A stretch of 36,662 nt of DNA from Dongia deserti. Its GTDB lineage: Bacteria > Pseudomonadota > Alphaproteobacteria > Dongiales > Dongiaceae. Shown piece by piece: positions 1-36,662 of the stretch. The notes under the pieces were generated by a model that saw nothing but the letters and a program-made list of their open reading frames with translations, was not told the DNA's origin and did not search any database. Position 1 is the stretch's first letter, and every line of letters starts with the position of its first letter. The translations under genes were made by a program, and so were the position numbers. The stretch is from the NCBI RefSeq assembly GCF_003574735.1, contig NZ_QORW01000034.1:1-36662 (forward strand), written 5' to 3'.

Positions 1-5
1 GATGC

Positions 6-50
6 TCCTGTCTTGAGTGAGGTTGGCAACCCCTCATCTTCAAGACAGGA
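6..50. repeat. 11-bp perfect inverted repeat (stem-loop)
   Basis: TCCTGTCTTGA at 6-16 is matched by TCAAGACAGGA at 40-50 around a 23-nt loop. The loop holds a second small dyad, TGAGG at 18-22 and CCTCA. It lies about 140 bp beyond the 3' end of the ThDP enzyme gene. There is no T-run on either side, so a classic intrinsic terminator is not clear; the end of an unseen mobile element is another possibility. Confidence 0.5.
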
Positions 51-193
51 CCCTCCGCCCCGCTATCCCGCTCCCTGCCGCCCGCAGCCCCACACTACCG
101 CGCGAGCGGTTTAGTCCTCTGACCCGGATCGGACGTGGGAAGCTTGCCGGAACAGCGGGATATGACGTTCGGTAGGAACCACTGGCGCATGGG

Positions 194-1792
194 TCAGCCG
201 CCAAGAAATACAGCGTCTTCCCGCATTTCGATCAGAGTGGGTCGATCGGCTTTGAATGCGGACTCGAGTGCTGCCTTGAACGCCGCAATGCTGCTTGGCT
301 GCGCCGTGCGGCAGCCGAATGCCTCGGCCAGCTTGATGAAATCCGGATTGCGCGGCCGCACGCCGATCTCGGTGATGCCGCGCTCTTTCATGCCTTCGGC
401 GATCTGGCCAAGCGCGTTGTTGTTCCACAGTACAACGGCGACGGGCAGGCCGAGCTCCACCGCAGTTGCCAATTCCTGCACCGTGAAGAGGAGGCCGCCA
501 TCGCCGACAATGGCCACCGTGGCGCGATGTGGCTGCGCGAGCTGGGCGCCGATGGCTGCTGGCAAGCCATAGCCCAATGTTCCATACCCCACCGGGTGAA
601 ACCAGCAGCGAGGCTGCTCGCACGGGAAATGGTAGGAGCCGCTATAAGCGAGCTGCGTCATGTCCGTGGCCACAATGCCGTCACGCGGCAATGCCTCGCG
701 CAAGGCCTCGAGAATCAGCATGTGCTTGCGCTGGAGCGAGGGCAATGAGTTTCGAATCTCGGCTCGAAGCCGGGCGACGTCGACCGCACCAATTTGACTG
801 CGAGAGCTGCCGACCGACTGTGCAAGAGCGGCCAAGGTGGCGCCACCATCGGCGTGGATCGCAACATCTGGTGGATAGTCGCGGGTCAACGCAGCGGCAT
901 CGATGTCGATCCGGATGAGCTTGCCTTCGATCGGCAGCCGGTCGATCCAGCAATCTGCTTCCCCGCCCAGCTCGGTGCCGACCGCGATGACGAGGTCCGC
1001 GCTACGAAGAAATGCTTGTGTCTGAGGCAGTGACAATGTTGCATCGACACACAGGGGGTGACGGTTCGACATCGCGCCCTTTGCGGCTATGGTCGGTATG
1101 ACGGGAGCACCGATCTGCTCGGCCAGCGCCGTCAAGGCAGGACCATGATCGATGATGCCGCCACCAGCGACGATGACGGGGCGGCGCGCCTTCGAAATCA
1201 GGGCGCATGCCTCCTCCACCAGGCTCCCATCCGGCATCAAGGGCAGCACGGATGGCGGGCGATCGGCGAGCGCGGGAGCCGGGCCGGCCAGAACATCGAG
1301 AGGCACTTCGACATGCACCGGCCTCGGCCGGCCGGCCTCGAAGATGCGATAGGCGTCCGCATAGGCGGCCGGCAGGTCCTCCGCCTTGTACACTGTTCGG
1401 CTGAACGCAGTCAGTGGCGCGATCACCGTTTGTTGGGACGTGATTTCATGGAGACGGCCGCGGCCCTTCCCCAGGTCCTCCGTTGCGTTGACGCTCGACA
1501 GAATCAGCATCGGAATGGAATCGGAGTATGCCTGCCCGATGGGGGTCGCGGCATTGGTCAGGCCAGGCCCGCTGATCAGGATACAGACGCCGGGCCGACC
1601 GGAGGCGCGCGCGTAGCCGTCCGCCATGAAGCCCGCCCCCTGTTCGTGACGGACGGCGATGTGTCGAATCTTGCTGGCGACCAGACCGCGGTAGAATTCG
1701 AGGGTGTGAACCCCAGGCATTCCGAATACGGTGTCGACCCCATACCGTTCGAGCAACGTGATGGCAGCCTGACCGCAATTCTGGTTCGTCAT
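194..1792 (-). CDS. ThDP-dependent 2-oxoacid decarboxylase/acetolactate synthase-like enzyme, AruI type
   Basis: This 532-residue protein has the three-domain layout of the acetolactate synthase/benzoylformate decarboxylase family: an N-terminal pyrimidine-binding domain with the cofactor-activating Glu50 in RHEQGAG, a central domain, and a C-terminal pyrophosphate domain with GDG at 430-432 and NNN at 457-459. The N-terminal third closely resembles AruI, 5-guanidino-2-oxopentanoate decarboxylase of the Pseudomonas arginine transaminase pathway, as I remember it. A 2-oxoacid made by the aminotransferase at 5541 is a plausible substrate, but that is inference. The ATG at 1792 is chosen because the upstream in-frame start would add 21 basic residues unlike the family. 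It is the last gene of a minus-strand series, 156 bp after the binding-protein gene. Its exact substrate is unproven. Confidence 0.85.
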   Translation of the reverse strand: MTNQNCGQAAITLLERYGVDTVFGMPGVHTLEFYRGLVASKIRHIAVRHEQGAGFMADGYARASGRPGVCILISGPGLTNAATPIGQAYSDSIPMLILSSVNATEDLGKGRGRLHEITSQQTVIAPLTAFSRTVYKAEDLPAAYADAYRIFEAGRPRPVHVEVPLDVLAGPAPALADRPPSVLPLMPDGSLVEEACALISKARRPVIVAGGGIIDHGPALTALAEQIGAPVIPTIAAKGAMSNRHPLCVDATLSLPQTQAFLRSADLVIAVGTELGGEADCWIDRLPIEGKLIRIDIDAAALTRDYPPDVAIHADGGATLAALAQSVGSSRSQIGAVDVARLRAEIRNSLPSLQRKHMLILEALREALPRDGIVATDMTQLAYSGSYHFPCEQPRCWFHPVGYGTLGYGLPAAIGAQLAQPHRATVAIVGDGGLLFTVQELATAVELGLPVAVVLWNNNALGQIAEGMKERGITEIGVRPRNPDFIKLAEAFGCRTAQPSSIAAFKAALESAFKADRPTLIEMREDAVFLGG

Positions 1793-1948
1793 TGTGGTTC
1801 GCCTGGTCTTTCTGTCTTTGGTTCGCCGGATTGAGGGCGCCACGTTGCTGCGCAATTGGCATGCGCTGGCCGATCAGGGCGCACCTGGAATCTCGCGGCC
1901 GATCTCTGCTCGATGCTGCCGCGCGACGGTTTCAGATGATGCTAGTGG

Positions 1949-3058
1949 CTAAAGACCAGCCTGCACGTCTTCCCACAGCTTGATGTAGCGCAGGTCGTCC
2001 TCTGGCTTGAGCGGTCGGAAGAAGACGCTTTCCTTGAGCATCGACGCCGGATCACTCAGCGCCAGGCCTTCCAGTCGATCTTTGCTCACGAGGTCATATG
2101 CGTCCTTGTTGGAGTGTGCCAACCCATAGACGTCGAGCAGGAATTGCCCCGTCTCGGGCGATATCCAGTCATCGATCAGATCGTAGACGGCATTCTCGCT
2201 TGCGGTCCCACCCTTGATTCGCACGAGGCCGGACACCCACGTCCAGACGCCTTCCTTGGGCTTCGCGTATTTGACTGGCACGCCTTGCTTGGTGAGATTG
2301 GCATAGGAGCTGTTCCAGGCATGCATCAGAACGATTTCGCCCGATGCCATAGCCTGTTCGGCCTGCGTCGGATCATCCCAGTAGAAGCGGGTTAGATCGC
2401 GTTGCTTCCGAAGCAGGTCGAGGATGGGGCCGCGGAGTTGGTCGTCGGGCACATTGAACATATCAAGTCCGAGCGTCGTCGCCGCGGCATAGACATTGTA
2501 CTTCTGCCGCCATGGGCTGATCTTTCCCTGGTAGCGCTCGTCAAAGAGCATGTTCCAGCTCTCTTCGCCTTCGTAGAGATCGGAGCGGTAGAGGATCGAG
2601 GCGTTGCCAAGGTCGGCCGGAACCATGAGGACATTACCGTCAAAGCTGACACCGGCCATGTTCTGCAGTTCCGGAAATACGCTGGACCAATTCTTCAGGC
2701 GCGACGTGTCGATCGGCTGAAGCAGCCCGGAATCGTGCCACTTGATCATGTCGTCGATGGACGGATGCCCGACATCGACGACGTAGCCAGCCAGCATCTT
2801 CTGCAAGGCTTCTTCCTGGTTTGCCATGATGGCGGTTCGCGGCATGGTTCCGTGCTTCGCCACGTACGGCTTGAACAGGTCTGGAGCATCGTAGCCGGAC
2901 CAGGTATAGAACAACGGCTCCTCGGCGGCCGCCGCAGTACGGCAGAGCGGCAGCGTCACGCTCACCAAGCCGAGGGACGCCATGTATTTGCCGAGCTGTC
3001 GTCGGCTGAGCTCGCCATCGCGAAACTTCCTGATCATGTCGGAGTGACGCTTGCTCAT
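1949..3058 (-). CDS. PotD-like periplasmic substrate-binding protein (ABC transporter)
   Basis: The 369-residue protein begins with a twin-arginine type leader (Arg19-Arg20, a hydrophobic stretch at about 26-37, then an Ala-rich cleavage region near 42-46). The body, starting LFYTWSGYDAPDLF, is typical of the spermidine/putrescine-type extracellular solute-binding family. It would capture a cationic amine or amino-acid-like ligand in the periplasm. The matching permeases and ATPase are not adjacent but lie at 6931-9868, and no other binding protein is in the window, so I infer one split transporter. A GGGAGG ribosome site lies 8 bases before the ATG. The 219-bp gap upstream contains a weak copy of the LysR dyad described at 9981. 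Ligand unknown. Confidence 0.85.
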   Translation of the reverse strand: MSKRHSDMIRKFRDGELSRRQLGKYMASLGLVSVTLPLCRTAAAAEEPLFYTWSGYDAPDLFKPYVAKHGTMPRTAIMANQEEALQKMLAGYVVDVGHPSIDDMIKWHDSGLLQPIDTSRLKNWSSVFPELQNMAGVSFDGNVLMVPADLGNASILYRSDLYEGEESWNMLFDERYQGKISPWRQKYNVYAAATTLGLDMFNVPDDQLRGPILDLLRKQRDLTRFYWDDPTQAEQAMASGEIVLMHAWNSSYANLTKQGVPVKYAKPKEGVWTWVSGLVRIKGGTASENAVYDLIDDWISPETGQFLLDVYGLAHSNKDAYDLVSKDRLEGLALSDPASMLKESVFFRPLKPEDDLRYIKLWEDVQAGL

Positions 3059-3152
3059 CGACTTGCCCTCCCTGTTTCGCGGATCGCAGCGGCGCTACCT
3101 GGAAATGCTAAGCGCGCGGCGTCTTGGCAACAATATCGGTTGTCGGCAAAAT

Positions 3153-3174
3153 TCTGTTACGCTGCGGAGACAAT
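3153..3174. promoter_or_regulatory. Degenerate copy of the LysR-type dyad upstream of the binding-protein gene
   Basis: TCTGTT-N10-GACAAT has the same length and spacing as the strong dyads at 5428-5449 and 9981-10002, with one good arm (GACAAT) and one arm matching at four of six positions. It sits in the leader of the PotD-like gene, about 95 bp before its start. This is a weak match and may be chance. Confidence 0.25.
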
Positions 3175-3277
3175 CAACGCACGCGCAGATGGTGGGGCAG
3201 TTCGCAACGCAATTGCGAGAAGCGGACGCAGGTACGCGCGGCGGCGCTGCGGTTCGGGTGCGATGCCGACGCCTCAA

Positions 3278-4138
3278 TCAGAGCAAGTCCCTCAGAAAGC
3301 GTCCAACTTGCTCATTGAAAGCACTGAGATTGTCGTCGTGAACGTAGTGCGAGGCGGACTCAATCTCCGCCCAGCGAATGTTTGAGTTCCGCCGCGCCAT
3401 TTCCTCGGCAGTGGCGCGGCTGAGGAAGTCCGAATGTTGTCCGCGCAGGACGAGGGTGGGACAGGCTATTCGATCCACATGGGGCCATAGGTCGACTTGT
3501 CGCGCAGGATTATCGTCCAAGCGCGCTTGGCGGATGCCCAGAAAGTCATACTTCCACACGACGCGGCCGTCCGGCGCCTCTTTAAGCGTGTGTGCCATGC
3601 GGGATCGGATGCCCTCGGCGGAAGCTGTTGGCCGTTGCCGCCGCCAATAGGCCTCAGCTTCTGTCCAGGATGCGAAGAAGTCCGGCGCATTGCCCAGCTC
3701 GGCCTTGATCCTGCCGGCACCCTCGGACCCTATCGAGGCGCCGGGCCCCATGTCCTCGATCACCGCTGCCACAACGCGATCCGGGTGTCGCGCGCCGTAG
3801 ACGAGTGAATTGGCGCCGCCCATGGAGTGCCCGATCAGCACAAAGCGGATGAGCTGAAGCTGGTCGACAAACGATTCGAGATCGGAGACGTATTGTTCGG
3901 TCCGATAGTCCGTCCAGGGGCCCCAAGCGCTCTCGCCGCGGCCTCGCTGATCCAGCGCGAGGATGCGAAAAGAACCACGCAGCGGCTCGGCGACCGAATC
4001 CCAGGTGTGGGCATAGCCGCGAAGGCCGTGCAGCATGACCACAGCCGGCGCGCCCTCGTTGCCCCAATCCAGATAGTGCAGACGCAGGCCGTTGATCGTC
4101 ACGAAGCGGTCGACTGGCGCCTCGCGCGGAGCGATCAC
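3278..4138 (-). CDS. Alpha/beta-fold hydrolase
   Basis: This 286-residue protein has the full alpha/beta hydrolase signature: the oxyanion motif MLHG at 35-38, the nucleophile elbow GHSMGG with Ser105, a likely acid Asp237 in RGQHSD, and a likely base His264 or His267 in SASHYVH. No signal peptide is seen, so it is probably cytoplasmic. Its start overlaps the stop of the AA_synth gene by 4 bp (ATGA type), which points to translational coupling and a shared pathway. Ester, lactone or C-C bond hydrolysis are all possible in this superfamily; nothing in the sequence picks one. Confidence 0.85.
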   Translation of the reverse strand: MIAPREAPVDRFVTINGLRLHYLDWGNEGAPAVVMLHGLRGYAHTWDSVAEPLRGSFRILALDQRGRGESAWGPWTDYRTEQYVSDLESFVDQLQLIRFVLIGHSMGGANSLVYGARHPDRVVAAVIEDMGPGASIGSEGAGRIKAELGNAPDFFASWTEAEAYWRRQRPTASAEGIRSRMAHTLKEAPDGRVVWKYDFLGIRQARLDDNPARQVDLWPHVDRIACPTLVLRGQHSDFLSRATAEEMARRNSNIRWAEIESASHYVHDDNLSAFNEQVGRFLRDLL

Positions 4139-4740
4139 CGCAGCCCGTCCCGGCCCTCGATCTCGTCCGGACGGAGGCCGCCAAGACGGGCATGGAGCCG
4201 ACCTCTGGTCGCCACCCCGACGATCACGACCACTTCGTCGAGGGACGGCGCATCAGTGAAGGTGGCAGTGATGGTGTCATAGTGCGAGCGCACATAGAGC
4301 GCATCCTTGTGCGCCAGGGGGATGTCGATCGCGCTTCCCGCTGCGCCGCGCTTGCCTGTCGAGGGGAACCATGCCTTGCCGCCTCCCAAAGCGGATCGAA
4401 TGGGGTCGGCAAAGGCGTTGGTGAGGTAGGCGTTGCCATGCTCGTATTCCCCCAGCAATCCCACGATCGCCGCCTTTCCATAGCTTTGGACCGCCCGGCG
4501 GCCGACGATTGCTTGCAGGCGGCGGCCGAATTCCTCACCGAGGAGGCGTGAGTTCTCGACAATCCCGTCAAGCGTCGCGCTGAACGTCCCGGCATATGGA
4601 TTGTGGATCGCTGCCGCAATGGCGATCTTGTGTAAAGGCTCGCCATCGACCAGCGGGCCGGTCTCCAGAGCATGGGTCTCCTCGATGAACGCGTACCACT
4701 TCCGGACGTGATAGCCGCAGAAATTTGCCTCTTTCACCAT
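4135..4740 (-). CDS. AA_synth / DUF1185 family protein (putative amino-acid metabolism)
   Basis: The 201-residue protein matches the family annotated as amino acid synthesis (PF06684, formerly DUF1185), recognised from the internal AAIHNPYAG motif near residues 43-51, the EYEHGNAYL stretch and the LAHKDALYVRSHYDT block. The family has structural data but no settled reaction; roles in amino-acid or cyclic-amide metabolism have been proposed from context. Here it lies 40 bp after the VOC gene and overlaps the hydrolase gene, so the three are likely one transcript. A GGAG ribosome site precedes the ATG closely. The function stays open. Confidence 0.8.
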   Translation of the reverse strand: MVKEANFCGYHVRKWYAFIEETHALETGPLVDGEPLHKIAIAAAIHNPYAGTFSATLDGIVENSRLLGEEFGRRLQAIVGRRAVQSYGKAAIVGLLGEYEHGNAYLTNAFADPIRSALGGGKAWFPSTGKRGAAGSAIDIPLAHKDALYVRSHYDTITATFTDAPSLDEVVVIVGVATRGRLHARLGGLRPDEIEGRDGLR

Positions 4741-4780
4741 TGCACTCCGTCGTTCGGGGGATAGCCGAGTGCCGCCTGGA

Positions 4781-5248
4781 TCACGCGCCAGGCATGATTG
4801 CGTCCAGCTTCATCGGCGTTGCCGGCGCGTGCAGGTCGTGCAGCATGCGCCGCGCCTGCTCCCCGTGTGCGAGCCGCGCGAACAGCTCCAGCTCGTTCCC
4901 ATCTGGATCCAAGAAATAGACACCCCAGGCAATTCCGTGGTCCGCGATCTCGGTGATCTGGACCTTCTTGGCGATCAGCCGGCCATAAAGGGCGCGGAGT
5001 TCCTCTGCGCCTCCTTCTATCTCCAGTCCGACATGCTGCAACCCGAGTTTGCTCGGCTGCGCGTCAGAAGGCGCCGCGAAGAGGGCGATGTCATGATCCT
5101 GCTCGCCAAACGAAAGGAATATCCCGCCGGCTCCCCGGGCGGTTTCAATCATCCCTAGAACGTCTTTGTACCAAGAGGCAGAAGCCTCCGGATCTCGGAC
5201 GTTGAATACGACGTGGCCAACCTTCCTGATGGCAGGCGTTAGCGACAT
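4781..5248 (-). CDS. VOC family (glyoxalase/dioxygenase fold) protein
   Basis: This 155-residue protein has two beta-alpha-beta-beta-beta modules of the vicinal oxygen chelate fold. His12 (VGHVVFNV), His72 (LQHVGLEI) and Glu121 (GNELELF) form a plausible 2-His-1-Glu metal site, so it is probably an active metalloenzyme: dioxygenase, glyoxalase or epimerase. The ATG at 5248 is preferred over an in-frame TTG at 5254, because GAGGAG lies 8 bases before the ATG but only 2 before the TTG. It is the promoter-proximal gene of the minus-strand series and diverges from the aminotransferase gene across a gap with a LysR-type dyad. Confidence 0.85.
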   Translation of the reverse strand: MSLTPAIRKVGHVVFNVRDPEASASWYKDVLGMIETARGAGGIFLSFGEQDHDIALFAAPSDAQPSKLGLQHVGLEIEGGAEELRALYGRLIAKKVQITEIADHGIAWGVYFLDPDGNELELFARLAHGEQARRMLHDLHAPATPMKLDAIMPGA

Positions 5249-5427
5249 GACCAAATCTCCTCGAGCGTGGCCGCGGGTTCCACCACCCGCATCATGAAAT
5301 CAGGTGTTGGCCACGCCAATACGGCGGTGAGGGGATAGACTGTTGCAGCGGCGGAACTATCGCGAGGAAGGGGGAGGGAGGCACACACGAGTTCCGCCAG
5401 AGAAACAGCATGTTGCGGATCGACGGC

Positions 5428-5449
5428 ATTGTTATGCCTGCTCAACAAT
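5428..5449. promoter_or_regulatory. Putative LysR-type operator between VOC and aminotransferase genes
   Basis: ATTGTT-N10-AACAAT is a perfect six-base dyad. The right half is part of CTCAACAATCT (5441-5451), an 11-mer that recurs as its reverse complement at 9979-9989 and again directly at 10049-10059 around the LysR start. LysR-type proteins typically bind interrupted dyads of this size with T and A at the ends. It lies between two divergent catabolic genes, so it could control both. Which LysR protein binds it is inferred from the shared sequence. Confidence 0.65.
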
Positions 5450-5540
5450 CTAAGATTTCGAACGACTGGTCCATGGCCGCTCCCTATAGACGCTGAATCG
5501 GTGTCTGGATCGGTCAAGGGCTGCAGCGTCGGAGGAACAG

Positions 5541-6896
5541 ATGAGCGCGCGCAACTATCCGAGTGCCTTCTTGCATCCGTTCTCGCATTTGCCGACGCTC
5601 GATGAATCGGGCCCAGTGATCGTCGATCGTGGCGCCGGAATCTACATCTACGACGATCGAGGAAACCGCTATCTCGAAGCGAATTCCGGCCTCTGGAATG
5701 CAGTGCTCGGCTTCGACAACAAGCAGCTGATAGAGGCCGCGCAGAGAGCCTATGCGAAGCTGCCCGCCTACCACACGTTCTTCGGCCGCGTCAGCCAGGC
5801 CGCTCTCGACCTGTCAGAGCGGCTGGTCAGGCTGGCGCCGATGGAATCCGCTCGGGTGTACTACGCGAACTCCGGATCGGAAGCGAACGACACCGTCGTG
5901 AAGCTGCTTTGGTTTCTCGCCGAAGCGGAAGGACGTCCGCACCGCCGGCTGCTGCTGAGCCGCCGCAACGCCTATCATGGCATGACGATCGTCTCTGCAA
6001 GCCTGACCGGCAAGGACTACGTCAAGTCCGCTTCCGGACTGCCGATCGCCGAGGTTCGGCACCTCACGTCCCCCCACTACTGGCGCGAAGCCGCTGCGGG
6101 AGAGTCAGAGACCGCATTCTCCGCGCGATTGGCTCAGGAGCTGGAGCAGACCATCCGAAATGTCGGCCCCGACTTCGTCGCCGGTTTTTTCGCGGAACCG
6201 GTGATGGGTGCTGGCGGCGTCATCCCACCGCCGCAGGAATACTTTGCGGCGATCCAGCCCGTCCTCGAGAAATATGGCATTCCCCTCATCGCCGATGAGG
6301 TTATCTGCGGATTTGGGCGCACCGGCGAACTCTGGGGCTCGCGGAAATACGGCATCAAGCCCGACATCGTCGTGGCTTCGAAGGTGATCACGGCGGGGTT
6401 CTTCCCGATGGGCGCCATCATCCTTTCCACGGAGATGGCGGCGCGGATCGAAAAGGCGTGCGCGAAATATCAACAGCTGCCCACGGGCTTCACCACCGGT
6501 GCTCACCCGGTTGGCTGCTCGATTGCAATGGCTGTGTTGGACCAGTTGCTTGAGGGCGGCGTGTTCAAGCACGCTCAGTCGATCGCGCCGCATTTCCAGG
6601 CGGGGCTTGGCCGATTTGCAGATCACCCGATGATTGGGGAGGCCCGCGGGGTCGGTCTCATGGGCGCGCTGGAAATCGTCGCCGACAAGGAAACGAAGGC
6701 GCCGTATCCCGCAAGCCTCGAAGTAAGCGAGCGGGTAGCAGGGCAGGCGATGAAGAATGGCCTGATTTGCCGGCCGCTGGGCCCGGCCATCGTATTGGCG
6801 CCCCCGTTCATCATCACCAAGCAGCAGATCGACGAGCTGTTCGAGCTCCTGCGGCGAACGCTGGACGATGTCCACGCCACGCTGCCAAAGACGTAG
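5541..6896 (+). CDS. Class III PLP-dependent omega-aminotransferase
   Basis: The 451-residue protein is a full-length fold-type I class III aminotransferase of the group that includes putrescine-, taurine- and beta-alanine-pyruvate aminotransferases. Visible are the Asp252 motif ADEV that contacts the PLP ring nitrogen, the Schiff-base Lys281 in VVASK, the SGSEAND phosphate-binding stretch at 111-117, and TGFTTGAHPVG near the C-terminal third. It would move a terminal amino group to pyruvate or another oxoacid and release an aldehyde or oxoacid. GGAGGAACAG places a strong ribosome site before the ATG. The gene faces the PotABC-like operon and diverges from the VOC operon, and a shared operator ties it to uptake. 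Polyamine or omega-amino-acid breakdown is the leading guess. Confidence 0.9.
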   Translation: MSARNYPSAFLHPFSHLPTLDESGPVIVDRGAGIYIYDDRGNRYLEANSGLWNAVLGFDNKQLIEAAQRAYAKLPAYHTFFGRVSQAALDLSERLVRLAPMESARVYYANSGSEANDTVVKLLWFLAEAEGRPHRRLLLSRRNAYHGMTIVSASLTGKDYVKSASGLPIAEVRHLTSPHYWREAAAGESETAFSARLAQELEQTIRNVGPDFVAGFFAEPVMGAGGVIPPPQEYFAAIQPVLEKYGIPLIADEVICGFGRTGELWGSRKYGIKPDIVVASKVITAGFFPMGAIILSTEMAARIEKACAKYQQLPTGFTTGAHPVGCSIAMAVLDQLLEGGVFKHAQSIAPHFQAGLGRFADHPMIGEARGVGLMGALEIVADKETKAPYPASLEVSERVAGQAMKNGLICRPLGPAIVLAPPFIITKQQIDELFELLRRTLDDVHATLPKT

Positions 6897-6923
6897 CCGA
6901 CGGCCAGCGGCTGGCTCACGAAC

Positions 6924-6938
6924 GGGGCTCTTAGCCCC
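6924..6938. terminator. Compact hairpin between convergent aminotransferase and ABC ATPase genes
   Basis: GGGGCT at 6924-6929 pairs perfectly with AGCCCC at 6933-6938 around a 3-nt loop. It includes the stop codon of the ATPase gene and fills most of the 34-bp gap between convergent genes. A second tight dyad, GCCAGC/GCTGGC, lies at 6903-6915. There is no T-run, so the terminator role is inferred from position. Confidence 0.4.
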
Positions 6939-8043
6939 CCGCCTGGGGCAGCAGAACGCTCGATTCCACCGGCCACGTCAGCCAGACCCGGCGGCCGCGC
7001 GCCTCCGTGGTGTCCAGCGAGCGCTGTGAATTCTGCAGGGCGACTGCGATATGGTGTGGAAGGCCCGAGACCTCTACGTGGTAATGACTGCGATCACCGA
7101 AATAGGCCTCGGCAGTGACCCGGCCGGCAACTGAGTTTGTGACCCCTTGTGGTGGTTGCCAGGCGATTTCCATTTTCTCCGGGCGCACCGCTACAGTGGC
7201 TTTGGCACCACGTCTGGTGGCATGGCCGTTCACAGGAACGCGCAGGGCGCCGGCCGATCCGGCATCGACCGTGGCGATGTCGCCATCGACATCCGTGACG
7301 GTCCCGTCGAAGAAGTTCATGGATCCGATGAAGCCGGCGACCTCCCGGCAGCTCGGCGCTTCGTAGAGTCGCGCCGCCGAATCGACCTGAAGCGTCCTTC
7401 CCTTCGACATGACTGCGATCCTGTCGGACAGGGCCAAGGCTTCCTCCTGGTCGTGAGTGACGAAGACGAATGTGATTCCGACCGAGCGCTGCAGCTGGCG
7501 CAGTTCAATCTGCATCTCCTCACGGAGCTTTTTGTCCAACGCGGCCAGCGGTTCATCGAGGAGGAGGACCTTAGGGCGGCAAACCAGCGCTCGTGCCAGA
7601 GCGACGCGCTGGCGCTGCCCACCCGAAAGCTGGTGGGCCAGGCGCTGGCCATAGCCGCCCAGGCGGATGCGTTGCAGCGCCTGCTCCACCGTGTCAGCGA
7701 GCTCGGCTTTCGACAGCCCCTTCTTGCGCAGGCCATAGGCGATGTTCTGCGCCACGGTGAGGTGAGGGAAGATGGCGTAGCTCTGGAACACCATATTGGT
7801 CGGACGGGCGTTCGGCGGGACCGCCGACATCGGTTGGCCGTCGATGTAGATCTCCCCACTGCTGGGAACTTCGAAGCCGGCAAGCATCCGCAGAAGCGTG
7901 GTCTTGCCGCAGCCCGACGGTCCGAGCAAGGAGAAGAACTCGCCGCGCTTTATGTCGAAGGTGACATCCTCGACCGCTCGAAGGGAACCGAAGTGCTTCG
8001 CCACGCCCTGCAGGGAGATGAAGCTATTGTCTTTGCTGGCCAT
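6931..8043 (-). CDS. ABC transporter ATP-binding protein, PotA/PotG type
   Basis: This 370-residue ATPase has Walker A at 41-49 (GPSGCGKTT), the Q-loop near residue 87 (VFQSYA), the ABC signature LSGGQRQRVALARAL at about 139-153, Walker B LLLDEPLAALD at 160-170, and a C-terminal TOBE-like extension from about residue 240. That layout is the polyamine/iron/thiosulfate importer ATPase class. It is the last gene of a three-gene minus-strand operon, 6 bp after the second permease. It would energise uptake through the two permeases at 8050 and 8849, with the PotD-like protein at 1949 as the likely partner. Confidence 0.92.
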   Translation of the reverse strand: MASKDNSFISLQGVAKHFGSLRAVEDVTFDIKRGEFFSLLGPSGCGKTTLLRMLAGFEVPSSGEIYIDGQPMSAVPPNARPTNMVFQSYAIFPHLTVAQNIAYGLRKKGLSKAELADTVEQALQRIRLGGYGQRLAHQLSGGQRQRVALARALVCRPKVLLLDEPLAALDKKLREEMQIELRQLQRSVGITFVFVTHDQEEALALSDRIAVMSKGRTLQVDSAARLYEAPSCREVAGFIGSMNFFDGTVTDVDGDIATVDAGSAGALRVPVNGHATRRGAKATVAVRPEKMEIAWQPPQGVTNSVAGRVTAEAYFGDRSHYHVEVSGLPHHIAVALQNSQRSLDTTEARGRRVWLTWPVESSVLLPQAGG

Positions 8044-8049
8044 GATGCC

Positions 8050-8868
8050 TCAGAATCCCGAGTGCTTTTCGGTGGGAATCCCCCCGCGCCGCAACTTCTC
8101 CGCGATGGCGATCAAGAGGAACGACAATACGAGGATGCAGCTGCCGAGCGCCAGCACGTTGGGAAGCTTCTGCGGAAACCGCAACTGGCTCCAGATGAAG
8201 ACGGGCAGAGTGGCGCCGTCGCCGCTCAAGAAGAACGCGATCAGGAATTCGTCGAATGACGCGGTGAAGCACATCAGCAGACTCGAAACGACGCCGGGCA
8301 ACACGATCGGAAACGTGATCCGCCAGAACGTGCTCCAGGCGCTTTCGCCGAGATCAAGAGACGCTTCTTCCAGGCTGCGATCGAACCCCTCCAGCCGCGA
8401 AATCAACACCATCACCGAAAACGGCAGGCAGATGAGGATGTGTCCGGCCGCGACCGTCCACAGCGACAGCGGCACGTCGAACGTCTTGCGAAGCGTGGTG
8501 AGAAGGGCGATGCCAAGGATGATGAAGGGAATGACCAGCGGCACCATGATCAGGCCCACAATGGCCCTGCGACCCGGCAATCGAAAGCGGGTGAGCGCCT
8601 TAGCGGTCAGCAGACCAAACGCAGTGGAGACGATTGACACCGGGATCGCGACGGAAAGGCTGTTGCGCAAGGCCGCGAGCAGGGCGGAGTCCTGCACCAT
8701 TGCCTCGTACCATTTGACGGTGAAGCCCTTGAACGGGAAGGCGATGTAGAGGCTGTCATTGAACGAGAAGAGTGGAAGCAGCAGCATCGGCCCGTAGAGC
8801 AGCGCTATGAACAGCAAGCCATAGAGCTCGAGCCACCCAATGCTCCGCCTACGCATCTTGAACCTCAC
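8050..8868 (-). CDS. ABC transporter permease, PotC/PotI type
   Basis: A 272-residue inner-membrane protein with about six hydrophobic segments, starting with LYGLLFIALLYGPMLLLPLF near residues 14-33. The EAA coupling motif is recognisable as EEASLDLGESAWSTFWRITFPIVLPG around residues 166-191. This is the second permease of a spermidine/putrescine-type importer. Its start overlaps the end of the first permease gene by 20 bp, and its stop lies 6 bp before the ATPase start, so the three are translated together. Confidence 0.9.
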   Translation of the reverse strand: MRFKMRRRSIGWLELYGLLFIALLYGPMLLLPLFSFNDSLYIAFPFKGFTVKWYEAMVQDSALLAALRNSLSVAIPVSIVSTAFGLLTAKALTRFRLPGRRAIVGLIMVPLVIPFIILGIALLTTLRKTFDVPLSLWTVAAGHILICLPFSVMVLISRLEGFDRSLEEASLDLGESAWSTFWRITFPIVLPGVVSSLLMCFTASFDEFLIAFFLSGDGATLPVFIWSQLRFPQKLPNVLALGSCILVLSFLLIAIAEKLRRGGIPTEKHSGF

Positions 8869-9868
8869 GCGCCTTTAGCTTGCTCCCCGTCACCTTCAGG
8901 AACGCACAGACCAGCAGCGTCACGACCAGCATCATGACGAGCGAGACGGCGGAACCGAGGGGTTGGTTGTTGGCCTGGCCGAACAGCGACTGGATCACGC
9001 TGCCAAGCATCTTTCCAGAGCTGCCGCCCACCAATGTTGGCGTGACGTATTCGCCAACCGTGGGAATGAACACCAGCAGGCTCGCTGCGACCACGCCGGG
9101 CATGGAAAGCGGCAGGGTAATGCGCAGGAATCGCTCGATGCGGCTGTCGCCAAGATCCGACGCCGCCTCGAGCAACGACCGGTCGATCTTCTCCAGCGAC
9201 ACATAGATCGGCAGTACGGCAAAAGCCAGCCAGGCGTGCGTCAGGGTGATGATCACCGCTGTGGGATTGTAGAGCAGGAAGCTCAGCGGCTCCTGAATGA
9301 TGCCGGCGCTGATGAGCCCGGAATTGATGACGCCGCCATACCCCAGAATGACCTTCCAGGCGAAGGCGCGCAGCAGATAGCTGGTCCAGAACGGGACGGT
9401 GATCAGGATCAGCCAGCGGATCTTGTTCCTGGTCACGCGAAAGGCGAGGAAATAGGCCATCGGGTAGGCCAGGAGCATGACCGAAAGCGTCACCAGGAAA
9501 GCCATCCAGATGGAGCGCACGAGCAGGACGGCGTAGATCGGCGTCTCCATCTCCGGATACGGCACGATGCCGAGGAAATAGCCGACCTCTCCACTGGGCT
9601 CGAAGATCGTTGCGTAGTTGGCGAGCGTGAAGGAGCAGTCGATCTTGAAGTAGACCTGGGTGCAGAAGCTGGTTAGGAAAAGAGTTGCGACCGGCACAAC
9701 GAGCAGGGCGAATAGCACGGCGAGCGTGGGCATGAGCAGCAAATAGCCGCGCGCGGCATCGGAGCCGAGATACCACGCACGCAGGCGCCGACACAGGACG
9801 ATTGACCATCGCTGCGCCCGTGGCTCCTGGCCTGCCCCGCTACTGATCGCGTCCGCTGCCATCGACAA
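8849..9868 (-). CDS. ABC transporter permease, PotB/PotH type
   Basis: This 339-residue inner-membrane protein has a longer cytoplasmic N-terminus, then a first membrane segment (LLLMPTLAVLFALLVVPVAT) near residues 42-62, and about five more. The EAA loop reads LLEAASDLGDSRIERFLRITLPLSMPG in the second half. It is the first gene of the ABC operon. Its start is separated from the divergent LysR gene by about 150 bp containing the strong dyad at 9981-10002, which suggests LysR control of uptake. Confidence 0.9.
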   Translation of the reverse strand: MSMAADAISSGAGQEPRAQRWSIVLCRRLRAWYLGSDAARGYLLLMPTLAVLFALLVVPVATLFLTSFCTQVYFKIDCSFTLANYATIFEPSGEVGYFLGIVPYPEMETPIYAVLLVRSIWMAFLVTLSVMLLAYPMAYFLAFRVTRNKIRWLILITVPFWTSYLLRAFAWKVILGYGGVINSGLISAGIIQEPLSFLLYNPTAVIITLTHAWLAFAVLPIYVSLEKIDRSLLEAASDLGDSRIERFLRITLPLSMPGVVAASLLVFIPTVGEYVTPTLVGGSSGKMLGSVIQSLFGQANNQPLGSAVSLVMMLVVTLLVCAFLKVTGSKLKAREVQDA

Positions 9869-9980
9869 CGTCCGAGTTCATCCTGAGAGCCTCCCAGACG
9901 GTGCTTGTTCGCGCCGTTCTACCATGGCGAAGAGATCGCGTACTCGAACCTCGCCGCACACGGTCGGGACGGAATTGTAG

Positions 9981-10002
9981 ATTGTTGAGCGCCATTGACA
10001 AT
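9981..10002. promoter_or_regulatory. Putative LysR operator between the ABC operon and its LysR gene
   Basis: ATTGTT-N10-GACAAT matches the dyad at 5428-5449 in length and arms. Aligned in reverse complement, the two also agree in the inner block GCTCAACAAT. It lies 17 bp before the LysR start and about 110 bp before the divergent permease start, the usual place for an autoregulatory LysR site. A third half-site, CTCAACAATCT, lies inside the first codons of the LysR gene (10049-10059) and forms an 11-bp inverted pair with 9979-9989. Confidence 0.7.
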
Positions 10003-10018
10003 ACAGGGTGGGGGTAAC

Positions 10019-10942
10019 ATGTTGTTGCATGTGAGCAACTACCGCAATCTCAACAATCTCCCGGCAATGGTGGCCTTCGCGGCCGCCGTGGACCGCGGAA
10101 GCCTTACGGCAGCTGGGAAATCTCTCGGGCGATCGAAGGCTGCGATCAGCCGCCAGATTGCAGAACTCGAAGAGCGGCTCGGCGTTCAATTGCTGCAGCG
10201 GACGACACGATCCATCGCTCTTACTCCGGCGGGCAACGACTTCTATGCACGCTGCTCGACCATCATCGAGACGGCGCTCGAAGCGCAGTCCGAGGTGACC
10301 GCACTGGACTCCAAGCCCAAAGGGACGCTGCGCGTCACGCTGCCGCTGGCATTCACGGTCCTTCAGGCCGGCGGACTGATCCCCGCGCTGTTGGAACGTT
10401 TCCCGGAACTGCGCCTGGACGTGATGCTGAGCGATCGCAAGGTAGACCTCCTGGAGGAGGGCTTCGATGTCGCGTTTCGGCTTGGCGATCCCATGGACCA
10501 GTCGTTGGTGGCCCTGCATCTTGGAGATTGCAAGCTGGTCGTTTGCGGTTCGCCCAAATATCTCAAGCGGCACGGCACCCCGGCAAAGCCGGCCGACTTG
10601 GCGAAGCATGAATGCATCATCGAAACCGGCGACGATGGAAGTGCGGTCTGGATCATCGGCAAGGGGCGGGCGGTCAAAATCAATGGACGGCTGCGCACCA
10701 ACAATGGGCAGATTGCCCGGGCCGCAGCAATCGCTGGCCATGGCCTCACGTTCCTGCCGTCCTTTATCGTGCATGAAGACCTGAAGTCGGGACAGCTGCG
10801 CGCGGTTCTGACCGACTATCTCGATGCCCTCTATCCCATGTACGCAGTGTTTCCGCAGAACAGGAGATCGTCAGCGAAGGTTCGGGCTTTTGTTGACGTC
10901 TTGAAGGAGACGCTGCGCGCCGGCGGCTGGCTCCACAAGTAG
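10019..10942 (+). CDS. LysR-family transcriptional regulator
   Basis: The 307-residue protein has an N-terminal winged helix-turn-helix (GSLTAAGKSLGRSKAAISRQ region, then LEERLGVQLLQRTTRSIALTPAG) within the first 75 residues. A periplasmic-binding-protein-like effector domain follows from about residue 95. The ATG at 10019 follows a GGGTGGGGG stretch; an in-frame TTG at 9995 lies inside the likely operator and is disfavoured, and an ATG near 10067 is a later alternative. It is divergent from the ABC permease gene, the classic arrangement for a LysR activator of its neighbour. The shared dyads suggest it also controls the aminotransferase and VOC genes. The effector is probably the imported compound or a breakdown product. 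Confidence 0.9.
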   Translation: MLLHVSNYRNLNNLPAMVAFAAAVDRGSLTAAGKSLGRSKAAISRQIAELEERLGVQLLQRTTRSIALTPAGNDFYARCSTIIETALEAQSEVTALDSKPKGTLRVTLPLAFTVLQAGGLIPALLERFPELRLDVMLSDRKVDLLEEGFDVAFRLGDPMDQSLVALHLGDCKLVVCGSPKYLKRHGTPAKPADLAKHECIIETGDDGSAVWIIGKGRAVKINGRLRTNNGQIARAAAIAGHGLTFLPSFIVHEDLKSGQLRAVLTDYLDALYPMYAVFPQNRRSSAKVRAFVDVLKETLRAGGWLHK

Positions 10943-11117
10943 CGCTGGTCCGCGCGCTGCTCTGCGGCGTTTAGATAGTTTCTCAGCTGCAACAGTCTTT
11001 CGCTGCATCGGCGTATTGTCGCCACTTGTGCCCCCCTCCATCATGCTGAAGAGCAATGCGCGGCTATAGATGACGCGCGATTGCAGTCATCAGAGCACAT
11101 GCCGGAGCGCAAACGTC

Positions 11118-11723
11118 GTGGACATACTTGCAAACAATAACCATTCGGCCGTCGCCGAGGCGCGCAAGCCCGCGTATCAGATTGAACCAATCATTCTTCA
11201 GCGATGGTCGCCGCGCGCAATGTCCGGCGAGCCGATCAGCGAGCGCGAGCTGATGACATTGTTCGAGGCGGCACGCTGGGCGCCCTCGTCGTACAACGGA
11301 CAGCCCTGGCGGTTTCTCTATGCCCGTCGCGATAGCGCAGCCTGGCCCAAATTCTTCGGGCTGCTTGATGAATTCAATCAGCGGTGGGCGAAAGCCGCGG
11401 GGGTCCTCATGGTCGTCGTCTCGCGCAAGTCCTTCGAGTGGGACGGAAACCCGGCGCGCACGCATTCCTTCGATACCGGTGCCGCCTGGCAGAACCTGGC
11501 GCTGCAGGGATCGAAGATGGGTCTCGTCGTCCATGGCATGGAAGGTTTCGACTACGAGAAGGCCGCGCAGGCGCTGAATGTGCCGAACGAGTTTGCGGTC
11601 GAGGCGATGATCGCCGTCGGACGTCCAGGGCCGGTCGAGGTCTTGGACGCGGAGCAGCGAGAAATGGAAAGCCCCTCTGACAGGCGGCCGATCACGGAGA
11701 TCGCGCTGGAAGGTGGTTTCTAA
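11118..11723 (+). CDS. Nitroreductase-family flavoprotein
   Basis: The protein of about 201 residues has the FMN-binding start of the nitroreductase family (QRWSPRAMSGEPISERELMTLFEAARWAPSSYNGQPWRFL), with the conserved Arg-Ser-Pro-Arg and the S-x-N-x-Q-P-W block. A central dimer-interface region and a C-terminal GRPG stretch follow. Such enzymes reduce nitro groups, quinones or other electrophiles with NAD(P)H, or act as dehydrogenases. I prefer GTG at 11118 because GGAG lies 11 bases upstream; an ATG at 11070 in frame would add 16 residues. It opens the plus-strand run that continues with the SDR gene. Substrate unknown. Confidence 0.8.
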   Translation: MDILANNNHSAVAEARKPAYQIEPIILQRWSPRAMSGEPISERELMTLFEAARWAPSSYNGQPWRFLYARRDSAAWPKFFGLLDEFNQRWAKAAGVLMVVVSRKSFEWDGNPARTHSFDTGAAWQNLALQGSKMGLVVHGMEGFDYEKAAQALNVPNEFAVEAMIAVGRPGPVEVLDAEQREMESPSDRRPITEIALEGGF

Positions 11724-11846
11724 TCAGCGCCAAGGCGCGTGATCTGCCTGCCCCAAAGCGCCTGCCCTAAGGGCGCTTCGCCTTCGAGGCACGACCACTG
11801 AAGGGCAGCAAGCGGCGTGACAAGAACGATCGACGAGAGCGAGAGC

Positions 11847-12641
11847 ATGGATCTGGATCTGGAAGGCAGGGTTGCAGTCATAACGGGCGGCGGGACGGGA
11901 ATTGGCAAGGCCATTGCCGGCCAGTTCCTGCGCGAAGGTGCGAGCGTCGTCATCAGCGGGCGTCGGCAACAGGTACTGGCCGAGGCCGCCGCCGAACTGG
12001 AGAAGCAAACTGGCGGCAACGTGCTGTCCGTCGTAGCCGATACCACGGATTGGCAATCGGTCAAGCAGTTGGCGTCGCAGGCAGCGGATCGCTTCGGTCG
12101 CCTCGATATCATGATCAACAGCGCAGCCGCGCCCAGCGGTGCGGTCCGCAGCGATCTGGGCGAGGCGGATGATGCGCTTCTGCTGCACGACATCAACACC
12201 AAGGTGGTCGGCTATTTCCGGTGCAGCAAGGCCGCGCTCCCCTACATGCTGCGGCAGAAATGGGGACGCATCATCAACATTGGCGGGCTGACCGCGCGCA
12301 GCACCGAGGCGCTCAGCGGAATGCGCAATGCCGCCATCGTCCACATGACCAAGACGCTTTCGGACCAGCTGGGACCGCACGGCATCACCGTCAACGTGGT
12401 CCACCCCGGGATCACGGCGACCGAACACATCCTCGAGATGTATCAGGAATTGGCGCGCAAGAAGGGCTTGTCGGTCGACGAGATCACCGCGCCGGATGTC
12501 AAGGACACACCGATCCGACGCCTTCTGGAGCCGGACGAGATCGCCCATGCAGTGCTTTTCCTGTGTTCGCCGAAAGCCGGTGCGATCACGGGTGAATCGA
12601 TTGCCGTGGACGGGGGCTATACGCGCGGCATCTACATGTAG
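11847..12641 (+). CDS. Atypical short-chain dehydrogenase/reductase (SDR) lacking the YxxxK motif
   Basis: The 264-residue protein has a Rossmann fold with the cofactor motif TGGGTGIG (13-20) and NSAAA (91-95) in place of NNAG. In the active site the expected Tyr-x-x-x-Lys is replaced by SGMRN (157-161), and the usual catalytic Ser region reads NIGGLTA. The C-terminal end GESIAVDGGYTRG is typical of classical SDRs. Either chemistry is done by other residues, as in some divergent SDR groups with a similar S-G-x-R-N block, or the protein binds NAD(P) for another purpose. The ATG at 11847 is chosen because the protein then starts like other SDRs (DLDLEGRVAVITGG). It lies 123 bp after the nitroreductase gene. 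Confidence 0.85.
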   Translation: MDLDLEGRVAVITGGGTGIGKAIAGQFLREGASVVISGRRQQVLAEAAAELEKQTGGNVLSVVADTTDWQSVKQLASQAADRFGRLDIMINSAAAPSGAVRSDLGEADDALLLHDINTKVVGYFRCSKAALPYMLRQKWGRIINIGGLTARSTEALSGMRNAAIVHMTKTLSDQLGPHGITVNVVHPGITATEHILEMYQELARKKGLSVDEITAPDVKDTPIRRLLEPDEIAHAVLFLCSPKAGAITGESIAVDGGYTRGIYM

Positions 12642-12688
12642 GACCGCCGACTCAGCACACGCTTCCATCAATCTGCGAGGACCTGAAC

Positions 12689-13708
12689 GTGACCAGAGAA
12701 ATGACAATTCTCGTTGCCACCGATGGGCAAGGCATCCTCCGAAGTGCCGACCATGGGAAGACATGGCAGCGTCTCGACACCGAGCAGGACATCGATTTCG
12801 ATGGCACAGTCCGGTGCTTGATGCCGGACCCCGACGATCCTCACGTCATCTACGCCGGCAGCGAGCAGGGCCTTTGCCGGAGCACCGACGCTGGCGTAAC
12901 GTGGAAGCGCATCGATTGCGTTCTGAAAAATCAGACGATCTGGCAACTCACATACGATCCCACCAACCCAAGCATCATGTTCGCCGGGACGGGGTCGCCC
13001 ACCAGGGCGGCTCTCTATCGGTCCAAGGATCGAGGAGCGTCCTGGCACAGGCTGACACCAGATCTGCCGGAGCGATGCAAGGGCGTCGGACGGCCACGCT
13101 TTGTCACGCTGACAGTGGATCCCACTGACACGAAATCGATATGGGCGGGGGTCGAGGAGACGGGGCTGTTCCACAGCGCCGACGGTGGCGATAGCTGGGA
13201 CCGGATCGATGCTCCCGATCGCGACATCAAGAACACCGACATCCACAGTGTCGTCATCCTGGACGGTCCACCGAAGGCAATTCTCGTGCTGGTCGTCAAT
13301 GCCCTCCATCGCAGCTCGGACGGCGGCCGGACCTGGGACATGCGGGTCGCCCGGGATGCTTTTGGCCTGCGCTATGCGCGGGTCATGCTTGCTCAGCCCG
13401 CCAGCCCCAATACCGTATTCATGGGCATCTCCGATGGTACGCCCGGAACGACGAGCATCATCCTGCGATCGGACGATGCCGGAAAGAGCTGGGAGAAAGT
13501 GCCACTCCCGACCAATCCGAACTCCTGCGTGTGGGCCTTCGGAGCGAACAGCGCCGATCCCGACACGCTCTTTGCCGGCACGAAATACGGTCACCTGTTC
13601 CGAAGCAACGACGGCGGCCGGACCTGGGCCAAGGAGTGGCGTGAATTCAGCGAGATCACGGCCGTGACCTGGGTACCAGTCGCGGCAAAGTCGACGGCTG
13701 CCCATTGA
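12689..13708 (+). CDS. Seven-Asp-box beta-propeller protein (BNR/sortilin-like)
   Basis: The 339-residue protein contains seven Asp-box motifs of the form S-x-D-x-G-x-(S/T)-W, at about residues 19-26, 65-72, 112-119, 163-170, 209-216, 261-268 and 306-313. Each comes 45 to 52 residues after the last, as expected for successive blades of a beta-propeller. Such repeats occur in sialidases, VPS10/sortilin proteins and photosystem assembly factors; here none of the catalytic residues of a sialidase is evident. No signal peptide is visible, so it may be cytoplasmic. The GTG at 12689 is preferred, with GAGG about 9 bases upstream; an ATG at 12701 is the alternative. It sits between the SDR and the flavoprotein genes. 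Function unknown. Confidence 0.8.
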   Translation: MTREMTILVATDGQGILRSADHGKTWQRLDTEQDIDFDGTVRCLMPDPDDPHVIYAGSEQGLCRSTDAGVTWKRIDCVLKNQTIWQLTYDPTNPSIMFAGTGSPTRAALYRSKDRGASWHRLTPDLPERCKGVGRPRFVTLTVDPTDTKSIWAGVEETGLFHSADGGDSWDRIDAPDRDIKNTDIHSVVILDGPPKAILVLVVNALHRSSDGGRTWDMRVARDAFGLRYARVMLAQPASPNTVFMGISDGTPGTTSIILRSDDAGKSWEKVPLPTNPNSCVWAFGANSADPDTLFAGTKYGHLFRSNDGGRTWAKEWREFSEITAVTWVPVAAKSTAAH

Positions 13709-13782
13709 AGGCATACCAGCACGTTTGGTGTGACGTGTTTCACTACGCTGGCTGACATGTCTGTCGGGTGCGGAGGCCGCTC

Positions 13783-15870
13783 TTGAGAGAGTCGCGATAC
13801 GACGTTCTATTCGAGCCGGTTCGAATCGGACCCGTGGTCGCACGCAACCGATTCTATCAAGTGCCTCACTGCAATGGCATGGGACATCGCGCTCCATCAG
13901 GGATGGCAGCCATGCGCCGCGTCAAGGCCGAGGGGGGTTGGGCGGTGGTCTGCACGGAAGTCTGCGAGATTCATCCATCGGCGGACATTTCTCCAAGTAC
14001 TCAGGCAAGACTGTGGGATGACCAGGATCTTCCTGCCTTGGCGCGTGCCGCCGACGCGATACACGAGTTTGGCTCGTTGGCAGGCATCGAACTTGGTCAC
14101 CACGGCTTTCGCGCTGCGAATCGCACGTCGCGCGAGGTGCCGATGGGGCCATCGGCACAGGCGATCGCGGCTTACGATCCGGTTCAAGCCCGTGCAATGG
14201 ATCGAGAAGACATCCGAAATTTTCGCTCCTGGCATAAGGCGGCCGCCCACCGGGCGAGGCAAGCCGGTTTCGATCTCATCTACGTCTATGCAAGCCATGG
14301 TCTCACACTGCCGATGCACTTTCTGTCACGGCGATACAATCAGCGCACGGACGAGTATGGCGGCACGTTGGAGAATCGCACCCGTCTGCTGCGCGAGCTC
14401 ATCGAGGATACCAAGGATGCCGTCGGGGGGTCTTGCGCGGTTCCGGTGCGCCTCTGTGTTGATGAGCTTATGGGCCCCGAAGGGATCTGTGCGGAAGAAG
14501 AGGGACGCGAGATCATTGAAATGCTCGCCGAGCTGCCCGACCTTTGGGATGTAACCGTCAGTGACTGGTCTAATGACTCGATGCCGTCTCGTTTTGGAGA
14601 AGAGGCTGGCCAGGAGAAATACGTCTCCTTCGTCAAGCAGGTTACCAGCAAGCCCGTCGTGGGGGTCGGCCGCTTCACCTCACCCGACGCGATGGTAAGA
14701 CAGATTCGGAAGGGCATTCTCGACATGATCGGCGCAGCCAGGCCGTCGATCGCCGATCCATTCCTGCCGAGAAAGATCGAGGAAGGTCGTCTCGACGATA
14801 TCCGTGAGTGCATTGGCTGCAACATCTGTGTGGCCAGCGACATGACCTATACACCGATCCGCTGCACGCAGAATCCAACCATGGGCGAGGAGTGGCGGCG
14901 GGGATGGCACCCCGAGATCATACCTCCGAAGGAGAATGCGGATCGCATTCTCGTGGTCGGAGGTGGACCGGCCGGGCTGGAGTGCGCCGTGGCTCTGGGC
15001 AAGCGAGGCTACGACGTGACGCTCGCGGAAGGCAGCGAGGAGCTAGGGGGCCGCGTGACCCGTGAGAGTCGCTTGCCGGGGCTGTCGGCCTGGGGACGCG
15101 TTCGAGACTATCGCCTGGGGCAGCTCAGCAAACTCGCGAATGTCGACGTATATCTGGTGAGCCGAATGACGGCTGAGGACGTCCTGCGCGCCGAAGTCGA
15201 CAGGGTAGTACTGGCAACCGGAGCATCCTGGCGACGAGATGGCGTTGCGCGCTATCACCGGCTCCCTATGCGGCGGCTGGACGACGCTGCAGTCTTCACA
15301 CCCGAGGACGTGATCGCAGGCCGTACGATCCGAGGGCCGGTGATCGTGTTTGATGACGATCACTATTACATGGGGGGCGTTGTGGCCGAGATGCTGCGTC
15401 GGCAGGGACTCGAGGTCACGATTGTCACGCCGGCGCCGCTCGTGTCGCAATGGACGGTCAACACGATGGAACAGCCTCGCATCCAAGCCCGACTGCTGGA
15501 GCTAGGCGTGGCCGTCTTGGCAAACCATGGATTGGTCGAGTTTGGCGGCGGGGAAGCCAAGCTGGCCTGCGTCTTCACGCGTCGCTGCACCACGTTGCCG
15601 GCGGCGTCCGTGGTGATGGTGACGTCGCGCGTGCCGCACAACGAGCTCTATCATCAGCTCACTGCATCGGCCGCCCACGTGCAAGATGTTGGAATCAAGT
15701 CGGTGGACTGCATCGGCGATTGCTTGGCGCCGGGCACAATCGCTGCTGCGGTGTTCAGCGGACATCATTACGCGCGCGAGTTCGATCGGCCAAGGGATGA
15801 TGCAGTTGCCTTCCAGCGAGAGATAGCAGAGCTCGGAACATGGTCACCGGCAGGGAAATCGTCGAGCTGA
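13783..15870 (+). CDS. Trimethylamine/dimethylamine-dehydrogenase-like iron-sulfur flavoprotein (OYE family)
   Basis: This 695-residue protein has the layout of trimethylamine dehydrogenase (TMADH): an FMN TIM barrel (1-340), a [4Fe-4S] cluster with Cys343, 346, 349 and 361, then a nucleotide-binding part with GGGPAG at 393-398. Cys30 in PHCNG is at the position that carries covalent 6-S-cysteinyl FMN in TMADH, and Tyr169 and His172 of the active site are kept. Two residues of the TMADH aromatic substrate cage are changed: Tyr60 is Val60, and the position of Trp355 is Asp353. A different secondary or tertiary amine, such as an N-methyl amino acid, is therefore likely. TTG at 13783 is favoured by GGAGG six bases upstream and gives TMADH numbering; GTG at 13768 is the alternative. 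Confidence 0.88.
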   Translation: MRESRYDVLFEPVRIGPVVARNRFYQVPHCNGMGHRAPSGMAAMRRVKAEGGWAVVCTEVCEIHPSADISPSTQARLWDDQDLPALARAADAIHEFGSLAGIELGHHGFRAANRTSREVPMGPSAQAIAAYDPVQARAMDREDIRNFRSWHKAAAHRARQAGFDLIYVYASHGLTLPMHFLSRRYNQRTDEYGGTLENRTRLLRELIEDTKDAVGGSCAVPVRLCVDELMGPEGICAEEEGREIIEMLAELPDLWDVTVSDWSNDSMPSRFGEEAGQEKYVSFVKQVTSKPVVGVGRFTSPDAMVRQIRKGILDMIGAARPSIADPFLPRKIEEGRLDDIRECIGCNICVASDMTYTPIRCTQNPTMGEEWRRGWHPEIIPPKENADRILVVGGGPAGLECAVALGKRGYDVTLAEGSEELGGRVTRESRLPGLSAWGRVRDYRLGQLSKLANVDVYLVSRMTAEDVLRAEVDRVVLATGASWRRDGVARYHRLPMRRLDDAAVFTPEDVIAGRTIRGPVIVFDDDHYYMGGVVAEMLRRQGLEVTIVTPAPLVSQWTVNTMEQPRIQARLLELGVAVLANHGLVEFGGGEAKLACVFTRRCTTLPAASVVMVTSRVPHNELYHQLTASAAHVQDVGIKSVDCIGDCLAPGTIAAAVFSGHHYAREFDRPRDDAVAFQREIAELGTWSPAGKSSS

Positions 15871-15951
15871 TTCTCGTTCGGTTCATAGGACTGTCGCGGC
15901 CAGGACGAAAACTGCGCGGCAGACGAGTGTGACAGAGAGGATACGTCCACC

Positions 15952-17385
15952 ATGTCGAATCATCGCAAATTCTATATCAACGGCGCCTGGGTTGATCCAA
16001 TCGAGCCGCGGTCGCTTGATGTCATCAACCCGGCAACGGAAGAGACCTTTGCGACGATTTCGATCGGCTCCGCGAAGGACGTGGATCGGGCGGTGGCCGC
16101 GGCGCGGGCCGCCTTCCCACAATTCTCGCAGAGCACCAAGTCAGAACGAGTCGAGCTCCTGCAATTCATTATCGGGTGCTACCGCCGGCGCTTGGAGGAT
16201 TTCGCCCAGGCGGTTTCGGTTGAAGTCGGTGCGCCTATCGGCTTGGCGCGAAACGCCCAGGCGGCTGCCGCGTTGATGCACTTGGAAGCAACATTGAAGT
16301 CGCTTGAGGGCTTTGTCTTCGAGGAGCAACGCGGCACGACGCGGGTCCTGCGGGAGCCCATCGGGGTCGCCGGCCTGATCACTCCCTGGAACTGGCCGCT
16401 CAATCAGATCGCGTGCAAGGTGGCGCCCGCCATTGCCGCGGGCTGCACGATGGTGTTGAAGCCGAGCGAAGTCGCGCCGATAACCGGCATCATCTTTTCC
16501 GAAGTCATGCATGAGGCCGGCGTGCCGGCCGGCGTTTACAACATGGTCAATGGCGATGGCGCATCGGTCGGCCATGCCATGTCGGGGCATCCCGATATCG
16601 ACATGATCTCGTTCACGGGCTCGACCCGCGCCGGCATCATGGTTGCCAAGAATGCCGCCGACACGGTCAAGCGGGTGACCCAGGAACTGGGCGGCAAGTC
16701 TCCCAACATCATCCTGCGGGACACCGAGCTGGTGGAAGCGGTGACGAAGGGTGTCCAGGTCTGCTTCGTCAATTCCGGCCAATCGTGCAATGCACCGACG
16801 CGCATGCTGGTGCCGCGCGAAAAGCAGCGAGAGGCACTGGCTGTCGCCAAGGCGGTGGCCGAAGCGCATAAGGTGGGTGACCCAAGAGCCGACGATACTG
16901 TGCTCGGTCCTGTGGTCAGCGAAGCTCAATTCAACAAGATCCAGCAGCTGATTTCGGCCGGTATCCGGGAAGGTGCCACCCTTGTCACCGGCGGCATCGG
17001 GCGCCCGGAAGGGCTCAACCGCGGATACTATGTCAGACCGACCGTCTTTGGTGATGTTGAGTCCCGTATGACGATCGCGCGGGAGGAGATATTCGGGCCG
17101 GTCTTGTCGATCATGCCTTATGACACGGAAAACCAAGCTATCGAGATCGCAAACGGCACGGTCTATGGACTGTCCGCCTGCGTCGCGTCGAAGGACATCG
17201 AACGAGCCCGGGAAGTCGCACGCCGCATCCGTGCCGGGCAGGTGAAAGTGAACTATCCCGCCTGGGACACCTTCTCTCCATTCGGCGGCTATAAACAATC
17301 GGGTAACGGTCGTGAGTATGCGGACTGGGGCATCCATGAGTTCCTGGAGATCAAGGGGATCGTCGGCTATGGAAGTCCGCAGTAG
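15952..17385 (+). CDS. NAD(P)-dependent aldehyde dehydrogenase
   Basis: This 477-residue protein is a complete aldehyde dehydrogenase: cofactor-binding TPWNWPL with Asn147, the Lys170 motif VLKPSE, FTGSTRAG at 221-228, general base Glu245 in QELGGKSPN, and nucleophile Cys279 in NSGQSCNAPTR. It would oxidise an aldehyde to an acid; the aminotransferase and the amine-oxidising flavoprotein nearby could both supply aldehydes. It follows the flavoprotein gene by about 80 bp and precedes the GST gene by about 40 bp, so the three are probably co-transcribed. The exact aldehyde is unknown. Confidence 0.93.
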   Translation: MSNHRKFYINGAWVDPIEPRSLDVINPATEETFATISIGSAKDVDRAVAAARAAFPQFSQSTKSERVELLQFIIGCYRRRLEDFAQAVSVEVGAPIGLARNAQAAAALMHLEATLKSLEGFVFEEQRGTTRVLREPIGVAGLITPWNWPLNQIACKVAPAIAAGCTMVLKPSEVAPITGIIFSEVMHEAGVPAGVYNMVNGDGASVGHAMSGHPDIDMISFTGSTRAGIMVAKNAADTVKRVTQELGGKSPNIILRDTELVEAVTKGVQVCFVNSGQSCNAPTRMLVPREKQREALAVAKAVAEAHKVGDPRADDTVLGPVVSEAQFNKIQQLISAGIREGATLVTGGIGRPEGLNRGYYVRPTVFGDVESRMTIAREEIFGPVLSIMPYDTENQAIEIANGTVYGLSACVASKDIERAREVARRIRAGQVKVNYPAWDTFSPFGGYKQSGNGREYADWGIHEFLEIKGIVGYGSPQ

Positions 17386-17424
17386 CGCCATGAAGCTGTG
17401 CTGTCGCTGACGGGAGCTAGATCA

Positions 17425-18072
17425 ATGCGGCTCTATCACGAAGTTCATGGATGCTCGCTTGCCGTCGACATCGTCGCACGCGAGCTCGACATTGCCCTGG
17501 ACCTCATTTGGGTCGACGTGGCGAGAAAGCTCCTTCCCGACGGGTCGGACTATTACAAGATCAATCCCAAGGGACAAGTGCCGGCGTTGGAGCTTCCCGA
17601 CGGCCAATATCTGACCGAAGGTGCCGTGATCATGCAGTACCTTGCGGAGCAGCGGCCCGAGAGCAATCTGATGGCGCCGGCTGGGACACTGGAGCGCTAT
17701 CGGATCCTGGAGTGGATGAGCTTCATCGCCTCCGATCTCCACAAGGGCGCATTCATGCCGCTCTTTCGGGAGACGACGCCGGCTGAATACCGCGAGATCG
17801 TGCGACAGCACATCCAACGCCGTTTGCGCTGGCTCAACGATCATTTGGCCACGCGAAAGTTCTTGACCGGCTCGACATTCACCGTGGCCGATGCCCACTG
17901 CTATACGATCGTGATGTGGACGAAGCTCCACGCGATCGACATCTCACCTTGGCCCCACCTCGTGGACTATCTGAGGCGCATTCAGTCGCGTCCCAGCGTA
18001 AAGGCGGCCGAGGAAGCAGAGCGCATCGAAGCCGAGGCACAACGCAAAGCGGGCGAGTCTGGCAAGCGCTGA
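17425..18072 (+). CDS. Glutathione S-transferase, beta-class-like
   Basis: The 215-residue protein has an N-terminal thioredoxin-like domain with Cys10 in HEVHGCSLA, the position of the catalytic Cys of bacterial beta-class GSTs. The cis-Pro glutathione site NPKGQVPAL is near residues 49-57, and LTEGAVIMQYLAEQ follows. The helical C-terminal domain contains FTVADAHCY. ATG at 17425 follows GGGAG with 8 bases spacing. It would conjugate or de-conjugate glutathione on an electrophile. As last gene of the run it may detoxify an aldehyde or formaldehyde released by the amine flavoprotein and dehydrogenase upstream; that is inference. Confidence 0.9.
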   Translation: MRLYHEVHGCSLAVDIVARELDIALDLIWVDVARKLLPDGSDYYKINPKGQVPALELPDGQYLTEGAVIMQYLAEQRPESNLMAPAGTLERYRILEWMSFIASDLHKGAFMPLFRETTPAEYREIVRQHIQRRLRWLNDHLATRKFLTGSTFTVADAHCYTIVMWTKLHAIDISPWPHLVDYLRRIQSRPSVKAAEEAERIEAEAQRKAGESGKR

Positions 18073-18080
18073 CGGTTCGG

Positions 18081-18104
18081 GCCACCGTGAAATCGTGGGG
18101 TGGC
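18081..18104 (+). terminator. Possible terminator hairpin after the GST gene
   Basis: GCCACC at 18081-18086 pairs with GGTGGC at 18099-18104, nine bases after the GST stop codon. No T-run follows, so it is a weak candidate for ending the plus-strand catabolic transcript. Confidence 0.3.
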
Positions 18105-18600
18105 AATCTAGCATGTGCCTGGGCCAAGGCGGGTTGCGCGTACCGCAGGCAGAAGACAATCGACCAACGAGCCTGTTCTCTGTCGCAGACGTGCTGGACA
18201 ACTGGCTAAGATTGAACGCGCTGGTGCCGCGGCCGGCGCCGCGACGGTCAATGCTTCGCATGTCTGCATATGGCACGACTCTGCCATTCCCGCGGCGGTA
18301 GGAAAGGTCCGCTGTCGGACATCCACCTGACCTCGCAAGATCTGCCTTCGATGCTCAGTTTGAGCCAAATCGAACCCGCGAGGGTCGCGGATGGACAGCA
18401 TGCGATACGGTCTTTGTTCAGCCTTGGCCCGATCAAACCTGTCGAAATCCGGCGTAGGTGAGCGTAGATAAGGGCGGTTGAGATTCCCCGGCTGTCGCGC
18501 CATTTTTCTTCAACGAAGCGCTGATCTGCTGCTTGTCAATGACTCCTGCAACGCATCAGGACGGCGAGGAAGCAGGATCAAGCGGTCCAAGTCTGAGATT
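18105..18600. other. Non-coding stretch with no recognisable gene
   Basis: I see no protein that resembles a known family in any frame here, and no RNA gene. It contains a GC-rich self-complementary patch near 18228-18242. It leads into the tRNA fragment at 18601, so it may be the chromosomal flank downstream of the original tRNA gene or eroded island sequence. Confidence 0.5.
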
Positions 18601-18645
18601 TGGAGCGGGCGAAGGGATTTCGAACCCTCGACCCCAACCTTGGCA
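18601..18645 (-). tRNA. 3' fragment of a tRNA-Gly(GCC)-like gene (att-site remnant)
   Basis: Read on the minus strand, this stretch runs from inside the anticodon loop (TGCCAAGG) through the anticodon 3' stem, the variable region GGGTCGAG, the T arm GGGTTCGAAATCCC, and the acceptor 3' strand ending CGCCCGCTCCA. It matches the 3' half of alphaproteobacterial tRNA-Gly(GCC) as I remember it, with one extra A in the T loop. The 5' half is absent: the sequence beyond 18645 has no D arm or acceptor partner. Such 3' tRNA pieces with CCA are typical scars of integrative elements. An integrase-like N-terminus starts 195 bp away at 18841. Confidence 0.7.
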
Positions 18646-18783
18646 TATAGAACCGGACACTTTCCTTTACGTTCGCCAACCTGCGCTCATCTACGATAAG
18701 CCCGTATAATGATTTGACATTCTGGGGTCCAGCCTCGAATCCCGTTTTCTGAGAATACCTCCAGGTTTGCGTTCAAGTGCTTC

Positions 18784-18831
18784 CCCAACGCTTCCCCGAC
18801 CTCACGCATTCGGTCCGGGGAAGCAAATTCG
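18784..18831. repeat. Clustered CTTCCCC repeats before the integrase-like start
   Basis: Two direct GCTTCCCC-type copies lie within about 18779-18798 and an inverted GGGGAAGC near 18817-18827, which pairs with the second copy including GACC/GGTC with one extra base. Short repeats like these between an att site and an integrase gene can be integrase arm or accessory-protein sites. The assignment rests only on position and repetition. Confidence 0.3.
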
Positions 18832-18840
18832 AGCGGTCAG

Positions 18841-18900
18841 ATGGCCAGACCTACGAAACGTGCGGTCGACAGTCTGAGACCGCTTCCCGACTGCGATGAA
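18841..18900 (+). pseudogene. N-terminal remnant of a tyrosine-type integrase (tentative)
   Basis: The first residues, MARPTKRAVDSLRP, resemble the start of tRNA-targeting phage/island integrases, whose N-terminal arm-binding domain usually begins with a similar basic K-x-x-V-x-x-L-x-P pattern. Similarity is lost after about 20 codons, where a hairpin-rich repeat (18902-18930) begins. The reading frame then runs on into an unrelated gene. Its place next to a tRNA 3' fragment supports the reading, but the match is short. Confidence 0.4.
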
Positions 18901-18901
18901 T

Positions 18902-18984
18902 CTCTCCCCTGGGAGTGCCGGTGGGGAGAGGTGGTGAAGTGCCCTCCGGCAGCCATATGCGATAGCCCTATCCTCCGGGGGAGG
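18902..18984. repeat. Two hairpin-forming repeats in the decayed region
   Basis: CTCTCCCC at 18902-18909 pairs perfectly with GGGGAGAG at 18923-18930. A second dyad, CCTCC at 18972-18976 and GGAGG at 18980-18984, follows with a 3-nt loop. They look like dispersed chromosomal palindromic repeats and mark the break between the integrase-like start and the next gene. Confidence 0.5.
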
Positions 18985-19069
18985 GTGTCCGCATACCGAT
19001 TGCCGTTGAATCCGGTGACAATACTCCCAACATCTTACAGATTGACCCAGTTCAGCAGGGGAGGTGCCG

Positions 19070-19380
19070 ATGAAGGTGGCCATGCTGTTCACGGGAGCGG
19101 ACCGCTGGTGATCCTCACCTCGCACGAGTCGCTGACCAGCCCGGCGCTGCTGGACACGCTGGCGGCCAAGGGCATCGACAAGTTCATCGTCTACGAGATC
19201 CCGCAGGAGATGGCGCGCCAGCGCTACGGCGGACACTACGACGTCGTCGCCGGCGACCTGCACGAGTCAGATGATCTGCGCGTGCTCGACTACAACGGCG
19301 AGCGGGCCTTCCGGCTGTTCCGCTTCGACGAGCTGCGCCCGCCGGTTTTGCACGAACCGGCCCGCAGCCGGGCTGCCTGA
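19070..19380 (+). pseudogene. Small conserved protein gene broken by a one-base frameshift
   Basis: A strong GGGGAGG site lies 5 bases before ATG at 19070, which opens with MKVAMLFTG and then hits a stop within 13 codons. One base shift at about 19094-19097 joins this start to the open frame that continues GPLVILTSHES and ends with RVLDYNGERAFRLFRFDELRPP at 19380. Together they make a protein of about 103 residues that I recognise as a conserved uncharacterised family (MKVAMLFTGSGPLVILTS). A missing base in the cell or an assembly error would look the same. It lies next to a YbaK-type gene and a multicopper oxidase fragment. Function unknown. Confidence 0.65.
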
Positions 19381-19406
19381 TGCGAGTAAGAGCATGGGAG
19401 GAAGCG

Positions 19407-19919
19407 ATGGCGATCGCTGTAAGCCTCAAGGATTACATGGACAGCCAGGGTATCGCGTATGACGTGATCACCCATGAGCGGGCGACCTCGATGCTCGAGG
19501 CGGCACAATGCGCCGGAATTCCCGGTGATCAGGTCGTCAAGACGGTCGTGCTGGAGGACGAGGGCGGCTACATGCTGGCCGCGGTTCCCGCCTCCCACCA
19601 CATCCGCATGGGCGCCCTGCGCCGCGCACTCAACCGCCATGCCGGGCTGGCGACGGAAAGCGAGGTCGCGGACCTGTTTGCCGACTGCGAGCTCGGCGCG
19701 GTGCCGCCCGTAGGGGCCGTCTACGGCCTGGAAGTCATTGTCGACGATAGCCTGATCGACATGCCCGAGGTCTACTTCGAGGCCGGCGACCACTGCACGC
19801 TGGTCCATGTCCGCCGCGATGCGTTCGAGCGCCTCATGGCCGGCGCCAAGCACGGCCGCATCACCGGCGCCAGCATGACGGCGGCGGACGAGATCGACAT
19901 GACGAGCGACCTCGGCTGA
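19407..19919 (+). CDS. YbaK/EbsC-type aminoacyl-tRNA deacylase-like protein
   Basis: The 170-residue protein matches the YbaK/prolyl-tRNA-synthetase-associated domain: VITHERATSMLEAAQCAGIPGDQVVKTVVLED near residues 20-51 with the conserved Lys of the VVKT motif, AAVPASHHI at about 57-65, and GAVPPVGAVYGL in the second half. Family members hydrolyse mischarged tRNAs in trans. GGGAGG lies before the ATG at 19407; an upstream in-frame start at 19380 overlaps the previous stop and is less likely. It seems intact amid decayed neighbours. Its C-terminus extends a little beyond the core domain. Confidence 0.85.
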   Translation: MAIAVSLKDYMDSQGIAYDVITHERATSMLEAAQCAGIPGDQVVKTVVLEDEGGYMLAAVPASHHIRMGALRRALNRHAGLATESEVADLFADCELGAVPPVGAVYGLEVIVDDSLIDMPEVYFEAGDHCTLVHVRRDAFERLMAGAKHGRITGASMTAADEIDMTSDLG

Positions 19920-19948
19920 GCCCCTGCACGCAGCGGGAGGGCGGTCGA

Positions 19949-19970
19949 GGACCTTCCCCCCGGAGGGTCC
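19949..19970 (+). terminator. Hairpin after the YbaK-type gene
   Basis: GGACCTTCC at 19949-19957 pairs with GGAGGGTCC at 19962-19970 with one G-T pair and a 4-nt loop of C. It lies 30 bp past the stop codon. There is no T-run, so it may be a weak terminator or a scar where the oxidase gene was cut. Confidence 0.4.
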
Positions 19971-19992
19971 GGCTACGGCGTCAGTAAGCGGA

Positions 19993-20349
19993 ATGATGAG
20001 GGGCATGATGGGTGGCTGCATGGGCATGCATGGCATCAATGGTCGCGCGTACGACATGCGGCGGATCGATGAAGAGGTCAGGCTTGGAGACGTGGAGATC
20101 TGGGAGGTCTCGGGCGAGATGATGGTCCACCCCTTCCACTTCCACGGCGTTCATTTCGAGGTGCTAAGTCGGAACGGCGCGGCCCCGGGCCTGCGCGACC
20201 AGGGCCTCAGGGACACGGTCGTGGCGCAGGAGCCGGTCGAGCTTCTTGTACGCTTTGCGCACCCTGCGGTGGCAACACCCTTCATGTATCACTGCCATAT
20301 CCTCGAACCCGAGGACAACGGGATGATGGGGCAGTTCGTCGTCCGGTGA
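19993..20349 (+). pseudogene. C-terminal cupredoxin domain of a multicopper oxidase (5'-truncated)
   Basis: The 118 codons encode only the last copper-binding domain of a CueO/CopA-type multicopper oxidase. A Met-rich start MMRGMMGG leads into NGRAYDM, HPFHFHG (type 1/2/3 copper ligands) and the HCHILEPEDNGMMGQF block with the T1 His-Cys-His. Full enzymes of this family run about 450 to 550 residues, so the first two domains are missing. The fragment could not form the trinuclear site alone. The usual HILEHED reads HILEPED here. The region upstream holds only a hairpin, which suggests deletion. Confidence 0.8.
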
Positions 20350-20750
20350 CGATTTGCCTCGTCCCCGCATGTCGAGAGACGTCCATCAATCTCAGGAACG
20401 AATTTCTCTGTAGGGGCGAGGGCATACAAGTCGTGGTGCGAACTCCTCATGTCGCCTTGTGGCATTCTCGGAAGTGGCGCTACGGCTGGTTTCTGTCTGG
20501 TAATAGCTTCAGTTCGGACGAAGCCTTACGGCCGGTGAGAGAGGAGTTCTATAAAATGGTGGGACGTCGAGGAACGGCGCGATGGCCGTCCGTCAGGGCG
20601 TAAGGACTCCCATGAATTGGAACGCACGGCCCGAACGAGAGAGCTCATTCGACCTTGTATCGGTATTCCTTTTCGCAATTACACACGAAACGAAGGTGAG
20701 ATGCGTGAAAGCCGCGGAGGTCTGCGCCGATTCAGGGATGGGTAACGGTT
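20350..20750. other. Non-coding stretch before the IS1595-family element
   Basis: No frame here gives a recognisable protein, and I see no RNA gene. The left end of the insertion element at 20803 must fall somewhere in the right part, but I could not match a terminal inverted repeat with the sequence after 21834. Confidence 0.5.
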
Positions 20751-20803
20751 TCCCGCCACGATCCAACATCTTGTAGGTGGATCGACTTTTTTGGGTGGCG
20801 GGA
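20751..20803 (+). promoter_or_regulatory. Structured leader that can hide the transposase start
   Basis: TCCCGCCAC at 20751-20759 pairs perfectly with GTGGCGGGA at 20795-20803, which contains the GGCGGG ribosome site and the first base of the ATG. Inside, GATCCA at 20760-20765 pairs with TGGATC at 20778-20783 and is followed by a run of six T at 20787-20792, like an intrinsic terminator. Transcripts entering from outside would be stopped or folded so that the start is masked, a known way for insertion sequences to limit their transposase. Confidence 0.55.
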
Positions 20804-21834
20804 TGCCTGGCAAACCGAAGAACCAGATCCCGTCACTCGCCAAGCTCCGGCGGCAGTATCCGACCGAGGCAGCGTGCCGGGCCTTTCTCGAAGAACTGCG
20901 ATGGCCGCAGGGTCCGTTCTGCCCTCACTGCGGCAGCTACGCCCATTGGGCGCTCAACGGCGACAGCTGCAGGCCAGGGCTCAAGGAATGCGCGGACTGT
21001 CACCGGCAATACACCGTCACGACAAAGACGCCGTTGCATGCCACCAAGCTGCCGCTCTGGACCTGGATCCAGGCGATCTACCTGGTGCTGACGTCAAGCA
21101 AGGGCATCTCTTCGGTCGTGATGGCGCGGCTGCTCGGCACAACCCAAGCCACGGCCTGGCGCATGGGGCACGCGATCCGGGAGATGATGCACCACCGCTA
21201 CGACATCGGGCCAGCGCTGTCCGGCACGATCGAGATCGACGTGAAGTATCTCGGCGGAGCGCCGAAGTAGCGCAAGGGCGCGAAGCCGGCACCCAGGGGT
21301 AAGGGCACCAAGAAGCCGAGGATTCCGCTCGCGATTCAGCGCGGTGGTGAAGCCAGGGGCATGGTGATCCCAGAGGAATCCGCCGACGACATCACCGCGG
21401 CCCTGAGCCCGATCGTCGCGCCAGGCTCGTTCCTGGTCAGCGATAAACAGAACAGCTTTACGGCGGCCGCAGCCGATATGGGGCTCGAGATCGAGACGGT
21501 GATCCACAGCAAGCGCGAATACGTGCGCGACGATGTCCACAGTGGCACCGCCGACGGCCTCGGAAGCATGCTGGAGCGTGCCAAGGACGGCGTCTACCAT
21601 CGCCTCAGTCGTGAACACCTGCAGCGTTACCTCGACGAGATCTGCTTCCGCTGGAACTGCCGGACACGCTTCCGAGAGCTCGATCGCGCCAAGCGCTGGC
21701 GATGGGTGATCAGGCTCGAGCCGCTTTGGGATCAGCTCTGCAAACTCATGGGATCAAGCATCGGCCGCCGCATTCGGCGGACACCGAACTATGGCTTCGA
21801 GGTCGTTGCCAATCCGCTGCTCTTCCCCGTCTAA
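20803..21834 (+). pseudogene. IS1595-family transposase interrupted by an in-frame amber codon
   Basis: The frame from ATG 20803 to 21834 encodes an about 343-residue ISXO2/IS1595-type transposase: an N-terminal zinc ribbon with CPHC and CADC, a helix-turn-helix region (SSVVMARLLGTTQATAWRMGHAI), and the DDE-type catalytic domain starting EIDVKYLGG, with SDKQNSF and the C-terminal VHSGTADG...RYLDEICFRWN block. A single TAG at 21268-21270 splits it; the same frame stays open on both sides, so only one base change is needed to restore it. The downstream part has an internal ATG at 21361. The split lies just after the first catalytic Asp, so neither part is a full enzyme. Confidence 0.85.
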
Positions 21835-21896
21835 TGGCAGGCGCGAGATTGTCTTCGGGGAAGATGCCAAATATCCTTGGTTTGAGGGCTCAAGCT

Positions 21897-22416
21897 ATGA
21901 AATGTGTGAGCGAGCTATTTGCGGTCCTGCTGGCAGCAGCGACTGTTCTGCCAGCTTCGGCCTACGAGATGATCGGGCCGGATAGCCTGGTCGCGATCAA
22001 GGACGATCCGACCAAGCCGTATCTCACTTATCTTTTCTCCAGTGTTCTTGGAGGACGGCCGCAAGGATGTCATCCAGTGGCGAATGATGCTCCGGCATGA
22101 CCGCGTGGGCGATCATGCCGTCGGAACCATCCTCATCGAGATCAGAAGCAATGTTCCTTATCCGCAGCTGATACTTGCAGCGACGTTGCCAGACGGCGAC
22201 AAGCTGACCATCGACCGCGCCAGTAGCGCATCTGAGTCATGCCCGAAATCGCAACGCTGCGAGATCTTCCAGAAGGTCTTCCTCGAGATCACCGGCGAGC
22301 AGGTATTGGCCGCGAATGGCAAAGCCTTAAAGGTCAAGGTCGCGAGTGATCGTCCTTTTGAGATCGAGTTCCCGGAAAAGGTCATCAACCGGATTTCCCA
22401 GCTCTTAGCCCGCTGA
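21897..22416 (+). pseudogene. Small secreted protein gene with a probable frameshift
   Basis: ATG at 21897 opens with a clear Sec signal peptide (LFAVLLAAATVLPASAYE), then about 20 residues (GPDSLVAIKDDPTKPYL). Near 22030-22042 the good reading moves one base forward into a frame that continues VFLEDGRKDVIQWRMMLRHD and ends FPEKVINRISQLLAR at 22416. That second part has a Cys pair in SCPKSQRC that could form a disulfide, which fits export. Joined, it would be about 172 residues. I do not recognise the family with confidence; it has some flavour of small IalB-like periplasmic proteins. If the GTG at 22042 is used, the second part could be a separate cytoplasmic protein. Confidence 0.5.
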
Positions 22417-22448
22417 AAAGCGGTTTCCAGTTGTCACGGCCGCATGAC

Positions 22449-22485
22449 GGCCCATCCCTTGTGGGTTGGCGCCATGGGCCTTTTT
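22449..22485 (+). terminator. Rho-independent terminator
   Basis: GGCCCAT at 22449-22455 pairs perfectly with ATGGGCC at 22474-22480 and is followed at once by TTTTT. It lies 33 bp after the stop of the secreted-protein gene. This is the clearest intrinsic terminator in the window. Confidence 0.85.
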
Positions 22486-22616
22486 ATGTGTGTAATTGGG
22501 TTCCTTTTTGCTTCGTGTGTCATAGCGCAACTGCCTGGGGATTCCCAGTGGTCGCCAGGAACAGCTCATTGATCAGAAGAAGCAACTAGCGGCAGAGCAG
22601 AGCAGCAACATCTTTT

Positions 22617-23390
22617 TCAGGCGGCTCTGCGGGATGATTTGTAAGACGGGAAGACCACTGGCATGTCCTCATGCAGTTGTCCGTCCAACTTGCGGCCGCC
22701 AGATTTCTTTGAGCCGCGCAGAATGCCCTGATCGCTGGAGTTCTCGCGGCTCGCTGTGATGCGGCCGGCCGCCGTCAGGAACCCACCTGCCTTTCTGTCA
22801 TTCACCCAGGCATTGCTACCCACCTGCTTGAAAAAGAACCGGACCCCGTGTTTGGCGCAGTCGTCGCGGATCCTGCGCGCCCATGCTGGGTGCATGGGCC
22901 TGGCCTTCGGTCCACTTTCACCGCCTACGATCACCCATTGCAACTTCTTCCAGTCTCGCTTCGTCAGCTCGTCCTCGAGGAAGACCTCTCCAAGAAGGGG
23001 CTCCATGCTCAGGAACCGCACCGCAGCTGGCACCTGTAGCAGCGACTGAATGCGCTCCCCGGCGCGCCGTTGATCTTCCACGCTCGTGCCCATCCAAGTA
23101 TTCTTCAAAGGCCATGCAGGACGCCTGGAGCCAGGCTGGATCGCCTGCATGGCAAGCTCAACCAATGCCGGTGTAGCGGGATCCGTGACGAACGCGTGCA
23201 TGATATCGGGCCGCTTGGTGAGAACCTGATAGACATGCTGGTCTCCAAGCGCCATCACAGCGAAAATCTGAGCGATCTCTGAGGCTTTCAGACTCGGATG
23301 AAAGACATCGCTCATTGAATTGACAAAGATCAAGCTCGGCTTGCGCCATCCAAATGGTTTTAGAAGCGTCTTTCGTGGCGCCATGCGCAC
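22617..23390 (-). pseudogene. DUF5131 (phage Gp37/Gp68-like) protein gene lacking its 5' part
   Basis: The 257 codons match the DUF5131 family from WRKPSLIFVNSMSDVFHP to the end: VYQVLTKRPDIM, NTWMGTSVEDQ, RFLSMEPLLGEV, WVIVGGESGPKARPMHPAWARRIRDDC and FFFKQVGS. Whole members begin with an extra 80 or so residues including a Cys-rich GC-x-x-x-S-x-GC-x-x-CY motif; that part is absent here. Upstream of about 23380 the sequence belongs instead to a serine-recombinase remnant on the other strand, so the gene was cut at this junction. The C-terminal end looks normal. GTG at 23390 or ATG at 23384 could start a truncated product. Confidence 0.75.
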
Positions 23391-23395
23391 GACCG

Positions 23396-24100
23396 GCAGC
23401 CTGGATCAGAACACCGAACGCGTTTAGGGCAATTGTCGATCCAGAGCTCTTCCAGCGCGCCCAGCGGCTAATGCACCGCCGTAGGATTATCTCCAAACGA
23501 GGAGGCGCTTTCGAAGCTGCGGCAATCAATACCAAAGCATGGCGTGATGACCTACGTCGAAATGCGCAAGTGTCGTGGCATGCCTGATCCAGGATCATAC
23601 GTGTGGCGATTTGGTAGCTTGGCCAATGCATACGTATTGATCGGGGAGGTTGGCAGGGCACCGCATATCAGGTTGGGGCGGCACAAATGCCGTCGACTTC
23701 GTCTGCCAATCGTGGATGCTGTCGTTCGAAGCCTCCATGAGGATGGCAGATCAGCGATTGTCCACGACTATGGATGCCGTATCCGAATTGACAATAGGTG
23801 GGACTGCCGCCTGCAGATTGTAAGCCGGCGAACAGACCGGGCCAAGACTCCCCGGTGGTGTGTCAGGCTCCGCGAACAGTCGGCGGCAGACTTTTACCTG
23901 CTGGCCAGAGAATCTACCAATCAAGAGACCATAATGGACTATTACGTCGTACCTGCAGTAGTCGGCCGAACATTTCCGACCGTACTCAAGTTCCGCAATG
24001 GCGCGGAGATCGATCGGTTCCGACTTCGAGAGCTACGGGCTGCAATAGAGACGTTAGTGACATTTCTCTTTCGGAGAAATGAGAGGGCATCTATGAGAGC
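23396..24100 (+). pseudogene. Large serine recombinase C-terminal remnant, frameshifted
   Basis: Two frames together encode the middle and end of a resolvase/invertase-type recombinase. The first (from about 23399) reads AWIRTPNAFRAIVDPELFQRAQ, a hallmark of the recombinase domain. Near 23488-23495 the frame shifts and continues NEEALSKLRQSIPKHG, then MPDPGSYVWRFGSLANAYVLIG, which is the next conserved block, and a tail with DYYVVPAVVG. The N-terminal catalytic Ser domain is missing. The open frame runs to 24140, but its last codons lie antisense to the SRAP fragment, so the homologous part ends near 24100. No activity is expected. Confidence 0.7.
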
Positions 24101-24108
24101 TATCGAGC

Positions 24109-24282
24109 TTAGCCCAGGAGCTCCGGTCCGTTATTCTTAACGTTCCCGACCTCCTTGGGCACAACGCGTTCGGTCAGCACGTCCTCATTCGCCGGTTTCA
24201 TCAGCGCCGCCGTCCTTTCCGGATCTCCCTTCAGCCATAGATCCCACGTATCTGGCTCCAGCACGAGCGGCATGCGATTCCC
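24109..24282 (-). pseudogene. C-terminal fragment of an SRAP/YedK (SOS response-associated peptidase) gene
   Basis: The 57 codons read NRMPLVLEPDTWDLWL, then LMKPANEDVLTERVV, and end VGNVKNNGPELLG with TAA at 24109-24111. This is the C-terminal part of the SRAP (HMCES/YedK) family that crosslinks to abasic sites; the catalytic Cys2 and the first 140 or so residues are absent. The fragment follows the stop codon of the GIY-YIG-like gene directly and in the same frame, so a read-through product would be a fusion. The junction looks like a recombination scar. Confidence 0.75.
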
Positions 24283-24666
24283 TCAATGGCCACCCTCGAC
24301 CCACGACACGCCGGCGTGTCGGAACGCTTCCGCCAGCGCCGGCTCCAGCTCGACCGCTTCCCAGCGTCGGAGCGGGTTGAAATGTTCGAAGAGTTGAGGA
24401 AGTAAGCGAACGCCAACGCGATTCACGTGCCCACTCGCCTTGTAGCCGATCTTGTGCTGGTCGAAGCGGAGATCGGGGTCGAGCGTCGTCTCGCCGACAT
24501 AGAGACCCCATCGACCCACGCGGCGGGTGTCCTTCAGAAGCACGACATAGAGGGCATGATGCGCACCCTTAGTACGTGCTGTCGTCGCGCGCAGCTGCCG
24601 CGCCGCGCACTCGGCCGTCGGCATCCATTCTGGCAGGTAGAGTGCACGACTCGAGCCGCAGCGCAT
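24283..24666 (-). CDS. GIY-YIG-like nuclease-fold protein
   Basis: The frame of 127 residues contains ALYVVLLKDTRRVGRWGLYVGET, which fits the two strands of a GIY-YIG fold, then RFDQHKIGYKAS with the conserved Arg of the family and EPALAEAFRHAG carrying a possible catalytic Glu. It ends WVEGGH, as I recall for related small bacterial proteins. The first 30 or so residues are not conserved and neither ATG (24666 or 24624) has a ribosome site, so the true start is uncertain and the gene may be cut at the 5' end. It could act in DNA cleavage or repair. Confidence 0.55.
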   Translation of the reverse strand: MRCGSSRALYLPEWMPTAECAARQLRATTARTKGAHHALYVVLLKDTRRVGRWGLYVGETTLDPDLRFDQHKIGYKASGHVNRVGVRLLPQLFEHFNPLRRWEAVELEPALAEAFRHAGVSWVEGGH

Positions 24667-24854
24667 CGTTGAGATCGCGCGATATGCTGCCGCTTTTGAC
24701 GACGGTTCGAAGGATGGTTCCGGCTGTATTTCGCGCCGGATCTCAAGCTGCTGGCGCGGCCTCGAGCGGCTCCAGGCCGGACTGGCGGCGCGTTGAGCAG
24801 CCCTGACGGCCAGCTCACAAGACCCTAAAGCTGCGGCCGTACCGGATCATGTCA

Positions 24855-26366
24855 TCAGTGGTGGCGTATGCGGTCAAGGGCTCTTGCCAGCTTGCGAGCT
24901 CCTTCAGTGATCTCCCTCGGCATCACATTCCCGAAGCCCAGAACCAAGCCGGGCTTGCTTCTGCCAAGGCTATAGACTGAAAGCGGCCGCGCCTCCACGC
25001 CCTCACGCGCAGCGGCCTCTGAAACGCTACGGTCCGATAGCTTTCCGGTGATCCAAGCGACGGTGTGCATGCCGGCTTGCGGCTGCGCGATCGAAAGCGC
25101 GCCTGAAAGGTGGCGATCAAAGGCTTCGCTGAGGGCTTGCGCGCGCTCGGCATAGATCATCCGCATTCGTCGCAGATGCCTCCCGAAGTGTCCTTCTTCG
25201 ATAAAGTCCGTCAATGCCGCCTGAGGCAGCAGTGGCGGGTGCACATCAATGAACCGGCGTGCCGCAGCGAACGCATCTACAAGGTCGGCAGGGACCACCA
25301 TATAGCCGAGCCGCAATCCCGGATAGAGAACCTTGCTGAAGCTTCCAATGTATAACACGCGATCCCCGCGATCGAGCGCACGTAAGGCTTCAATCGGCCT
25401 GCCGGAGAAGCGAAACTCGCTATCATAATCGTCCTCCACTATCCAGGCTCCGTTGGATTGCGCCCAGTCGAGAAGCGCGAGCCTGCGCGGCAAACTCATC
25501 GTGACTGCGAGGGGAAACTGGTTGGACGGCGTGACAAACGCCACGCGTGCGTTCCTTCCAAAGTTCGATCTTCCTGAGATAGCAAAGCCTTCCCGATCGA
25601 TTGCAACTGATGCGATCTTGACGCCCGCGCCCCGCAAAGCGCCGTAGATACCAAGGTGGCCCGGATTCTCGACCAGCGCTGTGTCCCCTGGATCCAGAAG
25701 CACTCGCGCTGACAGATCGATTCCGCTTTGCGCCCCGGCGACGATCAGGATTTGATCCGAACTACACCGAATGCCGCGGGACACGGACAGATGCGCTGCG
25801 ATCGCGCGCCGCAAACGCTCGAGGCCCGCTGCTCCGTGATAGTCCAGAATTTCCTGGCGCGGCCGTCGCAGATGCCTCGAGACAAGACGTGACCAGATCT
25901 CAAATGGAAATTCCTCAAGGGCTGGCACCGCGACCCGGAAGGCCGTGCGCCAGCTTCGTTGCCCTATCCTCAGTTCCGGGCCGAATTTCTCGCGCGCCAT
26001 GACGTTTCCCCGCGCCGCAATCGCGCGTTTCTCGTCCCTGGCTTGCCGGACGTGCGCTGTGACCCCGGCGGGCCCTGCGTTCAGCAAGTGCTCAGGCATT
26101 TCGGCCACGACACGCGTACCGGCGCCAACCCGGCTTTCAACATAGCCCTCTGCTGCCAACTGCTCGTAAGCTGCCAATACTGGCGTGCGCGAAACCCGAA
26201 GCTCGTTTGCCAAGGCTCGCGTGGACGGGAGGCGTGCTCCCCCCTTTAGCAGCCCGCTAAGCACGGCCATTCGCAGCCGTTCATAGACCTGAACATGAAG
26301 TGCCTGGGTAGACCGCGGATCTAGGGCGGTGACCGGGTGAACAATGAGCGGCGTCGTCTTCGCCAT
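24855..26366 (-). CDS. MocR/PdxR-type regulator (GntR HTH fused to aminotransferase domain)
   Basis: The 503-residue protein joins an N-terminal GntR winged helix (residues about 20-88: LPSTRALANELRVSRTPVLAAYEQL) to a fold-type I aminotransferase-like domain. That domain has ENPGHLG at 233-239, EDDYDSEFRF at 311-320 and the PLP lysine Lys345 in GSFSK. MocR proteins bind PLP and an amino compound and usually control neighbouring genes. ATG at 26366 is chosen because GGAGGGGG lies six bases upstream, better than the TTG at 26369. It diverges from the DUF3830 operon, so that operon is the likely target. Its presence next to transaminase-type catabolism suggests an amino-acid-like effector. Confidence 0.92.
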   Translation of the reverse strand: MAKTTPLIVHPVTALDPRSTQALHVQVYERLRMAVLSGLLKGGARLPSTRALANELRVSRTPVLAAYEQLAAEGYVESRVGAGTRVVAEMPEHLLNAGPAGVTAHVRQARDEKRAIAARGNVMAREKFGPELRIGQRSWRTAFRVAVPALEEFPFEIWSRLVSRHLRRPRQEILDYHGAAGLERLRRAIAAHLSVSRGIRCSSDQILIVAGAQSGIDLSARVLLDPGDTALVENPGHLGIYGALRGAGVKIASVAIDREGFAISGRSNFGRNARVAFVTPSNQFPLAVTMSLPRRLALLDWAQSNGAWIVEDDYDSEFRFSGRPIEALRALDRGDRVLYIGSFSKVLYPGLRLGYMVVPADLVDAFAAARRFIDVHPPLLPQAALTDFIEEGHFGRHLRRMRMIYAERAQALSEAFDRHLSGALSIAQPQAGMHTVAWITGKLSDRSVSEAAAREGVEARPLSVYSLGRSKPGLVLGFGNVMPREITEGARKLARALDRIRHH

Positions 26367-26385
26367 CAATTACCCCCTCCAAAAT

Positions 26386-26433
26386 GGATATCGAAGGGAA
26401 GCCAGAAGTGGTCATTCACAGGATACCAAATGG
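26386..26433. promoter_or_regulatory. Imperfect direct repeats in the MocR/DUF3830 gap
   Basis: GGATATCGAAGGG at 26386-26398 and GGATACCAAATGG at 26421-26433 agree at 10 of 13 positions and begin 35 bp apart, in the gap between the divergent MocR and DUF3830 genes. MocR regulators usually bind direct repeats, so this is a candidate operator. The repeat is imperfect and could be chance. Confidence 0.35.
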
Positions 26434-26487
26434 GCGGGAAAAATCACATTGATGCTCGTCGATCGAGCGACAGAGACGGAGGGAGCA

Positions 26488-27051
26488 GTGCGCGACAAGC
26501 GGTCCGATGTTGGGATGGATCCGGAAGACAAAGCGGCCCAACGCGCCATGTGGGACGGCTGGTGGTACGACCGGTTCGAGATTCCGCATGCCGTTCCATC
26601 GGGCGCTCGCCGCCTGAGACTTGAAATGGGAGGTGAAATGTTTGGTGCGGTCCTATTGGACCAGCTGGCGCCCAAGACATGCCAGGCTTTCTGGGAAATC
26701 CTCCCATACTCCGGCAATGTGATCCATTGTGCGTGGTTTGGTCACGCAGCATTTTATCTTGACCGCGTTCCGCTCGTCGATGTGCTGGGCTATGAATTGG
26801 AGAATCGCTTCGAGCGGCTGGCGCCAGGCGACATGATCTGGGACCCCTACATTGAGGAGATCACGATCGCTTACGGTCGCAATGCCGCGGTGAACTTTCC
26901 AACCACGATATATACGAAGGACGGCCGGCAGCATCCGAATCAAGTCTGCATATTTGGCCGCATAGTCGAGAACCTCGATGGCTTTGCCGTCATGTGCAAG
27001 CGGTTGCGGTATGAAGGGACGAAGCCGATGAGGACCAGTCGCGCGGAGTAG
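26488..27051 (+). CDS. DUF3830 family protein
   Basis: The 187-residue protein matches DUF3830 in the stretch RLRLEMGGEMFGAVLLDQLAPKTCQAFWEILPYSGNVIHCAWFGHAAFYLD (about residues 34-84), and again in GDMIWDPYIEEITIAYGRN. The family is thought to have a cyclophilin-like barrel and no assigned reaction; it tends to occur beside catabolic operons. GTG at 26488 is favoured by GGAGG five bases before it. Earlier in-frame starts would overlap the divergent MocR gene. It is the first gene of a run with acyl-CoA enzymes, 70 bp before the acyl-CoA dehydrogenase. Confidence 0.75.
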   Translation: MRDKRSDVGMDPEDKAAQRAMWDGWWYDRFEIPHAVPSGARRLRLEMGGEMFGAVLLDQLAPKTCQAFWEILPYSGNVIHCAWFGHAAFYLDRVPLVDVLGYELENRFERLAPGDMIWDPYIEEITIAYGRNAAVNFPTTIYTKDGRQHPNQVCIFGRIVENLDGFAVMCKRLRYEGTKPMRTSRAE

Positions 27052-27121
27052 CAGCCTGATCGACGCGTAGACGCGACACGGGCTGCCGGCATAATTCGCG
27101 TTGGAACCAAGCGAGTAGTGC

Positions 27122-28282
27122 ATGACCGCAACGGCCGAGACCTACTCCGATATACGCGACGCAGTGGCCAAGCTGTGCGCGCGGTTCCCTGGCGAATACT
27201 GGCGTGGTCTCGACCGTCGTGGAGCCTATCCGACCGAGTTCGTGAATGCGCTCACGGTGGCAGGCTACCTCTCGATCCTCATTCCCGAGGAGTATGGTGG
27301 CTCCGGCCTGCCGCTTTCCGCAGCAGCTGCTGTGCTCGAGGAAATCCAGCGCGGTGGCTGCAATGGCGGCGCCTGCCACGCGCAGATGTACACGATGAGC
27401 GTCCTGCTGCTTCACGGACCGGAGGCGCAGAAGAGGCGCTATCTGCCGGAGATAGCGGCCGGCCGTCTGCGCCTGCAGGCATTTGGCGTGACCGAGCCGA
27501 CCAGCGGCAGCGACACCTCTGCCATCAGGACAACGGCGCGCCGCGACCGCGATCAATTCGTGGTCAAGGGCCAGAAGATCTGGACCAGTCGGGCCGAGCA
27601 CTCCGATCTGATGCTTCTGCTGGTTCGGACCACGCCGCAAGCCGAAGGCGCCAAACGGACGGACGGGCTCTCGGTTCTGCTGGTCGACATGCGTGCAGCG
27701 ATCGGGAAGGGTCTCACCATCCAGCCCATCCGTACCATGATGAATCATGCAACTACCGAGGTATTCTTCGATGATCTGCGCGTCCCTGTCGAAAACCTGA
27801 TCGGCGAGGAAGGGAAGGGGTTCAGGTACATCTTGTCCGGCATGAACGCCGAGCGCATCTTAATCGCCAGCGAGTGTATCGGTGACGCCAAGTGGTTCGT
27901 CGACAAAGCGAGCACCTACGCGAAGGAACGGCATGTCTTCGGGCGGCCGATTGGCCAGAACCAAGGCGTACAGTTCCCGATCGCCAGAGCCTATGCCAAC
28001 TTGCGGGCAGCCGAACTCATGGTACGCGAGGCCCTGCGGCTCTATGAATCGGGTGTAAACGCCGGCCCGGAGGCAAACATGGCGAAGATGCTTGCGGCCG
28101 ACGCGTCTTTCGAGGCCGCTAACGTTTGCATCCAGACCTATGGTGGCTTCGGCTTCGCCGAAGAGTACGACATCGAGCGTAAGTTCCGCGAAACGCGGCT
28201 GTACCAGGTCGCGCCGATCTCCACCAACCTCATTCTCTCATATTTGTCCGAGCATGTGCTCGGCCTGCCTCGTTCGTACTAG
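27122..28282 (+). CDS. Acyl-CoA dehydrogenase
   Basis: This 386-residue protein has the acyl-CoA dehydrogenase layout: an N-terminal helical domain with IPEEYGGSGLP at about 58-68, a beta domain with FGVTEPTSGSDTSAIRTTA near 121-139 (FAD contacts), IWTSRAEHSDL, and a C-terminal helical domain with ERHVFGRPIGQNQGVQFPIA and YGGFGFAEEYDIER. The Y-E-G-T segment that carries the catalytic Glu in medium-chain enzymes reads Q-V-A-P here, so the base is probably elsewhere, perhaps Glu in ASECIG, as in isovaleryl-type enzymes. It would make an alpha,beta-unsaturated acyl-CoA for the hydratase two genes on. Confidence 0.9.
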   Translation: MTATAETYSDIRDAVAKLCARFPGEYWRGLDRRGAYPTEFVNALTVAGYLSILIPEEYGGSGLPLSAAAAVLEEIQRGGCNGGACHAQMYTMSVLLLHGPEAQKRRYLPEIAAGRLRLQAFGVTEPTSGSDTSAIRTTARRDRDQFVVKGQKIWTSRAEHSDLMLLLVRTTPQAEGAKRTDGLSVLLVDMRAAIGKGLTIQPIRTMMNHATTEVFFDDLRVPVENLIGEEGKGFRYILSGMNAERILIASECIGDAKWFVDKASTYAKERHVFGRPIGQNQGVQFPIARAYANLRAAELMVREALRLYESGVNAGPEANMAKMLAADASFEAANVCIQTYGGFGFAEEYDIERKFRETRLYQVAPISTNLILSYLSEHVLGLPRSY

Positions 28283-28441
28283 GGTGCGCCGTGAATGCCC
28301 TGATCGTCTATGTGCGTCCCCAGCTGCAATCCTTCAACGGCATGCGGGGCCAGACAGCGCAAGAAGTCGACGACGAAGCCGCTGTGGGGCCGCACGAATG
28401 CCTGACGCCAGGGAGTCGCGCCGGCTTGAGTGTCCAGCGCC

Positions 28442-29572
28442 ATGTCTGACCAGTCGAGTCCCTTGAGCGGCGTTCTCGTCATCTCGATCGAGCAGGCTGT
28501 TGCCGCTCCCCTCTGCACCGTACGTCTTGCCGATGCGGGGGCGCGGGTAATCAAGATCGAGCGTCCCGACGGCGAGACCGCCCGGCACTATGATGCGGCT
28601 GTGAAGGGGATGTCAGCCTATTTCGTCTGGCTGAACCGCGGCAAAGAGAGTGTCGTGCTGGACCTCAAGTCGACGTCGGATCTCGCGCTGCTCCATCGTA
28701 TGGTCGCCAAAGCGGACGTCCTGGTCCAGAACCTAGCGCCCGGCGCGAGTGCCCGGCTCGAGCTCTCCGCCACGGAACTAACCGCGAAATTCCCGCGGCT
28801 CATCGTAGTGGATATTGTCGGCTACGGCCAAGACACGCCCTATGCCGGCATGCGGGCTTATGACATGCTGGTACAGGCGGAAAGCGGAATATGCGCAGTC
28901 ACCGGGACGCCGGAATCGCCCAGCAAGATCGGCGTCTCCGCCGCCGACATCGCAACCGGCATGAATGCACACGCGGGTATCCTAGAAGCGTTGCTCCTGC
29001 GTCAGCGAACAGGTCGCGGGTGCGCAATCGAAATCTCCATGTTTGACGGCATGGCGGACTGGATGAGCGTGCCGCTGCTCCACTATGAGCACACGGGCCG
29101 AGAAACGGGCCGATATGGTCTCGCTCATGCCTCGATCTACCCCTATCGGCCATATGCATGCGGGTGTGGCAGGACCATCATTGTCGCCATCCAGCAGAAC
29201 AAAGAATGGAGCCGATTCTGTTCCACGGTCCTGCGCCGGCCCGATCTGTGCTCCGATGAGCGCTTTACAACCAATATGTTGCGCGTGGCCAATCGAGCGG
29301 CACTCGACGCCGAGATCGAGCCGATCTTCAAGATGATGGATCGCGACGAAGCGATCCGGCGCCTCGAAGATGCGCAGATCGCCTGGGCAAAGCTGACGCA
29401 AGTCCGCGATCTGCCCAGCCATCCGGCGCTGCGCCGGCTGCAGGTCGCATTGCCGGGCGAGAAGCACGTGGAAGTGCCCTGTCCGGCGGGACGACTCCCG
29501 CAGGCCAATATCGTGCCGAGAGTGCCTGCTCTCGGCGCGGACACGGACCGGATTCGAGTCGAGTTCGCATGA
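28442..29572 (+). CDS. Family III (CaiB/BaiF) CoA-transferase
   Basis: The 376-residue protein fits the formyl-CoA/succinyl-CoA transferase family: LSGVLVISIEQAVAAPLCTVRLADAGARVIKIERP at the start, VWLNRGKESVVLDLKS at 62-77, and AYDMLVQAESG with Asp141 at the position of the catalytic aspartate. These enzymes move CoA from a donor such as succinyl-CoA to a carboxylic acid. ATG at 28442 is taken over an upstream GTG because the protein then starts like its relatives. It lies 159 bp after the dehydrogenase and only 18 bp before the hydratase. It would activate the acid that the dehydrogenase and hydratase then process. Confidence 0.92.
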   Translation: MSDQSSPLSGVLVISIEQAVAAPLCTVRLADAGARVIKIERPDGETARHYDAAVKGMSAYFVWLNRGKESVVLDLKSTSDLALLHRMVAKADVLVQNLAPGASARLELSATELTAKFPRLIVVDIVGYGQDTPYAGMRAYDMLVQAESGICAVTGTPESPSKIGVSAADIATGMNAHAGILEALLLRQRTGRGCAIEISMFDGMADWMSVPLLHYEHTGRETGRYGLAHASIYPYRPYACGCGRTIIVAIQQNKEWSRFCSTVLRRPDLCSDERFTTNMLRVANRAALDAEIEPIFKMMDRDEAIRRLEDAQIAWAKLTQVRDLPSHPALRRLQVALPGEKHVEVPCPAGRLPQANIVPRVPALGADTDRIRVEFA

Positions 29573-29590
29573 GACTTGGGAGGCAGAACA

Positions 29591-30433
29591 TTGGGTGCCA
29601 GCGCACTTCAGGAGTGGATTGGTCGGACAACCGAGGCTGAGGACGTTGTCACGCCACGCTTGGTGGCGAGCTTCCACGCGACCTTCGCACCGCATCTGGC
29701 CCCCTCCGACGGGTCGACCGCGCCGCTGGGCATCCATTGGTGCCTTGCTCCGGAGACTGTCGAGGCGGTGGGGCTTGGCCCGGATGGTCACCCGGCCAGG
29801 GGCAGCTTCCTACCGCCCGTTCCGCTACCCCGTCGCATGTCGGCAGGCGGGGAGCTGACGCTGATCGCGCCGCTGCATGTCAATGACCGCGTTCAGCGCC
29901 GGTCGACAATCCAAGAAATTGCCGAGAAACACGGGAGGTCGGGGCCGCTGTGCTTCGTCACGGTGCTGCACGAACTGCGGAACGAGTCGGGCCCTGTCGT
30001 GCTTGAGCGCCAGGTGATCGTTTACCGCGATCCGCAGCCAGTGGATTGGGGTGCCGAAGCTGTGAAGCAAGACGCATTCTGCCAACCTATGGATCACATG
30101 CGAGAGGTCAGTATCGATCCGGTATTGTTGTTTCGGTACTCAGCACTCACCTTCAATGGCCACCGGATCCACTACGACACGCCCTATGCTACCCAGAGCG
30201 AACGCTACGCCGGACTAGTCATACATGGACCCTTGCAGGCGACCTTGCTCCTGAACCTTGCCGCCACGATCGTCAGCCATCGTCCGCGGAGCTTTATGTT
30301 CCGGGCAGTTCGTCCGGCGATAGGATGCCAGACGTTGCGCATTGGCGCGGCATCGCTCTCGAGCGACGAGATGGCTCTCGCTGCCGAGGCGGCGGATGGG
30401 CAGGTCACGATGAAAGCGAGTGTCACATGGTGA
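29591..30433 (+). CDS. MaoC-like double hot-dog hydratase (mesaconyl-/3-methylfumaryl-CoA hydratase type)
   Basis: The 280-residue protein resembles the mesaconyl-C4-CoA/itaconyl-CoA hydratase group: an N-terminal hot-dog with LGIHWCLAPE and RRMSAGGELTLIAPLHVND, a strand block with LCFVTVLHE and LERQVIVYRD, and a C-terminal hot-dog with FRYSALTFNGHRIHYDTPYA containing the catalytic Asp-His hydratase motif, then YAGLVIHGPLQATLL. It would add water to an unsaturated dicarboxylic or branched acyl-CoA. TTG at 29591 is the start, with GGAGG seven bases before it; TTG at 29576 overlaps that site. It is tightly coupled to the CoA-transferase gene. Confidence 0.87.
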   Translation: MGASALQEWIGRTTEAEDVVTPRLVASFHATFAPHLAPSDGSTAPLGIHWCLAPETVEAVGLGPDGHPARGSFLPPVPLPRRMSAGGELTLIAPLHVNDRVQRRSTIQEIAEKHGRSGPLCFVTVLHELRNESGPVVLERQVIVYRDPQPVDWGAEAVKQDAFCQPMDHMREVSIDPVLLFRYSALTFNGHRIHYDTPYATQSERYAGLVIHGPLQATLLLNLAATIVSHRPRSFMFRAVRPAIGCQTLRIGAASLSSDEMALAAEAADGQVTMKASVTW

Positions 30434-30528
30434 GCGCACAGCGGGGACCTCTATATGGCTGCTGCTCGTTCCGGTCTTCCAACCACGTTTTTCGAGAATT
30501 AGGTCAATTGTCCAAACGGGAGATTGGC

Positions 30529-30957
30529 ATGAGCCAACTGGTAAAACGCAACGGTGAGATGCGTGATTGCATGATCGAAGGTGCGGGCGACCGGCAAGAC
30601 TGTCCCGCTTATCTCCGATCGCAGAAACCGATTGCTGAGTTTGATTCCCTCGGAAAACTAGACCTGCGAATCGGTCGAGTCATCGAAGCAGCTGCGGTCA
30701 TGCGCCGGCGAGGACCGTCGCACGTCGTCAAGATTGACCTCGGCTGCCTTGGTGTAAGACAAGGCTGGCTCAAATTGCGAGACGGCACAGACGGTCCCTT
30801 GGGACGCAACGTAATCTGTGTTGTCAATCTTCCGGCCCGCAACCGCGATGGTGTGATCTCCGAAGTGGCTATACTGGGCGTGGGAGACGATCGTGGCAGC
30901 ATGCGTATTCTAAGTCATGATGCTCAGGTGGCCACCGGGTCTCGCGTGGTGTGGTGA
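30529..30957 (+). CDS. CsaA-like tRNA-binding (EMAP/OB-fold) domain protein
   Basis: The C-terminal 110 residues match CsaA and the Trbp111 type tRNA-binding domain: LGKLDLRIGRVIEAAAV, SHVVKIDLG, LGRNVICVVNLPAR, SEVAILGVGDDRGSMRIL and a final TGSRVVW. The first 30 residues are not conserved. Usual CsaA proteins have LKIDFG and a more exact S-S-A-Q strand; here that strand reads VRQGWLKL. ATG at 30529 follows GGGAG by seven bases. CsaA proteins have been linked to export chaperoning and tRNA binding. Its role beside acyl-CoA catabolism is unclear. Confidence 0.7.
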   Translation: MSQLVKRNGEMRDCMIEGAGDRQDCPAYLRSQKPIAEFDSLGKLDLRIGRVIEAAAVMRRRGPSHVVKIDLGCLGVRQGWLKLRDGTDGPLGRNVICVVNLPARNRDGVISEVAILGVGDDRGSMRILSHDAQVATGSRVVW

Positions 30958-31072
30958 CGCTCTCGAGCCCAGCGAGCTCGGAGTGTGCGGCAGCATGCAC
31001 ATATCCGACATCTGGCGAGCCGATATGACGCGGGCATGGCAACCAAGCAAGGATACTCACGGCACTCGGACC

Positions 31073-31717
31073 CTATGTGCTCCGTCGTGCAGAAAAGGTC
31101 CGCGACTTTCTCGCCAGTCTCTTCTGCCTGTCCCGGAAGCGTCGGACCTTGCTGGCCGAGCCGCACACGTTCATCCGGCACCAGCGACGGCGGCCAGTCG
31201 CATCGAGAAATACCCAGCCGCACTTGCCGTTTGCGCACGTCTTGACCCGTCGCTGATGTGCTGGATCGGTCAGAAGCGCGGCGGCCTCCACGGCGAGCTT
31301 CATCCAGACGATGTCAAGGTCGAGCTCGTTCTTCCAATGCCAGGCGAGCGGCCCCGTACGTGCTGGCTGGAGGTCACGCCCATCCATTGCCGCGGCGACC
31401 AACTCGTTGAGCGCCTCCAGGTGCGCTGAAGCTACGCCTTTGCTCTGGCTGAGACGATGGATGACGGCCAGCAGATGTTTGCGCAACGACATGGCGCGTT
31501 TCCATGCCAGTCGTGCTTGCTCTGGCTTTCGCATTGCCAGACCTAAGAGCGCCGATGCCGCGGCGGGGTCTGTCAACTTTGCTGCAACACTCCATTCCAC
31601 CAGCGCCGCGTATGTTTGCAGGTAATTGACCTCATCGATCTCGCCAGGCTTCTCCCACGTGTTGATGAAATCCAGCGCCGGATGTCCCCCGATCAGCGGA
31701 ATGTCCACAACGTCCAT
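31073..31717 (-). CDS. ABATE/CGNR zinc-finger transcription regulator-like protein
   Basis: The 214-residue protein has the ABATE domain (PF07336) pattern at its start, IPLIGGHPALDFINTW at about 6-21, and at its end a zinc-finger region KTCANGKCGWVFLDATGRRRWC followed by MNVCGSASKVRRFR. In most relatives this last part reads CGNRxKxRxFR; here the Asn-Arg is Ser-Ala, while the Cys residues and the basic helix are kept. Such proteins are thought to be one-component regulators. ATG at 31717 is chosen because upstream codons to 31912 lie in the neighbouring gene. It diverges from the aminotransferase at 31833, its likely target. Confidence 0.8.
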   Translation of the reverse strand: MDVVDIPLIGGHPALDFINTWEKPGEIDEVNYLQTYAALVEWSVAAKLTDPAAASALLGLAMRKPEQARLAWKRAMSLRKHLLAVIHRLSQSKGVASAHLEALNELVAAAMDGRDLQPARTGPLAWHWKNELDLDIVWMKLAVEAAALLTDPAHQRRVKTCANGKCGWVFLDATGRRRWCRMNVCGSASKVRRFRDRQKRLARKSRTFSARRST

Positions 31718-31741
31718 GAAAATCAGCCTGCGTGCGCGTAC

Positions 31742-31753
31742 TGGTTGAAACCA
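31742..31753. promoter_or_regulatory. Small palindrome in the CGNR/aminotransferase gap
   Basis: TGGTT-GA-AACCA is a perfect 5-bp dyad within the 115-bp gap between the divergent CGNR and aminotransferase genes. It is short and could be chance, but is the only symmetric candidate operator I see there. Confidence 0.25.
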
Positions 31754-31832
31754 TAATCGAGCTCTTGACCGGTTACAAGGCTTTGGGGCAGTGTAAGCGG
31801 AAAATGGGCGCATCAGGTTACGGGAGGAAGGT

Positions 31833-33215
31833 GTGCCTGAACGATTTGAGTTGGATTTCGCAGCGCTCGACCAGCTCAGGGAGCGTGACCTCGCCACTCT
31901 GCGGACGCGCACGCCGCGCGCGCGTAGCTACTTCTCGCGGAGCCGCCAGGCGATGCCCGATGGCGTTCCCTGTTCGTGGATGGCCAGTTTCTATCCCGGA
32001 ATGGAGATTGTCGCCGATCGAGGCGAGGGCGCTTACTTCACCGACATCGACGGGAATCGCTTTCTGGATATGAGCCAGTGTGATCTCAGCATGTCCTGCG
32101 GCTTCGGACCGGAGGGCATTGCCAAGGCGGTCTCAGAGCGGTTCAGGAGTGGCAGCCATTTTCTGCTGCCGACGGAAGATGCGCTTGCAGTCTGTCAGCT
32201 CCTCACGGACCGGTTCACAATGCCGGCCTGGAGGTTCACGCTCTCGGCCTCGAGTGCCAATGTCGAAGCGATTCGTATAGCGAGGGTTCTGACCAGTCGT
32301 GACGAGGTGCTGAGCTTCGCCGGCAAGTATCATGGCCACATCGATGAAACACTGACTGCCGCATCGCCCGCTGGGATGGTAACCGATCAAAAGGGGCTGC
32401 CGCGTGACATCGTGGATCGCACCATTGAGGTTCCCTTCAATGACATCCCCGCGGTCAGAGACGTCCTCGAAACTCTGGAGATTGCCTGCGTCGTGGCAGA
32501 GCCTGTTATGACGAACATCGGGGTGATCTATCCGGAGGACGGGTACCTCGATGAGCTCCGTGCGCTCACGCGTGCGACGGGGACCCTGCTCGTTATCGAC
32601 GAAACCCATACCCAAGTCGCCTATTACGGCGGCTTTACGCGCCGCTGGGGCCTTGAGCCCGACATTCTCACGCTCGGCAAGAGTTTGGGTGGGGGATTGC
32701 CTTTTGGTGCTTACGGCATGACGGAGGAGATCAAGGAGTTTCTGGAGCAGAATGCAGAGCCTCGCGTGAAGTATGAGCACGCGATTGCGCTCGGTGGCAC
32801 GACCTACGGCAATGCCATCACCATGGCGGCCGCGCGCGCTGCCCTGTCCGAGATCCTGACTGAAGACGCTTATGAGCTGGTCGGAAAGCTTGGTGAAGAT
32901 CTGGCCGACGGCATCGAGTCCGTTGTGCAGAAAAACAATCTGCCATGGACGGCACAGCGCCTCGGCAACCGGTCGGGCCTGTTCCTGTCCACGACGCAAC
33001 CAAGGAATGCCACTGAGGCTCACGATGCCCTGAGCAAGCCGCTCAACCTTGCGCAACGGGCCTTCATGGCAAACCGGGGTATATGGGAACCGATCTACAT
33101 TCATGGGCCGTCCCTTTCCTTTGCACACGGGCCGAAGGAGGTGTCGACGTATCTTGCGGCATTCGACGACTGGATCGCGCTTGTGACTAAGGTCGGCAAG
33201 AGAACAGACTTGTGA
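31833..33215 (+). CDS. Glutamate-1-semialdehyde-aminotransferase-like class III PLP enzyme
   Basis: This 460-residue protein belongs to the class III aminotransferases close to glutamate-1-semialdehyde aminomutase. It has DIDGNRFLDM at 71-80, SASSANVEAIRIARVLT at 138-154, FAGKYHGHIDE, VIDETHTQVA with Asp256, and Lys283 in LTLGKSLGGGLPFGAYG for the Schiff base. GTG at 31833 follows GGGAGGAAG by five bases. As a second copy far from heme genes and beside a CGNR regulator, it is more likely a catabolic aminotransferase or beta-amino-acid enzyme than HemL. It converges on the ornithine-cyclodeaminase-family gene. Confidence 0.88.
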   Translation: MPERFELDFAALDQLRERDLATLRTRTPRARSYFSRSRQAMPDGVPCSWMASFYPGMEIVADRGEGAYFTDIDGNRFLDMSQCDLSMSCGFGPEGIAKAVSERFRSGSHFLLPTEDALAVCQLLTDRFTMPAWRFTLSASSANVEAIRIARVLTSRDEVLSFAGKYHGHIDETLTAASPAGMVTDQKGLPRDIVDRTIEVPFNDIPAVRDVLETLEIACVVAEPVMTNIGVIYPEDGYLDELRALTRATGTLLVIDETHTQVAYYGGFTRRWGLEPDILTLGKSLGGGLPFGAYGMTEEIKEFLEQNAEPRVKYEHAIALGGTTYGNAITMAAARAALSEILTEDAYELVGKLGEDLADGIESVVQKNNLPWTAQRLGNRSGLFLSTTQPRNATEAHDALSKPLNLAQRAFMANRGIWEPIYIHGPSLSFAHGPKEVSTYLAAFDDWIALVTKVGKRTDL

Positions 33216-33319
33216 AGACTCGCCAGGCATGGCATGCGGATCATGCCCGCCCTTGCGCAGCCACGAGAACACCGGCGGGACGTGTTCCGCGATCGATTCA
33301 ACGGCCGACAAATGCCGCC

Positions 33320-33350
33320 CTTGTCAGATCATTCTGGCGCTTCTGACAAG
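33320..33350. terminator. Bidirectional hairpin between convergent genes
   Basis: CTTGTCAGA at 33320-33328 pairs perfectly with TCTGACAAG at 33342-33350 around a 13-nt loop. It lies in the 250-bp gap between the converging aminotransferase and ornithine-cyclodeaminase-family genes. There is no long T-run; the role is inferred from place. I see no gene in the rest of this gap. Confidence 0.45.
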
Positions 33351-33466
33351 ATCGCAAGTTACGGTGCTTGTCACCATCCGCGAATTCATGCGCGCCGCGG
33401 TTACAAGGATTCGAAGGCGTCGCCTTGTCGAAGACGCTGTCCGCCGTTACGGACGCTGATCTCAGT

Positions 33467-34471
33467 CTATAGCGTGGCGATGGCGCCCTTCCCGAGGCGC
33501 CGCGCATTCCGATAGGCGAGGTCGGCCGCCACCATGTCCTCCATCGCGATGCCCATCGCTTTGTAGACCGTGATCTGCCGATCCGAGGTGCGCCCTGGCT
33601 GCCGCCCGAGAAGCAGGCTGCCCAGCTCGGTGCCGTGCGAGGGATCAAGTCCGGCGAGCTCGCAGCATCCGACCGGCGCCGGCTTGAACGAGTCCGCCGT
33701 CTCGACATAAAGCGCTACATTGCGGATGAGATCGCCCGGAATCTCGCTGCCCGGCGTTGAAACGCCGACCGATGAGACGTGGGTTCCCGCGCGCACCCAG
33801 CTTGTCTCGATCACCGGCTCGTACGAATGCGTTGCCAGGCAGACCACGTCTGAGCTGCGAACGGCTTCCTCGATGCTGGACATCGCGCGGACTCCGGGAT
33901 GCAGCCGGGCCAGCCGCGCGGCGTCATCGGCGTATCTCGACACCACGCGGATCTCCGTGAAATCGCGCACCAGCGGCAACAGGCGCAGGTGCTGGTTGGC
34001 CTGCACGCCGGCGCCGACGACGGTCGCGACGCGCGCGTCCTCGCGCGCCAGCGCGCGCACGGAGAGAACGGCCGAGCCAGAGGTGCGCACCGCCGTGATA
34101 TAGGTGCCATCCATGATGCAGACGGGCAGGCCGCTCGCCGGATCGAAAAGTTGGATGGTGGCAAGGTGGCTCGGCAGGCCCAGGGCAAGATTGCCTTCGA
34201 ACACGTTGACGATCTTGACCGTGAGGTTCATGCCTTCCATCCAGGCCGCCATGGACAGCGAATAGCCGAGGCCCGGGATATGGAGCTGCGGGCGCTCCGG
34301 CACCACGACCTTGCCAAGGGCCAATGCCCTAAAGCCCTCCGCCAGGGCATCGAGCAGTGCGCGCAGATCGATGCATTCGGTGACATCGGCTTCGCTCAAG
34401 GTCAACACCGGGGTCGCACCCTTGGCAATCTCCGCCGAGGCGCGGCCGAGTGGATTGACGGATTGTTCCAT
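33467..34471 (-). CDS. Ornithine cyclodeaminase/mu-crystallin family oxidoreductase
   Basis: The 334-residue protein shows the family fold: LPSHLATIQLFDPASGLPVCIMDGTYITAVRTSGSAVLSVRALARED, a Rossmann motif VVGAGVQANQHLRLL, RVVSRYADDAARLA, and SSDVVCLATHS. In true ornithine cyclodeaminase the motif G-G-D-C-P-G carries the catalytic Asp; here it reads G-V-S-T-P-G, with Ser in that place. It is thus more likely an imine (ketimine) reductase or an amino-acid dehydrogenase. ATG at 34471 follows AAGGGGAAG. It is divergent from the Lrp/AsnC regulator at 34601, the usual pair for an amino-acid-inducible gene. Confidence 0.88.
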   Translation of the reverse strand: MEQSVNPLGRASAEIAKGATPVLTLSEADVTECIDLRALLDALAEGFRALALGKVVVPERPQLHIPGLGYSLSMAAWMEGMNLTVKIVNVFEGNLALGLPSHLATIQLFDPASGLPVCIMDGTYITAVRTSGSAVLSVRALAREDARVATVVGAGVQANQHLRLLPLVRDFTEIRVVSRYADDAARLARLHPGVRAMSSIEEAVRSSDVVCLATHSYEPVIETSWVRAGTHVSSVGVSTPGSEIPGDLIRNVALYVETADSFKPAPVGCCELAGLDPSHGTELGSLLLGRQPGRTSDRQITVYKAMGIAMEDMVAADLAYRNARRLGKGAIATL

Positions 34472-34516
34472 ATGCTTCCCCTTTCGTTTCCGTGCGCAGC
34501 AGCGCGACGGGTCCAA

Positions 34517-34534
34517 AGCTCTATTGCAAGAGCT
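34517..34534. promoter_or_regulatory. 18-bp palindrome, candidate Lrp/AsnC operator
   Basis: AGCTCT-ATTGCA-AGAGCT is a perfect 6-bp dyad around an A/T-leaning centre, within the 129-bp gap between the divergent ornithine-cyclodeaminase-family and Lrp-type genes. Lrp/AsnC proteins bind palindromes of about 13 to 15 bp with an A/T centre. It is well placed to control both genes. Confidence 0.5.
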
Positions 34535-34600
34535 GGCGTGACGAAATATCGTAAGGTCGTTCATGGCGCGTGTTATTGACGCTCCAAAGGCGGCATTTGC

Positions 34601-35074
34601 GTGAATAATCCAGTCCAAACGCTCGACAGCATTGATCGCCGCTTACTGCGCCTGCTGCAGGAGGACGGACGACGGACGACCCTCGATCTCGCCGAGCGCG
34701 TGGGTTTGTCTCCAACCGGCACCAGCCAGCGAGTAAAGCGGCTGTTCCGCGATGGCTTCATCAAGTCGGTGCGCGCCATCCTCGATCCCAAGAAGGTCGA
34801 GCGCGGCAGCCTCATCTTCATCCAGGTGCGGCTCGACAAGACGACGCCCGACGTCTTCGCGCGCTTCGCCAAGGCCATCGTGAAGGCCCCGGAAGTGCTG
34901 GAGTGCCACATGGTGGTCGGCGGCTTCGACTATCTGGTGAAGGCACGCATCGCAGACATGTCGGTGTTCCAAGAGTTCTTGGAGCGTGTCATTCTCCGGT
35001 TGCCGGGCGTCGCAGAGACGCACACCTACACGTCGGTCGCCGAGGTCAAGCCCGACGCACCGCTGCCGATCTAG
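34601..35074 (+). CDS. Lrp/AsnC-family transcriptional regulator
   Basis: The 157-residue protein has the Lrp/AsnC N-terminal helix-turn-helix (LDSIDRRLLRLLQEDGRRTTLDLAERVGLSPTGTSQRVKRLFRDGFI at about 8-55) and the C-terminal RAM ligand domain with VLECHMVVGGFDYLVKARI and LPGVAETHTYTSVAEVK. It starts at GTG 34601. Such regulators sense an amino acid and form octamers or larger rings. Divergence from the ornithine-cyclodeaminase-family gene suggests that gene is its target and its substrate the effector. Confidence 0.93.
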   Translation: MNNPVQTLDSIDRRLLRLLQEDGRRTTLDLAERVGLSPTGTSQRVKRLFRDGFIKSVRAILDPKKVERGSLIFIQVRLDKTTPDVFARFAKAIVKAPEVLECHMVVGGFDYLVKARIADMSVFQEFLERVILRLPGVAETHTYTSVAEVKPDAPLPI

Positions 35075-35144
35075 CGTTACTGCTGCGCCACCGGACCGGC
35101 GAGCGCGGGAAAACCGTCCGGCGCGCGTCGTCCGACGACAGAAT

Positions 35145-35290
35145 TTACTTCGCACCCATCTCGGTCAGGGTGGTGCCTTGGCCGATGCCTTTGGCGCGGA
35201 TGTTGCGCGGCGCCAGCGCCACGGCAGCGACCGAGGTCAGCTGGGTAATCGCGCCCTTGGACAGGGCATAGGTCGCAAGGTTGGGTTTGC
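35145..35290 (-). pseudogene. C-terminal fragment of a short-chain dehydrogenase (SDR) gene
   Basis: The minus strand encodes PNLATYALSKGAITQLTSVAAVALAPRNIRAKGIGQGTTLTEMGAK followed by TAA at 35145-35147. This is the active-site helix (Tyr-x-x-x-Lys) and the strand after it of a classical SDR. The N-terminal Rossmann part and the normal last 40 to 50 residues are missing. Beyond about 35295 the sequence becomes rRNA-like, so the gene was cut there. Confidence 0.7.
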
Positions 35291-35301
35291 GAGGATGACT
35301 C

Positions 35302-35392
35302 AGATGGACGACATGTTGCTGATCGCGATAGGCCGGATGTGGACGCGCAGCAATGCGTTAAGCTAACGGTACTAATCGCTCCATCGGCTTGC
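35302..35392 (+). rRNA. 3' end of a 23S rRNA gene (decayed remnant)
   Basis: The stretch GATAGGCCGGATGTGGACGC, then GCAGCAATGCGTTAAGCTAA and GGTACTAATCGCTCC, ending CGGCTTG, matches the last helices of bacterial 23S rRNA (domain VI). The usual GCTAACCGGTACTAAT lacks one C here. The first 2.7 kb of the gene are absent. It is followed 145 bp later by a 5S-like sequence, the normal order in an rrn operon, so this is the tail of a lost or broken rrn copy. Confidence 0.7.
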
Positions 35393-35537
35393 CCCCAATA
35401 AACCTATCGCACGCAGCAACAAACGGACCGCAGCGCGCTGCGGCCTTGGCACGACAAAGCTCACTTCACTGCTCGCGTGCAGAAGTGAAAAGTCAGTAAC
35501 AGACTGGATTCTCCGACTTCTGACTTCCGGTCCTTCG

Positions 35538-35650
35538 ACGACCTGTTGGTCATTGCGAGGGGTAATACACCTGATCCCGAGCTCGGCCGTGAAAATCCTC
35601 AGTCAGTGCCGATGGTGCTCCGTCCTAAGACGTGGGCGAGTGCCTTCGAC
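35538..35650 (+). rRNA. 5S rRNA gene, damaged copy
   Basis: From ACCTGTTGGTCATTGCGAGG through CTGATCCCGAGCTCGGCCGT and GTCCTAAGACGTGGGCGAGT the sequence follows bacterial 5S rRNA. Compared with the consensus GATCCCATCTCGAACTCGG, five bases are missing at GATCCCGAGCTCGG in the highly conserved loop C region, and the two ends do not form the expected helix I. It is thus probably non-functional. A 10-bp direct repeat, CCTTCGACGA, flanks it at 35532-35541 and 35643-35652. Confidence 0.7.
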
Positions 35651-35674
35651 GAAATCTCAGTTCCGCTTTTGTTA

Positions 35675-35740
35675 AGGCTTCTCGGATGCCTGCCGCTGAA
35701 GGACGATGGCGCACGCGGGCGGCAGGCGTCCGAGAAGCCT
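35675..35740. repeat. 22-bp inverted repeat with 22-nt loop
   Basis: The 22 bases at 35675-35696 (beginning AGGCTTCTCGG) pair with 35719-35740 (ending CCGAGAAGCCT) at 21 of 22 positions. It lies about 275 bp beyond the 3' end of the IS91-family transposase. IS91-like elements end in hairpin-bearing replication origins, so this may mark that end, but it could also be an unrelated palindromic repeat. I see no gene in the rest of 35653-36014. Confidence 0.55.
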
Positions 35741-36014
35741 CAAAGGAGGAAACCGCGGGCCCGGTTCACTCGGCGGCGCCGCGCACTATGGGGAAAGTGT
35801 TGTTGGCTGACGTGTCGTGATCTGCACCGACGATCGGGTCTGGACGGCGTGAGGCGCTGGCGTGCGCGGATGAGCACGCATGGCGGTTGCGCGCATGATG
35901 GAGACGCCAGCGTTGCGGTGCGTTGATCTCGCACCAGCGCGAGCGGCCCTGTTGCCGGCCGAGATCGGTGGCACAGGCGAGGAGCATCCTGGTGTAGGAC
36001 TCGCGTGAGCAGCA

Positions 36015-36662
36015 TCATGATGTGTCGATCCTGATCGGGCTCGACTGAGGAGTGTGGGGCGTGGAGCCGCGCTCGAAGATCTCGATGATGATCATGCGGC
36101 CGCCGCAGCACGGGCATGGGAGCTGCGACGCCGGCGGCTCGTCGGCATTGGCGTCCTCGCTTTGCGTCTGCGAGACGCCGAGCAGCTCGCGGGCGCGGGT
36201 TAGGTTCTCGGTACGCCCGCCATTGGCGAACAGGCCGTAGTGGCGGATGCGGTGGAAGCCGCTGGGCAGCACGTGGATGAGGAAGCGGCGGATGAACTCG
36301 TCGCTGGCGAGCGTCATGATCTTGTGCCGCTCGCGGCCGTTGGCGCGGTAGTCCTTCCACCGGAAGGTGACGCCGGTGTCGTCGCAGGCGATGAGACGGC
36401 TGTTGGCGATGGCGACGCGGTGGGTGTAGCGCGACAAATATGCCAGCACCGCCTCGGGCCCGCCGAACGGCCGCTTGCTGTAGACGACCCACTCGATCGT
36501 GCGCAACGGCGCCAGATAGGCTGCGAAGGCTTCGCGCTCGGCCAGCGGCGCATGAGCGCCGAAGAAGTGGAGACGGCCGGTCTCATGTGCTGCTGCGAGC
36601 TGCTCCAGGAGCAGCCGGCGGAACAGGCGCGAGAGGACGCGGACCGGAAGGAAGAAGCCGGG
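36015..36662 (-). CDS. IS91-family transposase (Y2 rolling-circle type), 5' end outside the window
   Basis: The minus-strand frame is open to the right edge and encodes the C-terminal 215 residues: FFLPVRVLSRLFRR, then LAPLRTIEWVVYSKRPFGGPEAVLAYLSRYTHRVAI, which contains the conserved YLSRYTHRVAI block with the catalytic Tyr, FRWKDYRANG, TLASDEFIRRFLIHVLPSGFHRIRHYGLFANG and a CPCCGGRM zinc motif near the end. This is the Y2_Tnp family of IS91/IS801/IS1294. The N-terminal zinc ribbon must lie beyond the window. It seems intact as far as seen. Such elements can mobilise neighbouring DNA, which fits the wreckage beside it. Confidence 0.88.
   Translation of the reverse strand, partial: PGFFLPVRVLSRLFRRLLLEQLAAAHETGRLHFFGAHAPLAEREAFAAYLAPLRTIEWVVYSKRPFGGPEAVLAYLSRYTHRVAIANSRLIACDDTGVTFRWKDYRANGRERHKIMTLASDEFIRRFLIHVLPSGFHRIRHYGLFANGGRTENLTRARELLGVSQTQSEDANADEPPASQLPCPCCGGRMIIIEIFERGSTPHTPQSSPIRIDTS

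Follow-up and report, generated by a model that had tools for sequence, protein, structure and literature searches.

Paired ATTGTT dyads in two divergent gaps of Dongia deserti as candidate operators of a LysR-type regulator with Lys40 in its recognition helix

In bacteria, LysR proteins rank with the most common regulators, and predicting their operators from sequence is usually difficult. For P0001, the LysR-type protein considered here, the best solved-structure match is PDB 3HHG, with an E-value of 3.1e-47. This structure is that of CrgA from Neisseria meningitidis (PMC6422896), which is likewise of the LysR type but has an Asn (ANSAVSR) at the position of Lys40 in P0001. CrgA of Pseudomonas aeruginosa SJTD-1 is a LysR repressor that was modelled on 3HHG, and footprinting placed two sites ahead of the gene that it targets; these sites, however, are imperfect mirror repeats, and the non-binding control was a 46-bp fragment containing ACAATTGT and the letters ACAAT (PMC6422896). 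Escherichia coli YhaJ, also of the LysR type, controls the divergent pirin-like gene yhaK and has been linked to quinol-like compounds (PMC5031710), which parallels what the wrbA/pirin setting of the relatives of P0001 suggests. Its proposed box, TCA-N7-TGA within T-N11-A, is not built on ATTGTT arms. The PltR lys box of P. aeruginosa M18, required for binding and activation, is a 22-bp palindrome in the gap between a LysR gene and a divergent operon, as is one of the sites described below, but has 9-bp arms with 4 bp between them and contains T-N11-A (PMC3382589). Other LysR spacings are T-n10-A for OccR, T-n12-A for CutR and PcaQ, and T-n13-A for IlvY (PMC12609908). Because these differ, a change of spacer is a known theme, yet the passages describe neither ATTGTT arms nor a pair of paralogues in the same cell that are split by spacer. 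As to ATTGTT-N10/11-AACAAT itself, searches of an open-access library listed no paper that describes it as a LysR operator, as judged by titles and the beginnings of abstracts; 16 papers contain 'LysR-type', ATTGTT and AACAAT, and one of these may describe such a site.

The locus lies in a stretch of 36,662 nucleotides of D. deserti, the whole of which is referred to here as the window. P0001 is encoded on the plus strand (10019-10942) and combines an HTH_1 domain (72.1 bits; cut-off 26.6) with a LysR_substrate domain (139.2 bits; cut-off 28); its recognition helix, SKAAISRQ, includes Lys40. Divergent from it, on the minus strand, are genes for a PotB-like ABC permease (8849-9868, with a TTG start at 9868 or an ATG start at 9862), a PotC-like permease (8050-8868) and an ABC ATPase (6931-8043), which scores above the TIGR01187 potA cut-off (375.9 against 355.6). 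A class III aminotransferase, above the NCBIfam PRK06105 cut-off, follows on the plus strand (5541-6896). The second minus-strand row consists of a VOC/glyoxalase-fold protein (4781-5248), an AA_synth protein (PF06684, DUF1185; 4135-4740), an alpha/beta hydrolase (3278-4138), a PotD/PotF-like solute-binding protein (1949-3058) and a TPP enzyme (194-1855), the last above the cut-off of NCBIfam PRK07524 (5-guanidino-2-oxopentanoate decarboxylase). Both permeases and the solute-binding protein fall under the equivalog cut-offs of the Pot-type families, so the substrate is not fixed as a polyamine. The solute-binding protein is a possible partner of the permeases behind the other dyad. The set had been put at about nine genes in a sequence-only reading of the window; the count is about ten if the minus-strand rows are operons.

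Each of the two dyads lies in a divergent gap, 4.5 kb from the other. Dyad 1, ATTGTT-N10-AACAAT at 5428-5449, is found in the 292-bp gap between the VOC and aminotransferase genes, 179 bp from the VOC start (5248) and 91 bp from the aminotransferase start (5541). Dyad 2, ATTGTT-N10-GACAAT at 9981-10002, is found between the ABC permease and LysR genes; it stops 16 bp short of the LysR start (10019) and is 112 or 118 bp from the permease start, depending on whether this is the TTG or the ATG. They are thus interrupted inverted repeats in regulatory gaps, as expected of LysR operators. When dyad 1 is reverse-complemented, 16 of 22 positions are identical, and ATTGTTGAGC is common to both. The arms, spacing, placement and oppositely oriented inner block proposed in the sequence-only reading are therefore all borne out. 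These are the only exact ATTGTT-N10-RACAAT matches in the window, where none are expected (0 in 100 dinucleotide shuffles). That reading had also named many copies across the genome as an outcome that would speak against it; the 6.13-Mb genome has three exact places, the two dyads and a site (C23:175885-175906) that overlaps a 178-aa ORF at the ORF's end. A further spacer-10 pattern gives 51 matches at three mismatches, an excess over the 8 of the reversed control; at no more than one mismatch it leaves both dyads and C1:22347-22368, inside an ORF.

Some further features of these gaps bear on how the sites may be read. The window has three copies of ATTGTTGAG or its counterpart CTCAACAAT (5441, 9981 and 10049), where about 0.06 per orientation would be expected. 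The last of these is the half-site noted earlier near the LysR start (ATTGTTGAG, 10049-10057, minus strand); it falls in Leu-Asn-Asn codons of the LysR gene and so may be incidental. A weak sigma-70-like promoter, TTGTCA-N16-TACAAT (9974-10001, minus strand), overlaps dyad 2 and faces the ABC operon, but such promoters are no more numerous than chance would give (1 found, 1.7 expected). On the axis of the spacer-10 dyads the T/A spacing is T-N12-A, and in dyad 1 also T-N10-A, with T-N11-A occurring only off axis. In the spacer-11 dyads of relatives, T-N11-A is on axis if the two arms have T and A as their innermost bases.

The upstream regions of 192 LysR relatives, reaching from 150 bp before the match start to 45 bp after it, were scanned for ATTGTY-Ng-RACAAT with at most one mismatch and g from 4 to 18. 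The dyad occurs at g=10 in 8 regions and at g=11 in 21, with 0 to 2 at each other spacer and a shuffle mean of 0.55 for both of these spacers jointly. It accompanies 28 of 55 regulators with Lys40, versus 1 of 137 with other residues, and 12 of 14 with an SKAA helix. Allowing two mismatches weakens the contrast to 39/55 versus 13/137, where shuffles expect 5.45 in 192, and all 14 SKAA regulators then have the dyad. Lys40 ranks first in 606 residue tests for dyad association. When the proteins are clustered at 70% HTH identity, the dyad is found in 13 of 28 Lys40 clusters and 1 of 48 others (Fisher p 2.7e-6); the comparison is 12/27 versus 1/48 without P0001 (p 6.7e-6) and 8/23 versus 1/48 without all SKAA clusters (p 3.3e-4). 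There are exceptions: one regulator among the 192 has the dyad without Lys40 (helix SAPS), and the census of the order revealed a spacer-11 dyad beside a LysR protein that also lacks Lys40 (helix SPSS). In addition, 27 of the 55 Lys40 regulators have no dyad at one mismatch or fewer, and spacer 10 is less common among the dyads than spacer 11; both points we count against reading the dyads as operators. In BenM and CbnR, the residue that follows this position contacts the conserved thymine. The kind of operator is already known, and it is the link to Lys40 that is notable.

P0001 belongs to the Lys40 dyad class as we define it in this analysis, whose members have Lys at position 40 of the helix and ATTGTY-N10/11-RACAAT close to where the gene begins. 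The protein sits on a long, separate and weakly placed branch of the tree, which we count against the operator reading. Because the spacer-10/11 dyads of the relatives track Lys40, and this residue is present in P0001, we consider it probable that the two dyads are operators of P0001 through which both gene rows are jointly controlled. The same tracking lends good support to the earlier proposal that LysR operators may join the two promoters; the statement that the dyads define a regulon was too strong.

The genome itself contains a competing candidate. It yields 34 LysR matches at an E-value of 1e-8 or better, and among the 30 LysR proteins examined, Lys40 and the dyad (at most one mismatch) are found only in P0001 and one paralogue. 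This paralogue, at C50:151297, faces wrbA, and its recognition helix, SKAAVSKQ, is nearly identical to that of P0001, so it could bind the dyads of the window. Its own dyads, which precede LysR/wrbA and pirin, have the same arms with spacer 11; the arms alone thus do not define the P0001 regulon. Were the paralogue the main binder, the gene set would belong to a quinone- or redox-responsive regulon, and a spacer-10 dyad before a WrbA gene in one genome (G005) indicates that this spacer is not foreign to a wrbA setting. Both of the paralogue's sites, however, are kept with spacer 11 in four of four genus genomes examined, whereas dyad 2 immediately precedes the P0001 gene, near where relatives carry their own dyads. 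We therefore regard the paralogue as an unlikely main binder. P0001 itself falls outside the spacer-11 wrbA/pirin group, since it has spacer 10, a separate branch and no wrbA or pirin beside it; neither the WrbA nor the pirin of the genome was found in the window by tblastn (E 1e-3). Spacer length as a strict code between paralogues is not claimed as shown, given that spacer 10 also precedes other Lys40 regulators as well as the G005 WrbA gene.

Two other explanations would remove P0001 from the picture. Regulators outside the LysR family also use ATTGT/ACAAT-type arms, and dyad 1 is 4.6 kb from the LysR gene, so that the sites might be operators of another family's regulator with the LysR gene a bystander. 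But the gap-specific peak before LysR genes and the association with Lys40 tie this form of dyad to the LysR group of P0001, and we consider such a regulator very improbable. Still less credence is due to a chance likeness of two AT-rich promoter stretches. Promoters do contain AT-rich hexamers, and dyad 2 does overlap a promoter-like sequence; against this stand the empty shuffles, the three exact places genome-wide and the 16 shared positions with their common inner block.

Comparison with other genomes counts in part against P0001 operators as the reading of the dyads. P0001 served as query against 60 relatives and the own genome, against 17 genomes of the order and 385 drawn from the class (own included in each), against plasmids, where the best match has 44.7% identity, and, by way of peptide patterns, against the genome contigs from 84,980 species, where the best identity among the best 80 of 98 relatives is 44%. 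No close orthologue of P0001 was found in the relatives, the contigs, the class, the plasmids or the order, the best other protein being about 48% identical. Nor did these LysR searches reveal a relative with the whole gene set, a result that we count against the operator reading. The AA_synth protein, the aminotransferase and the binding protein were also used as queries, and nine loci were taken around AA_synth matches. Relatives of VOC and hydrolase lie beside AA_synth in three of them (L266, L267 and L268), and of the hydrolase in a fourth (L269). Further matches at L266, about 11 kb off, are to an aminotransferase (45%) and an ABC ATPase (33%), and those at L269 are to an ABC ATPase (45%) and a permease (28%). 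A LysR match (E 1e-8) is absent from all four, a partial one occurring in L271 among the other five, and none of the nine contains an ATTGTY/RACAAT dyad that is exact and has a spacer of 9-12. The four AA_synth-hydrolase loci, with neither dyad nor LysR match, were likewise counted against operators.

If the dyads are indeed operators of P0001, its recognition helix, with Lys40, would read the ATTGTT arms. From dyad 2, which lies directly ahead of its gene, P0001 would regulate that gene and the divergent permease/ATPase operon, its predicted target. At dyad 1 it would control the aminotransferase gene and, in the other direction, the genes for the VOC, AA_synth, hydrolase, solute-binding and TPP-enzyme proteins. 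Most likely, then, P0001 autoregulates and controls about ten genes, a prediction made from sequence comparison. The compound taken up, or one derived from it, may be the inducer. As to the sign of regulation, the most likely arrangement would be repression of lysR and inducer-dependent activation elsewhere.

The wider meaning of this locus concerns both the compound and the LysR family. With both rows under P0001, one likely transporter would have its solute-binding protein and its membrane part switched together; the common dyad suggests as much for the two rows that split this transporter, and it narrows the search for the compound. It is possible, though somewhat doubtful, that, across a widespread LysR group, Lys40 acts as a specificity switch for ATTGTT dyads, and that spacer 10 for the catabolic set versus 11 for wrbA and pirin separates two regulators with nearly the same helix in this cell. 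Whether regulons are insulated by the length of the spacer could be tested cleanly with these paralogues, whose dyads share their arms but have spacers of 10 and 11. One helix residue that tracks a concrete dyad across 192 upstream regions amounts to a testable rule by which operators, and hence regulons, may be predicted.

The two dyads that the sequence-only reading had proposed as operators of the LysR-type regulator P0001, ATTGTT-N10-AACAAT at 5428-5449 (dyad 1) and ATTGTT-N10-GACAAT at 9981-10002 (dyad 2), are both exact matches, with none in 100 dinucleotide shuffles of the window. The gene coordinates bear out their positions: dyad 1 lies between the class III aminotransferase gene and the VOC row, and dyad 2 between the LysR gene and the ABC operon. 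The inner block described as shared in opposite orientation is indeed there; on the same strand, 16 of 22 positions agree, and ATTGTTGAGC is common to both dyads. The 9-mer ATTGTTGAG occurs three times in the window, either strand counted, and its third copy, at 10049-10057 inside the LysR gene, is the half-site noted earlier. Many genome-wide copies, which the reading had named as an argument against the dyads, were not found: in 6,126,647 bases the exact pattern occurs at only three places, namely dyad 1, dyad 2 and a contig 23 site overlapping an ORF at its end. By arithmetic, the chance that two among three random sites fall within 4.6 kb of each other is about half a per cent, an estimate that leaves aside that one of them directly precedes a LysR gene. 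A looser pattern, ATTGTTGAGC-N6-RACAAT at three mismatches, has 51 matches in the genome versus 8 when read backwards.

If the dyad is the operator of P0001, relatives would be expected to carry it before their own genes. Positions -150 to +45 relative to the match start were therefore scanned for ATTGTY-Ng-RACAAT, with g from 4 to 18, in 192 relatives (106 from whole-genome searches; P0001 and five own-genome paralogues; 80 from genome contigs, the best 80 of 98), among which one pair of regions is DNA-identical. At up to one mismatch, spacer 11 was found in 21 regions and spacer 10 in 8, versus 0 to 2 for each other spacer and a mean of 0.55 for spacers 10 and 11 combined in block shuffles. 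With two mismatches these numbers rise to 41 and 16, the other spacers giving 2 to 12. This peak over other spacers and shuffles shows that the dyad class recurs before LysR genes of this group.

Which relatives carry the dyad is associated with a lysine at position 40, in the recognition helix (the K of SKAA in P0001). The dyad is present at up to one mismatch before 28 of 55 Lys40 regulators versus 1 of 137 others, and at up to two mismatches before 39/55 versus 13/137; for helices of the P0001 type (SKAA) it is found in 12 of 14, and in all 14 at two mismatches. The difference persists among clusters of 70% HTH identity, which are not fully independent (13/28 versus 1/48; Fisher p 2.7e-6), also without P0001 (12/27 versus 1/48; p 6.7e-6) or all SKAA clusters (8/23 versus 1/48; p 3.3e-4). 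Counted by regulator, it also persists when the genome-contig set, mostly negatives, is removed (27/51 versus 1/61). In a residue scan of 80 HTH columns, comprising 606 tests by clusters, Lys40 ranks first, the runner-up having p 0.0035. Because about half of the Lys40 proteins lack the dyad at up to one mismatch, Lys40 looks nearly needed, not sufficient. It is presumably the residue just before the equivalent of BenM position 30, if SKAA aligns with the BenM helix. In BenM and CbnR, position 30 is described as contacting the conserved thymine (PMC12609908).

In a tree of 61 of the regulators scanned the dyad label, two mismatches allowed, is clustered (13 changes versus 19.2 in shuffles) and not of single origin. 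P0001 sits on a long branch, and its separation from the remaining SKAA proteins is weakly supported; thus, helix and dyad do not appear simply to have been copied from a near relative.

Within the genome itself, 30 of 34 LysR matches (E 1e-8 or better) were examined; only P0001 and a paralogue at C50:151297 carry Lys40, and only at these two is the dyad found at up to one mismatch. The two differ in spacer. A census of 17 genomes of the order gave 16 spacer-11 places, 15 of them with loci: five between LysR and WrbA genes, five upstream of pirin, one next to a further LysR gene (in genome G012, below) and four elsewhere. WrbA and pirin are putative labels, our reading of two own-genome proteins. 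All four genomes examined of the genus carry the spacer-11 site at LysR/wrbA as well as the one before pirin; in D. deserti these two sites of a putative LysR/wrbA/pirin regulon stand at C50:151262-151284 (L139 4263-4285) and C1:23588-23610 (L145 5089-5111). Spacer 10 occurs at ten places, two in the window and one before a WrbA gene in genome G005; for the remaining seven, the 1.5-kb flanks contain no match to LysR, WrbA or pirin. We conclude from this census that P0001 is associated with spacer 10 and the paralogue with spacer 11 in this cell; elsewhere, spacer 10 is not confined to P0001-like proteins. Among the tree rows, WrbA or pirin was matched in the locus for 21 of 37 with the dyad versus 4 of 24 others (two mismatches allowed; flanks of 1.5 kb, up to 10 kb for nine rows). 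In genome G012 (L276 1501-1523) a spacer-11 dyad stands beside a LysR with helix SPSS, without Lys40, against the rule; it is either an exception or, inside an open frame, a match by chance.

The gene set itself was sought elsewhere. No close relative of P0001 came up in the sets searched: identity is 48% at best in 60 relatives and in a draw of 385 genomes of the class, 44% in a peptide-pattern scan of genome contigs and 44.7% in plasmids, and the other 16 genomes of the order gave no match at E 1e-78 or better. The window, 1-36662, is the entire contig C28, with the chromosomal surroundings of the gene set cut off. The pair of AA_synth and alpha/beta hydrolase genes recurs in distant bacteria (L266 13436-15512, L267, L268, L269), with VOC in three of the four. 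AA_synth relatives of 59-66% identity adjoin hydrolase relatives on Burkholderia pyrrocinia plasmid pBPJTT, in Variovorax, in Novosphingobium and at L269, the VOC relative being also adjacent in the first three; these four loci have neither a LysR match nor the dyad. The Burkholderia locus has a more distant aminotransferase and an ABC ATPase about 11 kb off, and L269 also has an ABC ATPase. The Burkholderia trio adjoins genes whose annotations are 3-(3-hydroxyphenyl)propionate hydroxylase and succinate-semialdehyde dehydrogenase. AA_synth, hydrolase and VOC are possibly a module for aromatic breakdown.

Behind dyad 2, on the strand opposite LysR, the ABC operon encodes two permeases and an ATPase that passes the cut-off of a polyamine group. 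Behind dyad 1, opposite the aminotransferase, lie the genes for VOC, AA_synth, alpha/beta hydrolase, a solute-binding protein (PotD/PotF-like, far under equivalog cut-offs) and, at the far end (194-1855), a TPP enzyme scoring above the cut-off of NCBIfam PRK07524 (5-guanidino-2-oxopentanoate decarboxylase). The solute-binding protein gene and the permease genes thus stand behind different dyads; their products could be parts of one transporter, and one kind of operator at both rows would explain how they could be produced jointly. Dyad 2 lies 16 bp upstream of the start of the LysR gene (10019-10942, + strand), near the place of the relatives' own dyads, which would fit autorepression. LysR sites usually lie about 65 bp before the transcription start. 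As arithmetic, not evidence, this would place the starts of the aminotransferase and ABC operon transcripts near 5503 and 9926, respectively, leaving sensible leaders. On its ABC side, dyad 2 overlaps a promoter-like match; such matches are no commoner than chance. Structures of AA_synth have been solved, and a role in amino-acid metabolism has been suggested for it (PMC2954203). HcdD, from a coumarin-degradation operon, is grouped with the former DUF1185 family, is induced by 7-hydroxycoumarin, and has TgnF of trigonelline breakdown named as its homologue (PMC7913881). That the inducer is an amine or an aromatic compound is at most a fair guess.

LysR operators are familiar as interrupted palindromes in divergent gaps. 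For PltR, a 22-bp palindrome has been shown (PMC3382589), and spacings other than T-N11-A are described for OccR, PcaQ, CutR and IlvY (PMC12609908). E. coli YhaJ, linked to quinols and a regulator of a pirin-like gene (PMC5031710), resembles the relatives of P0001 in its setting, but the arms differ. The open-access literature searched (titles and abstract openings) gave no report of the Lys40 rule or of the spacer difference; what may be new, then, is this rule, together with a difference in spacer between two regulators in one cell.
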